A DNA stretch of 55,595 bases from NCBI GenBank assembly GCA_903921205.1, contig CAIXPF010000062.1, forward strand, positions 1 to 55,595, read 5' to 3'. Every line of letters begins with the position of its first letter. Position 1 is the first letter of the stretch. Below the pieces are notes generated by a model. The model searched no databases. It was not told the DNA's origin and worked only from the letters and a program-made list of their open reading frames with translations. Both the position numbers and the translations under genes were made by a program. The stretch is from an uncultured Acidimicrobiia bacterium (GTDB lineage Bacteria > Actinomycetota > Acidimicrobiia > Acidimicrobiales > CAIXPF01). Positions 1 to 55,595 of this stretch are shown one piece after another.

Positions 1-11
1 CCCCCCCCCCC
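1..11. repeat. C11 homopolymer at window edge
   Basis: Eleven consecutive cytosines open the window. Together with the GGCCCC repeat at the other end this suggests the window ends where an assembly broke. Confidence 0.6.
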
Positions 12-232
12 ACCCGCCCCGCAACCTCGTCGAGTTCGCCCGCAACATGTTCGAGGCCATCAGCCGCGACCTCACCCGCTCGAACCAGACCGACGACGAC
101 CGCCGCCGCACCATCCCCATCAACACCGACTACATCGGAACCACCACCTTCGACCTCGCCGAGGCCGACCTGCAGTTCCTCATCGACTCGGGCAGCAACC
201 ACACCCGGGTCTTCCTCGACGCCCACCGCTGA
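2..232 (+). CDS. Patatin-like phospholipase, C-terminal fragment (5' end outside window)
   Basis: The frame is open from the left edge to the TGA at 230-232, so only the last 76 or so residues are present. The visible part reads RNLVEFARNMFEAISRD, then a TIPINTDYIGTTTFDL segment, and ends in an Asp/Ser helix (FLIDSGSNHTRVFL). This resembles the end of bacterial patatin-like acyl hydrolases, where a strand with a Thr-Thr-x-Phe-Asp turn precedes the last helix. The catalytic Ser/Asp dyad would lie upstream and cannot be checked. The call rests on this tail pattern alone. The next gene runs convergently 63 bp downstream. Confidence 0.5.
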   Translation, partial: PPPHPPRNLVEFARNMFEAISRDLTRSNQTDDDRRRTIPINTDYIGTTTFDLAEADLQFLIDSGSNHTRVFLDAHR

Positions 233-295
233 GCCCGTCGGGCCTGCGCCATCGGGCCCGGCCGCCGACCGCTGCCGCCCGGCCATCATGCCCGC

Positions 296-1099
296 TCAGC
301 GCTCGGCGGTCCCGGCGTGGCGGGCCAGGAACGCGACCACGGCATCGTTCCATGGACCGGGCAGCTGGGCGTTGACCGGATGGCCGGCATCGAGCTCGAC
401 CACCTCCAGGCCGGCGATCCACCGGACCCGCTCCACCAACGGCACGAACGTCTCCTCCCGCACCCCCAACGTGAGCAACGTCGGCACCGACACCTCCCGC
501 ACCCGCTCCCCCAACGGCAACGTCAGGTTGGTGTACGCCATGGTCGCGGCGAGACCGGCCGCGTCGTGCTCGGGGAACTCCTCCACCAGCAGCCGCCGCA
601 CCTCGGCATCGAGCCTGCGGGAGCTCGCCGGGTTCATCGGCGCCTCCCGCAGGAACCCCGTCCCCTCACGGCCGAGACGCTCCACCATCGGCGCCACCAC
701 CTCGGCATGGCGGCGCTGCCACCGTTGCGGATCGGCGAACGCCGAGTTGCTGTTGGTGATCACCTGGGCCGACACCCGCTGCGGATGGGCCAGCCCGTAC
801 GCCAAGGTCAACCCCGCCCCCATCGACTGGCCGACCGTGCACCACCGCTGCGCCCCGAGCTCCGCACGCAGCAACTCGAACTGCTCGACATAGGCCTGCG
901 GCGCGTACACCGCCGGATCGGCCGGGCTCGGCGAGCGGCCATGACCCCACAGCTCGACCACCACCGGCCGGCACACCTCCCCCAGCGCCGCCACATTGGC
1001 CGCCCAGTACGAACGGCTGCCCAGCGCCCCGTGCACCAGCAACGCATACGGCCCCCGGCCCGGGTGCACCACCGCATGCAACCGCACCTCGCCGCTCAC
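296..1099 (-). CDS. Alpha/beta hydrolase fold protein
   Basis: This is a soluble hydrolase of about 267 residues with the canonical fold features: an oxyanion strand LLVHGALG (His23-Gly24), the nucleophile elbow GQSMG (Ser92), an acid-strand LTLGVREE and the catalytic His in LDAGHPVN near the C-terminus. Substrate is unknown; esters or lactones are typical for the family. The frame is open upstream to an ATG at 1318, but that extension is Arg-rich low complexity containing the PVRSVG tandem repeat, so I chose the GTG at 1099, which begins just before the first core strand (VRLHAVVH). No strong ribosome site marks either start, so the N-terminus is uncertain. Confidence 0.8.
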   Translation of the reverse strand: MSGEVRLHAVVHPGRGPYALLVHGALGSRSYWAANVAALGEVCRPVVVELWGHGRSPSPADPAVYAPQAYVEQFELLRAELGAQRWCTVGQSMGAGLTLAYGLAHPQRVSAQVITNSNSAFADPQRWQRRHAEVVAPMVERLGREGTGFLREAPMNPASSRRLDAEVRRLLVEEFPEHDAAGLAATMAYTNLTLPLGERVREVSVPTLLTLGVREETFVPLVERVRWIAGLEVVELDAGHPVNAQLPGPWNDAVVAFLARHAGTAER

Positions 1100-1115
1100 C
1101 GCCGGCCCGCCGAAC

Positions 1116-1187
1116 CGCACCGGCCCGACCGAACGCACCGGCCCGACCGAACGCACCGGCCCGACCGAACGCACCGGCCCGGTCGAC
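1116..1187. repeat. 18-bp tandem repeat (three exact copies plus a partial fourth)
   Basis: The unit CGCACCGGCCCGACCGAA occurs exactly at 1116-1133, 1134-1151 and 1152-1169, with a diverged partial copy from 1170. It lies just upstream of the chosen start of the alpha/beta hydrolase; read on the minus strand it would encode PVRSVG repeats if the longer start were used. Confidence 0.85.
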
Positions 1188-1494
1188 CGCGGCGTGTGGC
1201 CGTCACCCCTGCAGCGCCCATCGCGATCCCCCGTCCGACGACCCCGTGCCGTCCGCCCGTCATTCTCGCCGTCTCGGCCGGACGCACGCACCTGCGCCGG
1301 CCGACGGGCAAGCCGCAACCAGGCCCGGCGACCGGGCGTCTGGGCCTATCGGGGCCTACCCCGGCGCGCCCGCATGGACCAAGCTGGGGGACAGCCCGGT
1401 TCGCGTGCACGGCGCGGCGCGCCGGTCAACCCGTCGGCCCATGGCCCGACCGACCGAGACAGCGACGAGACAGGGCACGAGGCGGTGACCGGAG
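1188..1494. other. Intergenic region between divergent hydrolase and phosphatase genes
   Basis: Together with the 18-bp repeat this makes a gene-free stretch of about 395 bp. Open frames cross it on both strands, but they are Arg/Pro/Gly-rich and match nothing I recognise. It must hold the promoters of the divergent hydrolase and tyrosine phosphatase genes; no convincing -10 box was found. Confidence 0.4.
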
Positions 1495-2076
1495 ATGAAC
1501 CTGCAGGACGGTGAACCGTTCGACGTGCTGGTGGTCTGCACCGCCAACATCTGCCGCTCCCCCATGGCCGAGGGCCTGCTGCGCCGCACCGGGCCCCACG
1601 CCCGGGTGTCCTCGGCAGGCTTCCTCCGCGACGGCAGCCCGCCCGCCCCCGATGCCGTGCGGGCCGTGCAGGAGCTCGGCGTGGACATCTCCGCACACCG
1701 CAGCCGGATCGTCGACGCCGACATGGTCCGCCGGGCCGACCTCGTCCTCACCATGGAACGCAGCCACGCCCGTGAGCTGGTCATCCTCGAGCCCGAGGCC
1801 CGCCACCGGATCTTCACCATCCGCTCCTTCGCCCTCGCCCTCGGACGCCGGAGCAGGTTCGACGAACGGCCCCTGGCCGACCTGCTCGACGAGCTGAACC
1901 GCAACCGCCCGGCCGGCAGCCTGACCGGCGCCGGGCCCGACGACCTTCCCGACCCCTACGGCCGTCGCTTCAAGCACTTCCGCACCACGGCCGAGGAGCT
2001 CACCGGACACGCCCAGCTCGTGGGCCGGGTCCTCGCCGCAGCCGCCCGCGCCACCTCGCCAGGAGACCGCCGATGA
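1495..2076 (+). CDS. Low-molecular-weight protein tyrosine phosphatase (Wzb-like)
   Basis: A 193-residue cytosolic phosphatase. The P-loop CTANICRS starts with nucleophile Cys15 and ends with Arg21-Ser22, and the general acid lies in the DPYG motif (Asp153). Such enzymes dephosphorylate the tyrosine-rich tails of BY-kinases and control polysaccharide export. Its stop overlaps the start of the following kinase gene in an ATGA, so the two are translationally coupled and the pairing of kinase and phosphatase is clear from context. GGAG lies immediately before the ATG, too close for a normal Shine-Dalgarno, so the start could be a few codons downstream. Confidence 0.92.
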   Translation: MNLQDGEPFDVLVVCTANICRSPMAEGLLRRTGPHARVSSAGFLRDGSPPAPDAVRAVQELGVDISAHRSRIVDADMVRRADLVLTMERSHARELVILEPEARHRIFTIRSFALALGRRSRFDERPLADLLDELNRNRPAGSLTGAGPDDLPDPYGRRFKHFRTTAEELTGHAQLVGRVLAAAARATSPGDRR

Positions 2077-3638
2077 ACGCCGAGGACGACCTCGATCTCG
2101 GGAGCTACCTCGAGATCCTCCGACGACGCTGGCTGATCATCGTCATCGCCGTCGTCGCCGCCCTCGGTGCAGCCGCCCTGCTCTGCTACCGCACCGAGGT
2201 CCGCTACCGCGCCGAGGCCCGGGTGCTGGTACGCACCACCGCGGCCCAGGACCGGCTCGACCCCTCCAGCGGCGCCGCCACCAACGCCGTGCGACGCCTC
2301 CAGAACGAGGTCGAGTTCGCCACCTCCAACGAGGTGGAGGAGGCCGCCACTGCCGCCTACGGCCGGCCCTTCACCGTGACCGTGCGTCCCGACAGCGCGT
2401 CGGACACCCTCACCATCGCCGCCGAGGCCGCAACGGCCGCCGAGGCGGCGAAACGGGCGAACACCTACGCCGAGACCCTCGTCGCCCAGCGCACGGCCTC
2501 GACCGCCGACGAGCTGCTCGGCGCCATGACCACGCTGAACCGGCGGATCGGCGAGATCGGCAACGAACGCGACGAACTGCTCGCCCAGATCGACCGCGGG
2601 GCGGACAAACGCCGCTTCACCGGCCAACTCGACGCCCTCGACGCCGAGGAGACCAGCCTGCGCGCCAACCTGCGCGAGATCCAGATCGCCGGCGACCTCG
2701 CCGCCGCCGGGTCCCAACGCATCACCAAGGCCGCCGAGGCCCCCTCCCGTCCGTTCGAACCGGCCTGGGCCCGCAACCTCGTGCTCGCCGGCGCCGTCGG
2801 CCTGCTCTTCGGCATCGGCGGGGCGTTCCTGCGCGAGACCCTCGACGGGACCATCCGCACCAAGGCCCAACTCGACGCCGCATCGACCCTGCCGACGCTC
2901 GGCACGCTCCCCTCCCCCAACGCCAGGACCGCCAAGGGCCGCCGGGCGCTGGTCACCTCCCGCTCCGGTCCCTTCGCCGAGGCCCTGCGGTCACTGCGTT
3001 CCTCGGTGCTCTTCGCCAAGTCCGACGAGCCCGACCTGGTCAGCTTCGTGCTCACGAGCGCCAACCCCGCCGAGGGCAAGTCGACCACGGTGGTCAACCT
3101 GGCCTCCGCACTCGCCCGCGCCGGACAGCACGTCGTCGTGGTCGATGCCGACCTGCGGCGGCCGCTCATCGGGCCGACCTGCGGCATCGACGACACCCGG
3201 CCCGGGCTCACCGACGTGCTGCGGCCCGCCCTCAGCCACCTGCTCGCCACCGGCGCCCACATCCCCGTCTATCCGGAGCAGATCACCGGTGAGGCACTGT
3301 TCGACGTCCTTCCCGCCGGAAAACCCATCGACGACCCCGCCGAGATCCTCGGCGCAGCCGACTTCGCCCAGACCATCACCGACCTGCGTGCCAAGTACGA
3401 CGTCGTGCTGATCGACACCGCACCGGTGCTGCCGGTGTCCGACGCCCTGTCGGTCGCCGCCGGCGCCGACGCCACCATCCTCGTCGCCCGGGCCGACTCG
3501 ACCACCGCCGACCAGATCGGTGCGGCGCTCGAGCTGCTGCAGCGGGCAGACGCCAACCTCATCGGCACCATCCTCACCAACGTCGACCGCCGCGCCACCT
3601 ACGGCGGCTACGGCTACGACTCCAACCGACGCAGCTGA
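2073..3638 (+). CDS. Wzz-type chain-length determinant fused to BY-kinase (tyrosine autokinase)
   Basis: A 521-residue inner-membrane protein. An N-terminal Wzz domain has a first membrane helix at about residues 20-40, a periplasmic coiled-coil segment and a second helix near 231-249. The cytosolic kinase domain carries Walker A (AEGKST, Lys336), Walker A' (VVDADLRRP, Asp358 and Asp360) and Walker B (VLIDTAP, Asp448). The C-terminus ends YGGYGYDS with tyrosines at 510, 513 and 515, the expected autophosphorylation cluster, though short. It is coupled by ATGA to the phosphatase upstream and overlaps the convergent phosphoglycosyl transferase gene by 25 bp. Likely role: controlling chain length and export of the polysaccharide made by this locus. 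Confidence 0.9.
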   Translation: MNAEDDLDLGSYLEILRRRWLIIVIAVVAALGAAALLCYRTEVRYRAEARVLVRTTAAQDRLDPSSGAATNAVRRLQNEVEFATSNEVEEAATAAYGRPFTVTVRPDSASDTLTIAAEAATAAEAAKRANTYAETLVAQRTASTADELLGAMTTLNRRIGEIGNERDELLAQIDRGADKRRFTGQLDALDAEETSLRANLREIQIAGDLAAAGSQRITKAAEAPSRPFEPAWARNLVLAGAVGLLFGIGGAFLRETLDGTIRTKAQLDAASTLPTLGTLPSPNARTAKGRRALVTSRSGPFAEALRSLRSSVLFAKSDEPDLVSFVLTSANPAEGKSTTVVNLASALARAGQHVVVVDADLRRPLIGPTCGIDDTRPGLTDVLRPALSHLLATGAHIPVYPEQITGEALFDVLPAGKPIDDPAEILGAADFAQTITDLRAKYDVVLIDTAPVLPVSDALSVAAGADATILVARADSTTADQIGAALELLQRADANLIGTILTNVDRRATYGGYGYDSNRRS

Positions 3639-4246
3639 TCGCCGGGCGGGTCCGGCTCGCCGAGGAACTCCGTCATCGTCGCATCGCCTGCAGCGGAGAT
3701 GCCCTCCCGGCGCAGCACCGAGGCCACGGTCCGGGCGATGATGCGCAGGTCGAGGCCGATCGACAGCCGCTCGACGTAGCGCACGTCGAGCTCGAGCCGT
3801 TCCGGCCAGCCGAGCGCATTGCGCCCGTTCACCTGGGCCAGCCCGGTGATACCGGGCCGTACCTCGTGACGGCGGGCCTGGCGGACGCTGTAGCGATCGA
3901 GGTACTGCGGCAGCAGCGGACGGGGGCCGACCAGGGACATGTCGCCCTTCAGCACGTTCCACAGCTGCGGCAACTCGTCGAGGCTGGTGCTGCGCAGGAA
4001 CCGCCCGACGCCCGTCAAGCGCTCGGCGTCGGGCCCGGGCCCGTCGGCCATCGAGCGGAACTTGCACAGGGTGAAGATCCGGCCACCGAGCCCGGGCCGC
4101 TGCTGACGGAACAGCACCGGCGAGCCCATCGACGCACGGACCGCCACCGCGACCCCGGCAGCGACGGGGGCCGACACCACCAGCAGCACGCCGGACACCC
4201 CGACATCGACCGCCCGCTTGCAGGCCCGGGTCGCCCTGACGCTCAT
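3614..4246 (-). CDS. PglC-like monotopic phosphoglycosyl transferase
   Basis: A 210-residue sugar-1-phosphate transferase that would move a phosphosugar from UDP to undecaprenyl phosphate at the inner leaflet, the first committed membrane step. It has one N-terminal re-entrant hydrophobic helix ([19 protein letters not shown]), the basic KFRSM motif, the catalytic-type [18 protein letters not shown] block and the VGPRP and [12 protein letters not shown] motifs, typical of the bacterial sugar transferase family. It is the short monotopic form like PglC rather than the long WbaP form. The ATG overlaps the stop of the acetyltransferase gene (ATGA), making it last in the minus-strand sugar operon. 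An UDP-diacetylbacillosamine substrate is inferred from the neighbours. Confidence 0.92.
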
Positions 4247-4862
4247 CGCGCCGGGCTGCCCTTGACCACCGCACCATCCGGTATGTCCCGGGTCACGACC
4301 GCGCCGGCACCGACCACGGCAGCCGCCCCGATCCGCACACCCGGCAGCACCACCGCGCCGCTGCCCAGGAACGCACCGTCGCCGACGGTCACCGCACCGT
4401 TGAGCAGCACACCGGGCGAGACGCTCACGAAATCACCCAGCCGGCAGTCATGGCTGATCACCGCGTTGACGTTCACGTGACAGTGCCGGCCGAGCACGAC
4501 GTTGGTCGTGGCGCAGCTTCCCGCCATGAGCACCGACCCGGGGCCGAGCTGCACGTCGTGGCCGCACATCGCCCGGGGATGCACCAGGGTCGCCGCCTCG
4601 GCGGCCGGGCCGATTCGGCCGGCAACCAACCGCCGCGTGTGCGGGTCTCCGATGCCCACCACGAACCGGTACCCGGCGGGCAACGCCCCGACCGGGCCGA
4701 GCAGCGGCGCGCCGAGACGCACCAGCGCCTCACCGTCGGGACAGCCGTCGTCGAGGAACCCCGCCGGCTCGGGCTCCACCCCCGCAGCTGCGGCGGCGCA
4801 GGCGGCCTCCCAGAGCTCACGTCCGTGGCCGCCGGCCCCGACGATCACCAGGCCCGCAGCCA

Positions 4863-4863
<1 letters not shown>
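4243..4863 (-). CDS. PglD-like sugar O/N-acetyltransferase (left-handed beta-helix)
   Basis: About 206 residues. The N-terminal Rossmann-like half starts LVIVGAGGHGRELWEAA, as in PglD/NeuD sialic-acid and bacillosamine acetyltransferases. The C-terminal half is hexapeptide-repeat rich (VSVSPGVLLNGAVTVGDGAF and GAVVLPGVRIG) and contains a His in ISHDCRLGDF that matches the expected catalytic base. It would N-acetylate the UDP-4-amino sugar made by the adjacent aminotransferase. The ATG at 4863 overlaps the aminotransferase stop. A longer open frame extends upstream but runs inside the aminotransferase gene, so it was rejected. Confidence 0.88.
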
Positions 4864-6034
<1,171 letters not shown>

Positions 6035-6038
<4 letters not shown>

Positions 6039-7861
6039 GCCAGTCCCTCCACCCGTTGGGACCCCCCGTCGGTCGCCACGGCGATCAGCAGCCGCTTGAC
6101 CTCGTCGCCACCGAGGAGATCGGGCAGACCCAACGCGAAGCCGTTCGCCAGCGGTGACACCGTGGTGCGGAAGATGCGCTCGTGCTCGCTGGGAGCCAGC
6201 CTGTCGGTCTCGCTCACCAGCACCTCGTGCAGCTTCTCGCCCGGCCGCAGCCCGGTGAAGACCAGCTCCACGTCGGGGTCGATGCTGTCGATCATCTGCC
6301 GGGCGAGATCGGCGATGCGGACCGGCTCGCCCATGTCGAGGATCATCGTCTCGCCGGGCTCACCGAGGGCCCCGGCCTGGATGACCAGACGGACGGCCTC
6401 CGGGATGGTCATGAAGTACCGGGTCACCTCCGGATCGGTCACCGTCACCGGTCCACCGTGGGCGATCTGCTCACGGAAGGTCGGCACCACCGACCCCCTG
6501 CTGCCCAGTACGTTGCCGAACCGTACCGACACGTACGGCCATCCACTCGCCGCCGCAGCCCGGGCGGTCATGCGCTCCGCGATGAGCTTGGTGGCCCCCA
6601 GCACGCTCTCGGGGTCGGCGGCCTTGTCGGTCGAGACGTTCACGAAGCGGCCGACCCCCGCCGCCAGCGCCGCCTCGAGCACGTTCTCGGTACCCCACAC
6701 ATTGGTCTTCAGCCCCTCGATCGGGTGCCGCTCGAGCAACGGCAGGTGCTTGAGCGCCGCAGCGTGGAACACCACATCGGGCCTGATCTCGGCGAGCAGC
6801 GTCCGCATCCGATCACGGTCGCGGATGTCGGCCACGATCAGCGCGTCGCTGTCGAGCAGCGCCCGGCCCTCGATCGACAACTGCACCCCGTGCAGGCCCG
6901 ACTCGTCCCGGTCGAGCATGTACACCCGCTCGGCGCCGAAGGCCACCAGCTGACGGCACAGCTCCGAACCGATCGAGCCGCCGGCGCCGGTCACCAGCAC
7001 CCGTCGCCCGGTCACGAACCGCACGATGGTGCCCAGATCGACCGTGACCTCGTCGCGGCCGAGCAGGTCGTTCTCGGTGACCTTGGCGATGCTGCTGACC
7101 GTGAAATCGGACGGAAGGTCCCGCGGCCGCGGCAGGATCCGCACCTCGAGCCCCGCCGCCAGACCGGCCTGCGACAGCTCGCGCACCAGGCTGCTCCTCG
7201 CGGAGGGCACTGCGATCAGCAGCACCTCGGCGGAGGTCTGCGTCGCGACCTCGGCGAGCGCGTTGCGATCGCCCATGACCCGGACACCGTGGATCGACCG
7301 GCGGGCCTTGCCCGGCCCGTCGTCGAGCAACGCCACCGGAACATACTGCGAGGTCGGGTCGGTCATCATCGCCCGGATCGCCAGTGCCCCGCCCTCGCCG
7401 GCACCGAAGACCACCACCCGCCGTCCCGTCACGTTCGGCCGGCGTCCCCGCTCGAACTGCATGCGCCACAGCCCACGCACCAACACCATGCCGGCACCGG
7501 CCAGCACGCTGCCGGTCATGGTCGCACCGATCGGGAACGGCCGGTCGGGAAAGGCCAGGTTGACCAGGATGGCCGTGCACGAAGCGGCGAACCACACCAC
7601 CGTGAGCCCGAAGGTCTCCTCGAAGGTCGCGGACCGCCAGCGGCCACGGTAGAGACCCGTCAGATACCCTCCGGCCAGCTGTACCGCCACCGCCACCGCC
7701 AGCACCAGCACGAACTCGGGGCCGAGCCGCCGGGGCATGCCCCCGACGCGCACCGCCGCACCGGCGACCATGGCGAGCACCCACACCACGGCATCGGCGG
7801 ACGCGGCGAAGCCACGCCGGTGCCGGACGACCACGGTCCTCGCGCTGCGCACGCGATCCAC
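6035..7861 (-). CDS. PglF-like membrane-bound UDP-sugar 4,6-dehydratase
   Basis: About 608 residues, close to the length of PglF/CapD-type enzymes. The N-terminus has four predicted membrane helices (for example VVWVLAMVAGAAV and FVLVLAVAVAVQLAGGYL), followed by a CoA-binding-like Rossmann domain (VVVFGAGEGGALAIRAM) and a C-terminal short-chain dehydrogenase domain with VTGAGGSIGSELC near residue 290. The active-site region STDKAADP...GATK near residue 410 has the Asp-Lys of PglF in place of Tyr. The GTG at 7861 was chosen because it gives the known architecture and lies 34 bp after the dehydrogenase stop; the open frame upstream is inside the dehydrogenase gene. Confidence 0.9.
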
Positions 7862-7895
7862 CGGAGCTACCTGCCGCCCTGCGTCATGGCCGGGC

Positions 7896-9281
7896 TCACG
7901 CCTTGACCAGTCGGCCCGCCATCCGATCGGCGTGGGCGGCCATGGCATTGCGGGTGTCCACGACGAGCGAGGCGTGCTCGGCGATCTCGGCGAAATCGAC
8001 CGCGTCGTGCGCGGTGGCGATGAGCACCGCGTCGTAGGTGACGAGGTTCGCCCGATCGAGCGGCACGCTCTCGAGGCGCAGGTCGAACCGGCGCATCGGG
8101 TGGGTGCGCGGGACGTGCGGATCGTGGTAGTCGACCTCGGCACCGCGTTTGCGCAACAACTCGATCAGCTCCAGGCTGGGCGACTCGCGGACATCGCCCA
8201 CGTTCGCCTTGTAGGCCAGGCCGACCACCAGCACCCGCGAGCCCTTGACCGCCTTGCCGTCCTCGTTGAGGCCCTCGGCGACCCGCTCGACCACGTACGC
8301 CGGCATCCGATGGTTGACCAGGCCGGCGAGCTCGATGAACTCGACGGGCCGGCCGACCTCCTTGGCCTTCCAGGTCATGTAGAACGGGTCGATGGGGATG
8401 CAGTGGCCCCCCAGACCGGGGCCCGGGTAGAAGGGCATGAACCCGAACGGCTTGGTCGAGGCTGCGTCGATGACCTCCCACACGTCGACCCCGAGGTCGG
8501 CGAGAACCACCTTCATCTCGTTCACCAGGGCGATGTTCACCGCCCGGAAGATGTTCTCGAGCAACTTCGCCGACTCGGCCACCTCGGCCGAGGACACCGC
8601 GATCACCTTGTCGAAGGCCAGCGAGTACGCATCGACCGCCAGCTGGGCCGACAGCTCGTCGAGACCGCCGACCAGCTTCGGGATGCTCACCGAGTCGATG
8701 GCCCGGCCCGGATCCTCGCGTTCGGGCGAGTAGGCCACGAACACGTCGCGGCCGATCAGCAGGCGTTCCCCGTCGCAGAACGCCGCGGCGAGGATCGGTG
8801 CCACCGCGTCACGGGTGGTGCCCGGGTAGGTGGTCGACTCGAGCACGATCAGCTGGCCCGGACGCAACACCCTGGCCACGTCATGGGCCACGCCGGTGAC
8901 GTAGCGCAGGTCCGGCTCGTGATGACGGCCGAGAGGCGTCGGCACGGCGACGAGGACCACATCCGGCTCGCCGAGCCGGCCCATGTCCGACGTGGCCTCG
9001 AACCCGTCAGCGGCAGCGAGATCGGCGAAGATCGCACCGGCCAGATGGTCGAGGTACGACCGGCCCACGGCGAGGTCGGCAACCTTGGCGGCGTCGGTGT
9101 CGAAGCCGATCACCCGCAGGCCCGCGGCCACGAAGGCATGGGCCAGCGGCAGCCCGACATAGCCCAGGCCGACCACGCCCACGATCGCCTTGCGCTCCCG
9201 CAACAGCCGGCCCAGATGACCGGACTGGTTGCGCCGGTTCCAGGCGTGGGGACTCGCCGTCGAGGAGGCCATGGCCTCCAC
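7896..9281 (-). CDS. UDP-sugar 6-dehydrogenase (WbpA/TviB type, UDP-GlcNAc family)
   Basis: A 461-residue NAD-dependent enzyme oxidising the C6 hydroxyl of a UDP-sugar to a uronic acid. It shows the N-terminal NAD site VGVVGLGYVGLPLA, the central VPTPLG and LESTTYPGTT motifs, the catalytic Cys294 in GLGGHCIPIDPFY and the C-terminal VLVVGLAYKANVGDVRESP motif. The central motifs favour the UDP-N-acetylhexosamine group over UDP-glucose. First gene of the minus-strand sugar operon. The listed start is GTG 9281; ATG 9272, three codons in, is equally possible since GGAGG precedes both. Confidence 0.9.
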   Translation of the reverse strand: MEAMASSTASPHAWNRRNQSGHLGRLLRERKAIVGVVGLGYVGLPLAHAFVAAGLRVIGFDTDAAKVADLAVGRSYLDHLAGAIFADLAAADGFEATSDMGRLGEPDVVLVAVPTPLGRHHEPDLRYVTGVAHDVARVLRPGQLIVLESTTYPGTTRDAVAPILAAAFCDGERLLIGRDVFVAYSPEREDPGRAIDSVSIPKLVGGLDELSAQLAVDAYSLAFDKVIAVSSAEVAESAKLLENIFRAVNIALVNEMKVVLADLGVDVWEVIDAASTKPFGFMPFYPGPGLGGHCIPIDPFYMTWKAKEVGRPVEFIELAGLVNHRMPAYVVERVAEGLNEDGKAVKGSRVLVVGLAYKANVGDVRESPSLELIELLRKRGAEVDYHDPHVPRTHPMRRFDLRLESVPLDRANLVTYDAVLIATAHDAVDFAEIAEHASLVVDTRNAMAAHADRMAGRLVKA

Positions 9282-9491
9282 TGTCCTCCGACCCGGCGTC
9301 GACCGACATGGGTCAATCGGAGTAGCGCATCCGTGAAACGACCACGAAGGAGCAGGTCACGGCCATCGAGCGAACGTTCGACAGCTTGCGTTCATCCTGA
9401 CCGAACGGCCGACGCGCCAGCTGTCGCGATGCGTTCATCCACCGCAGGCACAGCCTCGCCGGCACCGCCGTCGGTCACGCCGTCGCATCGC
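9282..9491. other. Intergenic region upstream of the sugar operon
   Basis: About 210 bp between the kinase stop and the dehydrogenase start on the same strand. It likely carries the promoter of the dehydrogenase-PglFEDC operon; no clear TANNNT box at the leaderless distance and no hairpin were identified. Confidence 0.35.
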
Positions 9492-11156
9492 TCACGCAGA
9501 GGTGTCGGCGCCCTTGCGCCGGTTGCGCCCCTTGACGGCGCCCTCGGCGGTCCGTCGGCCGTAGCCGCCGTAGCCGTTGTACCCGTAGCCATAGCCGTAG
9601 CCATACCCACCGGTACGCTTGGTGTCGAAGCGGTTCAGCACCGCGCCGAGCACCGGCGCGTTGACCCGTCCGAGCGTTTCGATCAGGTCACGGACCTGGT
9701 GTTCCGACGTGCGGTGGGCCTGGGTCACCAGGACCACGCCGTCCACCGACGCGGTGAGCGCCACCGAGTCCGCCACGGGCAGGACCGGGGCCGAGTCGAC
9801 GATCACCACGTCGAAAGACTCGGCCAGCGTGCCGAGCAGCGTCCGCATACGGGCCCCGCCGAGCAATTCGCCCTGGTTCGCCGGTGCCAGGCCCGCAGGC
9901 AACACCCTGAGCTCACCGCCTCCCGGCAGCGGCACATGCTGCAGGAGCTGCTCGAGCGGCGCGTCGAGCAGCGCATCCACGATGCCGCGCGAGCCGTCGA
10001 CCCCGAACACCTGCGGCAGGCTTGGCCGGCGGAGGTCGGCGTCGACGAGCACCACCCGGTTCCCGGCCTGGGCGAACACCACGGCCAGGTTCGACGACAC
10101 CGTGCTCTTGCCCTCGCCGGGAAGCGCGCTGGTGACCAGCAGCACCCGGCACCGACGCTCGAGGCCGAGGAACTGCAGGTTCGTGCGCAACCCCCGAAAG
10201 GCCTCCGCGACCGGGTCATCGGGCTTGACCAGGGCAACCGGACGGTGGTCGGACCCCGGCCGGACCGGGACCACGGTCATCACCGGCGTTCCCCCCGAGA
10301 CCCGTTCGAAGTGCTCCGGATCCCGGATCGAGTCGTCGAGGACGTCCAACAGGAACGCCGCCCCGACACCGAGCATCAGACCCACCACCGCAGCCACCGC
10401 GGCGGTCCGCAACGGTGTCGGCTCGATCGGGGAGGTCGGCACCACGGCCGGGCTGACCACGCGGACCACCGGGGTGTACAGCGAGGCGTTGAACTGGGCC
10501 TGGTCGAGCCGCTGCCGGTACACGGTCTGCTGACCGACCAGCGAGCTGCGTTGCGCCGACAACGCCGACTCCAGTGCCTTGCGCTGGGCGGCAGGCGCCG
10601 CCTGCACCTGGGCGTCGAGCTCGTCGATCTGGGTCTGCAGCTCGTCGATACGACGCTGGAACTCGGGAGCGCTCTCGAGCATGCCTCGGGCGTTCTCCTC
10701 GCGCTTGACCTCGCGGAACGCCGTCACATAGGCGTCGGCGAGCACCTTGGCCGTCCCGGCGTCACCGCTCGACACCCGCAACGAGATCACCGAGGTCTGC
10801 TCGACCGAGCTTCCCTCCACCGGCGGCACCGGTCCGTCGATGCCGAGCAGGGTCCGCACCCGGTCCTGCACGAGGGCCGACTGCAGGATCTGGATCTCGT
10901 TGGGGATGTTCGTGCGCGGGCCCGACGCCACATCACCGGCGGGCGGGGCCACCAGTACCTCGGTCTCGGCCCGGTACACGGGCTCGTGCAGCGACACCAT
11001 CGCCATCGCCGATGCCACCGTCGCCACGAAGCCGACGACGATCACCCACCGCCGACGCACGGCTACCGCCCAGTAGGCCCGGGCGCCCGAGTTGAACGGG
11101 ACACGTCCCGGGCTCCCGGTCGGCGCTGCGGCCTGAGGCCTTCCGGCATGCATCAC
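9492..11156 (-). CDS. Wzz/BY-kinase polysaccharide biosynthesis protein with Tyr-Gly-rich tail
   Basis: A 554-residue second BY-kinase homologue. One membrane helix lies near residues 38-56, a long coiled-coil periplasmic part follows (including ELQTQIDELDAQVQAAPAAQ), and a second helix near 250. The kinase domain has Walker A (PGEGKST, Lys350), Walker A' (VLVDADLRRP, Asp372) and Walker B (IVDSAPVLPV, Asp454). The tail carries seven tyrosines at 518, 520, 522, 524, 526, 529 and 532 alternating with glycine, a strong autophosphorylation cluster. Start is one of two adjacent ATGs after GAGAGG. It follows the Ser/Thr-rich membrane protein gene by 34 bp. It differs from the copy at 2073 mainly in the longer tyrosine tail. 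Confidence 0.92.
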   Translation of the reverse strand: MMHAGRPQAAAPTGSPGRVPFNSGARAYWAVAVRRRWVIVVGFVATVASAMAMVSLHEPVYRAETEVLVAPPAGDVASGPRTNIPNEIQILQSALVQDRVRTLLGIDGPVPPVEGSSVEQTSVISLRVSSGDAGTAKVLADAYVTAFREVKREENARGMLESAPEFQRRIDELQTQIDELDAQVQAAPAAQRKALESALSAQRSSLVGQQTVYRQRLDQAQFNASLYTPVVRVVSPAVVPTSPIEPTPLRTAAVAAVVGLMLGVGAAFLLDVLDDSIRDPEHFERVSGGTPVMTVVPVRPGSDHRPVALVKPDDPVAEAFRGLRTNLQFLGLERRCRVLLVTSALPGEGKSTVSSNLAVVFAQAGNRVVLVDADLRRPSLPQVFGVDGSRGIVDALLDAPLEQLLQHVPLPGGGELRVLPAGLAPANQGELLGGARMRTLLGTLAESFDVVIVDSAPVLPVADSVALTASVDGVVLVTQAHRTSEHQVRDLIETLGRVNAPVLGAVLNRFDTKRTGGYGYGYGYGYNGYGGYGRRTAEGAVKGRNRRKGADTSA

Positions 11157-11190
11157 AGGGACCTCTCGGTACGAGCCGACATCCTCGGGC

Positions 11191-11529
11191 TCATCGGATG
11201 ACCGACGTCGTCGCGGGCGGGGCGGTCGCCACCACCGTCGTCGTGGTCGGCGGCGCTGGAGCCGTCGACGTCGTCACCGGGACGGACGAGCTCGTGGCCG
11301 GGACCGACGACGTCGACGCGGGGGTCGAGGGGGTCGTCGTGGGACGCAGCGAGCCCGAGGTCGAACTCGACGAGGCAACCATGCCGGTCGACGTCGAGGT
11401 CGAGGCCGCCGTCGGCACCGCCGCGACGACCAGCGTGGAAGGCGCCCCCGGGCGCCCCGCGATCACGGCACCGGCGATCAGGCCGACCGCCAGGACCACC
11501 AGGTAGAACCACGTGAACCCTCGCCGCAC
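11191..11529 (-). CDS. Small single-pass membrane protein with Ser/Thr/Pro-rich extracytoplasmic tail
   Basis: A 112-residue protein with no family I recognise. GTG start after GGAG. Residues 1-24 form a basic N-terminus plus one hydrophobic helix (FYLVVLAVGLIAGAVIAG), so it is a signal anchor or uncleaved signal peptide. The rest is almost entirely Ser, Thr, Pro, Ala and Val (TSTSTGMVASSSSTSG, TTTPSTPASTSSVP), a mucin-like composition that could be a stalk or an O-glycosylation target. It is the first gene before the BY-kinase and lies in a divergent arrangement with the GT4-GNAT gene. Composition is unlike any neighbour but codon use is similar. Confidence 0.6.
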   Translation of the reverse strand: MRRGFTWFYLVVLAVGLIAGAVIAGRPGAPSTLVVAAVPTAASTSTSTGMVASSSSTSGSLRPTTTPSTPASTSSVPATSSSVPVTTSTAPAPPTTTTVVATAPPATTSVIR

Positions 11530-11635
11530 GCGCTGCCAGCTCCAACATCACCGGTGACGGCCGATCCCGACACCGAACAGGAACCCATTGTCCGGCGCCG
11601 CCGTGGCGACCACAACGGCCCCATTGGCCCAGAAG

Positions 11636-11678
11636 GTCAAGCCCAGATCGTCAAGCCCAGATCGTCACGACCCAGATC
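11636..11678. repeat. 14-15 bp direct repeats (GTCAAGCCCAGATC)
   Basis: Two exact copies at 11636-11649 and 11650-11663, followed by a variant at 11664-11678. They lie upstream of the chosen start of the glycosyltransferase fusion. Confidence 0.7.
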
Positions 11679-11745
11679 GGCACGGCCCGGACGGCCGGCT
11701 GCGGTACGGGCCGATCGGCCTGCGGTCGGGCAGGCGCAGGCAACG

Positions 11746-11751
11746 TACCGT
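11746..11751 (+). promoter_or_regulatory. Leaderless -10 box TACCGT for the GT4-GNAT gene
   Basis: TACCGT sits 6 nt before the GTG at 11758, the spacing seen at many other starts in this window. It decides the start of the fusion gene. Confidence 0.55.
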
Positions 11752-11757
11752 GCCAGG

Positions 11758-13959
11758 GTGTCCATCCCGTGCTCGACGGCTCCGATCACACCGCAACAGG
11801 CGGCTGCAGTCGATCCGGACCGCACCGGCGGGGCGAGCAGGGCAGTGCGGGTGCTGTGGGTGACCAAAGGCCTCGGACCGGGCGGGGCGGAGACCCTGCT
11901 GGTCGCCGCAGCGGGTCGCCATGACCGCACCAAGGTGGCGTTGTCCTGCGCCTACGTGCTGCCCCACAAGGATCATCTGGCCGAACGGCTCGAACAACTC
12001 GGCGTGGGCACCACCTGCGTCGGCGGCGACCCACGCTGGCCGCTGCGCCTCGCCCGGCTGGTCCGCGACGGCGGCTTCGACGTGGTGCACGTGCAGCTCC
12101 CGGTACCGGCTTCGGTGGCCCGGCTCGCCGTGCGGTCACTGCCCTCCGCCCGACGGCCGGCACTGGTGTCGACCGAACACAACGCCTGGGGCACCTTCGT
12201 CGCCCCGACCCGGCTGGCCAACCGCTGGACCGGCCGGCTCGACCAGGCGTCCTTCGCCGTGTCGGACGAGGTCCGGGCGTCGATGGCACGCGGTGGGCGG
12301 CGCAGCGCCGTCGTCCTGCGTCACGGCATCGAGATCGACACCGTCCGCGCCGAACGCCGCCATCGCGACCGCCTCCGCGCCGAGCTCGGCGCCGGGCCCG
12401 ACGACATCCTCATCGGTACGGTCGCCAACTTCCGGCCCCAGAAGGACTATCCCAACCTGCTCGCAGCCATGTCCGTGCTGGCAGGACGCGGCTGCGCCGC
12501 CCGGCTGGTGGCCGTCGGCCAGGGTCCCGGGGAGGCGGAGACCCGCGCTGCGGTGACCCGCCTGGGCCTCGACGAGCGGGTGACGGTCACCGGGTTCCGG
12601 CCCGATGCCGTTGCCGTGCTCGGAGCCTGCGACGTGTTCGTGCTGGCCTCGGCATGGGAAGGCCTGCCGGTGGCGGCCATGGAGGCCTGCGCGCTGGGCC
12701 TGCCCATCGTGGCCACCGCGGTGGGCGGCATGGCCGAGGAGTTCACCGACAGTCCCGCTGCCGTGCTCGTCCCGCCCCGCGACGCCGACCGCCTCGCCGC
12801 GGCCCTCGAGGCCGTCGTCGGCAACGACGAGCGCCGGGCAGCGATGGCACGCGCCGCTGCGGACCATGCCGCCCGGTTCGACATCGGCCGGGCGGTCGCC
12901 GTGCTCGAGGAGACCTACGCCCGCCTCGCCCCCGGCGTCGCCGGACGGACCGACAGGCCGGCCGTCTCCCCTCCCGGTCCCCGAGCCGACGCCCCGGCGA
13001 CGGCCGGATCGGGCCGCAGCAGGCCCGCCGGGCTCGACATCCGGCCCATGACCGACGCCGACCGACCGGCGGTGCTCGAGCTGTGCCGGGCCACCCTCGA
13101 CTGGGACGACGACCCGCGCTTCGGCGAGCTGTTCGCCTGGAAGCACGACCGCAACGCCTTCGGCCCGTCCTACGCCTGGGTGGCGACCGACGCCGGGCGG
13201 GTGGTGGGCCTGCGCACGTTCATGCGCTGGCGGTTCCGCCGCGGCGACGAGGTGCTGCACGCCACCCGCGCCGTGGACACCGCCACCCACCCCGACCACC
13301 AGGGCCGGGGCCTGTTCCGGGCCATGACCCTGCACGGCCTCGACGAGATGCGCGCCGACGGCGTCGACCTCGTGTTCAACACGCCCAACACCAAGAGCCT
13401 GCCGGGGTACCGGTCGATGGGCTGGCAGGTCGTGGGCCGCCCCGCCACCGTCACCGCCGTCGCTGCGCCGTCGTCGCTGGTGCGACTGGCCCGGTCGCGG
13501 GTACCCGCATCGCTGTGGTCGGAACCATCCACGATCGGGGTCGATGCCGCCGCATGGCTGGACACCGGGCCGACGCTGCACCCGCACGGCGGGCACGACC
13601 GTGAGCTGCGCACCGACCGTACCGAAGCGTATCTCCGGTGGCGGTACGGCGACGGCCCGGTCACCTACCGAGCGGTATCGGGACCGGAGGGAACGGCCGT
13701 GGTCCGGGTACGACGCCGGGGCGCCACCACCGAGCTGGTTCTGGCCGACACCTTCGGCACCCCGCCGCACGGACCGGTGACGTTGCTGCGACTGGCCGGC
13801 TGCAACCACGCCCTGGGCCTGGGACGACCGGACTGGCGCCACGGGCTGATGGCCGCGCCGGGCCAGGGCCCCATCCTCACCTGGCGGGGCGTGAACCGAC
13901 AGGCGATGCCGCCGCCGGCGAACTGGGCGCTCAGCCTCGGCGACGTCGAGCTGCTCTAG
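11758..13959 (+). CDS. GT4 family glycosyltransferase fused to a GNAT-type acetyltransferase domain
   Basis: About 733 residues in two parts. Residues 29-395 are a GT-B glycosyltransferase: VLWVTKGLGPGGAETLL at the N-terminus, VHVQLPVP, TEHNAWG, VANFRPQKD, and the donor-site motif EGLPVAAMEA (Glu301). After a Pro/Ala-rich linker, a domain starting near 426 (LDIRPMTDADRPAVLELC) is GNAT-like, with acetyl-CoA loop THPDHQGRGLFRAM near 518 and FNTPNTKSLPGYRSMGW as in N-acetyltransferases of the Eis type. The GTG at 11758 follows a leaderless -10 box; a GTG at 11554 would add a repeat-rich basic leader. It may both glycosylate and acetylate an amino sugar of the same glycan. Its 3' end overlaps the convergent GT4 gene by 29 bp. 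Confidence 0.85.
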   Translation: MSIPCSTAPITPQQAAAVDPDRTGGASRAVRVLWVTKGLGPGGAETLLVAAAGRHDRTKVALSCAYVLPHKDHLAERLEQLGVGTTCVGGDPRWPLRLARLVRDGGFDVVHVQLPVPASVARLAVRSLPSARRPALVSTEHNAWGTFVAPTRLANRWTGRLDQASFAVSDEVRASMARGGRRSAVVLRHGIEIDTVRAERRHRDRLRAELGAGPDDILIGTVANFRPQKDYPNLLAAMSVLAGRGCAARLVAVGQGPGEAETRAAVTRLGLDERVTVTGFRPDAVAVLGACDVFVLASAWEGLPVAAMEACALGLPIVATAVGGMAEEFTDSPAAVLVPPRDADRLAAALEAVVGNDERRAAMARAAADHAARFDIGRAVAVLEETYARLAPGVAGRTDRPAVSPPGPRADAPATAGSGRSRPAGLDIRPMTDADRPAVLELCRATLDWDDDPRFGELFAWKHDRNAFGPSYAWVATDAGRVVGLRTFMRWRFRRGDEVLHATRAVDTATHPDHQGRGLFRAMTLHGLDEMRADGVDLVFNTPNTKSLPGYRSMGWQVVGRPATVTAVAAPSSLVRLARSRVPASLWSEPSTIGVDAAAWLDTGPTLHPHGGHDRELRTDRTEAYLRWRYGDGPVTYRAVSGPEGTAVVRVRRRGATTELVLADTFGTPPHGPVTLLRLAGCNHALGLGRPDWRHGLMAAPGQGPILTWRGVNRQAMPPPANWALSLGDVELL

Positions 13960-15112
13960 CCCGGCGAGCGCCGAGCAGGCGATAGGCGTCGAGCGTGCGC
14001 TCCACCACCCGGTCCTGGTCGAACTCCGCTGCGGCGACGGCGGGCCCGGCAGCACCGAGCCGACGCCGCAGTGCTCCGTCACCGACCACCCGGTCGAGGG
14101 CCGCGGTGAGGCCGTCCACATCGTGCAACGCCACGAGCAGCCCGTTGCCGTCGTCGCACACCACCTGTCGGCAGCCACGGATGTCGGTGGCGACGATCGC
14201 CAGGCCCATCGCCGAGGCCTCCATGGCCGCACGGGGGAAACCCTCCCGCCACGACGCCGTCACGAAGCAGTCCATGGCGGCGTAGCAGTCGGGCATGTCG
14301 TCACGGCGTCCGGTGAACACCACCGCCTCGGTGCGCCGGCCGGTGAGGACCTCGTCGCCGAGGCGGTCGCCCTTCTCGTCGTCGGTGGGACCGATGATCA
14401 CGAGACGGACGGCCCGGCCGGCTTCGCGCAGCCGGGCGCAGGCCTCGAGGACCTCGACGAACCCCTTCTCGGCGACCAGCCGGCCGACCGCACCGATGAC
14501 GAGCTCGCCCGGCCCGATCCCCCACTCGGCCCGCACCCGCTCCCGGGACGCGGCGGCCGCCGCGGGGTCGAAGCGGACCAGGTCGATCCCGTTGCCGAGC
14601 AGGCGCACCTTGCGCCGGGGAATGCGCAGGGTCCGCACCAGGGTGTCGACGTCCTCGGGGTTCTGCACCAACTCGACATGGCCGAATGCGGCGGCGACCC
14701 GCTCGGTGGCGTACACCGGCCAGCGCCGTCGGCGACGGTCGTGGGGCTGGGCGTACAGCCCGTGCTGGGTGTTGACCACCAGCGGCACCCGGCACAGGCG
14801 GGCCGCAATACGGCCGAGGATGCCGGGCTTGGGATTGTGGGTGTGCACGATGTCGGGCCGCAACCGCCGGAACAACCGGACCAGCTCGACCGCGGCGAGC
14901 AGATCCCGTCCCGGCCGCGACGCCCGGGTGAAGTGATGGACCGGCTCGTGGCGGATGCCTGCGGCCCGCAACGCCGCGACGTGCTCCCCAGCAGCCGACG
15001 CGCCGATCACCTCGTAGCCCGCGGCGGCGAAGGTCTCGAGCTGGGGGCGCAGCAGCCAGTCGAGGCTCATGTCGGTGGTGGTGAGGTGCACCACCCGGAT
15101 CGAGGCGCTCAC
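13931..15112 (-). CDS. GT4 family glycosyltransferase
   Basis: A 393-residue cytosolic GT-B enzyme. The N-terminus reads VVHLTTTDMSLDWLLRPQLE, as in WcaI/PglA-like lipid-linked glycan transferases that begin VVHVTTsd. It has VHTHNPKPGILGRIAARL, the hinge VIGAVGRLVAEKGF, and the nucleotide-sugar motif WREGFPRAAMEASAMGLAIVAT. It likely adds a sugar to the undecaprenyl-linked glycan begun by the PglC-like enzyme. The GTG start overlaps the deacetylase stop (GTGA), placing it third in the epimerase-deacetylase-GT4 operon. Confidence 0.9.
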   Translation of the reverse strand: MSASIRVVHLTTTDMSLDWLLRPQLETFAAAGYEVIGASAAGEHVAALRAAGIRHEPVHHFTRASRPGRDLLAAVELVRLFRRLRPDIVHTHNPKPGILGRIAARLCRVPLVVNTQHGLYAQPHDRRRRRWPVYATERVAAAFGHVELVQNPEDVDTLVRTLRIPRRKVRLLGNGIDLVRFDPAAAAASRERVRAEWGIGPGELVIGAVGRLVAEKGFVEVLEACARLREAGRAVRLVIIGPTDDEKGDRLGDEVLTGRRTEAVVFTGRRDDMPDCYAAMDCFVTASWREGFPRAAMEASAMGLAIVATDIRGCRQVVCDDGNGLLVALHDVDGLTAALDRVVGDGALRRRLGAAGPAVAAAEFDQDRVVERTLDAYRLLGARRARAARRRRG

Positions 15113-15915
15113 GACGCCGAGTTCCGGTAGCGCACCTGCGCGACGGCGGCCCGCAGCCCGCCCACGAGACGCCCGCCGCCGGTCGCCAGGCAGGCGAAGT
15201 CCTCCGGCGTCAGGCCGCGCCGGACCGGGCTGCGACCGAGCCGGTGCAGGTCGAGGTCACGGCCGGTGTTGACCCGGTTGCCCGCCAGCACGGCGGTGCG
15301 GAACAGGCTGCGCACCTCGTGCTCGACCGCCGCCGGTGCCGCAACGGCCTTGGGATAGGCGAAATGGGCGGGTCGATCCCCCAGCCGCTCGCCGATGGTC
15401 TCGATCGAACGGAGCAGATCGTCCCGGGCCACGGCCGGGTCGAGGTGCTGCAGCACCAGGTGGTCGTGGGTGTGCGAGCCGATCGTGACCAGACCGGTAC
15501 GTACGGCATCACGCAGCGCCGGCCACGACAGCGGGGGTGCGCCCCACGGAAAGGGGCGGCCGGACTCGACGAAGCCACTGGCCAGGTACAGCGTGGCGGG
15601 CACCCCGGCCTCGACGAGGGCGGGCAGGGCGTGCTCGGCGAAGTCGGCCGTGCCGTCGTCGAAGGTCACCACCACCCCGTCGGCGACGGGCGCACCGGCG
15701 GCGAGCTCGGCGACGGCCTGCTCGAGGGTGAGCACCCGGCAGTCCGCGGCCAGCCGCGCGAGCTGCGCACGGAACTCGGCGACGGGCACGTCCACGGCTC
15801 CGTCGGTCCCGCCACCGACCCGGTGGTAGATCAACAGCGTGATCCCCGGCGGCGGCGGGCAGACGCGGTCGACGACGGTGGACGCCCGGTCGACCAGTGA
15901 ACGCAGCACGAGCAT
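15109..15915 (-). CDS. Polysaccharide deacetylase (NodB homology domain)
   Basis: About 268 residues. The metal-dependent deacetylase motifs are visible: VVTFDDGTADF (general base and metal Asp), SHTHDHLVLQHL with the two metal histidines, and HFAYPKAV in the C-terminal part. The N-terminus ITLLIYHRVGGG matches secreted or membrane-associated carbohydrate esterase 4 proteins, but no signal peptide is obvious. It would remove N- or O-acetyl groups from the glycan. ATG 15915 was chosen; GTG two codons later is also possible because a TACCGT box lies 8 nt before it. Sits 46 bp after the epimerase stop. Confidence 0.88.
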   Translation of the reverse strand: MLVLRSLVDRASTVVDRVCPPPPGITLLIYHRVGGGTDGAVDVPVAEFRAQLARLAADCRVLTLEQAVAELAAGAPVADGVVVTFDDGTADFAEHALPALVEAGVPATLYLASGFVESGRPFPWGAPPLSWPALRDAVRTGLVTIGSHTHDHLVLQHLDPAVARDDLLRSIETIGERLGDRPAHFAYPKAVAAPAAVEHEVRSLFRTAVLAGNRVNTGRDLDLHRLGRSPVRRGLTPEDFACLATGGGRLVGGLRAAVAQVRYRNSAS

Positions 15916-15961
15916 GCACGGTACGCCCGGGCCGGCACGTTCGACAGGGGTCGATGGTCGC

Positions 15962-16888
15962 TCAGGCCTGACCGCGCATCCACGCCACCGTGGCCTGCAG
16001 GCCGTCCGCGAAGGGCACCGCATCGATCGTCGGGAACAGCTCGCGCAGACGCGTGGTGTCGGCCTGCGAGTGGGGCACGTCACCGGCCCGGGGCCCGTCA
16101 TGGTGACGGGCGACGGGCCGGCCGAGGAGCTGTTCGAGCAACGCGAGCACCTCGATCAGGGTGATGCGGTTGCCGAAGGCGAGGTTGACCGGCGTCGGGC
16201 TGCCGACCCGGCGGCCCACGGCGTCGATGATGGCGGCGCACACCGAGTCGACGTAGGTGAAATCGCGCGACTGCATGCCGTCGCCGTGCACGGTGACCGC
16301 CTCGCCGGCGAGGGCTGCGGCGACGAAGCGCGGGATCACGGCGGCGTAGACGTGGCCGGCGGGCTGGCGCGGGCCGAACACGTTGAAGAACCGGAACGCC
16401 AACACGTCGAGGCCGTAGCTGTGCCCCCATGCCAGCGTGTAGGTCTCGGTGGCCAGCTTGGATGCGGCATAGGGCGAGACCGGCCGGGCCACCAGCCCCT
16501 CGTGCTTGGGCAGCTCGGGGTTCGCGCCGTACACGCTCGACGACGAGGCCACGATGACCTGCGCCCCCCTGGCCCGGGCGGCCTCGAGGACGTACAGCGT
16601 GCCGGTGGTGTTGACCTCGTGGGTGGCCACCGGCTCGGCGATGGACCGCGGCACCGAGCCCCGGGCGGCGAGATGCACCACGGCGTCGACCCCGGAGGTC
16701 ACCTCGTGGAGCGTGGCCGGATCGGTGATCGTGCCGACCACCATACGCACCGGTACGCCCTCGAGATTCGCGAGAGAGCCGGTGGACAGGTCGTCGAGGA
16801 CCGTGACCTCGTGCCCAGCCGCAACGAGGTGCCGGCACAGGTTGGACCCGATGAAACCGGCGCCACCGGTCACGAGGACATGCACCAT
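15962..16888 (-). CDS. NAD-dependent sugar epimerase/dehydratase (UDP-glucose/GlcNAc 4-epimerase type)
   Basis: A 308-residue extended SDR enzyme with LVTGGAGFIGSNLCRHL (NAD loop), HLAARGSVPRSI, the catalytic SSSSVYG Ser and YAASK Tyr-Lys, and RFFNVFGPRQ. The sequence SVPRSIAEPVATHEVNTTGT is typical of the WbpP/Gne group that epimerises UDP-GlcNAc or UDP-GlcNAcA, which would suit the UDP-sugar dehydrogenase in this locus. A GTG directly follows the ATG and lies 7 nt from a TATATT box, so the true first codon may be that GTG. First gene of a three-gene operon. Confidence 0.9.
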   Translation of the reverse strand: MVHVLVTGGAGFIGSNLCRHLVAAGHEVTVLDDLSTGSLANLEGVPVRMVVGTITDPATLHEVTSGVDAVVHLAARGSVPRSIAEPVATHEVNTTGTLYVLEAARARGAQVIVASSSSVYGANPELPKHEGLVARPVSPYAASKLATETYTLAWGHSYGLDVLAFRFFNVFGPRQPAGHVYAAVIPRFVAAALAGEAVTVHGDGMQSRDFTYVDSVCAAIIDAVGRRVGSPTPVNLAFGNRITLIEVLALLEQLLGRPVARHHDGPRAGDVPHSQADTTRLRELFPTIDAVPFADGLQATVAWMRGQA

Positions 16889-16892
16889 TTGG

Positions 16893-16898
16893 AATATA
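16893..16898 (-). promoter_or_regulatory. -10 box TATATT for the epimerase operon
   Basis: On the minus strand TATATT lies 4 nt before the ATG at 16888 and 7 nt before the adjacent GTG at 16885, consistent with leaderless initiation. It is the most AT-rich -10 box in the window. Confidence 0.55.
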
Positions 16899-16918
16899 CC
16901 GCTCTGCCGACAGACCGG

Positions 16919-16924
16919 TACCTT
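16919..16924 (+). promoter_or_regulatory. Leaderless -10 box TACCTT for the polymerase-like gene
   Basis: TACCTT is followed after 8 nt by the ATG at 16933. The divergent epimerase promoter is only about 20 bp away, so the two promoters share one 44-bp intergenic region. Confidence 0.5.
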
Positions 16925-16932
16925 CGCTGGTC

Positions 16933-18282
16933 ATGGCCCTGTCCACCGCATCGAGGCACGACGTCGCACCGACGTCGCAGCGCTCACCGGCGCAGCCGTG
17001 GGTGGCGGCAACCCTGATCGGCGCAGTCGTCGTGGTGCTGCTCGGCGTGCTGCTCGGCTATCGCGACATCGATGTCTGGGGCGGCCTGCTGCTGCCGTTG
17101 GGCCTGTTCGCGGTGATCGCCCCGGTGGTGGCCGCCATCGAACGGCGCCAGCCGGAACCGCTGGTGGGCATGGTCGTCGCCGCACTCGCGGCCCGCCTGG
17201 TCGGCGCTTGGGTGCGCTTCCTCGTCAGCTTCTACGTCTACTCCAAGGCTGACGCAGACCTGTACCACCGCACCGGCGCAGCGATCGCGCGCCGGTTCCA
17301 CCAGGGCGACCTCACACTGGCCGAGCTCGTACCGCGCGGTACCAGCACCCGGTTCATCTACCAGCTGACGGGGCTGGTCGAGGTCGTCATCGGGCCCAGC
17401 ATCCTCGGCAGCTTCATGGTGTTCACCGTCCTCAGCTACGTCGGGGCGTTGCTGATGCTCCACGCAGCCCGCGCCGCGATCCCCCAGCTGCTGGCCCGTC
17501 GGTACGCCGCCCTCATCCTGTTCCTGCCCTCGATGCTCTACTGGCCGTCCTCGTTGGGCAAGGACGGCCCGCTCCAGCTGGCGGTGGGCCTTGCTGCGCT
17601 CGGGACCGCCCGCATCCTGACCGGTCGTGCACGCGGCTGGTTGTGGCTCGCCGCAGGGCTCTACCTCGCCGGGGCGATCCGGCCCCATGTCGCGGTGTTG
17701 CTCGTCGCCGCGGCGACCGTGGCGTTCGTGAGTCGATCGTCCGATCGGGCGAGCCGGCTCGGCCCGGTACCCAAGGTGTTGGGCATCGGGCTGCTGCTCG
17801 TCGGGCTCACCACGGCGCTCGGCGCGCTCGGCGACACCTTCGGCGGGTTCGACTACGGCAACCCGATCGGTGCCACCGGCGCGATCCTCGACAGCACCCA
17901 GACCCTCACCTCGACCGGGGGCAGCGAGCTCGAGGTGGGCAACCCCAACTCGCCGCTCGCCTACCCGCTCGCAGCGTTCACCGTGCTGTTCCGTCCCCTG
18001 ATCGTCGAGGCCGACTCCGTGACGACCGCGGCATCGGCGCTGGAGGGCACGTTCCTGCTCGTGCTGGCGTGGTACCGGCGGGCGGATCTCCGGCGGGGGA
18101 TCGCCCTGGTACGCACGAACCGTTACATCCGCTTCGTGCTGGTGTACTCGGTGACCTTCTCGCTGGCCTGGGGAAGTGTCCACAACCTCGGCATCATCGC
18201 CCGCCAGCGGGTCATGATGCTGCCGCTGCTGCTGACACTCGTGTGCATCGCCCCGACCACCGGGACACGGGAGACGCCATGA
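16933..18282 (+). CDS. Polytopic membrane protein, candidate polysaccharide polymerase or GT-C transferase
   Basis: A 449-residue protein with about ten hydrophobic helices (for example WVAATLIGAVVVVLLGVLLG, LWLAAGLYLAGAI and FVLVYSVTFSLAWG). After the third helix comes YSKADADLYHRTG, an acidic DAD loop of the kind found in GT-C transferases, and LFLPSMLYWPSSLGKDGP, a motif I associate with membrane proteins in exopolysaccharide clusters. No standard Wzy signature can be confirmed by eye. It is translationally coupled (ATGA) to the ABC flippase gene, so polymerisation or transfer of a lipid-linked glycan is the likely role. Confidence 0.7.
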   Translation: MALSTASRHDVAPTSQRSPAQPWVAATLIGAVVVVLLGVLLGYRDIDVWGGLLLPLGLFAVIAPVVAAIERRQPEPLVGMVVAALAARLVGAWVRFLVSFYVYSKADADLYHRTGAAIARRFHQGDLTLAELVPRGTSTRFIYQLTGLVEVVIGPSILGSFMVFTVLSYVGALLMLHAARAAIPQLLARRYAALILFLPSMLYWPSSLGKDGPLQLAVGLAALGTARILTGRARGWLWLAAGLYLAGAIRPHVAVLLVAAATVAFVSRSSDRASRLGPVPKVLGIGLLLVGLTTALGALGDTFGGFDYGNPIGATGAILDSTQTLTSTGGSELEVGNPNSPLAYPLAAFTVLFRPLIVEADSVTTAASALEGTFLLVLAWYRRADLRRGIALVRTNRYIRFVLVYSVTFSLAWGSVHNLGIIARQRVMMLPLLLTLVCIAPTTGTRETP

Positions 18283-20039
18283 CGTCGACGGGCGAAGCGG
18301 CGCGCAGCCGGCGCTCCGATCACCGGCGGCGGGTCCAGGCCCTGGTCCGGCCGCACCGTTGGCGGGTCGCTGCGCTGGCGGCGGCGTCCTACGTCGGCGG
18401 CACCTCCGAAGCGGTGTTCCTGCTGCTGGCCGCACGTCTCGCGCTCGCGGTCACCCGCGACGAGCCGCGTCTCGGGCTGTGGGGGGCTGCGAGCATCGGG
18501 ATCGGTGGGGCCATCGCCCTGGCCGCAGGGTTGTTGCTGCTCCGCCTCGTGGCGAACGCCGCGGTCGTCACGCTCTCCACCGGCTTGGCACAAGCCGTGC
18601 TGACCACGACCCGCGGACGGCTGTCGGCCGCCTACCTGAACGCCTCGTGGTCGCTGCAGCAGAACGAACCGTCGGGAAGCCTGCAGACCCTGAGCAGCTA
18701 CGCCGACGGGGCGGTCCGTGTCGTCAACGCCTTCTCGGCGTCGATCACCGCAGGCCTCAGCCTGCTGTCCCTGCTGGTCGTCGCCACCTCGGTCGATCCC
18801 CTCGCCACCCTGGTCATCGTCACCACGCTGGGGCTTCTCGGCCGGCTCATGACCCCGTTGCGGACCCGCATCCGACGCCGGTCGACCTCCGACACCCGCG
18901 CCAACACCACGTTCAACGAGACGCTGTCGGAGTTGAGCACCCTGGGACTCGAGATGCAGACGTTCGGGGTACGCGATCGGTTCGTCCGCCGGATCGACGC
19001 GTTGAGCGGCCGGCACGCCGCCGCCGCCCGCCGCACCAGCGCCATGCAGGGCATGCTCACCCCGGTGTACACGACCCTGGCGTACGGCGGGGTCCTCGGG
19101 GGACTGGCCGTGTTCGCGGCCACCGGCGCCGGCAAGATCAGCGCCATCGGGCCGGTCATGCTCCTGCTGCTGCGATCGCTCGCCTACGGGCAGCAACTGC
19201 AGACCAGCGCCGGTTCGCTGATGGCGTTCCTGCCCCCGTTGGAACGGGTGCAGGATGCGATCGCCCGCTACGACGCCGCTCGTGCGTCCGACGGGGACAC
19301 CGTCGTCGAACGCATCGGGGCCATCGAGGCCCGGGAGGTGTCCTACGCCTACCCCGACGGGCGCACCGTGCTCGCCGACGTGTCCTTCCGGCTCCGTGCG
19401 GGCGAGGTGGTCGGCATCATCGGCCCGTCCGGATCGGGCAAGTCGACCCTGGTGCAACTGCTGTTGGGGTTGCGGGAGCCGTCAACCGGCGAGATCACCG
19501 TCGACGGGATCGCTCTGCAGGACGTCAACCGCGGCGCGTGGTCCGCCCGGGTGGCGTTCGTGGCGCAGGAACCCCGGCTGATCACCGGCACGGTGGCGGA
19601 CAACATCCGCTTCTTCCGCGACGACATCGGCGACGAGGCGCTGGTCCGTGCCGCAAACCTGGCGAACCTGCAGGCCGACATCGCCCGGATGCCCGACGGG
19701 TTCGCGTCGTTCCTGGGCGAGCGGGGCACGAACCTCTCCGGCGGACAGCGCCAACGGCTGTCGATCGCACGGGCACTCGCCGGGTCGCCGCAGGCACTGT
19801 TCCTCGACGAGCCGACCTCGGCGCTCGACGCCCACAGCGAGGCCCTCATCCGCTCGACGCTGCACGATCTGCGGGGCAAGGTCCTGACCGTGGTGATCGC
19901 CCACCGCATGTCGACCCTCGAGGTCTGCGACCGGATCCTAGTCGTCGAATCGGGCCGGCTCACCGCCATCGGCACCCCGGCCGATGTCGCTGCGTCGAGC
20001 GCCTTCTACCGGCACGCCCTCGACGTCGCCCACGGCTGA
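18279..20039 (+). CDS. ABC exporter/flippase, fused membrane and ATPase domains (MsbA/PglK-like)
   Basis: A 586-residue half-transporter. The N-terminal half has six predicted membrane helices; the C-terminal ATPase has Walker A GPSGSGKST (Lys388), signature LSGGQRQRLS (from 486), Walker B LFLDEPTSALD (Asp510, Glu511) and the H-loop IAHRMST (His542). Fused single-subunit exporters of this type include lipid-linked oligosaccharide flippases such as PglK. Directly coupled to the polymerase-like gene and at the end of a polysaccharide locus with a PglCDEF-type pathway, it is a good candidate for flipping the undecaprenyl-linked glycan. Another possible substrate cannot be excluded from sequence. 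Confidence 0.9.
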   Translation: MTSTGEAARSRRSDHRRRVQALVRPHRWRVAALAAASYVGGTSEAVFLLLAARLALAVTRDEPRLGLWGAASIGIGGAIALAAGLLLLRLVANAAVVTLSTGLAQAVLTTTRGRLSAAYLNASWSLQQNEPSGSLQTLSSYADGAVRVVNAFSASITAGLSLLSLLVVATSVDPLATLVIVTTLGLLGRLMTPLRTRIRRRSTSDTRANTTFNETLSELSTLGLEMQTFGVRDRFVRRIDALSGRHAAAARRTSAMQGMLTPVYTTLAYGGVLGGLAVFAATGAGKISAIGPVMLLLLRSLAYGQQLQTSAGSLMAFLPPLERVQDAIARYDAARASDGDTVVERIGAIEAREVSYAYPDGRTVLADVSFRLRAGEVVGIIGPSGSGKSTLVQLLLGLREPSTGEITVDGIALQDVNRGAWSARVAFVAQEPRLITGTVADNIRFFRDDIGDEALVRAANLANLQADIARMPDGFASFLGERGTNLSGGQRQRLSIARALAGSPQALFLDEPTSALDAHSEALIRSTLHDLRGKVLTVVIAHRMSTLEVCDRILVVESGRLTAIGTPADVAASSAFYRHALDVAHG

Positions 20040-20136
20040 GACCCGTCGGGACCCGGCCCCGACACGCTACGGGCGATACTGGGGGCAGTTGCGTCGCGTC
20101 CTCGCCGGCGCCCGGGGCCGGGGAGCGGAACATCCG

Positions 20137-21081
20137 ATGCGGTACGACTACACGTCGATGGGCTTCTACACCTTCGACTGCCTGGGCTGGCCCTTCACCG
20201 GGGTCCCCGAGGGCGGGGGCTGCAACTTTCTCGACGAGTTCACCCTGGCCGTTTCCGGCGCGGCCGGCGGCGCCGCCATCGCCACCGCCAAGATGGGGTT
20301 GCGCACCCTGGCCATCGGCGGCGTCGGCACCGACCTGATGGGCGACTGGGTCCTGCAGCGACTGGCGCACTTCGGGGTCGACACCGCCGGCATGCAGCAA
20401 CAGAACGGCTGGAAGACCTCGTCGTCGATCGTCACCACCCGGGCCGACGGCACCCGGCCGGCGCTGCACCGCCGTGGTGCCACCGCCGACTTCTTCGTCG
20501 ACGACGCCCTGCTCGACGCGGCCGTCGACGCCACCGTGGTGCACGCCGGCGGGGTCGGGCTGATGGACGCCATGGACGGCGGCCGCACCGCCGAGGTGCT
20601 GCGCGCCGCGCAGGCCAACGGTGCCGTGACCACCGTGGACATCTTCGCCGGCTCGACCGAGGATCTCCCGGCGGTGGCCCGGGTGCTGCCCCACACCGAT
20701 TACTTCATGCCCTCCATCGAGGAGGCCGAGGCGCTCAGCGGGCTGACCGACCGTGCCGACATGGCGGCGTTCTTCCTCGACCAGGGTGCCCGCTGCTGCG
20801 TGTTCACCCTCGGCGACCAGGGCGCCTACTACCACCACGGCGACGGCACGGTGTTCCACCTGCCGGCGTTCGATGTGGACGTGCGCTGTACGTGCGGCTG
20901 CGGCGACGCCTTCAACGCCGGGTTCGCCGTGGCGCTCTGCCACGGGTTCGACCCCGAGACCACGGTGCGCTTCGCCCAGGCCACCTCGGCGCTCAACGCC
21001 ACCGGCCTGGGCTCGCAGGCCGGGGTCGAGTCCTTCGAGCACACCCTGGCGTTCATGGAACGCTCGCAGACGAGGTCGTGA
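20137..21081 (+). CDS. PfkB family carbohydrate kinase
   Basis: About 314 residues of the ribokinase fold. It has the N-terminal GGCNFLDEFTLAVSGAAGGAAIATAKMG block, GGVGTDLMGDWVLQRL, PSIEEAEALSG, FTLGDQGAYYH and the anion-hole motif GCGDAFNAGFAVAL with catalytic Asp257. The usual DTTGAGD is replaced by Cys251-Thr-Cys-Gly-Cys-Gly-Asp, so the first Asp is lost and three cysteines are introduced. ATG 20137 was chosen because the fold starts there and GGGGAG precedes it by 11 nt. It lies downstream of the flippase but outside a tight operon, so the substrate sugar is unknown. Confidence 0.85.
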   Translation: MRYDYTSMGFYTFDCLGWPFTGVPEGGGCNFLDEFTLAVSGAAGGAAIATAKMGLRTLAIGGVGTDLMGDWVLQRLAHFGVDTAGMQQQNGWKTSSSIVTTRADGTRPALHRRGATADFFVDDALLDAAVDATVVHAGGVGLMDAMDGGRTAEVLRAAQANGAVTTVDIFAGSTEDLPAVARVLPHTDYFMPSIEEAEALSGLTDRADMAAFFLDQGARCCVFTLGDQGAYYHHGDGTVFHLPAFDVDVRCTCGCGDAFNAGFAVALCHGFDPETTVRFAQATSALNATGLGSQAGVESFEHTLAFMERSQTRS

Positions 21082-21107
21082 CCCGGTCGACCCGGTCGAC
21101 CCGGTCG
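21081..21107. repeat. 9-bp tandem repeat ACCCGGTCG x3
   Basis: Three exact copies directly after the kinase stop, in the 50-bp gap before the convergent lipoprotein gene. Much of the gap is this repeat. Confidence 0.8.
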
Positions 21108-21131
21108 ACCTGAGCGACCGCGGCCGACCGG

Positions 21132-21488
21132 TCAGCCGACCCGGGCCTCGGAGACCTTGCCGGCGGTGATCTTCAGGCCGATGCGGGTCTCCACGAAGTC
21201 CATCGTCGCCGGGAAGTCCTGACCGTCACGGCCGATCACCCGCCAGGTGTAGCCGGCCTTGTCGATCTTGGCGGTGGCGTCGGCCTCGGCCAGGCCGATC
21301 ACCGAGACGGCGACCTCGGTCGGGGTGGCCTTGCCGGACACCGCACCACCGCTCGCTGCGCCGCCCGTCGTCGCCGATCCTCCCTCGACCGAAGCGGGGG
21401 CGGTGGACTCCGCCTCGCTGCCACAGGCGGCGAGGGCGAACACGCTCGCAGCAGCAACGACGACGGACAACGACAGACGGCGGATCAT
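21132..21488 (-). CDS. Small lipoprotein with a peptidase-inhibitor I78/potato-inhibitor-I-like domain
   Basis: A 118-residue exported lipoprotein: signal peptide with lipobox LAAC (Cys21), a Ser/Gly/Ala linker, then a compact domain with VIGLAEADATAKIDKAGYTWRV, RDGQDFPATMDFVETRIGLKI and GKVSE. The T-x-D-x4-R-x7-G-x-V pattern matches the I78 and potato-inhibitor-I-like fold, in which the loop before Met-Asp docks into serine proteases. Function as a protease inhibitor is inferred from that pattern only. The ATG lies 6 nt after a minus-strand TAGGCT box, a leaderless start. Confidence 0.7.
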   Translation of the reverse strand: MIRRLSLSVVVAAASVFALAACGSEAESTAPASVEGGSATTGGAASGGAVSGKATPTEVAVSVIGLAEADATAKIDKAGYTWRVIGRDGQDFPATMDFVETRIGLKITAGKVSEARVG

Positions 21489-21494
21489 CCGACC

Positions 21495-21500
21495 AGCCTA
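21495..21500 (-). promoter_or_regulatory. Leaderless -10 box TAGGCT for the I78-like lipoprotein
   Basis: TAGGCT on the minus strand with a 6-nt gap to the ATG at 21488. Confidence 0.5.
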
Positions 21501-21573
21501 CGGGCCACCCGGCGATCCGACACCGCGCCTCGCCGGGCCACGAGCCGGGCGCGCCCGGCCGGCAGCACCGCCC

Positions 21574-21599
21574 GAGCGGGACGAGCGGGACGAGCGGGG
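21574..21599. repeat. 9-bp tandem repeat GAGCGGGAC (about three copies)
   Basis: Copies at 21574-21582 and 21583-21591 followed by GAGCGGGG. It lies between divergent lipoprotein and PASTA genes and may be part of their regulatory region. Confidence 0.7.
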
Positions 21600-21742
21600 C
21601 CATCCCGCGCAGCCAGGATGCGCGCCGGTATGGTGACGGCGCTCGTCGGGCACCGAGCGGGACAGGACCACGAACACGATCCGGTGCCGCGCCGGCGCAA
21701 CGTCGCGAACGACCGCTGCCCGACCCACGAAAGGACCCGCCC

Positions 21743-22684
21743 ATGACCGCAGTTCCGCCCAACGGCCCTGATCCGACCACGGTCGTGCCGACCACCGGCC
21801 GGATCGCCCAGCCCGCCGGTTCTGCGCCGGTGGCGCTGGTCCCCCAGTTCGTCGGCCAGCGCGTCGAGGCCGCCGCCGACACCGCCCGGCTCGCCGGATG
21901 GACGCTGGTGCCCGAGTTCGTCGAGCCCACCATGGCCGAGCAGCCCGAGGGCCTGGTGGTGGCCCAGAAGCCGGCCGCCGGCCATGCCGTCACCGCCGGT
22001 TCGGTCCTTGCGGTGTCCGTGGTCCGCCGCCGAGCGTGGATGGACAAGAACGGTCGCAGCCTCTTCCTGGGCCTCGCCGTGGTGTTCGCCGTGCTCGCCG
22101 TGGCCTTCGCCGTGCTGTGGAGCAGCGCCGGCAGCTCCAGCACCGCCGACATCGACACGTTGCAGGCCGAGAACGCTGCACTGAAGGCCGAGAACGCCAC
22201 GCTCAAGGACCAGGTCGCCGCAGCGGCCGGCGCCGACGGCGAGTTGGTCAAGACCCTGCAGAAGCAGGTCACCGACCTCACCGCCAAGCTGACCGCAGCC
22301 GAGGCCGCCGCGGCCAAGGCCCAGGCCGATCTCGCCAAGGCCCAGGCGGACCTGACGAAGGCCCAGGCCGACCTCGCCAAATCGCAGGCTGACCTGGCCA
22401 AGGCCCAGGCCGATCTCGACGCCGCGCTCAAGGAGGTCGCCACCCTGCGGGCCCAGATCGGTGGCATCCAGCAGTCGGTGACCCCGATGCCGAGCTACGT
22501 CGGCCAGCAGCAGGTTGCGGTCGAGGACTTCGCCAAGGCCAAGAAGCTGCAGCTGGTGATCGAGAAGGTGACGACCAGCTCCTCGCCCGCTGCGGTCGGC
22601 ACGGTCCTGGCGCAGCAGCCGAAGGCCGGCATCCCACTGGTCGAGGGCTCGGCGATCTGGATCCAGGTCTACGCCCCCAAGTAG
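21743..22684 (+). CDS. Membrane protein with two PASTA-like domains and a coiled coil
   Basis: A 313-residue protein. Residues 33-96 form a PASTA-like unit (VALVPQFVGQRVEAAADTAR, EQPEGLVVAQKPAAG), then one membrane helix near 104-128, then an Ala/Lys/Glu/Gln coiled coil near 135-240 with six-to-seven-residue repeats AQADLAK, and a second PASTA-like unit near 250-313 (PMPSYVGQQQVAVEDFAKAK, VLAQQPKAG). PASTA domains bind peptidoglycan fragments; having one on each side of the membrane would be unusual and needs checking of topology. The ATG follows the ribosome site GAAAGGA. Confidence 0.7.
   Translation: MTAVPPNGPDPTTVVPTTGRIAQPAGSAPVALVPQFVGQRVEAAADTARLAGWTLVPEFVEPTMAEQPEGLVVAQKPAAGHAVTAGSVLAVSVVRRRAWMDKNGRSLFLGLAVVFAVLAVAFAVLWSSAGSSSTADIDTLQAENAALKAENATLKDQVAAAAGADGELVKTLQKQVTDLTAKLTAAEAAAAKAQADLAKAQADLTKAQADLAKSQADLAKAQADLDAALKEVATLRAQIGGIQQSVTPMPSYVGQQQVAVEDFAKAKKLQLVIEKVTTSSSPAAVGTVLAQQPKAGIPLVEGSAIWIQVYAPK
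22316..22420 (+). repeat. 21-bp repeats encoding AQADLAK heptads
   Basis: Five near-identical units such as AAGGCCCAGGCCGATCTCGCC (shortened here to AAGGCCCAGGCCGATCTC) inside the PASTA/coiled-coil gene. They code for the coiled-coil heptads and could expand or contract. Confidence 0.75.
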
Positions 22685-22729
22685 CGACGGTGCCGACCGG
22701 CACACCCCCGAGCCGGCCACACCGACTGG

Positions 22730-22735
22730 TACGGT
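22730..22735 (+). promoter_or_regulatory. Leaderless -10 box TACGGT
   Basis: TACGGT with a 7-nt gap to the GTG start at 22743 of the hydrolase; marks it as separately transcribed from the upstream PASTA gene. Confidence 0.6.
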
Positions 22736-22742
22736 TCGGCGC

Positions 22743-23444
22743 GTGACCACCTTCGTGCTCGTCCACGGTGCCTGGAGCGGTGCGCACGGGTTCCGCCACG
22801 TGCGCCGGCTCCTCTCCGCGGCCGGCCACGAGGTGTTCACCCCGAGCCTGACCGGGATCGGTGAGCGGTCCCATCTCACCAGCCCCGCGATCGACCTGAG
22901 CACGCATGTCGCCGACGTGGTCAACTGCCTGCTCTACGAGGACCTCACCGACATCGTGCTGGTCGGCTTCTCCTACGGCGGGTTCGTGGTCAGCGCGGCG
23001 TTGGAGCGGGTGGCGGAACGGGTTCGCCACCTGGTCTACCTCGACGCCTTCGTGCCCGCCGACGGCGACTCGGTGGTCTCGCTGACCGGCATGGCGCTCG
23101 GCGACCCGGTCGGGCCCGAGGCCGTCTGGCTGGTCCCGCCGATCCCCCGGGAGTTCGACGACCCGGCCGAGGCGGCGTTCTCACAGCCCCGCCGCACCGG
23201 CCACCCGGTGCGCTGCTTCACCGAGACGGTCCGGCTGGCCCGACCGGTGGAGGCCTACGACGTCGCTCTGACCTACATCAAGGCCACCGGTGAACCACGT
23301 CCGGCGTCGGGCGGACCGTTCTGGACGGCGGCCGACCATGCCCGCACGTCGGGCCGCTGGGGCTACCACGAGATCGACACGAACCACATGATCGCCAACA
23401 ACCGTCCCGCGGAGCTCGCCGAGCTGCTGCTGACGCTGGCCTGA
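22743..23444 (+). CDS. Alpha/beta hydrolase (EstC/salicylate-esterase-like)
   Basis: A 233-residue hydrolase. It starts TTFVLVHGAWSGAHGFRHV (oxyanion HGAW), has the nucleophile elbow GFSYGGFV, LTGIGERSHL and a catalytic His in YHEIDTNHMIANNRP. The HGAWSGAH opening and TGIGERSHL are characteristic of the small esterase/methyl-salicylate-esterase-like group found across actinobacteria. The GTG start is fixed by the leaderless -10 box 7 nt upstream. Substrate unknown. Confidence 0.88.
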   Translation: MTTFVLVHGAWSGAHGFRHVRRLLSAAGHEVFTPSLTGIGERSHLTSPAIDLSTHVADVVNCLLYEDLTDIVLVGFSYGGFVVSAALERVAERVRHLVYLDAFVPADGDSVVSLTGMALGDPVGPEAVWLVPPIPREFDDPAEAAFSQPRRTGHPVRCFTETVRLARPVEAYDVALTYIKATGEPRPASGGPFWTAADHARTSGRWGYHEIDTNHMIANNRPAELAELLLTLA

Positions 23445-23451
23445 GTGGCCG

Positions 23452-23482
23452 TGCCGGCTTCGACCGACCCGATGCCGGCACC
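23452..23482. terminator. Hairpin between convergent genes
   Basis: GTGCCGGC (23452-23459) pairs with GCCGGCAC (23475-23482), an 8-bp stem with a 15-nt loop between the hydrolase and DUF2231 genes. No T-run follows. Confidence 0.4.
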
Positions 23483-23500
23483 CGGTCCGGTCGCCGCCGC

Positions 23501-24073
23501 TCAGTCCCCGTCGTCGTCACCACCCCGCGACTCGCCGCTGGAGACGTCCGTACCGTGCCACACCGCCTTGGCGCCGGAGTGACCGGCATCGACGACCGCC
23601 ACCACCGAACCCACCGCTGCGGACACGGCGATCACCGACACCCCGATCGACACCCACCTGGGCACGGCGACCCCGCCGTTGCCGCCTCCCGACGCCACGG
23701 TACCGGCCGCGGCCGGCTCGGACGACGCAGCGGAACGGCGACGGCCGAACCAGTCCACGGCCACGAGGGCCACCGCCGCGGCGAGCAGCACCAACGCCAA
23801 CGCACGAGCCAGATCGCCGGCCTCGGCGTGGTCGTGCACCAACGCCCGGCTCGCCGCCACCGACTCCTCGAGCGCCTCGCCCGAACCGGCGGCCAGTACC
23901 GCGCCGACGGCCCCCGCCAGTGCCACGGCCACCACGATCGGGCCGTAGGAGCGGATCCAGCGCGGGCGCACCGCCAGCAGGACCACCCCGAGGGCCGCGA
24001 GCGGGACCAACACCACCGGGATGTGCACCAGCAGCGGGTGAGCAGGCAGCGAGAAGAGCTGATCGAGTTCCAT
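23501..24073 (-). CDS. DUF2231 family membrane protein
   Basis: A 190-residue protein with four predicted membrane helices. The N-terminus LFSLPAHPLLVHIPVVLVPLA is the family hallmark (Pro-His-Pro-Leu-Leu-Val-His), and a second conserved patch is AVLAAGSGEALEESVAASRALVHDHAEAG; histidines in such proteins are suspected haem or metal ligands. The tail is acidic (GGDDDGD). ATG 24073 after GAAGGA was chosen; an open frame runs further upstream but has no family match. Function is unknown. Confidence 0.8.
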   Translation of the reverse strand: MELDQLFSLPAHPLLVHIPVVLVPLAALGVVLLAVRPRWIRSYGPIVVAVALAGAVGAVLAAGSGEALEESVAASRALVHDHAEAGDLARALALVLLAAAVALVAVDWFGRRRSAASSEPAAAGTVASGGGNGGVAVPRWVSIGVSVIAVSAAVGSVVAVVDAGHSGAKAVWHGTDVSSGESRGGDDDGD

Positions 24074-24290
24074 GGCGTTGCCGTCCTTCGGCCGGGTGCG
24101 GGGCGGTTGGACCCTACCGACGCAGTTGGCGGGCCCCCACGCGGCGCAGGTAAGGATTCGGCAAAGCCACGGCTCCGGCGGGCCGGGATCGCGCCGAACC
24201 GGCCCGGACACCCGTCAACCCCGTCACACCTGTGACACACACCACACACGCCACACGCACCACACCCCACCAGCCCGACCGGAGTGCCCC

Positions 24291-25070
24291 ATGACCGCCG
24301 ACCACCGTGTCCTGATCGAACGCAACGGACCCGTCACCACCGTCGTCATCAACCGGCCGGAGGCCCGCAACGCCTGCACCGTGGACATGGTCCGTCAGCT
24401 GCACCGGGCCTTCACCGCGTTCGAGGCCGACCCGGACGCCCGCGTGGCCGTGTTGTACGGCGCCGGGGGCGCGTTCTGCTCGGGGGCGGACCTGCGCGAG
24501 ATCGAGGACGGCACCGCCATCGGCTTCTGCTGGGCCGGGCTCGACGAAGGCGTCACCCGCCGCTATCTCGACAAGCCGGTCATCGCAGCGGTGTCCGGCC
24601 CGGCCCTGGCTGCCGGGCTGGCGCTGGCGGTGTGGTGTGACCTGCGCGTCGCGGACCGCAACGCCACCTTCGGCGTGTCCTGCCGGCGTTTCGGCGGCCC
24701 GATGCCCAACGGGGCCACCGTGCGGCTGCCCCGCCTGATCGGCCAGAGCCATGCCCTCGACCTCATGCTGACCGGCCGCATCATCGACGCGACCGAGGCC
24801 CACCGGATCGGCCTGGTGAACCGTCTGGTCGACGGCGACGCCCGCCACGAGGCGGAGCAGCTGGCCCAGGACCTCGCCTCCATGCCCGCGGCGGCCATGT
24901 TGTCGGACCGCCGGTCGTTGCTGCGCCAGTGGAGCGTGCCCGAGGATGACGCCATCCGGTTCGAGGTCGAGAGCGGCAAAGCGGTGTTCGGCCTCGACTT
25001 CCGCAGCGGAGCCGCCCGCTTCGTCGCCGGCGAGGGTCGCCACGGCGAGGACCTGGACTGCCGCCCCTGA
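24291..25070 (+). CDS. Enoyl-CoA hydratase/isomerase family (crotonase-like) protein
   Basis: A 259-residue crotonase-fold protein: INRPEARNACTVDMV, oxyanion loop GGAFCSGADLREI, GPALAAGLALAVWCDLRVAD and LMLTGRIIDATEAHRIGLVNRLVD. In true hydratases a Glu follows FGxPE; here the region reads FGVSCRRFGGPMPNG, so the usual catalytic Glu is not seen and a different reaction (isomerase, hydrolase, or other CoA chemistry) is likely. ATG 24291 follows GGAG. Divergent from the DUF2231 gene, with a CA-rich 5' region at about 24230-24275. Confidence 0.88.
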   Translation: MTADHRVLIERNGPVTTVVINRPEARNACTVDMVRQLHRAFTAFEADPDARVAVLYGAGGAFCSGADLREIEDGTAIGFCWAGLDEGVTRRYLDKPVIAAVSGPALAAGLALAVWCDLRVADRNATFGVSCRRFGGPMPNGATVRLPRLIGQSHALDLMLTGRIIDATEAHRIGLVNRLVDGDARHEAEQLAQDLASMPAAAMLSDRRSLLRQWSVPEDDAIRFEVESGKAVFGLDFRSGAARFVAGEGRHGEDLDCRP

Positions 25071-25130
25071 CGCCCTGACGCCCTGACGCCCGGCCCGGAT
25101 CCACGCGGCCCGGACCCACGCGGCCCGGCA
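25066..25130. repeat. Short tandem duplications after the crotonase gene
   Basis: CCCTGACG occurs three times from 25066, followed by two copies of a GGCCCGGAYCCACGC unit. Likely slippage products in non-coding DNA. Confidence 0.6.
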
Positions 25131-25214
25131 TGTCCGCCGACGGCGACGACTGCGACGTTCTAGGCTGCCGCGGGCCGACGGCACCCGGCGGTCGGCAGTT
25201 CCGGGGGGAACACG

Positions 25215-26204
25215 ATGATCGAGGGCATGACCATCCTGGTGGGCACCGTCGGCAGCGGCGTCCACGTCAGCCGCGACGGCGGCGGCCGCTTCAAGCAGAT
25301 CTTCAAGCCCGTGCCCTTCGAGGGCAACGTCCGGGCCCTGCGGGTCGATCCGACCGATCCGGCCATCGTCTGGGCGGGCACCGACGCCGGGCTGTACCGC
25401 TCCCTCGACGGCGGCAGCCGTTGGGCGCCGGTGGCCTCCCCCGCCGACGGCCGGCAGATCTGGTCCGTGGCGATCGACCCCACCGACAACCGTTACGTGT
25501 ACGTCGGCACCCAGCCCGGCGGGTTCCGCTCGGCCGACGGCGGCGAGACCTGGGTGGAGATGGCCATCCCGGTGGTCGAGGAGTGCCTGGTCGGCAAGCC
25601 GCGCACCACCAACGTGGTCGTCGACCCCCGCGACCCTGCGGTGGTGTGGGCCGGCGCCGAGATCGACGGCGTGTTCCGCTCACCCGATCGTGGCGTGACC
25701 TGGACCCGCTGCACCGACCTCGGCCCGTCACCGCTCAACGGCGACGTGCACAGCGTGGCCATCCGACCCGAGGGCGACGGTTCCACCATCTTCGTCGGCG
25801 GCCCGTTCGGGTTGACCCGCTCCACCGACGAGGGCGAGAGCTGGCAACTGACCGAGCTGCCGGGTTTCCACGAGCGCAACGAGTTCGCCTACTGCCGCAT
25901 GGTGATGGTGAAGGCCGACGACCCGCAGACCGTCTTCGTCGGCACCGGCGACTCGATCCCCGGCGAGACCGGCGGCCTGCGCATCTCCCGTGACGGCGGG
26001 GCCACCTGGAAACTGGCGGACCTGCCCGAGGAGCCGAACTCGGTGGTGTACTGGATGGCCAACCATCCGGCCCGGCCCGAGGTGATCGCCTGCGCCAGCC
26101 TGTTCGGCCAACTGTTCTGGTCGACCGACAGCGGCGAGACCTGGGAGAAGTGCCGCCGCGGCTTCGGCGAGATCCGTTCGCTGGCCCTCGCACCCACGGT
26201 GTGA
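25215..26204 (+). CDS. Sortilin/BNR-repeat beta-propeller protein
   Basis: A 329-residue protein built from about seven Asp-box repeats of the SxDxGxTW type: SRDGGGRF, SLDGGSRW, SADGGETW, SPDRGVTW, STDEGESW, SRDGGATW and STDSGETW, spaced 40-50 residues with connecting VDPTDPAIVWAGTDAGLYR strands. That fits a seven-bladed propeller like VPS10/sortilin or glycosidase-like photosystem assembly factors. No signal peptide. No catalytic residues can be assigned; binding or scaffolding is most likely. GGGGGGAA precedes the ATG. Confidence 0.85.
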   Translation: MIEGMTILVGTVGSGVHVSRDGGGRFKQIFKPVPFEGNVRALRVDPTDPAIVWAGTDAGLYRSLDGGSRWAPVASPADGRQIWSVAIDPTDNRYVYVGTQPGGFRSADGGETWVEMAIPVVEECLVGKPRTTNVVVDPRDPAVVWAGAEIDGVFRSPDRGVTWTRCTDLGPSPLNGDVHSVAIRPEGDGSTIFVGGPFGLTRSTDEGESWQLTELPGFHERNEFAYCRMVMVKADDPQTVFVGTGDSIPGETGGLRISRDGGATWKLADLPEEPNSVVYWMANHPARPEVIACASLFGQLFWSTDSGETWEKCRRGFGEIRSLALAPTV

Positions 26205-26373
26205 TGGCCGGCGGGATCGGGGGTCGCACCGCCATCGGGGCTGCGCTCGACGACGCCGGATTGGGCCCCGGCGATCTCGACGGCCTGGTGGTCAGCTTCG
26301 GTTCGCCCGGAGGTGTCGACGCCGACACCCTGGCCTTCGCCCTGGGCCGCCGCAGCACGGGCCGGGCCGCAAG
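26204..26373 (+). pseudogene. Truncated thiolase/lipid-transfer protein remnant
   Basis: Right after the propeller stop (TGATG overlap) a frame reads MAGGIGGRTAIGAALDDAG, then LGPGDLDGLVVSFGSPGGVD and ADTLAFALGRR. This matches the N-terminal region of SCP2-type thiolases, in which AALxDAGLxPxDVDGL is typical; compare AAIAAARDAGVAATDIDGL in the intact thiolase-like gene at 36465. The similarity stops near 26373 and the frame then runs through the antisense of the TetR gene. A deletion has probably removed the rest of the gene. End coordinate is approximate. Confidence 0.55.
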
Positions 26374-26383
26374 GGTTTCCCGG

Positions 26384-27595
26384 TCAGAGACCGAGCGCGA
26401 CCAGCGGCACCGTCATCACGTCGTAGGACAACGCCGTGCACTCCGGCAGCAGCAACGGCAAGGCCACTACGCCCAGCCCGAGGGTGAACCCGAACGCGAC
26501 AGCGGTGGACGCCCCGGCGTCGTCGTGCTGGACGTGGCCGTCGAACTGGGACCGCATGGCGGCCTCGATCGCGGTGAATTGCACCTCGTCGTGCCAGCTC
26601 AGGCGGATCTGCTCGAGGTTGAGGGTGCGCTGGACGTGCAGGCCGGGCCGCTGCCACTCCCGCATCGTCACGGCCTCGGCGATGCCCGTCCCGTGACGGG
26701 ACGCGATGGCGGCGATGTAGGCGTCGTTGGCGGCGAGGCGCGTCTCGGCCATCCGCTGGGTGGCGTCGAGGAACAGCTCGGACTTGGAGTCGTAGCGGCT
26801 GTAGAGCAGCCCCTCGCTGAAGCCGGATGCGGCGGCGATCTCGGCCGTGCTGGCCTGGTCGAAGCCCTTTTCGCCGACGAGCCTGATGACCGCGAGCAAG
26901 AGCGCGTCGAGCAGTTCGTCGCCCGTGTCGAACACCGACTCGAGTGCCAGGTCGGGGGCGGCCTCCTGCGGCAGCTCGGTCGGTTGCCGGTCGGTCCGTA
27001 CCGCGGCCATCAACAGGCGGGCCAGCACCGACGGTTGCACCGGGCCCAGCCCCGGGGACCGTGCCGCCAGGCACCGGCCCAGGCCCACCATCAGCAGGTG
27101 CCCGCGCCGGGAACGCATCGCATGGTCTGCCCTGGCATCGCTGCACCAGGCCACGACCCTGGCACCCAGGGTGTCGGTGACCGCGACGCGCACCGCAGGA
27201 TCGACGTGGGCGATCACCAGCAGTTCGGCGGCTGCACGCAGCTCCGCCCGGGCGCTGCCGAGCTCCTCGAGCGCGTCGGTGACGGCTGCCTCGGAGGGCT
27301 CACCGCCGAGGAGCCCGGCCCCGTCGAGCAAGGCCTCGAGCGCGTCGGACAACGCCGGGCCGGCCTGCGTGGTCCACACCGCCACACCCAGCGCGACCCG
27401 GGTCGGCAACCGGGAATGCACCGCCCGGCGCGACAGCCCCGCCTCGACCGCCGTGGCGGTGAGCGTGAGCCCGCCCCAGCCGTCGCGCGCCGCAACGGTC
27501 AGGGCGGCGTGCAGCACCCGCTCGTCGTTGCGCAACTGCCGTGGCTGTTGCCCGGGTTGCTCCGCTTGCGGCATCGGCGACTCCGACTGCGACAC
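26384..27595 (-). CDS. Double-TetR transcriptional regulator (two HTH units fused)
   Basis: A 403-residue protein with two TetR-like modules. The first HTH lies at residues 24-70 (RVLHAALTVAARDGWGGLTL, then EAGLSRRAVHSRLPTRVAL); the second near 225-275 (LLDALLLAVIRLVGEKGF, then TAEIAAASGFSEGLLYSRYD, SKSELFLDA), and each is followed by helical ligand-binding sequence. A single chain could thus bind DNA like a TetR dimer. GTG start 6 nt after a minus-strand TAGGAT box. It is divergent to the flavin monooxygenase gene, which is a plausible target. Confidence 0.85.
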   Translation of the reverse strand: MSQSESPMPQAEQPGQQPRQLRNDERVLHAALTVAARDGWGGLTLTATAVEAGLSRRAVHSRLPTRVALGVAVWTTQAGPALSDALEALLDGAGLLGGEPSEAAVTDALEELGSARAELRAAAELLVIAHVDPAVRVAVTDTLGARVVAWCSDARADHAMRSRRGHLLMVGLGRCLAARSPGLGPVQPSVLARLLMAAVRTDRQPTELPQEAAPDLALESVFDTGDELLDALLLAVIRLVGEKGFDQASTAEIAAASGFSEGLLYSRYDSKSELFLDATQRMAETRLAANDAYIAAIASRHGTGIAEAVTMREWQRPGLHVQRTLNLEQIRLSWHDEVQFTAIEAAMRSQFDGHVQHDDAGASTAVAFGFTLGLGVVALPLLLPECTALSYDVMTVPLVALGL

Positions 27596-27601
27596 GGCCC
27601 C

Positions 27602-27607
27602 ATCCTA
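27602..27607 (-). promoter_or_regulatory. Leaderless -10 box TAGGAT for the double TetR gene
   Basis: TAGGAT on the minus strand, 6 nt from the GTG start at 27595. Confidence 0.5.
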
Positions 27608-27720
27608 CAGAACGGCCCGGTCCGCCCCCACCGAAACCGAACCTGATTTCGATTCCTTCGGACGCAGATGTTGACCCGGCATCATCCACGCGGCCGGTTG
27701 GAGGGTCCCGCATCGGCGGC

Positions 27721-27726
27721 TACGGT
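27721..27726 (+). promoter_or_regulatory. Leaderless -10 box TACGGT for the monooxygenase gene
   Basis: TACGGT with a 7-nt gap to the ATG at 27734; fixes that start against earlier in-frame codons. Confidence 0.6.
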
Positions 27727-27733
27727 CCCGGTC

Positions 27734-29230
27734 ATGAGCAACGGAGGCCCTTCACGCCGCATCGTCATCATCGGAGCCGGTCCGGGCGGCATCTGTGCCG
27801 CCATCGGCCTCCGCCAGGCCGGCTTCGAGGACGTGACCATCCTCGACAAGGCCCAGGGGGTCGGCGGCACCTGGTGGCACAACAGCTACCCGGGAGCGGC
27901 CTGCGACGTGCCGACCCATCTGTACTCGTTCTCCTTCGAGCTCAACGCGGCCTGGAGCAGGCCCTACGCCACCCAACCCGAGATCCAGCGCTACATGGAG
28001 CAGGTGGTGGACCGCTACGACCTGCGCCCGCTGCTACGGCTCGGCACCGCGGTGACCAGCCTGGCGTGGGACGACGAGTGTCTGGTCTGGCGGGTGCTCA
28101 CCACCGACGGCGACGAACTCGAGGCCGACGTGGTGGTCAGCGCCATCGGCATGTTCAACGAGCTGAGCTGGCCCGCGGTCGAGGGCCTGGAATCCTTCGC
28201 CGGCACCGTGTTCCACTCGGCGCGCTGGAACCACGACCACGACCTCACCGGCCGGTCCGTGGCGGTCATCGGCAGTGCCGCCAGCGCCGTGCAGTTCGTG
28301 CCGGAGATCGCCCCGCGCAGCGGGCAACTCCACCTTTTCCAGCGCACCGCCAACTGGGTGCTCCCCAAGGACGACACCCCCTTCGACAGCGAGACCCTGG
28401 CCGAGCTGCAGGCCAACCCGATCACCGTGCGACGGCGGCGCTGGAAGCTGTGGCGGGAGCTCAACCTGTTCACCCAGTTCAACGACGCGCAGCTGCTGGC
28501 CAAGGCGGAACGGGCCGGCCTGCGCAACCTCGCCCTCGTCACCGACCCGGAGGTGCGGGCCAAGCTCACCCCGACCGAGCCCTACGGGTGCAAACGGCCG
28601 CTGATCTCGAACGACTACTACCCGACGTTCAACCTGCCGCACGTCGAGGTGGTGACCGACCCCATCGCGCGCATCACGCCGACCGGTGTGGTGACCGCCG
28701 ACGGCACCGTCCGCGAGGTCGACACCGTCATCGCCGCCACCGGCTTCCAGGTGCAGCGGTACCTCTCGGCCCTCGACGTCACCGGGCGGGACGGGCGCGA
28801 GCTGCGCGACGCGTGGTCCGACGGCGCCCAGGCCTACCTCGGCATCACCACCAGTGGGTTCCCCAACCTGTTCATGCTGTACGGCCCGAACACCAACCAG
28901 GGCTCGATCATCCACATGATCGAATGCCAGGTCGCCTATCTCGTCCGCCAGGTCCAGCGACTCGACGCCGAGGACCTGGTGTGGTTGGACGTCAAGGCCG
29001 AGGTGCAGGACCGCTACAACACGACGTTGCAGGCCGAGCTCGACCGCTTCGAGGTGTGGAAGCACGACTGCAACCACTACTACCGCAACGCCTCGGGCCG
29101 TATCGTCACCCAGTTCCCCGGCGACATGGCCGACTACCGCGACCGCACCTCCCGGCCCGATCCCGACGCCTACGAGGTGCGGCCGGGGCGTCCGTTCGGG
29201 ACCCGGGTGCGCGCCGGCATCAGCGTCTGA
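27734..29230 (+). CDS. Flavin-dependent (Baeyer-Villiger-type) monooxygenase
   Basis: A 498-residue FAD/NADPH enzyme. FAD site VIIGAGPGGICAAIGL, then GVGGTWWHNSYPGAACDVP, the Baeyer-Villiger fingerprint FAGTVFHSARWNHD (with Ser for Thr after His), the NADPH site VAVIGSAASAVQFVPEI, and the late ATGF motif (IAATGFQVQRYL). Such enzymes insert oxygen next to ketones, turning ketones into esters or lactones; the exact substrate is unknown. Probably regulated by the divergent double TetR protein. The esterase and CoA genes nearby could process the product, though this is only an inference. Confidence 0.92.
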   Translation: MSNGGPSRRIVIIGAGPGGICAAIGLRQAGFEDVTILDKAQGVGGTWWHNSYPGAACDVPTHLYSFSFELNAAWSRPYATQPEIQRYMEQVVDRYDLRPLLRLGTAVTSLAWDDECLVWRVLTTDGDELEADVVVSAIGMFNELSWPAVEGLESFAGTVFHSARWNHDHDLTGRSVAVIGSAASAVQFVPEIAPRSGQLHLFQRTANWVLPKDDTPFDSETLAELQANPITVRRRRWKLWRELNLFTQFNDAQLLAKAERAGLRNLALVTDPEVRAKLTPTEPYGCKRPLISNDYYPTFNLPHVEVVTDPIARITPTGVVTADGTVREVDTVIAATGFQVQRYLSALDVTGRDGRELRDAWSDGAQAYLGITTSGFPNLFMLYGPNTNQGSIIHMIECQVAYLVRQVQRLDAEDLVWLDVKAEVQDRYNTTLQAELDRFEVWKHDCNHYYRNASGRIVTQFPGDMADYRDRTSRPDPDAYEVRPGRPFGTRVRAGISV

Positions 29231-29257
29231 GCGACAGCGGCGGCGACCCCTCGGCCG

Positions 29258-29956
29258 TCAGCCCTTGCCGGCGTTCATCCCGGGGCACTTCTTGTCGACC
29301 CAGGCGCTGATGGCGGTGTTCGCCGCAACGACCTTCGGGTCCTGCATCACCTTCAGCGCGGCGCTCACCTCCGCCATCTTGGCGGGATCGGACGCCACCG
29401 CAGCGATCTGGGACAGGTCGTTGATGCCGTACTTCTTGTACACGGCCACGAGCGCGCCGAACGCGTCGGCGAGGATCTTGAGGTCGGACCGGATCTCGGA
29501 CGGACCGCTCGAGGACAGATCCTTCATCGCCACCGCCAGCGCCTCGAAGTTACCCAGGGCGAAGTTCCCGGACTGGGCATCGAGGTCCATGCTGTCGCCG
29601 ATGGCCTGCGCCTTGGCGCAATCGCCCTTGGCTGCGGCGTTGAACGCCGCGACGAGCTGCTTGCCCAGATCGGACGCGTTCGAGGAGCCGCCTGCCGCCG
29701 TCGTAGCCGGGGTCGCGGCGCCCGTCGTGGTCGTGACCCCGGTCGCCGCCTTGGCCGTGGTCGCCGCCGATGCCTTCTCCGTGCCCGCCGCTGCGGAGGT
29801 CGCCGGGGCGCTGTCGGAGCTGCTGTCACCGCAGGCGGTCAAACCTGCCATGGTGAGAACCCCGAGCAACACTGCGGTGACGGTCCGCCGCACCCGGCGG
29901 CGTGCACCCGTACCCGGCGAAACTGTGCCGGCCGTGACCGTGCCACCCGGATTCAT
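29258..29956 (-). CDS. Secreted lipoprotein of unknown function
   Basis: A 232-residue protein with a basic N-terminus, a hydrophobic helix and lipobox LTAC, then a 60-residue Ser/Thr/Ala linker and a helical domain (LGKQLVAAFNAAAKGDCAKA, AVAMKDLSSSGPSEIRSDL, AWVDKKCPGMNAGKG) with two cysteines that may pair. No family recognised. A strong ribosome site GGGGAGG precedes the ATG by 6 nt. Convergent with the monooxygenase and divergent from the acetolactate decarboxylase. Confidence 0.75.
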   Translation of the reverse strand: MNPGGTVTAGTVSPGTGARRRVRRTVTAVLLGVLTMAGLTACGDSSSDSAPATSAAAGTEKASAATTAKAATGVTTTTGAATPATTAAGGSSNASDLGKQLVAAFNAAAKGDCAKAQAIGDSMDLDAQSGNFALGNFEALAVAMKDLSSSGPSEIRSDLKILADAFGALVAVYKKYGINDLSQIAAVASDPAKMAEVSAALKVMQDPKVVAANTAISAWVDKKCPGMNAGKG

Positions 29957-30034
29957 CGCAAGCCTCCCCTTGTCAGCGCCCGACCGGCGCCGTTCCGGCG
30001 GGTCAGTGTAGGTCGGGCAGGCACACCGGTGGTC

Positions 30035-30040
30035 TACCGT
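30035..30040 (+). promoter_or_regulatory. Leaderless -10 box TACCGT for budA
   Basis: TACCGT lies 6 nt before the ATG at 30047. Confidence 0.5.
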
Positions 30041-30046
30041 CGTGTC

Positions 30047-30844
30047 ATGGCCCGGGACATCATCGACGACCGCCTCGTGGGCGCTCTGCACCTACGTGCC
30101 CTCGACCGGGCGGGCCTCGCCCGCGACCCGGCGCTCGAGCACGTCGCCTACCAGGCCGGGACCCTGTCCGCGTTGATGGACGGAGCGTTCGACGGCGACC
30201 TCGCCCTCGTCGACCTGCTCCGCCACGGCGACCTGGGCATCGGCACCGTGGCCGGCCTGGCCGGCGAGCTGGTGGTCATCGGCAGCGACGCGTTCGTCAT
30301 CGAGGGCGACGGCACGGTCAGCCGGCCCGGGCCGGCAGTGACCACGCCGTTCGCCGTGGTGTGCAGCTTCGCTCCCCAGCACCGCTTCACGGTGAACGAA
30401 CCGACCTCCCTCGGCGAACTGCGGACCCGCATCGACGCCGTGGTGGGCGATCCTGCCGTCATCGTGGCCGTGCGCATCGACGGACGCTTCCGCCGGCTGG
30501 CGATGCGCAGCGTGCACCGCCAGCACCCGCCCTACCCGACGCTGGCCGAGGTCACCGCGCACCAGACCGAATGGCAGCTCGAGTCGCTGTCGGGCAGCGT
30601 GGTGGGGTTCCGCTTCCCCGACGGCGTCGCAGCGATCGACGTTCCCGGTCACCACCTGCACGTCATCAGCGACGACCGATCGGCCGGTGGCCACCTGCTC
30701 GATCTCGAGATCGAATCCGCCGTCGTGCAGCTCGATGTGAGCAGCGATCTCCACCTCGAGCTGCCGGTGGGCGTGGTGCTGGGCGAACCGGGGCAGGCCG
30801 ACCGGGCCACCATCGCCCGCATCGAAGGACAGCACGCGGGCTGA
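30047..30844 (+). CDS. budA: Alpha-acetolactate decarboxylase
   Basis: A 265-residue zinc enzyme converting acetolactate to acetoin. Diagnostic patches are YQAGTLSALMDGAFDGDL, GIGTVAGLAGELVVIGSDAF, VHRQHPPYPTLAEV and the zinc site PGHHLHVISDDRSAGGHLLD, whose histidines match the three family ligands, and a late acidic residue. The length equals the family norm. No acetolactate synthase is in the window, so acetoin production or branched-chain intermediate control would need genes elsewhere. A GTG at 30029 is in frame but the -10 box favours ATG 30047. Confidence 0.92.
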   Translation: MARDIIDDRLVGALHLRALDRAGLARDPALEHVAYQAGTLSALMDGAFDGDLALVDLLRHGDLGIGTVAGLAGELVVIGSDAFVIEGDGTVSRPGPAVTTPFAVVCSFAPQHRFTVNEPTSLGELRTRIDAVVGDPAVIVAVRIDGRFRRLAMRSVHRQHPPYPTLAEVTAHQTEWQLESLSGSVVGFRFPDGVAAIDVPGHHLHVISDDRSAGGHLLDLEIESAVVQLDVSSDLHLELPVGVVLGEPGQADRATIARIEGQHAG

Positions 30845-31158
30845 GCTCTGCAACGGCAAACGGGCCACAGCTCGGCCGGCGCAGCACGCAGACCCGTCTC
30901 CAACCCAACTTTTCCGTTACGTCATTCGTCTAACGCGTCAGAAGGTTTGACGAGTATATGTGCTGAAAAGACCTCGATGATCTGTTGCAATCCGACGGAG
31001 TTCATGGCATCGTGCGTTGGGGCAACCGATGTGCCGCTCGTCACTTTTCTCCTTGTGTGACGGCGTCCATCGCCACGTTGCATCGCTTGGATCCGGCGAA
31101 TCGGGCGCGTCCTCGCGTGTCCCCGTGAACGACGCGCCCGACCCAGATCCCAGCCTGG
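30845..31158. other. Gene-free, AT-richer stretch between convergent genes
   Basis: About 314 bp with visibly lower GC (especially 30900-31070, containing TTTTCCGTTACGTCATTCG and GAGTATATGTGCTG). Small open frames on both strands show no recognisable domain. A 10-bp inverted repeat near the right end (31102-31140) could terminate transcripts. The rest is unexplained. Confidence 0.45.
31102..31140. terminator. Hairpin candidate between budA and the PLP decarboxylase
   Basis: CGGGCGCGTC (31102-31111) pairs perfectly with GACGCGCCCG (31131-31140), with a 19-nt loop. It lies 18 bp past the decarboxylase stop. Confidence 0.45.
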
Positions 31159-32538
31159 TCAATCCCGCCCCACCTGGCGTCGGCAACGCAGGATCTCGGC
31201 CACCGCAGCGTCGACGTCCGCCTCGGTGATCGCCACGTCACAGACCGACAGGCGCATCGCCCGCCGGCCCTGCCAGGTCGTTCCCCCCGCCCAGCAGCGC
31301 CCGCCGGCCTGCACAGCGGCGATCACGGCGTCGGTGGTGGCGTCGTCACCGAAACGGACCAGCACCTGGTTCAGCACGACCGGTGCCAGGACCTCGGCCT
31401 GGGCCGCAGCCAGGCCGTCGGCGAACTGCCGGGCCAGCGCGCAGCAGCGCTCGACGAGCTCCTCGATGCCCTGGCGTCCGTTCGCCAGCAGCGCCGCCCA
31501 GGTCTCGATGCCCCGGGCCCGTTGCGACATCTGCACCGACAGGTGCATCGGAGCCCGCACCGCGCCGGCCACGAGGTAGGCCGCATCCGCGGCGAACACC
31601 CGCCGCAGGTCCTCCTCGCGGGCACAGATGGCGATCCCGGCGTCGTAGGGGACGTTGAGCCACTTGTGGGCGTCCGTCGCCCAGGAGTCGGCACCTTCGA
31701 CGCCGGCGAGCTGCTGACGGAGTCGGGGCGACACCGCCGCCCACAGGCCGAATGCCCCGTCGACGTGCACCCAGGCACCCCCATCGTGGGCGCGGCCGAC
31801 CACCGGGTCGAACGGGTCGCTGGCCCCGGTGTTGACGTTGCCCGCCTGCAGGACCACCAACGTGCGTTCGTCGAGTGCCGGCATGCGGTCGGCGCGGACC
31901 CGGCCCGCCTCGTCGGTCTCCACCTCGACCACCTGGCGGCGTCCGAAACCGGCCAGACGAAGGGCCTTGTGCACCGACACATGGGCCTCGGTCCCGGTGA
32001 CCACCCGCAACAGGGGGGCACCCCACAGCCCCTGTTCGCCGACATCCCAGCCGAGCCGGGCCAGCAGTGCGTCTCGGCCGGCCAGGATACCGCTGAGGTT
32101 GGCGACCGACGCACCGCCGCAGAACGTCGCGGTGGCACCGGCGGGCAGTCCGAGCAGCTCGCACACCCACCGGGCGGCGACGGCGTCGAGCTGCGCCGCC
32201 ACCGGGGACATCACCGGCAGGGCCACGTTCTGGTCCCAGGCGCCTGCCAGGATCGCCGCCGCCTCCGCCGCCAGGTCGGTTCCACCGGTGACGAACCCGA
32301 AGTACCGGCCGCCGTTGGAGACCACGGTGGCCGGCGAACCCACCCGGTCGAGCTGCTCGAGCACCGACGCGACCGACGTCGGCTCCTGCGGCAACGGCGT
32401 GTCGAACGCCGTCAACGCCGCCAGCTCTGCCGGGCCGGGCGCCACCGGCCGATCCGGGGCGGCACGCCGGTAGGCCGCAGCCCTCCGGGCGGCGTCGGCG
32501 AGCACGGCGGAGACCTCGTCCGGACCGGCAGGGTGCAT
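31159..32538 (-). CDS. PLP-dependent group II decarboxylase (aromatic amino acid/glutamate type)
   Basis: A 459-residue enzyme. FCGGASVANLSGILAGRDALL and TGTEAHVSVHKALRLAGFG bind the PLP phosphate and ring, VHVDGAFGLWAAVSP holds the ring-nitrogen Asp, and Lys292 in WATDAHKWLNVPYDAG forms the Schiff base. The HKWLN motif is typical of aromatic-L-amino-acid and related decarboxylases; substrate cannot be decided by eye. ATG 32538 with GGGGGAG upstream was preferred to an earlier in-frame start at 32586. Divergent to the DtxR-type regulator. Confidence 0.9.
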   Translation of the reverse strand: MHPAGPDEVSAVLADAARRAAAYRRAAPDRPVAPGPAELAALTAFDTPLPQEPTSVASVLEQLDRVGSPATVVSNGGRYFGFVTGGTDLAAEAAAILAGAWDQNVALPVMSPVAAQLDAVAARWVCELLGLPAGATATFCGGASVANLSGILAGRDALLARLGWDVGEQGLWGAPLLRVVTGTEAHVSVHKALRLAGFGRRQVVEVETDEAGRVRADRMPALDERTLVVLQAGNVNTGASDPFDPVVGRAHDGGAWVHVDGAFGLWAAVSPRLRQQLAGVEGADSWATDAHKWLNVPYDAGIAICAREEDLRRVFAADAAYLVAGAVRAPMHLSVQMSQRARGIETWAALLANGRQGIEELVERCCALARQFADGLAAAQAEVLAPVVLNQVLVRFGDDATTDAVIAAVQAGGRCWAGGTTWQGRRAMRLSVCDVAITEADVDAAVAEILRCRRQVGRD

Positions 32539-32660
32539 CGGCACAGTCTCCCCCCGGCGCAGCACGAGCTCAAGCGCTTTCGCCACCGAGCGTCACGATC
32601 GCCGCGACCAGCACCGCGTCGATCACGGCGACGATCACCGCCACGAGCCGTGGGCGGCGG

Positions 32661-32666
32661 TAGCAT
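32661..32666 (+). promoter_or_regulatory. Leaderless -10 box TAGCAT for the DtxR-family gene
   Basis: TAGCAT with 7 nt to the GTG at 32674. Confidence 0.55.
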
Positions 32667-32673
32667 CAGCAAC

Positions 32674-33339
32674 GTGGAGACGGTCAGCAACCCCGCCTTC
32701 GCCCACTACTGCCAGGCGATCTTCGAGCTCGACGAGGACGACATCGAGGTCATCCAGGCACGCATCGCCGAACGGCTCGAGGTGTCTCGGCCTGCAGTGT
32801 CGGAGATGATCCGTCGCCTCGAGGCCGAGGGGCTCGTCGTCAGCGCCGGGCGCAACCAGATCCGGCTGTCCGACGCCGGCCGGGACCTCGCCGAGCAGGT
32901 CGTGCGACGCCACCGCCTGGCCGAGCGGTTCCTCACCGACGTCCTCGCCGTGTCCTGGGCCGAGGCCCACCACGAGGCCGAACGGTGGAGCAACGTGATC
33001 AGCGGGCGGGTCGAGGAGGCCATGGCCCACCTGCTCGGAGAACCGACCACCTGCCCGCACGGCAACCCGATTCCCGGGTCGGACTACCGAGCATCGGGTT
33101 CCACCGCCCTGTCGGAGGTCCCCGTAGGCGGCTCGTTCCTGGTGACCCGCATCCCCGAGGAACTGGAGTTCACGCCGGGTCTGCTGGACTTCCTCGAGCA
33201 GTCCCGCATCGTTCCCGGCCGCCAGGGAACGGTGACCGCGGTCTCCCCCGACGGCACCATGACCGTGCAGGTCGACGCCGGCGCCGTGGGCCTCGGCGCG
33301 TTCGCCAGCAGCCGCCTGCTGGTCGACCGGTTGCGCTGA
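32674..33339 (+). CDS. DtxR/MntR family metal-dependent transcriptional repressor
   Basis: A 221-residue protein. The winged helix lies in residues 8-75 (AIFELDEDDIEVIQARIAER, LEVSRPAVSEMIRRLEAEGL, VVSAGRNQIRLSDAG), then the metal-binding and dimerisation part (RRHRLAERFLTDVL, EAHHEAERWSNVIS, CPHGNPIPG) with the expected His, Glu and Cys ligands, and a C-terminal SH3-like FeoA domain (VPVGGSFLVTRI ... AFASSRLLVDRLR). It should repress iron- or manganese-uptake genes when the metal is plentiful. The GTG start is set by the leaderless promoter. No metal-transport gene is in the window. Confidence 0.92.
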   Translation: METVSNPAFAHYCQAIFELDEDDIEVIQARIAERLEVSRPAVSEMIRRLEAEGLVVSAGRNQIRLSDAGRDLAEQVVRRHRLAERFLTDVLAVSWAEAHHEAERWSNVISGRVEEAMAHLLGEPTTCPHGNPIPGSDYRASGSTALSEVPVGGSFLVTRIPEELEFTPGLLDFLEQSRIVPGRQGTVTAVSPDGTMTVQVDAGAVGLGAFASSRLLVDRLR

Positions 33340-33365
33340 GCCCGGAACCCACCGGGCCAGAACGC

Positions 33366-33402
33366 GCAGGTCCCGCCGGCGCGTCGCACCGGCGGGACCT
33401 GC
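33366..33402. terminator. Strong hairpin between convergent DtxR and CoA-transferase genes
   Basis: GCAGGTCCCGCCGG (33366-33379) pairs perfectly with CCGGCGGGACCTGC (33389-33402), a 14-bp stem and 9-nt loop; likely a bidirectional terminator without T-tract. Confidence 0.7.
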
Positions 33403-33424
33403 CATCGTGGGCGCGTCGGTCGGC

Positions 33425-34657
33425 TCAGCCCGCTGTGCCGAGAACCTCGGCATCGTGCTCGCCCACGTGCGGGGCCCGCCGCGGCGGTACCGCCGGTGAC
33501 CCGTTCAGGCGCACCGACGCCCCGGGATAGGTGAAGCTCCGGCCGAGATCCTCGTGATCGACCTCGACGGGGAACCCCCGGGCCACGAAGTGCGGGTCGT
33601 GCACGATGTCCTCGGGGGCGAACACCGCGCCGACCGGCAGGCCGCGCTGCTGGAACCCGACGAAGGCGTCATGGGCCGGCAGCCGGCTGGCGATCAGCGC
33701 CACGGCATCGCGACCCGCCCCGAAGACCTCGCCGATCATCGGGTCCTCCTCGATCTCGGCCATCCCGATGTGCTCGTACTGCCCGCCCATCTCGAGCAGG
33801 ACCGCAAGGGGGAACTCGTCGGTGAGGTCGAGCTCCACCAACCACTCGTGGAGCACCTTGAACTCGGACGGCTTGCGCGGCGGAACCCCGGTGTTGAGGT
33901 AGCGGCCGTCGGCGCAGAGCACCTGGGTGGCATCGGTGGGTCGTGGCGACGCATGGCGACCGGTCTGACGCTGCACCTCGCGACGGGCCACCAACCAGCC
34001 GTAGCTGGCCAACTCGGTGGTCACGTTGGACGCGGCGTGCATGTTGACGTCGATGAACTGACCGGGGCCGCCGGCGCTGCGGTGCTGCAGCGCGGTCAGC
34101 ACCGAGATGGCACCCCACACGCCACCCGTGTGGTAGCCCTGGTTCCCGCCACCGCGTACCGGCGGAACGGTGTGATCGTCGTAGCCACAGCTCCACACCG
34201 GGCCGGAGCCGGCCAGCACCGTCAGGTCGGTGGCGTGCTCGTCCGATCGCGGCCCGCTGCGCCCGAACGGGGTGATCGCACAGTGGATCAGCTCCGGCTT
34301 GACGGCGCGCAGATCGGCGTAGTCGAGACCCAGCGCAGCGAGGCGCCCGGGTCGTTCGGCCTCGACCAGCGCATCGGCGCCGGCCACCAGACGCCGGAAG
34401 GTGTCGCGTCCCCCGCCGGGCGCAGCGTCGTCGAGGTCGATGACCACGCTGCGCTTGGAGGTGTTGTAGTGCCACCAGTACAGGCTGCGCTCGGGGCCGG
34501 GCTGGTCGTCGAGGAACGGTCCGTAGGCCCGCTGGGGGCTCCCACCGGGCGGTTCCACGACGATGACGTCGGCCCCCAACTCGGCCAGCAGCTTGCCGGC
34601 GAAGGCCGCCCCGTCGGAGGACAGCTCGATGATCCGCAATCCGTTCAACGGTCCCAT
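33425..34657 (-). CDS. Family III (CaiB/BaiF) CoA-transferase, subunit without the catalytic Asp
   Basis: A 410-residue protein starting MGPLNGLRIIELSSDGAAFAG, with GADVIVVEPPGG, RSVVIDLDD, DLRAVKPELIHCAITPFGRSGP and HEWLVELDLTD, all family hallmarks. At the position of the catalytic aspartate the sequence reads QGYHTGGVWG, without Asp, whereas the partner gene has it (Asp177). The ATG overlaps the partner stop (ATGA). Two-subunit members of the family, such as benzylsuccinate CoA-transferase, have one active and one structural subunit, and this pair probably works the same way. Confidence 0.88.
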   Translation of the reverse strand: MGPLNGLRIIELSSDGAAFAGKLLAELGADVIVVEPPGGSPQRAYGPFLDDQPGPERSLYWWHYNTSKRSVVIDLDDAAPGGGRDTFRRLVAGADALVEAERPGRLAALGLDYADLRAVKPELIHCAITPFGRSGPRSDEHATDLTVLAGSGPVWSCGYDDHTVPPVRGGGNQGYHTGGVWGAISVLTALQHRSAGGPGQFIDVNMHAASNVTTELASYGWLVARREVQRQTGRHASPRPTDATQVLCADGRYLNTGVPPRKPSEFKVLHEWLVELDLTDEFPLAVLLEMGGQYEHIGMAEIEEDPMIGEVFGAGRDAVALIASRLPAHDAFVGFQQRGLPVGAVFAPEDIVHDPHFVARGFPVEVDHEDLGRSFTYPGASVRLNGSPAVPPRRAPHVGEHDAEVLGTAG

Positions 34658-35895
34658 CAGATGACCCCCTCGTCGGCCAGGCCGGCGATCTCCGACGCCG
34701 ACAGGCCCAGGATCTCGCCGAACACGTACTCGTTGTCGGCCCCCAACACGGGGGCGGCCCGGTCGATGACCCAGTCGGTCTCCGACAGGTGCACCGGCAT
34801 GCCGTCGACCCGCACCTCGCCCATGGCAGCGTGGTCGACCGTCGGCCACAGGCCCCAGGCTGCGGTGTTCGGATCCTGGTCGATGCGCTCGCCGGGCCTG
34901 GCCACCACCGCTGCGGGGATCCCCCGGGCCTGCAGCCGCGCCGCGAGCTCGAAGCGGTCGTGGTCGCGGCTCCAACGGTCGATGTCCGCGTCGAGGGCGT
35001 CCTGATGGGCCAGGCGGTCGGCGAGCCTCGCCAGCCGGGCGTCGGTGGCCCACGACGCGCCGATCTCCTCGGCCAGGGCGGCCCATTCGGCATCGTCACG
35101 GCAGGAGATGGCGATCCAGTTGTCCTGGCCGGCGGTGGCGTAGATGCCGTGCGGCACCATGGTGCCGGTGGCGTCGCGGTTGCTGTCGGGCGACCCCTCG
35201 CGCCGGGTCGGTCGACCGTTGACCGTGTAGTCCAGCACCGCCGGGCCCAGCAGCGCGGCAGCCGCCTCGGTGCAGGACATGTCGACCCACTGGCCCTCAC
35301 CGGTCCGGGACCGATGGCACAGGGCGGCGAGGATGCCCAGCGTCATGAAGTAGCCGCCGTGGTGGTCCATGTAGGAGTAGCCCCAACCGGCCGGTTCCCT
35401 GCCGGCCAGGCCGGAGGTGAGGGTCAGCCCGCCCACCGCCTGGGCGATGGGGCCCCACGACTTGAACGAGCTGTAGGGCCCGGTCTGGCCGAACCCGCAG
35501 TTGGAGACGTAGATGATGTCGTCCTTGATGGCCCGCAGCTGCTCGTAGCCGAACCCCATCCGCTCCAGCACGCCGGCGGCGAAGTTCTCGGTGACCACGT
35601 CGCTGATGCGCACCAGCTCGGTCAGCAGCTCGCGGCCGCGCTCGGTGCGCATGTTGATGGTGATGCCGAGCTTGCCCACGTTGTGGTTCTGGAAGGCGGC
35701 ACCGAACTCGTTGCCGCGCCGCTCGTCCTTGAACGGCGGTGAGCCGCGCAGGATGTCCCACCGACCCTTGCGTACCGGGTCCTCGATCCGGATCACCTGA
35801 GCCCCGAACGCGGCGAGATGGCGCGTCGCGCCGGCGCCGGCGAGCTGGCCGGTGAAGTCACAGATCCTCACGTGCCCCAGCGCACTTGCCCCCAT
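34657..35895 (-). CDS. Family III (CaiB/BaiF) CoA-transferase, catalytic subunit
   Basis: A 412-residue protein: LGHVRICDFTGQLAGAGATRHL, GAQVIRIEDP, KLGITINMRTERGRELL, VVTENFAAGVLERMG, SNCGFGQTGPYSSFKSWGPIAQA and the active-site Asp177 in YSYMDHHGGYFMTLG. It would move CoA between carboxylic acids. ATG 35895 follows AAGGGGATC; a GTG at 35934 lies 6 nt after a TAGGGT box and could be a leaderless alternative start adding 13 residues. First of the two-gene operon and divergent to the DUF35/thiolase pair, with which it may form one degradation pathway. Confidence 0.9.
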   Translation of the reverse strand: MGASALGHVRICDFTGQLAGAGATRHLAAFGAQVIRIEDPVRKGRWDILRGSPPFKDERRGNEFGAAFQNHNVGKLGITINMRTERGRELLTELVRISDVVTENFAAGVLERMGFGYEQLRAIKDDIIYVSNCGFGQTGPYSSFKSWGPIAQAVGGLTLTSGLAGREPAGWGYSYMDHHGGYFMTLGILAALCHRSRTGEGQWVDMSCTEAAAALLGPAVLDYTVNGRPTRREGSPDSNRDATGTMVPHGIYATAGQDNWIAISCRDDAEWAALAEEIGASWATDARLARLADRLAHQDALDADIDRWSRDHDRFELAARLQARGIPAAVVARPGERIDQDPNTAAWGLWPTVDHAAMGEVRVDGMPVHLSETDWVIDRAAPVLGADNEYVFGEILGLSASEIAGLADEGVI

Positions 35896-35940
35896 CTGAT
35901 CCCCTTCGACAGTCCACAGTGCGGACCACTGCACGCCCGA

Positions 35941-35946
35941 ACCCTA
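35941..35946 (-). promoter_or_regulatory. -10 box TAGGGT for the CoA-transferase operon
   Basis: TAGGGT on the minus strand, 6 nt before an in-frame GTG (35934) and about 45 nt before the ATG with ribosome site at 35895, so it serves either start. Confidence 0.5.
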
Positions 35947-36036
35947 GGACGCGCCGACCGGCGACGCACCCTGAACCGCTCGCCGACACCGCGCAGGGCC
36001 CGACGGCCTAAGGTCGGGGGTGGCCAGGGGGTCGCC

Positions 36037-36468
36037 GTGACACAGGACGAACTGCTGGACGCCTTTCCCGGCGTCCGGGTGGATCAGGACAACGCCGCCT
36101 ACTACGGCGGCCTGCTCGAGGACCGGGTGCTGGTCAACCGGTGCGACGATTGCGCGAGCTGGCACCATCCGCCCCGTTCGGCCTGTGCGCGCTGCTGGTC
36201 CCGGTCGCTCACCCCGACCGCGGTGGCCGGAACCGGCACGATCGTGCTGTTGACGGTGCTGCACCAGGGCTCACGCAAAGAAGGTGCCGACTTCAGCGCC
36301 GGCCACCCGCTCGTCGCCGTCGAACTCGACGAGCAACCCGGCCTGCGGCTCGGCGGGACGGTGCTCGGCGCCGACCCGGCGACGCTGCAGCTCGGCGAAC
36401 GGGTCCGTGTGGTGGTCCGCCGGCTCGAGGGCCGCGGGCCCCGGGTCGACTTCGAGAGGATGTCATGA
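36037..36468 (+). CDS. DUF35 OB-fold protein with zinc ribbon
   Basis: A 143-residue protein. The zinc ribbon has CDDCASWHHPPRSACARCW (two Cys-x2-Cys pairs) at about residues 37-55, followed by an OB fold (GTIVLLTVLHQGSRKEGADF, LVAVELDEQPGLRLGGTVLG). Such proteins act with thiolase-like partners, as acyl-CoA-binding subunits in steroid side-chain degradation (ChsH2 with Ltp2). Its stop overlaps the thiolase-like start (ATGA), so the two surely form a complex. GTG start 36037 is chosen from the gap and the AGGGGG upstream. Confidence 0.85.
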   Translation: MTQDELLDAFPGVRVDQDNAAYYGGLLEDRVLVNRCDDCASWHHPPRSACARCWSRSLTPTAVAGTGTIVLLTVLHQGSRKEGADFSAGHPLVAVELDEQPGLRLGGTVLGADPATLQLGERVRVVVRRLEGRGPRVDFERMS

Positions 36469-37670
36469 GCCCGTCGCGCCGCAACCCCGCCCGCGACCAG
36501 GTGGCCATCGTCGGCCTCGGTCGCTCGCCCTACGGGCGTGACCGGGTCGGCTGCACCCCGGGCTCGCTGGTGCTCGATGCCGCCATCGCCGCCGCCCGCG
36601 ACGCCGGTGTCGCCGCCACCGACATCGACGGGCTGTGCGGCTCGACCGTGGCCACCGCCTACGTCCAGGCCGCGCTCGGCATCGGGCGGGTGAGCTGGTT
36701 CGCCAACCCGGCATCGGTGATCGGCAACCAGATCGTGGCCGCGGTCGCCGCCGTACACAGCGGTATGTGCGAGACCGCGCTGGTGTACCACAACGCCTAT
36801 CGCATGCCGTTCGCGTCGCGCAGCGCCGGCCGCGACCCGATGCGGCGGCGGGCCATGCTCGGCCTGGCCGAGACCCGCAGCGCCTGGGGCACCGGCCACG
36901 CCGAGTCCGGGGCGAACTCGATGTTCGGGGCCAACGCCTACGCCGCCTGGGCCGGTCGCTACCTGCACGACTACGGCTACGGGCGCGACACGCTCGGCCT
37001 GGTCGCGATCAACTCGCGCACCAACGCCGGTCGCAACGACAACGCCGTGTACCGCGAGCCGCTCACGATGCAGGACTACCTGGCCGGACGGATGGTGCGC
37101 GACCCGCTCAGCGTCTACGACATGGACATCCCCGTCGACGCCGCCGATGCGTTCATCATCACCACCACCGAACGCGCCCGGGACCTGGCCCGGCCGCCGG
37201 TGCTGATCCACGCGTCCAGCCTGGGCAGCACCGACTACGGGATCGAGGAACAGCTGCTCGACCTCGACCACGCCGGCCAGGTGGTGGTCGCCGAACGGTT
37301 GTGGGCCAAGTCCGAGCTCGAGCTGGCCGACGTCGACGTGTTCTACCCCTACGAGGGGTTCTCCAACATCGCCCTGTCGTGGTTCGAGAACGTCGGGTAC
37401 TGCGGCCGTGGCGAGGGCGGTGCGTTCGTGCGCCAGCACTGGGTGGAGCGCGAACAGCGCATCCTGATCGACGGGCGGATCCCCGTGAACACCCACGGCG
37501 GCAGCCTGTCCGAGGGTGGCACCCAGGGTGCCGGGCACCTCTACGAGGCGTGCCTGCAGCTACGCGGTGAGGCCGGGGTCCGCCAGGTCCCCGGTGCGTC
37601 GGTGGCGCTGGTGACCCCGGGCGGGTACTACTTCAACTCCCAGGGGTTCCTGCTGCGACGCGACGGCTGA
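36465..37670 (+). CDS. Thiolase-like/lipid-transfer protein (SCP2/Ltp2 type)
   Basis: A 401-residue thiolase-fold protein: VAIVGLGRSPYGRDRVGC, AAIAAARDAGVAATDIDGL, YDMDIPVDAADAFIITT, VNTHGGSLSEGGTQGAGHLYEA. In normal thiolases a nucleophilic Cys lies in the segment here reading NPASVIGNQIVAAVAAV, which has none, and this is what is seen in the Ltp2-type aldolases that cleave carbon-carbon bonds in steroid side chains. Its obligatory-looking partner is the DUF35 protein upstream (ATGA overlap), as in the Ltp2-ChsH2 pair. A retro-aldol or related role on an acyl-CoA is therefore likely. Confidence 0.85.
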   Translation: MSPSRRNPARDQVAIVGLGRSPYGRDRVGCTPGSLVLDAAIAAARDAGVAATDIDGLCGSTVATAYVQAALGIGRVSWFANPASVIGNQIVAAVAAVHSGMCETALVYHNAYRMPFASRSAGRDPMRRRAMLGLAETRSAWGTGHAESGANSMFGANAYAAWAGRYLHDYGYGRDTLGLVAINSRTNAGRNDNAVYREPLTMQDYLAGRMVRDPLSVYDMDIPVDAADAFIITTTERARDLARPPVLIHASSLGSTDYGIEEQLLDLDHAGQVVVAERLWAKSELELADVDVFYPYEGFSNIALSWFENVGYCGRGEGGAFVRQHWVEREQRILIDGRIPVNTHGGSLSEGGTQGAGHLYEACLQLRGEAGVRQVPGASVALVTPGGYYFNSQGFLLRRDG

Positions 37671-37693
37671 GCCGACCCGGCCGGGGGGCTGGC

Positions 37694-37699
37694 TAGCGT
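37694..37699 (+). promoter_or_regulatory. Leaderless -10 box TAGCGT for the PCD-VOC gene
   Basis: TAGCGT, 7 nt before the ATG at 37707. Confidence 0.6.
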
Positions 37700-37706
37700 C
37701 GCCGCC

Positions 37707-38399
37707 ATGGCCAACCCGCTCAGCCCCGACCAACTCCCCGAGCTGGCTGCGCTCACCGACTGGTGCGTGCAGCCCGGCCTGCTGCGCAGCCGCTTCCGGG
37801 CCGCGTCGTTCGAGGCGGCCGGACGCTTCGTGGCGGCGGTGGCCGCGGTCGCCGACGAGGTCGACCACCATCCCGACATCGACCTGCGCTACCCCGCCAT
37901 CGTGCAGATCGTGGTGACCTCCCACGACGCCGGGGGCCTGACCCGCCGCGACACCCGGTTGGCGTCGCGGCTGTCGGCGATGGCGGCCGAGGCCGGCCTC
38001 ACCGCCGAACCGGACACCGCGCAGGGGCTGACCGTGGTGATCGAGGCCGACGAACCGGATCGGGTGCTGCCGTTCTGGCAGGCGGTGCTCGGCTACCGGG
38101 TCTCCGCCGACCCCGACGGCGACACGATGCTGGTCGACGGCCGGCGCTTCGATCCCGGGGTGGTGCTGCGCCGCCGGCCGGCTGCGACGCCGGCCGTCCG
38201 GAACGGGGCGGCCTCGGTTCGGCGGCTGCGCATCGACCTGACGCACCCGGTGGCGTCGGCACGGGCAGCCGCTTCGTCGGTGGCCGGTGGCGTGGTGCTC
38301 GACGCCGATCCGCAGTCCGGCCACTGGGAGCTGGCCGATGTCGAGGGCAACGAGGTCAGCCTCACGGGCAGGCCCGCACCGCAGCCCGCCGACGGCTGA
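37707..38399 (+). CDS. Pterin-4a-carbinolamine dehydratase fused to a VOC/glyoxalase-like domain
   Basis: A 230-residue fusion. Residues 1-95 are a PCD-like domain with AAVADEVDHHPDIDLRYPAI and VTSHDAGGLTRRDTRLASRL, containing the His-His-Pro-Asp and HDAGGLT active-site motifs. Residues 105-225 form a glyoxalase-like domain (LTVVIEADEPDRVLPFWQAV, LGYRVSADPDGDTMLVDGRR, WELADVEGNEVSLTG). PCD recycles the tetrahydropterin cofactor of aromatic hydroxylases; the role of the fused domain is unknown. Promoter and start are clear. A strong terminator follows. Confidence 0.85.
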   Translation: MANPLSPDQLPELAALTDWCVQPGLLRSRFRAASFEAAGRFVAAVAAVADEVDHHPDIDLRYPAIVQIVVTSHDAGGLTRRDTRLASRLSAMAAEAGLTAEPDTAQGLTVVIEADEPDRVLPFWQAVLGYRVSADPDGDTMLVDGRRFDPGVVLRRRPAATPAVRNGAASVRRLRIDLTHPVASARAAASSVAGGVVLDADPQSGHWELADVEGNEVSLTGRPAPQPADG

Positions 38400-38416
38400 C
38401 GGGCCTGCCGGAACGC

Positions 38417-38452
38417 GACGGGAGCGCGGGCCAACTGGCCCGCGCTCCCGTC
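38417..38452. terminator. Perfect 16-bp hairpin terminator between convergent genes
   Basis: GACGGGAGCGCGGGCC (38417-38432) and GGCCCGCGCTCCCGTC (38437-38452) pair without mismatch around the loop AACT. Bidirectional, between the PCD-VOC and ferritin-like genes. TCAG follows rather than a T-run. Confidence 0.8.
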
Positions 38453-38469
38453 AGTTCGGGCGTTCCCGG

Positions 38470-39009
38470 TCAGGAACCGAGCTTGGTGACCAACTGCTCG
38501 AGCAGCGCCTCGATACGGTCGAGGCGCTCGGGGGCAGCTGCGGCCGGGGCGGCGGCGGCCTCGCAGGCGAGGGCTTCGCGGCAGGCCCGGAACATCCGGC
38601 CGCTGTCGCGCTCCTCGGCGATGTACCGGCCGAGCAGCGCCCCGGTCTGGATGTCGATCGTGGTGTCGGCGAACATACCGGCGAAGATGTCGGGGCAGCC
38701 CTCGACCTCCGGCTCACCGAGACCGAGCTGCTCGAACTTCTCGAGATCGCTCAGCTCGCAGGACGAGGCGATGGCCAAGCGCTCGGCGCACTTGGGGTCC
38801 TCCCGGCGCTGCACGTCGAAGCCCAGCTCGCACATCCGCTTGGCGAAGGCCAGGCTGTGCTCGCCCTCGCGCAGGGCAATGGTGGAGATCACGGCCCGGA
38901 CGTCGTCGCGCTGCGTGGCCTCGGCCCACGTCGACAGGTACTGCTGGGCATCGCCCTCGGCGTTGCTGATGGCGTTGAGGAGCCCGAGGTAGGAAGGCTT
39001 GTCGGTCAT
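38470..39009 (-). CDS. Ferritin-like four-helix protein of unknown function
   Basis: A 179-residue, almost wholly helical protein. Helix 1-2: LLNAISNAEGDAQQYLSTWA, ATQRDDVRAVISTIALREGEHSLAFAKRM, in which Glu and the E-x2-H pair (REGEH) resemble the metal ligands of ferritin-like or rubrerythrin-like bundles. Later helices carry FAGMFADTTIDIQTGALLGRYI and EERDSGRMFRACREA, and the tail is an Ala-rich linker and coiled coil. Peroxide or iron handling is a guess from the bundle pattern. Start ATG 39009. Confidence 0.6.
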   Translation of the reverse strand: MTDKPSYLGLLNAISNAEGDAQQYLSTWAEATQRDDVRAVISTIALREGEHSLAFAKRMCELGFDVQRREDPKCAERLAIASSCELSDLEKFEQLGLGEPEVEGCPDIFAGMFADTTIDIQTGALLGRYIAEERDSGRMFRACREALACEAAAAPAAAAPERLDRIEALLEQLVTKLGS

Positions 39010-39078
39010 GGGATCAGCCTGGCGGATCGAACCCCGTTCCGCAACCGGTCACACCAACCGTCTGCCCGGCGGATGTCC

Positions 39079-39114
39079 GACGTGTAGCCCGACGTGTAGC
39101 CCGACGTGTAGCCC
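39079..39114. repeat. 12-bp tandem repeat GACGTGTAGCCC x3
   Basis: Three exact copies between two divergent small genes, 19 bp upstream of the -10 box at 39133. It could be a regulatory array or slippage product. Confidence 0.85.
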
Positions 39115-39132
39115 GACGGATCGGCCTGCCGG

Positions 39133-39138
39133 TATCCT
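39133..39138 (+). promoter_or_regulatory. Leaderless -10 box TATCCT for the coiled-coil protein gene
   Basis: TATCCT, 6 nt before the ATG at 39145. Confidence 0.5.
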
Positions 39139-39144
39139 CGGGCC

Positions 39145-39468
39145 ATGTCTCGGCACCGGACCGAGGCGGCGTTCGCCGCGTTGGAGACCGAACTGAAGCA
39201 GGAACGAGCGGCCACGCTCGGCCGCATCGGCAGCAAGCTGGAGGCCGAACTGGAACGCTGCCGGACGTTGTACGCCGAGCTCACCGAGCACAGCGACGAC
39301 GATCGACCGGCCACCCGTCTCGCCCGGCGCGAGCGTTACCGCCAGGCGTACCGCGAGTGCGAGCAGCTTCGATGGATGTTGTGCGTCCAGCGCGAATCGA
39401 TGGGCCTGTTGGACCACAGCTGGGTGAACCGGGTGTTCCCGCTTCCCCCCGCACCCCTCACGGCGTGA
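39145..39468 (+). CDS. Small helical hypothetical protein
   Basis: A 107-residue charged, helical protein (ALETELKQERAATLGRIGSK, LEAELERCRTLYAELTE, RRERYRQAYRECEQLRWMLC) with a hydrophobic Pro-rich tail (WVNRVFPLPPAPL). It looks like a coiled coil of the kind found in small regulatory or adaptor proteins. I do not recognise a family. The leaderless promoter supports it as real. The 3' end overlaps the convergent lipoprotein gene by 11 bp. Confidence 0.6.
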   Translation: MSRHRTEAAFAALETELKQERAATLGRIGSKLEAELERCRTLYAELTEHSDDDRPATRLARRERYRQAYRECEQLRWMLCVQRESMGLLDHSWVNRVFPLPPAPLTA

Positions 39469-39931
39469 TCGTGACGGTGTAGGCCACCAGCGCATCGTCG
39501 CCGACCAGGGCGCCGCCTGCGGTCGGGCAGGAGCCGCGCCGACAGTTCTCCACCTTGAAGCGCACGGTGGTCCCCGTCGGGATGTCGGCGGCCAGGGTGA
39601 CGGCGAAATAGACATCGCCCTCAGCACAACCGCTGAGCGCAGCCGGGCAGTTGCTGTCGGTGCGGGTCCGCTTGTCGACCGCGGCCACAGCGCCGGTCGG
39701 GGTGATGGCACCGAGCTGCCACTGATCGCCGAGGCCGGCATTCTCCGGCCCGGCCTGGACCTCCAACTTCGCCTTCGCCGGCGCCGTGACGTCGGCGTGC
39801 TGCGGATCGAGTTGCCGTGGCGGGGGGTGCCCGGAACTGCACCCGACCGCCGACACGCTCACCAGCGCGACGGCGGCGACGGCGACGGCGACGACAACGG
39901 GACGTCGGAGGGGTGGGAAGCAGAACCGCAC
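39458..39931 (-). CDS. Secreted lipoprotein, beta-rich hypothetical
   Basis: A 157-residue protein with a signal peptide (RRPVVVAVAVAAVALVSVSA), a lipobox-like VGC, a Pro-rich linker and a beta-rich domain (AKLEVQAGPENAGLGDQWQL, VYFAVTLAADIPTGTTVRFK, VENCRRGSCPTAGGALVG) with three or four cysteines that could form disulphides. The start GTG 39931 is the one directly before the signal peptide; a longer frame to 40114 is Cys/Gly-rich and unlikely. No family recognised. Confidence 0.65.
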   Translation of the reverse strand: MRFCFPPLRRPVVVAVAVAAVALVSVSAVGCSSGHPPPRQLDPQHADVTAPAKAKLEVQAGPENAGLGDQWQLGAITPTGAVAAVDKRTRTDSNCPAALSGCAEGDVYFAVTLAADIPTGTTVRFKVENCRRGSCPTAGGALVGDDALVAYTVTITP

Positions 39932-40126
39932 GACCCCATTGTCCCAGCTGAGCACGCGCTGGCGGAACCACCCCGTCAGCGGGCGCGGCGCCCGGCGACC
40001 AAACCTGCCTGCCTCAACCCGGCATTGCACCACCCACCGTGACCGATCGACGTCGACCCGACCACCACACCCAGCGCACACATCACCACAGAATCCCCCC
40101 CCACCGCACCCCATCTACCTGCACCT

Positions 40127-40162
40127 TCGTTGCGGCGAATCGACGTCGATTCGCCGCAACGA
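40127..40162. repeat. 36-bp perfect palindrome
   Basis: The left half reads TCGTTGCGGCGAATCGAC and the right half GTCGATTCGCCGCAACGA, exact reverse complements with no spacer. At the centre is GAATCGACGTCGATTC. A palindrome this long is far beyond chance. It could be an operator for a dimeric regulator, an extruding cruciform or terminator of the divergent transcripts, or part of a repeat family shared with 48.8 kb. Confidence 0.9.
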
Positions 40163-40280
40163 TTTCGTCGAACGGCACCGGGTCTCTCGACATCGGACAT
40201 TCCGAAGCGGCGAATCGACCACCGAAAGTGAGATTTCGCCGAAACGGGTCAGACACCGTGCCCCGAGTCACGCCGGGGGT

Positions 40281-40286
40281 TACGCT
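40281..40286 (+). promoter_or_regulatory. -10 box TACGCT of the indolepyruvate oxidoreductase gene
   Basis: TACGCT about 32 nt before the ATG at 40319, which has a GGGGGAAA ribosome site, so this message would have a short leader. Confidence 0.45.
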
Positions 40287-40318
40287 CGTCTGACGATTCG
40301 TCTCGATCGGGGGAAACC

Positions 40319-43300
40319 ATGACTGATGTGATGCCTGGGCGGTCTGCCGCGGCGTTCGACCTCGAGGCCAAGTACCGGGAGGAATCCGGTTCGTTCTTCT
40401 TCACCGGCGTCCAGGCCCTGGTCCGGGTACCGATGGACCAGATGCGGGCCGACCGCAAGGCCGGGCACCGCACCGCCACGTTCGTGTCGGGCTACCAGGG
40501 ATCCCCCCTCGGCGGGTACGACCGGGAGCTGATCGCCCACAAGGCGCTGCTCGACCAGTTGAACATCGTCCACAAGCCCGGCCTCAACGAGGAGCTCGGC
40601 GCCACCGCCGTCATGGGCAGCCAGCTGTCGGCGGTGTTCCCCAAGCAGCGCTTCGACGGCGTGTTGGGCATCTGGTACGGCAAGTCACCGGGCCTCGACC
40701 GCGCCGGCGACGCCATCCGCCACGCCGCCTACGCCGGCACCCATGCCCTCGGCGGCGTGCTCACCCTCACCGGCGACGACCCGTCGAACAAGTCCTCGAC
40801 GCTGCCCTCGGCCTCCGAGTACGCACTCGCCGACCTGCACAACACGATCCTGCACCCCGGCAACGTGCAGGAGGTCCTCGACCTCGGCATGCACGGCATC
40901 GCCCTGTCCCGGGCTTCCGGCCTGTGGTCTGCCATCAAGATCGTCACCGCCGTCGCCGACGGCTCCGCCACCGCCGAGGTCGGCCCCGACCGCATCCGTC
41001 CGGTCATCCCCGAGCTCGAGTACCAGGGCAAGCCCTGGAAGCCCAAGGTCACCGGCCGTATCGCCGGCGTCCCGGCAAACCCCGTCGAGCAGGAGATCTA
41101 CGAGGCCCGCTACGAGATGGCCCGCCTCTACGCCATCGCCAACGGGCTGAACAAGATCACCATCACCTCGCCGGACGCCTGGCTCGGCATCGTCGCCTCC
41201 GGCCGGGTGTACCACGAGGTCCTCGCCGCCGCCGCCATCCTGGGCCTCGACGAGGACGGCCTGCGCCGCAACGGCATCCGCCTGTTGCAGCTCGGCATGA
41301 TGCACCCCTTCGAGGGCGAGACCGCCCGCCGTTTCGCCGACGGCCTGCAGGAGATCCTCGTCGTCGAGGAGAAGCGCCCCTTCATCGAGACCCACCTGCG
41401 TGACGCCCTCTACGGCATGCCCGACGCCCCCCGGGTCACCGGCAAGTACGACCCCGATCGCAACCGGCTCATCCCCGGCCACGGCGCCCTCGACGCCGAC
41501 TACCTCGTCGAGCCGCTCTACAAGCGCTTCACCCAGCGCATCGACGCCGGCCGCCTGCAGACCCCGGCCCCCAAGGTCGTGCGCAAGAAGATCGACCTGC
41601 TTCCCACCCGCACGCCGTACTTCTGCTCCGGCTGCCCCCACTCCACCGGGACCAAGGCCCCCGAGGGCGAGCTGGTCGGCGGCGGCATCGGCTGCCACGG
41701 CCTGGTCACCGTCATGGACCCCAAGCGGGTCGGCACGCTCATGGGCAACACCCAGATGGGCGGCGAGGGCGTGCAGTGGATCGGCGTCGAGCCCTTCGTC
41801 GACGTCCCGCACTTCACCCAGAACCTCGGTGACGGCACCTTCGCCCACTCCGGGTCGCTGTGCATCCGTGCCGCGGTCGCCGCCAAGTCCAACGTGACGT
41901 TCAAGATCCTCTACAACGGTGCGGTTGCCATGACCGGGGGCCAGGATGCCGCCGGGGCCATGCCCATCCCCCAGCTGACCCAGTGGCTGCTGGCCGAGGG
42001 CGCTGCCAAGGTCATCGTCACCACCGACGAGCTCGAGAAGTACCGCGGCATCAAGCTCGCCGACGGGGTGCAGGTCCTCGACCGCGAGCGCATCATCGAG
42101 GCCCAGGAAGAACTCGCCAAGGTGCGCGGGACCACCGTGCTCATCCACGACCAGCAGTGCGCCGCCGAGAAGCGTCGTGACCGCAAGCGTGGCCTGATCG
42201 CCGAGCCGCCCGAGCGGGTCGTCATCAACGAGCGGGTGTGCGAGGGCTGTGGCGACTGCGGCGTGCAGTCCAACTGCCTGTCGGTCCAGCCCATCGAGAC
42301 CGAGTTCGGCCGCAAGACCCAGATCCACCAGTCCTCGTGCAACAAGGACTACTCCTGCCTCGCCGGTGACTGCCCGTCGTTCCTCACCATCGTGCCGAAG
42401 AAGAGCACCGGCAAGTGGGCCGCGATCGGCGGCGGCATGCTCGGCGGATCCAAGGCGAACGGGGCCAACGGGGCGAAGACCAACAAGGCGTCCGGTGGCG
42501 CCCGGCGCACGCCCGCCATCGACGTGGCCTCGCTACCGGCCCCCACGATGCTGGTCCCGGCGGAGGACACCACCATCCGTATGCCCGGCGTCGGCGGCAC
42601 CGGCGTCGTCACCGTCTCGCAGATCCTCGGCACCGCGGCCACCCTCGACGGCAAGTACGTCGGCGGCCTCGACCAGACGGGCCTGTCCCAGAAGGCCGGC
42701 CCGGTGGTGTCGGACCTGCGCATCACCACCGAAGCCGTCGAGGGCACCAACAAGCTCACTGCCGGTTCCGCCGACGTCTACCTGGTGTTCGACCTGCTGG
42801 TCGGCCTCGCCCCCGCCAACCTCGAGAGCGTGTCCCCCACCCGCACCGTGGCGGTGACCTCCACCGCCAAGACCCCGACCGGGTTCATGGTGCGCGACCC
42901 GAACGCGGCGTTCCCCGACCTCGGCCGGCTCAAGGGCGAGCTCGACAAGCTGACCCGGGCCGAGCACAACCGCTACGTCGACACCATCGCCGTCACCGAA
43001 GGGCTCTTCGGCGAGTCGACCACCGCCAACACGTTCCTCATCGGTGTGGCCTATCAGCTCGGCGTGCTGCCGATCTCTGCCGAATCGATCGAGCAGGCCA
43101 TCGAGCTCAACGGTGCCGCCGTGGAGGCCAACAAGCTGGCGTTCCGCTGGGGCCGGCAGTGGACCATCGATCCGGAGAAGGTGCGGGCCGCCTCGGTCCT
43201 GCCCGAGGATCAGCTGGCCAAGCCGTCGGCGGAGCTCGAGGCCGCCATCGTCGCCGCCGGCCTCGGTGACGGCGAGCTGGGCCGGGTCGTGCGCCTGCGG

Positions 43301-43876
43301 GCCGCCGACCTCGTGCAGTACCAGGACGACGCCTACGCCCGGGAGTACCTGGCGACGGTGGCCAAGGCGGCCATCGCCGACCAGGGCGACTTCACCCTCG
43401 CCGTGGCGAAGGGCATGTACAAGCTGATGGCCTACAAGGACGAGTACGAAGTGGCCCGCCTGCACCTCGAGGAGGCCGCCCGCCTCAACGTCGAGAACGC
43501 CGTCGGCACCGACGTGGTGGTGTCCTACAACCTGCACCCGCCGATCCTGCGGGCAATGGGCATGGACAAGAAGCTGCGGCTCGGCCCGTGGTTCACCCCG
43601 GCCCTGAGCACCCTGCAGAAGGGCAAGAAGCTCCGCGGCAAGGCATGGGACCCCTTCGGCTACGCCAAGGTCCGCCGGGTCGAGCGCTCCCTGATCAAGG
43701 ACTACCGCAACGTGGTCGAGAAGCTGGCCCGCAAGCTCACCGAGGACAACGTCGCCCAGGCCACCGAACTGGCGGCGCTGCCCGACATGGTCCGCGGCTA
43801 CGAGGACATCAAGCTGCGCAACGTCGAGCGTTACGAGTCCGAGCTCGCCCGGTTGCGCGGCTCCCTGGGCGTCTGA
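40319..43876 (+). CDS. Indolepyruvate:ferredoxin oxidoreductase, fused alpha-gamma type
   Basis: A 1185-residue single-chain enzyme oxidising indolepyruvate or other 2-oxo acids to acyl-CoA with ferredoxin. Order: alpha pyrimidine-type domain (FVSGYQGSPLGGYDREL), ThDP-binding central part (YFCSGCPHSTGTKAPEGELV, GGGIGCHGLVTVMD, GDGTFAHSGSL) around residues 437-520, a 4Fe-4S ferredoxin-like insert near 640 (VCEGCGDCGVQSNCLSVQP, then CNKDYSCLAGDCPSF), and a C-terminal gamma domain (MPGVGGTGVVTVSQILGTA ... GLDQTGLSQKAGPVVSDLR). The linker GGSKANGANGAKTNKASGG joins insert and gamma domain. Probably regulated through the palindromic upstream region. Confidence 0.93.
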   Translation: MTDVMPGRSAAAFDLEAKYREESGSFFFTGVQALVRVPMDQMRADRKAGHRTATFVSGYQGSPLGGYDRELIAHKALLDQLNIVHKPGLNEELGATAVMGSQLSAVFPKQRFDGVLGIWYGKSPGLDRAGDAIRHAAYAGTHALGGVLTLTGDDPSNKSSTLPSASEYALADLHNTILHPGNVQEVLDLGMHGIALSRASGLWSAIKIVTAVADGSATAEVGPDRIRPVIPELEYQGKPWKPKVTGRIAGVPANPVEQEIYEARYEMARLYAIANGLNKITITSPDAWLGIVASGRVYHEVLAAAAILGLDEDGLRRNGIRLLQLGMMHPFEGETARRFADGLQEILVVEEKRPFIETHLRDALYGMPDAPRVTGKYDPDRNRLIPGHGALDADYLVEPLYKRFTQRIDAGRLQTPAPKVVRKKIDLLPTRTPYFCSGCPHSTGTKAPEGELVGGGIGCHGLVTVMDPKRVGTLMGNTQMGGEGVQWIGVEPFVDVPHFTQNLGDGTFAHSGSLCIRAAVAAKSNVTFKILYNGAVAMTGGQDAAGAMPIPQLTQWLLAEGAAKVIVTTDELEKYRGIKLADGVQVLDRERIIEAQEELAKVRGTTVLIHDQQCAAEKRRDRKRGLIAEPPERVVINERVCEGCGDCGVQSNCLSVQPIETEFGRKTQIHQSSCNKDYSCLAGDCPSFLTIVPKKSTGKWAAIGGGMLGGSKANGANGAKTNKASGGARRTPAIDVASLPAPTMLVPAEDTTIRMPGVGGTGVVTVSQILGTAATLDGKYVGGLDQTGLSQKAGPVVSDLRITTEAVEGTNKLTAGSADVYLVFDLLVGLAPANLESVSPTRTVAVTSTAKTPTGFMVRDPNAAFPDLGRLKGELDKLTRAEHNRYVDTIAVTEGLFGESTTANTFLIGVAYQLGVLPISAESIEQAIELNGAAVEANKLAFRWGRQWTIDPEKVRAASVLPEDQLAKPSAELEAAIVAAGLGDGELGRVVRLRAADLVQYQDDAYAREYLATVAKAAIADQGDFTLAVAKGMYKLMAYKDEYEVARLHLEEAARLNVENAVGTDVVVSYNLHPPILRAMGMDKKLRLGPWFTPALSTLQKGKKLRGKAWDPFGYAKVRRVERSLIKDYRNVVEKLARKLTEDNVAQATELAALPDMVRGYEDIKLRNVERYESELARLRGSLGV

Positions 43877-43907
43877 GCGAACGGGCGGTCCGGGCGTACC
43901 CGGCATC

Positions 43908-43943
43908 GGCGAGGGGTCGGGCCCGCGGGCCCGGCCCCTCGCC
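43908..43943. terminator. 18-bp hairpin after the oxidoreductase gene
   Basis: GGCGAGGGGTCGGGCCCG (43908-43925) pairs with CGGGCCCGGCCCCTCGCC (43926-43943) with one G-U pair and almost no loop; likely terminator before the thioesterase promoter. Confidence 0.7.
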
Positions 43944-43966
43944 GCGTCCACCGGGAGCGCGCCGCC

Positions 43967-43972
43967 TAACGT
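43967..43972 (+). promoter_or_regulatory. Leaderless -10 box TAACGT for the thioesterase gene
   Basis: TAACGT lies 8 nt before the ATG at 43981. Confidence 0.55.
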
Positions 43973-43980
43973 GCAACCCG

Positions 43981-44415
43981 ATGCGCCTGGCCCTCGACCC
44001 CTCCACCGATCCGGCCGACTACCCCTTCCGCCACGCGGTACGGGTGCGCTTCGCCGAGACCGACGCGATGGGCATCGTCCACCATGCGGCCTACTTCCCG
44101 TACCTGGAGGAGGCCCGGGTGTCGTGGCTCCGACACATCGGCCACCCCTACGACGCCGTGCGTGACGTCGGGGTCGACTTCGGGGTTCTCGAGGCGTTCG
44201 TGCAGTACCGGATGGCCCTCCGCTTCGACGAGGTGGTCGACGTGCACCTCAGCATCGGGGCCGTCACCCGCACCACGTTCCAACTGGCCTACCTGCTGAC
44301 CGTCGCCGGCGAGGTACGGGCCACCGCCGTGACGGTGCACGGGGCGATGAACGCCAACGGCCGCCCCACCCGTCTGCCGGCCTGGTTCGACACGATCGGA
44401 CGCATCCCGGGCTGA
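43981..44415 (+). CDS. Hotdog-fold acyl-CoA thioesterase (YbgC/4-hydroxybenzoyl-CoA type)
   Basis: A 144-residue hotdog protein. The catalytic Asp lies in RFAETDAMGIVHHAAYFPYLEEAR, the YbgC/4HBT signature, and further strands read VQYRMALRFDEVVDVHLSIG. It would hydrolyse acyl-CoA thioesters and could drain the acyl-CoA made by the oxidoreductase or CoA-transferases nearby. Start is set by the leaderless box. Separately transcribed from the oxidoreductase because of the hairpin between them. Confidence 0.9.
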   Translation: MRLALDPSTDPADYPFRHAVRVRFAETDAMGIVHHAAYFPYLEEARVSWLRHIGHPYDAVRDVGVDFGVLEAFVQYRMALRFDEVVDVHLSIGAVTRTTFQLAYLLTVAGEVRATAVTVHGAMNANGRPTRLPAWFDTIGRIPG

Positions 44416-44502
44416 GCCGCCATGCCCCGGTCACCACGCCCGGCACCGCAATCGGGTGGTCACAGCACGGCCACAGCTGGCTAGTTTCGCAACGGAGGGC
44501 CC

Positions 44503-46128
44503 GTGGACGAACGATCTGAGCAGGATGACCCGCCCGCAGACGGCCGAACCGACAGCCCGCCTGCAGACGGTGTCCAGACCGGACCGCAGCTGACGCACCA
44601 GCGTCCGCCCCGTTCGTGGGGGGCAGCCGCCGGGCTGGTGTCGATGGCCGCCGGGCTCGGCGCCGGACAACTCGCCGCAGGGCTGGCACGCGACCTCGAG
44701 CCACCGGTGGTCAGCGTCGGCAACCGGGTGGTCGACGCAGCGCCGGCCTGGCTGAAGACCTTCGCCATCGACACCTTCGGCACCGGCGACAAGACCGCGT
44801 TGATCGTGGGGACGGTGCTGGTACTGGCCGCAGTGTCCGTACTCGCCGGCATGGTGGCCCTGCGCCGCAGCCTGGCCGGCGGGCTCGCCGTCGTCGCGGG
44901 CTTCGGGCTGGTGGGCATGACCGCCGCCGGCCTGGACGACAACAGCGGCGGCTGGGGGTGGCTGCCATCCGCGGTGGCCATGGTGGCCGCCGGCGCGTCG
45001 CTCACCTTGCTGACCCGCCTGGCCACGCGCCCGGCCGCTGCGCCCGGAGGCGGCCCGGCGGCCGACCGCCGCCGTTTCCTCACCGGCATCGGGGCGCTGG
45101 CCGTCAGTACCGCAGTGGCACTGGCAGCGGGCCGGGCCCTGCGCAGCCGCTTCGCCGCCGAGGTGGAACGGGCCGGGATCCGTCTGCGCCGGCCGGTCGA
45201 GCCGCTGGCTGCGCCACCGGCGGATCCGGCGGCAACCATCGCCGGTCTCAGCCCGTTGCTCGTCCCCAACGCCGACTTCTACCGGATCGACACCTCGCTG
45301 CTGTTACCGGCGGTGACGGTCGAGACCTGGGATCTCACCATCGACGGCATGGTCGAACAGCCGCTGCGCTTCACCTACGACCAACTGTGGGACCGGGAGC
45401 TGCACGAGTACGACCTCACTCTGTCCTGCGTCTCCAACGAGATCGGCGGCGACCTGGTCGGCAACGCCCGGTGGGTCGGGGTACGACTCGACGAGCTGCT
45501 CATCGAAGCCGGCATCGAGCCCGACGCCGATCAGATCATGACCCACTCCGTGGACGGGTTCACCGCCGGCTTCCCGGTCGAGGCGGCGTTGGACGGGCGT
45601 GACGCCATCGTGGCGTTGACCATGAACGGCGAGGTCCTGCCGGCCGTTCACGGCTACCCGGCCCGGCTGATCGTGCCCGGTCTGTACGGGTACGTCTCGG
45701 CCACCAAGTGGCTGTCCCGGTTGGAGCTGACCCGGTTCGACCGGGCCCAGGGCTACTGGATCCCGCGCGGCTGGGCCGTCCAGGCGCCGATCAAGACCCA
45801 GTCACGTATCGACACGCCCCGCTCGGGATCCTCGGTCCCGGCGGGGGCGACCGCCATCGCCGGCGTGGCCTGGGCACCGATCCGCGGTGTCACCAAGGTC
45901 GAGGTGCAGGTCGGTGACGGCCCGTGGCAGCAGGCCGAGCTCGGACCGTCGCTGGGCGAGGCGGCCTGGCGACAGTGGTGGTTCAGCTGGCAGGCCGAAC
46001 CGGGAACCTACCTGGTGCGTTGCCGGGCAACCGACGGCACCGGCACGACACAGCCGCGTGAGGTCACCCCGGTCGCGCCGGACGGCGCCACGGGCTGGCA
46101 CACCATCAAGGTGAAGGTCGAACGTTGA
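44503..46128 (+). CDS. Membrane-anchored molybdopterin-dependent oxidoreductase (sulfite-oxidase fold)
   Basis: A 541-residue protein. The N-terminal part has about four membrane helices (GAAAGLVSMAAGLGAGQLAA, TALIVGTVLVLAAVSVLAGM, GLAVVAGFGLVGMTAAGL, LPSAVAMVAAGASLTLL), then RRRFLTGIGALAVSTAVALA, which resembles a Tat signal placed internally. The catalytic domain shows VETWDLTIDGMVEQPLRFTY, the molybdenum-ligating Cys309 in LTLSCVSNEIGG, HGYPARLIVPGLYGYVSATK and a C-terminal Ig-like domain. Substrate may be sulfite or oxidised methionine/proteins; not decidable. GGAGGG precedes the GTG start. Its 3' end overlaps the convergent c-di-GMP gene. Confidence 0.88.
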   Translation: MDERSEQDDPPADGRTDSPPADGVQTGPQLTHQRPPRSWGAAAGLVSMAAGLGAGQLAAGLARDLEPPVVSVGNRVVDAAPAWLKTFAIDTFGTGDKTALIVGTVLVLAAVSVLAGMVALRRSLAGGLAVVAGFGLVGMTAAGLDDNSGGWGWLPSAVAMVAAGASLTLLTRLATRPAAAPGGGPAADRRRFLTGIGALAVSTAVALAAGRALRSRFAAEVERAGIRLRRPVEPLAAPPADPAATIAGLSPLLVPNADFYRIDTSLLLPAVTVETWDLTIDGMVEQPLRFTYDQLWDRELHEYDLTLSCVSNEIGGDLVGNARWVGVRLDELLIEAGIEPDADQIMTHSVDGFTAGFPVEAALDGRDAIVALTMNGEVLPAVHGYPARLIVPGLYGYVSATKWLSRLELTRFDRAQGYWIPRGWAVQAPIKTQSRIDTPRSGSSVPAGATAIAGVAWAPIRGVTKVEVQVGDGPWQQAELGPSLGEAAWRQWWFSWQAEPGTYLVRCRATDGTGTTQPREVTPVAPDGATGWHTIKVKVER

Positions 46129-48169
46129 CCGAGCGGTTCGGCACGACCGGGTCGGGGGCGAGGTACCACGGGGTGCCGTACTGCTCGGAGATCTGCGCCG
46201 GTGACATCGGCCGGGCGAAGTAGAAGCCCTGCGCGACGTCGCACCCCCAGGCGGCAAGCGTCGAGAACTGCTCCTGGGTCTCGACCCCCTCGGCGACGAC
46301 CTCGAGCCCGAGCTGATGACCGAGCCCGATCATCGTGTACACGATCGCCCCGTCCATGGCGTCGGTGCACAGGTCGTCGACGAAGCACTTGTCGATCTTC
46401 AGGGTGCTCAGCGGCAGGTTGCGCAGGTGCGCCAGCGAGGTCGATCCCTGTCCGAAGTCGTCGAGAGCCATGGCGATACCGGCGGAACGCAGACGGCGTA
46501 CCGTGCGAGCCACCCGATCGGGGTCCGCGATGATGGCGGTCTCGGTGATCTCGAGCTCGAGGTACGGTGCAGGCACCTCGTGGCGGGCGAGCAGCCGGAT
46601 CACCTGCTCGGGGAATCGGTCGTCTCGCACGTTCTTGGCCGACACGTTCACGGCGACGCGCAGGTGCAGGCCCTCGGCCGCCCAGCGGCCCGCCTGCTGG
46701 ATGGCACGATCGAGCACCCATGCGGTGAGCGGGACGATCAACGCCGATTCCTCGGCGAGTGCGACGAACTCCGAGGGTGGGATCGGGCCGCGCTCTGGAT
46801 GATTCCAACGGACGAGGGCCTCGACGCTGTGGACCCGGTTGTCGTGCAGGTTCAGCTTCGGCTGATAGGCCAGCTGCAGCTCGTCGCGCAGGATCGCCCG
46901 GCGCAACTCAACGGCGAGACCGAGACGCGAGTGGTCGGTGTCGTCGAGGTCGACGGTGAACTGCTCGCTACCCGCCTGGGTCCGCTTCGACTCCTGCATC
47001 GCGATGTCGGCGCGTCGCAGCAGGAGGTCGATGTCCTGCCCGTGGGCCGGGAAGGAGGCGACGCCGATCGCCGCCTCGAAGCTGATCGGCACCCCGGCCA
47101 CGTCGATCTCGGCCTCGAGCACGTCGTGGATGATCGGCAGCATCGCCATGGCGGCGTCGCCGTCGACCCCGGGCAGGAGGATCGCGAACACGTCACCACC
47201 GAGCCGGGCGACGACCTGGCCGGGCTGCACGATGCTCTGCAGCCGCAGGGCCACGTGCCGGAGCAGCTCGTCGCCCCGCTCGCGGCCGACCGCTTTGTTC
47301 ACCTCGGTGAATCGCTGCAGGTCCAGCACCGCCACGGCCGCCGGCAACTGATGGTCGGCCAACGTCGCCAGCGTCCCCGCTGCCGCATCGGTGAACGAAC
47401 GGCGATTGGGCAGCCCGGTCAGCTGGTCGACCAACGCCAGGTGACGATGGGCCAACTCGCTACGGCGCAACTGGGCGGTGACGACTGCGGCGATCGTCGC
47501 CAGGCTGACCCACAGCAACAGCGCACCGGCGGCGGACGTCGCCCGCAACCCCAGCTGTCCCTGGGCGGCGTGGTCCCCTGCCCAGGGGATGACCAGTTCG
47601 GCCACGGCGACCACCGAAGCACCGTCCGCAGTGTGCAACGGCACGAACACGGTGAGCAGACGGCGGGAATCGGCGGTGTAGAACGGCGAGATGCGACCCG
47701 GGGCGCGGCCGCGCAGCACCGAGGCGTCGCCCTCGGCGGCATCGAAGAGACTCTCGGCCAACTCCACCCGAGCGGTGTCCGCAGACGGATCGGCGCCGTC
47801 GAAGAGCAGCTGCCCCGACGGTGTCCAGACCCGGACCCCTGCGACCGACCCGCCGAGCGCGAGTTGGTCGGCGATGGCCCGTAGCCCGGTACGGGCCTCG
47901 TCGTCGAGAGCCGAGGGCTCGTCGACGGACAGGTGGACCACCGGCTCGACCACGTCGTCGGCCACCAGCACGGCTCGGCTCTGTGCGGCAGCCACAGCGG
48001 TTCGCTCGGTCTGACGTCGGATGCTGAACTCGGCTGCTGCACCGAGCACGAGCACCGGGACGAGGCTGACCAACAGATAACGGCGCAGGGGACGAACGCC
48101 ATGGTCAGCAGAGAACACGGTTCGCCATCGGCGCAGATCAGACCAGGCTTGAACGGACGATGGTCCCAC
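46106..48169 (-). CDS. GGDEF/EAL c-di-GMP protein with degenerate GGDEF and intact EAL
   Basis: A 687-residue membrane protein. An N-terminal helix (RYLLVSLVPVLVLGAAAEF) is followed by an extracytoplasmic sensor segment to about residue 205 and a second helix (AAGALLLWVSLATIAAVVTA). The GGDEF domain reads RLGGDVFAILL near residue 323, so the signature Glu is Val and cyclase activity is doubtful. The EAL domain is intact: VEALVRWNHPERG near 449, VNVSAKN, ELEITETAI, LDDFGQGSTSL, KIDKCFV and EGVETQEQ. It most likely hydrolyses c-di-GMP, with the GGDEF as an allosteric part. GTG start. Confidence 0.92.
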   Translation of the reverse strand: MGPSSVQAWSDLRRWRTVFSADHGVRPLRRYLLVSLVPVLVLGAAAEFSIRRQTERTAVAAAQSRAVLVADDVVEPVVHLSVDEPSALDDEARTGLRAIADQLALGGSVAGVRVWTPSGQLLFDGADPSADTARVELAESLFDAAEGDASVLRGRAPGRISPFYTADSRRLLTVFVPLHTADGASVVAVAELVIPWAGDHAAQGQLGLRATSAAGALLLWVSLATIAAVVTAQLRRSELAHRHLALVDQLTGLPNRRSFTDAAAGTLATLADHQLPAAVAVLDLQRFTEVNKAVGRERGDELLRHVALRLQSIVQPGQVVARLGGDVFAILLPGVDGDAAMAMLPIIHDVLEAEIDVAGVPISFEAAIGVASFPAHGQDIDLLLRRADIAMQESKRTQAGSEQFTVDLDDTDHSRLGLAVELRRAILRDELQLAYQPKLNLHDNRVHSVEALVRWNHPERGPIPPSEFVALAEESALIVPLTAWVLDRAIQQAGRWAAEGLHLRVAVNVSAKNVRDDRFPEQVIRLLARHEVPAPYLELEITETAIIADPDRVARTVRRLRSAGIAMALDDFGQGSTSLAHLRNLPLSTLKIDKCFVDDLCTDAMDGAIVYTMIGLGHQLGLEVVAEGVETQEQFSTLAAWGCDVAQGFYFARPMSPAQISEQYGTPWYLAPDPVVPNRSVNVRPSP

Positions 48170-48202
48170 TCCGCACGAGCCGGCGAACCTGGTGGTGTCC
48201 GC

Positions 48203-48751
48203 TCAGGCCATCAGGGCGTGGGCACGGCCCCACCGGCCGATCCGCACGTCGAGAGCGCAGACGATCGCGGCCCCGGCACCGCCGGTCCGCCTGGTGGCCT
48301 TGCGGGCGATGGCCCGCGATCGGCGCTGCTGCGATGCGGCGAACACCACCAGTTCGACCCCGGGGCATCGGACCGCATCGGCGAGCACCGACACCGTATC
48401 GCCGCAGCGGATCTCGCAGCGGGCGTCGATGCCCATCTCCCACAGGAACCACTGCAGCTCCCGGGCCGAGCGGGCCACGGCGGGGGGCGTGGCGTCGTCG
48501 CCGGAGGCCTCGACCGGTTCGATCGGGCAGAACACCCCGCTGAGGGGATCGCCGATCAGCACCGTGCCGACCGCCCTCGGCGGCCGCACCACGATCAGGT
48601 CGACCGAGGTCGCGCCGTCACCGCCGATGCGCCGCAGCTCGTCGGCCAACCGGGGCCCACCGGCGCCGGGGACACACACGACGGTCACCTGGCGGACCCG
48701 GTGCAGCGACGCCGGTTCGACGGGTCGGCGGCCCTTGGCAACATCACCCAT
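48203..48751 (-). CDS. Universal stress protein-like hypothetical protein
   Basis: A 182-residue protein starting MGDVAKGRRPVEPASLHRV. Strand-helix pattern (VTVVCVPGAGGPRLADELRR, VDLIVVRPPRAVGTVLIGDP, SARELQWFLWEMGIDARCEI, VELVVFAASQQRRSRAIARK) is reminiscent of the USP/HUP fold, but ATP-binding GxxG motifs are not clear. A regulatory site of CRP type overlaps its start and -10 box. ATG 48751 was chosen because it follows TATCGT at 6 nt; an open frame 69 nt longer exists but reads through the operator. Confidence 0.6.
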   Translation of the reverse strand: MGDVAKGRRPVEPASLHRVRQVTVVCVPGAGGPRLADELRRIGGDGATSVDLIVVRPPRAVGTVLIGDPLSGVFCPIEPVEASGDDATPPAVARSARELQWFLWEMGIDARCEIRCGDTVSVLADAVRCPGVELVVFAASQQRRSRAIARKATRRTGGAGAAIVCALDVRIGRWGRAHALMA

Positions 48752-48778
48752 GCTGTGACGATAGTCACAACATGGGTG
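48745..48778. promoter_or_regulatory. CRP/FNR-type operator within an extended inverted repeat
   Basis: TGTGACGATAGTCACA (48754-48769) is a perfect TGTGA-N6-TCACA site, the consensus for CRP-family regulators. It lies within a longer inverted repeat, CACCCATG (48745-48752) and CATGGGTG (48771-48778). It covers the -10 box and first codon of the USP-like gene, so a bound regulator would block transcription. Confidence 0.8.
48758..48763 (-). promoter_or_regulatory. Leaderless -10 box TATCGT of the USP-like gene
   Basis: On the minus strand TATCGT precedes ATG 48751 by 6 nt and is buried in the CRP-type site. Confidence 0.5.
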
Positions 48779-48830
48779 ATGGCGGAGCCATTTTCGGCGG
48801 TTCCGATGATCTCGACGCACATCCTCGGAG

Positions 48831-48892
48831 CGATTCGCCGTCGATTCGCCGAGGACCGACGACGAAAGCAGCAGCGAATCGGCAGTGAATCG
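48831..48892. repeat. Paired GAATCG repeats in opposed orientation
   Basis: CGATTC at 48831-48836 and 48842-48847 (period 11) and its reverse complement GAATCG at 48876-48881 and 48887-48892 (period 11) form two direct-repeat pairs facing each other, separated by 28 bp. The same GAATCG core is in the 36-bp palindrome at 40127-40162. Confidence 0.7.
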
Positions 48893-48910
48893 GCGAGCCC
48901 GGGCGCGTTG

Positions 48911-48937
48911 CGGGGCGGGCCCAGCGGACCCGCCCCG
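48911..48937 (-). terminator. Hairpin downstream of the VOC protein gene
   Basis: CGGGGCGGGCCC (48911-48922) pairs with GGACCCGCCCCG (48926-48937) in a 12-bp stem with one mismatch (a G-U pair in the minus-strand transcript) and a 3-nt loop; terminator for the VOC gene on the minus strand. Confidence 0.55.
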
Positions 48938-48967
48938 TGGCGATCGGACCGGTACCGCGATGGGCCG

Positions 48968-49531
48968 TCAGACGGCCGGAGCGCCGAACACCTTCCAGTC
49001 GGTGTTGTCGACCAGGGACTCCTCACCGGTGGTGGCGGTGGGCACGAAATGGTTCAAGGCCCCGTCGATGTCCTGCTCCCACACCTCGGCGGGCAGTTCG
49101 TAGAGGATCTCGATGCCGTTGCCGTCGGGGTCCACCACGTAGCAGGAATGGGTCATGCCGTGCTCGCCGCGCACCGCGAACTCCACGCCCTTGGAACGCA
49201 TGTACGCCAACTGCTTGACGAAGTCCTCCTGGCTGTATGCCACGGCGAAGTGGTTGATGGCGTTGGTCGACTTCGCCCCGCCCAGGCGCCACGTCGCCGC
49301 CGGCCCAGCCGCCTCGGGGTCGGCCATCTGCACCAGAGCGAGATCGTGATGCGAGCCCGGACGGACCTGATAGAAGCGCATCGTCATCCGCGAACGCGGG
49401 TCCAGCTCACCGCACTGCCGGAACCCCAGACCCTCGGTGTAGAAGCGATGCGATGCTTCGATGTCACGCACGTTCAGGACCAGATGGTTGACCCCGAGTG
49501 CCGCAACGGCCGGTGCTTCCTGCTCACTCAT
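48968..49531 (-). CDS. VOC family (extradiol dioxygenase/glyoxalase-like) protein
   Basis: A 187-residue protein with two beta-alpha-beta-beta-beta modules. Metal-ligand candidates: His in GVNHLVLNVRD, His in INHFAVAYSQED and Glu in NGIEILYELPAEVW. HSCYVVDPDGNGIEILYE is typical of extradiol dioxygenases and glyoxalase-like enzymes. The middle DLALVQMADPEAAGPAATW and TNAINHFAVAY suggest a catechol-2,3-dioxygenase-like member. A strong GGGAGGT ribosome site lies before the ATG. Substrate unknown. Confidence 0.88.
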   Translation of the reverse strand: MSEQEAPAVAALGVNHLVLNVRDIEASHRFYTEGLGFRQCGELDPRSRMTMRFYQVRPGSHHDLALVQMADPEAAGPAATWRLGGAKSTNAINHFAVAYSQEDFVKQLAYMRSKGVEFAVRGEHGMTHSCYVVDPDGNGIEILYELPAEVWEQDIDGALNHFVPTATTGEESLVDNTDWKVFGAPAV

Positions 49532-49649
49532 CGGTGGTACCTCCCAGGCGCCGAATCTGCCGACCAGGTCGACCGATGGGTTCCGGCATCACCGGGGGTC
49601 GCCTGCGATCCGCAGGGTAGCGCAGGGCCACCACGGCGCGGGCAGGGAC

Positions 49650-50231
49650 CTACTTGACGTCGAGCAGGTCGACCACGAAGACCAGCGTCTCGTTCGGCTG
49701 GATCACCGGCGGGAAGCCGCGCGGCCCGTAGGCGAGATCGGCGGGGATGACCAGCTGGCGACGACCGCCGACCTTCATCCCGGCGACGCCCTGGTCCCAT
49801 CCGGCGATGACCTGCCCGCCGCCGAGGCGGAACGAGAACGGCTCGCTGCGATCCCACGAGGCGTCGAACTGGCTGCCGTCGAGATGGACGCCGACGTACT
49901 GCACCGTCACGGTCTTGCCCTTGGTGGCCTCGACGCCGGTACCGACGACCAGATCTTCGGCGACCAGGGTGGTGGGGACGGCCCCGGTGGGCACGGACAC
50001 GGTCGGCTTGCTCATCTTGTTCTCCTTGGTTGCCGACGCCGCGCCTGCAGCTGCGGTGGTCGCGGTCCCCGGGGCGTCGGACACCTCGGCGCCATCGTCA
50101 CCGCCGCACCCGGAAGCGGTCAAACCCAGGGCGGCCACCAGCGCCACCGAGGCCGCGAGGCCACGGCCACGGCCACGGCCACGGCCCACCATCGGGCGTC
50201 CGGCAGAAGTGGATGCAGCGTTGGCGTTCAT
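49650..50231 (-). CDS. FKBP-type peptidyl-prolyl isomerase lipoprotein
   Basis: A 193-residue protein. Signal peptide with GRGRGRGRG basic region and lipobox LTASGC, a Ser/Thr/Ala/Asp linker, and a C-terminal FKBP domain near residues 88-193 (VVGTGVEATKGKTVTVQYVG, SQFDASWDRSEPFSFRLGGG, VIAGWDQGVAGMKVGGRRQL, VIPADLAYGPRG, LVFVVDLLDV). Key active-site residues (Tyr of VQYVG, Asp of FDAS, Trp of AGWDQG, Phe of VFVVD) are present. It assists folding of extracytoplasmic proteins. A leaderless TAGCGT box is 7 nt before the ATG. Confidence 0.92.
   Translation of the reverse strand: MNANAASTSAGRPMVGRGRGRGRGLAASVALVAALGLTASGCGGDDGAEVSDAPGTATTAAAGAASATKENKMSKPTVSVPTGAVPTTLVAEDLVVGTGVEATKGKTVTVQYVGVHLDGSQFDASWDRSEPFSFRLGGGQVIAGWDQGVAGMKVGGRRQLVIPADLAYGPRGFPPVIQPNETLVFVVDLLDVK
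50158..50187. repeat. 6-bp repeat CGGCCA/GGCCAC in the FKBP signal-peptide coding region
   Basis: About five copies of GGCCAC encode the Gly-Arg-Gly-Arg stretch at the N-terminus of the FKBP lipoprotein. Slippage here could change the charge of the signal peptide. Confidence 0.7.
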
Positions 50232-50238
50232 CCCGACC

Positions 50239-50244
50239 ACGCTA
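50239..50244 (-). promoter_or_regulatory. Leaderless -10 box TAGCGT for the FKBP gene
   Basis: TAGCGT on the minus strand, 7 nt before ATG 50231. Confidence 0.6.
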
Positions 50245-50635
50245 ACGGGCCGCCGCCGCAACGCGACCGCGACCCTCGCCCTGTCGCTCGAGGTACCGCC
50301 GGCCAGCAGTTCCGCGCACGCACCGCAACGAACGTCTGCTCGTGGCGTCGCTCATCGTCACGTGTCGCGTTCCGTCGGCTCGGCCCTCTGGGCGCGCACG
50401 CCGCAGCACCGGGTTCCGTTGAACACCGGTTCCGTCGCTAGTGGCGTCGGGCCGCGTGGGTGCCGAAGGCGCTACCGCGGCGTGGCGAGCACCAGTCGGA
50501 TGGCGCAGCGCTGGAAGCGGGCTGCCGGAATCCGCTGTAGGTCGGGGCGTTTGCGGTGGTGTGACGTGACGTTCGGCCCCAGACCCGCTGCCGAACACCT
50601 CCCTACGGTCAGCGCATCGCTTGGTTGGGGGTTTG
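50245..50635. other. 391-bp gene-free region between FKBP and RCC1 genes
   Basis: Divergent intergenic region. A TACGGT at 50604-50609 lies about 27 nt before the RCC1-gene ATG and may be its -10 box. The rest contains no frame I accept, hairpin or repeat of note. Confidence 0.45.
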
Positions 50636-52366
50636 ATGCGTGAGATCGTGGGTCGGGTGGCGCGTGCCGGGTTTGCCGGTCTCGTTGCGGTGCTGATGAT
50701 CAGCCTGGCGGGCGCGTCCCCCGCAGGGGCGTCGGTTCCGGGTCGGCCGAGCGGCGCCATGGCGGTGGTGTCGGGTGCCGATGGGTTGTCGGTGTCGTTC
50801 CTGGCGCCGTCCTCGACAGGCGGGAAAGCGATCAAGGGGTACCGGGCGACGTGTGCGAGCGACACCGGTGGCGTGTCGCGAACCGTTGCGGGGTCGGCGT
50901 CGCCGATCCGGGTGGGGTCGTTGACCCGCGGTGGCCGTTACCGCTGTGTGGTGGGGGCGGTGAACGCCGATGGGGTCGGTCCGGTATCGATCGGATCGCC
51001 GTTCGTGTTCGTGCCGGGCCCGCCGTCGAAGCCGTACGGACTGGTGGTGAGCCAGGCGTACGGCCCGCGGCTGCGGGTCGCGTTCAGGGCACCGGTGTCC
51101 GACGGGACCTCGGCGATCACCGAGTACCAGGCACGTTGTGTCTCAGGAACCACGTCGGTGGTACGTGGCACGCGCACGGTCTCGCCGGTGCTCACCGCCG
51201 CGGTGCAGCCGGGTCTGACCTACCGCTGCGCGGTCCGCGCCGTGAACGCCTACGGCACTGGCCTGTGGTCCGGCCTGTCCGCCCCGTTGACGGTCGCCTA
51301 CAGCGGCGACGTCGTCGTCGCAGCCGGAGCGGAGCACGCGTGCGCACTGCGTGGCGGCGCGGTCAAGTGCTGGGGTTACAACGTCGTCGGCCAGTTGGGA
51401 CTCGGCGACACGTCCAACCGGGGCGACGCAGCCGGCGAGATGGGCGTCGACCTTCCGGTAGTCCAGTTGGGTGGGACCGCCACCGCCATCACCGCCGGCT
51501 ACGTCCACACGTGTGCATTGCTCGACAACGACGCCGTCAAATGCTGGGGCCACAACGACAACGGACAGTTGGGACTCGGCGACACCGCCTACCGGGGCGA
51601 CGCAGCCGGCGAGATGGGCGCCACCCTTCCGACCGTCGACCTCGGCCCCGGCCACACCGCCAAAGCGATCACCGCCGGTTACAACCACACGTGTGCGCTG
51701 CTCGACGACGACACCGTCAAATGCTGGGGCTACAACCTCTGGGGCCAGTTGGGACTCGGTGACAACGCCTACCGGGGCGACGCAGCCGGCGAGATGGGCG
51801 CCGCCCTTCCGACCGTCGACCTCGGCCCCGGCCACACCGCCAGAGCCCTCACCGCCGGCGCGGCCCACACCTGTGCGCTGCTCGACGACACCACCGTCAA
51901 ATGCTGGGGCTACAACCTCTACGGCCAGTTGGGACTCGGCACCCAGGACGACCAGGGTAACCAGGCCGGTGAAATGGGTGCCGCCCTTCCGACCGTCGAC
52001 CTCGGCCCCGGCCGCACCGCCAAAGCCCTCACCGCCGGCAACAGCCACACGTGTGCGGTGCTCGACGACGACACCGTCAAATGCTGGGGCTGGAACGACT
52101 ATGGCCAGTTGGGGCTCGGCGACACCCTCTGGCGGGGCGAGGAGGCCGGCGAGATGGGATCCGACCTGCCGACCGTCAACCTTGGCCACACCGCCAAAGC
52201 GCTCACCGGTGGTTGGGGCCTCACCTGTGGGCTGCTCGACGACGACACCGTCAAGTGCTGGGGCCGCAACGACGTCGGCCAGTCGGGGCTCGGCGACACC
52301 TCCAACCGGGGCGACGGAGCCGGCGAGATGGGCCTGGCCCTCCCGACCGTCGACCTCTGGGGTTGA
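50636..52366 (+). CDS. Secreted protein with two FN3 domains and six RCC1-like repeats
   Basis: A 576-residue exported protein. Residues 1-33 form a signal peptide (ARAGFAGLVAVLMISLAGAS, then PAGAS). Two FN3-like domains follow (about 34-125 and 126-222: YRCVVGAVNADGVGPVS and YRCAVRAVNAYGTGLWS), and residues 225-576 are six RCC1-like repeats of about 50 residues with the core HTCALLDDDTVKCWGYN and GQLGLGD, each with two cysteines. This should form a beta-propeller outside the cell. Close relatives act as adhesins or carbohydrate binders, but no specific role is visible. The ATG follows GGGGG. Confidence 0.85.
   Translation: MREIVGRVARAGFAGLVAVLMISLAGASPAGASVPGRPSGAMAVVSGADGLSVSFLAPSSTGGKAIKGYRATCASDTGGVSRTVAGSASPIRVGSLTRGGRYRCVVGAVNADGVGPVSIGSPFVFVPGPPSKPYGLVVSQAYGPRLRVAFRAPVSDGTSAITEYQARCVSGTTSVVRGTRTVSPVLTAAVQPGLTYRCAVRAVNAYGTGLWSGLSAPLTVAYSGDVVVAAGAEHACALRGGAVKCWGYNVVGQLGLGDTSNRGDAAGEMGVDLPVVQLGGTATAITAGYVHTCALLDNDAVKCWGHNDNGQLGLGDTAYRGDAAGEMGATLPTVDLGPGHTAKAITAGYNHTCALLDDDTVKCWGYNLWGQLGLGDNAYRGDAAGEMGAALPTVDLGPGHTARALTAGAAHTCALLDDTTVKCWGYNLYGQLGLGTQDDQGNQAGEMGAALPTVDLGPGRTAKALTAGNSHTCAVLDDDTVKCWGWNDYGQLGLGDTLWRGEEAGEMGSDLPTVNLGHTAKALTGGWGLTCGLLDDDTVKCWGRNDVGQSGLGDTSNRGDGAGEMGLALPTVDLWG
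51330..52320 (+). repeat. Six near-identical 150-bp RCC1-repeat units
   Basis: Nearly identical DNA between units (for example GAGATGGGCGCCGCCCTTCC and GTCAAATGCTGGGGCTACAA recur). The high DNA identity suggests recent duplication and makes repeat-number change by recombination likely. Confidence 0.8.
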
Positions 52367-52404
52367 CCCGCCCGTGCGACGCCGGCTCGACGCCGCACGG
52401 TTGC

Positions 52405-52440
52405 GTGTCGCCGCCGAACGCCGCCGAACGCCGGCGACAC
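52405..52440. terminator. Hairpin between RCC1 and LCP genes
   Basis: GTGTCGCCG (52405-52413) pairs with CGGCGACAC (52432-52440), 9-bp stem with an 18-nt loop that itself holds a direct repeat GCCGAACGCC; convergent terminator candidate. Confidence 0.5.
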
Positions 52441-52515
52441 CCGGACCTCCGAACGCCGTGAAGTTCGTACACGCGGCTGGGCCGCCGCGGAGGCATGCCG
52501 CACCCCGGCGGGATC

Positions 52516-53982
52516 TCAGCGGCAGGTGACCCCGGGCGGTGGCGTTCCCGGCGGGGTCACCCCGACCCCGATGCCGGAGGCCGCCGCATCGTCGGAGGCG
52601 GTCGACGTGGTCTCCGGCACGGTGATCCCGACGAAATCGGCCCCGGTGACCAGCACCAGGCCGCGACCGAGCCCGCGGTCCTCGACGAGCTCGACGCCGG
52701 GCTGGAGATAGGAGGCCAGCACCTGCGCCTGGGGCTGCGCGCCACCGGCGAAGCGAATGATCGTCCGGGTCTGCCCGAGCACCGGCGCATTTCCCACCTG
52801 GCCCACGTTGAAGCCGATGGCCCGCAGGCTCTCGGCCGCCTCGGAGGCCTGGCCGACGACGCCGGTGCCATTGAGCACCGACACCGCGATCTGGCCGGGG
52901 GCGATCGCTGCGATCAGTGTGGTCGAGGTGGCGGGGGCCAGGCCACGGAAGATGTCGAGCACCGGCTGGGCCTCGGCCTTCTTCAGCAGCAGCACCGACG
53001 CGCCCTCCGGTGTGTCGTACAGCTCGGTCGGCAGGGCGTAGGTCTGCAGCGCATCGACGCCGACCGACGCGAAGCGTCGCCCGTAGGCGATCAGGTCGGC
53101 GTTGCTCAGCCCGTCGTCGAAGGTGACGTTGTCGGTCGCCACACCGACCAGACGGTTCAGCTTGCTCACATCGGTCAGCCCGAGCGAGGTCAGCTTGGTG
53201 AGGGCCTGACGCAGGAACACCTGCTGGCGGGTGATCCGACCGAGGTCTGCGGTGAGATCTTCCTCGTACTCGCCGGTATCGGGGTCGACGTAGACCAGGT
53301 GACGAGCCCGGGCGAAGGCCAGCGCCTGCTGACCACGCAACACCACACAACCTGCCTCGGGGATGTCGAGGCCCGAGTACTCGTCGAACATCGGCCGGTC
53401 GAAGTACATCGGCACCCCGCCGATGATGTCGACCAGGCTGCGGAAGCCGACGAAATCGACCTCGACGTAATGGTTGATGTCGATGCCCAGCGCACCACGC
53501 ACGGTGTTGATGAGTTCCTGCGCACCGCCCTCGGCGAACGAGGCGTTGATCCGGTCCTTCGGGCCGTTGCCGTTCAACGGTACCCACAGGTCGCGCGGGA
53601 TCGACAGCAGCTTGATCTCGTTGGTCTTGGGCTCGATCCGCATGACCATGACCGTGTCGGCCCGCTGCCCACCGACCTCGTCGTCGAGGAATGCCTCGGC
53701 ATCAGGGCCTTCGCGGGCGATGTTGTCCCGGCTGTCGGAGCCGACCAGCAGGAAGTTCATGGCCTTGTCGTCGGTCTTCGGCGTGAGGTCGAGATCGATG
53801 CGTTCGAACGAGCCGAGCCGCCACCAGGCGACGCCGACCACCAGCGCACCGATCACCGCGATCACGGCGAGCAGCGCACCGGAGGTGATGACGAGTCGTT
53901 GACCCCAGCTGCGTCCACCGGCCCGGCGCCGCCGCGGCGGGCGCGGCTGCGGCTGATCGACGCCGGGACCGGGAACGATCAC
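52516..53982 (-). CDS. LytR-CpsA-Psr (LCP) family glycopolymer transferase with LytR_C domain
   Basis: A 488-residue membrane protein. Cytosolic basic/Pro-rich N-terminus, one helix (LVITSGALLAVIAVIGALVV, residues about 30-51), LCP domain near 75-270 (MNFLLVGSDSRD, RADTVMVMRIEPKTNEIKLL, SIPRDLWVP, INASFAEGGAQ, AFARARHLV) with its conserved Asp and Arg residues, and a LytR_C domain near 378-468 (IAVSVLNGTGVVGQASEAAE, AQVLASYLQPGVE). LCP enzymes attach lipid-linked glycans to peptidoglycan, so this could receive the product of the polysaccharide locus. GTG start coupled to an upstream small ORF. Confidence 0.92.
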   Translation of the reverse strand: MIVPGPGVDQPQPRPPRRRRAGGRSWGQRLVITSGALLAVIAVIGALVVGVAWWRLGSFERIDLDLTPKTDDKAMNFLLVGSDSRDNIAREGPDAEAFLDDEVGGQRADTVMVMRIEPKTNEIKLLSIPRDLWVPLNGNGPKDRINASFAEGGAQELINTVRGALGIDINHYVEVDFVGFRSLVDIIGGVPMYFDRPMFDEYSGLDIPEAGCVVLRGQQALAFARARHLVYVDPDTGEYEEDLTADLGRITRQQVFLRQALTKLTSLGLTDVSKLNRLVGVATDNVTFDDGLSNADLIAYGRRFASVGVDALQTYALPTELYDTPEGASVLLLKKAEAQPVLDIFRGLAPATSTTLIAAIAPGQIAVSVLNGTGVVGQASEAAESLRAIGFNVGQVGNAPVLGQTRTIIRFAGGAQPQAQVLASYLQPGVELVEDRGLGRGLVLVTGADFVGITVPETTSTASDDAAASGIGVGVTPPGTPPPGVTCR

Positions 53983-54059
53983 GCGACGACCGACGCTTCG
54001 GCGACTGTCCCACCCGGACGTCGCTGGCCCCGCTGCTCGCTCGCAGCACCGCTGTGCAT
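53979..54059 (-). CDS. Possible 26-codon leaderless leader ORF coupled to the LCP gene
   Basis: ATG 54059 lies 8 nt after a TAGCGT box. The ORF encodes MHSGAASEQRGQRRPGGTVA plus EASVVA and its TGA overlaps the GTG start of the LCP gene (GTGA). No ribosome site precedes the LCP GTG, so translation of the leader may deliver ribosomes to it. A true start further inside the LCP gene would be the alternative. Confidence 0.4.
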   Translation of the reverse strand: MHSGAASEQRGQRRPGGTVAEASVVA

Positions 54060-54067
54060 CGCTCCGG

Positions 54068-54073
54068 ACGCTA
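54068..54073 (-). promoter_or_regulatory. -10 box TAGCGT upstream of the LCP gene
   Basis: TAGCGT on the minus strand, 8 nt before the leader-ORF ATG at 54059 and about 85 nt before the LCP start. Confidence 0.55.
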
Positions 54074-54157
54074 GTGGCCGCTCAGGCCCTTGTCGCGGAC
54101 ACCCCGGCGGGCTGTGGCGGTCGGGCGGCGGCCGGCGGCCGGTGTGGGCCGGCGTGG

Positions 54158-55513
54158 TCAGAGACGAGCGACCTGCTCGTCGGTGGGCTCCGCTCAACAG
54201 AACCAGGGCTCGGTCAGCCAGGCGATCGTGACGGGCTGCGGTGCCTTCTCGACGTGGGGGTGCGCCGGCGGTGCCGGGGAACCATCGACCAGGGCACGCA
54301 GCCGGGTGTGCACGGCCCGACGTTCGCCCGGCCCGGCCGGTGTCCGGGCCGCCTCACGCACCACCTCGCCCACGCGCCGGTACAACTCGTCGACATACGG
54401 ATCGGTATGGGCCCAGGGGTGGACCAGGAGGTCGGGGTCGAAGGCCCCGACCGAGGACACGATCTCGGGCAGCTCCAGCAACGCCGACCGGGCGCTCACC
54501 AACAGCCGAACGCCGTACTGGACGGGCGCCACCGAGCCCACCAGGCCCAACGCGTCGACGCTGTCGAGGAACTGCCGGTAGGACTCGACGGTCGTCCACG
54601 GCGTGAACGCGACGAAGGTCGCCTCGAGGCCGATCCCGGCGTCACGGCAGGCCGCCACCACCACCTCGACATCTTCTGCCGTATGGCCTTTTCCCAACCG
54701 CTGCAGGGTCAGCGGATCGAACGACTCCACGGCAGAGGTGATCAGCACGCAGCCGGCGCCGCGCAACTCCGCCAGGAGGTGGCGGTGCTCGCGGAGATGG
54801 CTGATCCGGGCAGTGAGATCGAAGCTCACCTGCGGGAACCGTTCGTGCAGCGCCCGTACCACCCGCCGGGCGTGGGCCGGCCCGTTGAGGAAATCGGGAT
54901 CGGTGAAGCTGACATGACCGGCGCCGCGTTCGACGAGGTCTTGGACGTCGGCCAGCACCCGCTCGACGGCAACGGCACGGAACCGCCCGCCGTACACCGG
55001 CACGATCGGGCAGTGCCGGCAGCGATGGCGGCAACCGACCGACGCCGCCGTGGCACCCACCAGGCGCTCGGTCCCGTCGGCGAGGACCAACCTGGCGTAC
55101 CGGTCGAGCGACGGCAGATCGTCCCGGCCGGGCTCACGACGGTCGGCCACGCCCAACCCGGTGCCATGGTCGGACACCTCGACGCCCGCCTCGGCGAGGA
55201 CGCTGCGGTTGAGCACGGCGTACAACCCGACCGCCATGAGCCGGGCGCCCGGGGCGATCGCCCGGACCCGCGGCACCAGCGGGGCCATCAAGCGGGTGGC
55301 GGTGTGCATCGGCAGCGACCACACCACCAGCTCGACCCCGGCCGCCAGGGCGTCGTCCCACGGGTCGACCGCAAGGTCGGCGAGCCGCACCCGCCAGCCC
55401 GCCGCCCGCAATGCCGCGGCCAGCTCGGCCAGGGCCGATGGCCGGCGACCCAGGTCGTAGGTCGACAGCACCAGGGCCGCCGCCCCCGCGAACGGGGGCG
55501 GCGGAAGGGCCAC
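54158..55513 (-). CDS. Radical SAM selenoprotein with CUAEP tail (TGA at 54194-54196 read as Sec440)
   Basis: A 451-residue protein. Residues 10-100 form a degenerate B12-binding-like Rossmann part (no DxHxxG); residues 161-168 hold the Cys-x3-Cys-x2-Cys cluster (CRHRCRHC) that binds 4Fe-4S and SAM, followed by FTDPDFLN, SAVESFDPLTLQRLGKGHT and FVAFTPWTT. The frame reaches WLTEPWFC and then TGA; in-frame readthrough gives Cys-Sec-Ala-Glu-Pro and then TDEQVARL to a second TGA at 54158-54160. I recall a radical SAM family named for a CUAEP/CCAEP tail, whose members use Sec or Cys here. A SECIS-like hairpin follows the TGA. Start GTG 55513 after GGAGG. Ordinary gene callers would end the gene at 54194. 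Reaction unknown. Confidence 0.9.
54163..54181 (-). promoter_or_regulatory. Bacterial SECIS element (selenocysteine insertion hairpin)
   Basis: In the transcript GACGAGC, loop AGGUC, GCUCGUC: a perfect 7-bp stem starting 12 nt after the UGA. The apical GGU matches the SelB-recognised loop of E. coli fdhF (GGUC). Sits within the coding tail, as in bacterial selenoproteins. Confidence 0.88.
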
Positions 55514-55568
55514 GGTTCCGCCCGCCTCCGGCGGACGCGCAGCGACCCCTTGCCCGATGGCCCCTGAC

Positions 55569-55595
55569 GGCCCCGGCCCCGGCCCCGGCCCCGGC
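55569..55595. repeat. GGCCCC tandem repeat at right window edge
   Basis: Four and a half copies of GGCCCC end the window, probably continuing beyond it, upstream of the radical SAM gene. Confidence 0.8.

Follow-up and report, generated by a model that had tools for sequence, protein, structure and literature searches.

Among the described systems closest to the protein reported here is ArsL, a radical SAM enzyme that transfers the 3-amino-3-carboxypropyl group of SAM to As(III) (PMC8552651; PMC12159101). Selenocysteine (Sec) is also known in radical SAM and organometal enzymes, including TIGR04167 radical SAM, TrsS and ArsM-like proteins (PMC13188914, PMC9312934). The NCBIfam model NF040546 defines a family named 'CUAEP/CCAEP-tail radical SAM (seleno)protein'. 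The text of PMC13188914 contains neither 'CUAEP' nor the NF0405xx models. Our literature search found no paper with the term 'CUAEP' and none with 'RCCLKC', the tail of the ArsL family; the selenoprotein papers of Haft and co-workers that are cited in PMC13188914 may mention the CUAEP family.

We analysed a gene for a relative of this family in a contig of 55,595 nucleotides from an uncultured Acidimicrobiia bacterium (the window, which is the whole contig). A first-pass annotation of the sequence had described the gene as an overlooked selenoprotein gene. Based on sequence comparison, it is almost certain that the TGA at 54196-54194 is decoded as Sec, so that the product would be a radical SAM selenoprotein of 451 residues in which Cys439 and Sec440 form a C-terminal pair. 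The word 'overlooked' holds in part. The family is not new and already carries the NF040546 name, but this protein scores 21 bits under the cut-off of that model, and there is at least one further member whose RefSeq entry stops at the TGA. What appears to be new is the linkage to an ATP-grasp ligase and a DUF169 subtype; our analysis also adds the covarying SECIS element and the history of Sec/Cys exchange.

The gene and its domains

The gene is located on the minus strand and contains the following features:

54158..55513, minus strand: complete ORF of the selenoprotein (451 residues, then the stop), with GTG at 55513 as its proposed start; match to NCBIfam NF040546, E = 1.8e-143
54194..55513, minus strand: ORF per conventional gene call, 439 aa, C-terminus ...EPWFC
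54194..54196, minus strand: in-frame TGA, predicted Sec440; TGA, TGC and TGT interchange at the same codon in homologues
54185..54211, minus strand: tail motif E-P-W-F-C-U-A-E-P, residues 435-443; columns invariant or nearly invariant in 54 homologues
54163..54181, minus strand: predicted SECIS hairpin, with 5' arm GACGAGC (54181-54175), loop AGGTC (54174-54170) and 3' arm GCTCGTC (54169-54163)
54158..54160, minus strand: predicted true stop TGA; conservation with the same-genus homologue L047 falls from 97% to 47% behind it
55010..55033, minus strand: CxxxCxxC motif for the SAM-binding [4Fe-4S] cluster, Cys161/Cys165/Cys168, invariant in alignments
54629..55042, minus strand: radical SAM domain, residues 158-295 (PF04055, 59.3 bits; model pLDDT ~95)
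55190..55441, minus strand: N-terminal B12-binding-like domain, residues 25-108 (PF02310, 26.0 bits, below the cut-off of 32.1)

The TGA at 54196-54194 is preceded by TGT and followed in frame by GCG GAG CCC ACC GAC GAG CAG GTC GCT CGT CTC. The read-through frame thus ends in ...TEPWFC-U-AEPTDEQVARL before a second TGA at 54160-54158. The first-pass annotation had read this tail and its coordinates exactly. It had also expected a conventional gene call to lose 12 residues including Sec, and the residues dropped are exactly U440-L451. Its assignment of the product as a radical SAM protein agrees with the Pfam Radical_SAM match and the CxxxCxxC motif. When 54 homologues were aligned, the only invariant cysteines of the family were the CxxxCxxC set and the tail pair.

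The AlphaFold model of the protein has a mean pLDDT of 92.2, with ~85-90 in the tail segment, and its top matches among solved structures are AprD4, OxsB and TsrM. Inspection of the translation by eye found no D-x-H-x-x-G motif, and a conserved P-M-H-T-A is present in its place. The D-x-H-x-x-G motif is missing from some B12 enzymes, so that this protein may still use B12.

Only 82 nt separate the start of the gene from the end of the contig, and the frame is open all the way. The upstream neighbour is consequently not visible, and the GTG start at 55513, a reasonable choice, is an unproven best guess. Immediately upstream of the gene, the last nucleotides of the contig are GCCGGG repeats (55566-55595 in the window). 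These repeats may have caused the assembly to break there.

Conservation of the tail and exchange of Sec and Cys

The set of homologues was drawn from 395 genomes in the class of the window (the family is present in 119) and from 79 loci in a species-wide collection. The C-terminal sequence EPW(F/Y)C[C/U]AEP is kept in nearly all of them, across ~10 phyla. An EPWFC ending with no conserved tail behind it, which the first-pass annotation had named as evidence that would refute its reading, is therefore not borne out. A few divergent members in the class alter the Ala or the Glu, giving CUSEP, CSEP or CCAAP. Tails in which Ala is changed to Ser include C-U-S-E-P in genome G360 (locus L129) and USEP in genome G327 (locus L140).

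The second tail residue is encoded by TGA in 48, TGC in 82 and TGT in 18 of 148 loci, near-copies included. Cys thus takes the place of Sec in 100 of these loci, as the first-pass annotation had stated for some members. When only distinct tails are counted, TGA is found in 36 of 125 and a Cys codon in the remaining 89. The codon for the first tail Cys is TGA in none of the 148 loci. On a family tree calculated with FastTree, from which the tail was left out and which was rooted on four plasmid RCCLKC/ArsL proteins, a minimum of 12 switches between Sec and Cys is required; supported branches force at least 7 of them, and the count is approximate because the tree has long branches.

The nucleotide sequence around the TGA was also compared with that of L047. 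Identity is 83% in the 300 nt before the TGA and 97% in the 36 nt from the TGA to the last sense codon, with a single synonymous change, and drops to 47% in the 60 nt beyond the second stop. Together with the covarying hairpin described below, these alignments place the read-through tail far beyond chance.

A related case is found in Thermomicrobium roseum (L203:7923-9359, NC_011961.1). The RefSeq protein WP_012643191.1 is named as CUAEP/CCAEP-tail, yet it ends in ...WFC. In the DNA, WFC is followed by TGA GCG GAG CCG and then by a hairpin; the stretch behind this TGA has diverged and still folds into a stable hairpin. The RefSeq protein is therefore probably cut at Sec.

A SECIS hairpin and the selenocysteine machinery

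A 7-bp stem is located at a constant distance behind the TGA (GACGAGC-AGGTC-GCTCGTC in the window). It was identified by comparison of homologues. Among the 36 distinct TGA-type sequences, 94.0% of the stem cells are paired and 67 cells are altered on both sides, with two-sided changes in 6 of the 7 stem pairs. Covariation of the stem is 0.713 in this set, versus 0.216 for shuffled sequences and 0.07-0.13 for slid partners. In the same columns of the 89 distinct Cys-type genes, only 39.0% of the cells are paired, no better than in slid controls. The hairpin therefore tracks the TGA rather than the protein sequence, as a SECIS element should. The Rfam model SECIS_1 (RF00031) has no match in this genome, nor in any of 14 control genomes, and its silence here is thus uninformative.

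Genes for the selenocysteine machinery, which the first-pass annotation had proposed to look for, are all present in the same genome:

selA, C34:8235-9455, 398 bits
selB, C34:10846, 281 bits
selD, C67:41127-42080 (L171), 344 bits, with one in-frame TGA
tRNA-Sec, contig C17, anticodon TCA (UCA)

Given its in-frame TGA, selD is probably a selenoprotein gene itself. Among genomes of at least 90% completeness, all 25 with a TGA-type tail have selA, compared with 30 of the 49 that have a Cys-type tail (p=1.3e-4). In the proposed decoding, the hairpin at 54181-54163 would act together with SelB and tRNA-Sec to insert Sec at the TGA.

These data bear on a simpler explanation, in which the TGA works as a normal stop codon, Cys439 is the last residue of the enzyme, and the likeness downstream is left over from a lost Cys-type tail. 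A standard gene finder closes the ORF at this TGA, and RefSeq does likewise for T. roseum. Against it, 36 distinct tails retain both AEP and a covarying hairpin behind the TGA, and supported branches require at least 7 switches between TGA and Cys codons. Coding-type conservation also reaches the second stop and goes no further, and this genome has the Sec genes, with selA in all 25 near-complete TGA-type genomes. We therefore consider an ordinary stop very improbable, and decoding of the TGA as Sec is the reading adopted here.

Relationship to the NF040546 family

The protein, read through the tail, scores 478.7 bits against NF040546, below the cut-off of 500, which is NCBI's curated threshold for automatic naming. 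The alignment runs through the tail, with residues 126-449 matched to model positions 146-467. In the tree, on which the program flagged long branches, the protein groups with L047 and L126, and next with G058/L021 (support 97; 582 bits), so that it is nested among members that score above the cut-off. By its tail and phylogeny, it is a divergent relative of NF040546; under NCBI's rule it is not a member. The second-best NCBIfam model is ArsL, NF040542, with 224.4 bits against a cut-off of 450, and the RCCLKC tail is not present.

Candidate partner genes

The first-pass annotation had called the reaction and the partners of the family uncharacterised. For the reaction this agrees with our literature search, but candidate partners can now be named. 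One is a protein of ~410 residues with ATP-grasp_4 and LAL_C2 domains. It matches no NCBIfam model above cut-off, and its closest solved structure is the L-amino acid ligase BL00235 (228 bits). Its gene directly flanks the enzyme gene, in the same orientation, in 45 of 79 loci, which belong to Actinomycetota, Pseudomonadota, Acidobacteriota, Nitrospirota and Chloroflexota; it is located somewhat farther off in Ignavibacteriota. Genome-wide, the ligase is present in 115 of 119 genomes with the enzyme versus 47 of 276 without it (395 genomes of the same class; p=5e-55, a value inflated by shared ancestry within the class). The four genomes with the enzyme and without the ligase are incomplete or fragmented. 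The adjacency is seen in several phyla, and this evidence is therefore unaffected by ancestry within the class.

The genome of the window contains one ligase, a divergent one (363 bits; G000:C34:91671-92873), on a contig other than that of the enzyme. Ligase and enzyme genes do not adjoin each other in this genus, and the sister species G338 has the ligase without the enzyme. No DUF169 or Nfu-type gene adjoins the enzyme in the genus either. The flanking genes of L047, named by reading their sequences, are enoyl-CoA-hydratase-like upstream and LytR-CpsA-Psr-like downstream, the latter being common to the window.

The 47 class genomes that keep the ligase without the CUAEP enzyme include L187 and L188. 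In these two, which were inspected, the ligase is located beside a Nfu-type gene on the opposite strand. The ligase may therefore have a role of its own.

ATP-grasp genes are also found in ArsL-like RCCLKC clusters on plasmids of Pantoea, Priestia and Alicyclobacillus (L204, L205 and L207). ArsM is present in two of these three clusters, and a carboxymuconolactone-decarboxylase-like gene in two. Their gene content suggests arsinothricin-type peptides; our literature search found no paper joining arsinothricin with ATP-grasp. A special kinship between these ATP-grasp proteins and the CUAEP partner is unsupported, with scores of 85-143 bits versus 228 for BL00235. Since they are only distant kin, the pairing of enzyme and ATP-grasp shared by the two systems may have arisen independently.

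A gene for a DUF169 protein neighbours the enzyme gene in 35 of 79 loci. The low-scoring DUF169 subtype occurs in 52 genomes that have the enzyme and in a single genome that lacks it, although the subtype split was drawn after the scores were seen. The DUF169 protein in the genome of the window is of a different, stronger-scoring subtype and was dropped as a partner. A Nfu-type Fe-S carrier is likewise a neighbour in 35 of 79 loci, often head-to-head with the ligase gene. The antisense ORF families that emerged from neighbourhood clustering are mostly shadows that the real genes cast in GC-rich DNA. Arsenic genes do not recur beside the CUAEP genes in these neighbourhoods.

In all 13 Chloroflexota loci (L078-L123), lipA is located beside the enzyme, with aceE slightly farther away. 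In ~12 other, mostly actinobacterial loci (e.g. L101, L133, L142, L144, L160 and L164), aceE is nearby on the opposite strand. Nfu-type proteins serve LipA in E. coli. Together with the frequent Nfu-type neighbours, these arrangements raise the idea that the product of the selenoprotein is related to lipoate or sulfur insertion and serves pyruvate dehydrogenase. The lipA and aceE adjacency is, however, restricted to two sets of related genomes and hardly occurs outside them. In addition, the protein has no second LipA-like cluster motif, since its only invariant cysteines beyond CxxxCxxC are those of the tail pair. Such a product is improbable.

A possible role of the Cys-Sec pair

Our own proposal is different, and by analogy to ArsL we put it forward tentatively, as possible rather than probable. 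The C-terminal Cys-Sec pair would come near the SAM/[4Fe-4S] site, as may also hold for the vicinal pair of the ArsL RCCLKC tail. There the thiol-selenol pair, soft and easily reduced, would bind or reduce the substrate or a radical intermediate. Sec and the Cys that most members carry would be interchangeable, with Sec the more reactive of the two. The product would probably be a small amino-acid-like molecule, which the ATP-grasp ligase, of the L-amino acid ligase type, could then join to another amino acid, with the DUF169 protein and the Nfu-type Fe-S carrier as accessories. A location of the tail pair at the active site is consistent with the invariance of only the CxxxCxxC and tail cysteines and with ArsL being the nearest named relative. 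The ATP-grasp genes in the Pantoea, Priestia and Alicyclobacillus clusters fit the ligase step. As arsenic genes do not recur beside CUAEP genes, the analogy may not extend to the substrate.

A broader version of this proposal is more doubtful. It supposes a pathway widespread in ~10 phyla, in which the Sec/Cys-tailed enzyme would attach a heteroatom (As, S, Se or P) to a carbon in the skeleton of an amino acid, perhaps through ArsL-like aminocarboxypropyl radical transfer. A dedicated ATP-grasp ligase would then make a peptide-like metabolite, again with the DUF169 and Nfu-type proteins as accessories.

Our study sets right the end of a protein that gene callers truncate and supplies a testable SECIS element. 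Because Sec and Cys replace each other naturally at one site, this family is well suited to studies of the contribution of selenium to a radical SAM enzyme. With a specific ATP-grasp ligase and a DUF169 subtype tied to it, the enzyme family, until now of unknown function, becomes part of a small candidate pathway open to expression and assay.

Comparison with known systems

The top structural match of the protein is the radical SAM diol dehydratase AprD4 (PDB 6fd2; Foldseek E 1.5e-19, TM-score ~0.67). The two share an architecture of an N-terminal B12-like domain and a radical SAM domain. The sequence matches AprD4 as well, at a far lower score of 44 bits. This likeness suggests another role for the tail of the selenoprotein. 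The Cys-Sec pair could serve only as a redox relay, for recycling of the enzyme or reduction of an intermediate, and the reaction could be AprD4-like or other 5'-deoxyadenosyl-radical chemistry rather than ArsL-type aminocarboxypropyl transfer. Yet ArsL is far closer by sequence family (224 versus 44 bits), and it also bears a C-terminal vicinal Cys pair; we know of no such pair in AprD4. A redox relay is a serious possibility that falls somewhat short of an even chance.

The resemblance to ArsL, on which our proposal of a substrate-binding or redox Cys-Sec pair is modelled, extends over much of the fold. The ArsL/RCCLKC-tail proteins (NF040542) are homologous to the window protein over residues 14-396 with ~28-30% identity, and they share its CxxxCxxC spacing, its PW and GSxLL motifs, and a vicinal Cys pair at the C-terminus. 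The tails differ, being RCCLKC in ArsL and C(U/C)AEP here. ArsL genes are located in arsenic clusters whereas CUAEP genes are not, and the four ArsL-type sequences stand apart from all CUAEP/CCAEP sequences on the tree. The TIGR04167 radical SAM, TrsS and ArsM-like selenoproteins belong to families other than that of the window protein. With its NF040546 homologues the protein has the same domains and the same tail, although it lacks ~25-35 residues near position 110-127 that most of them have.
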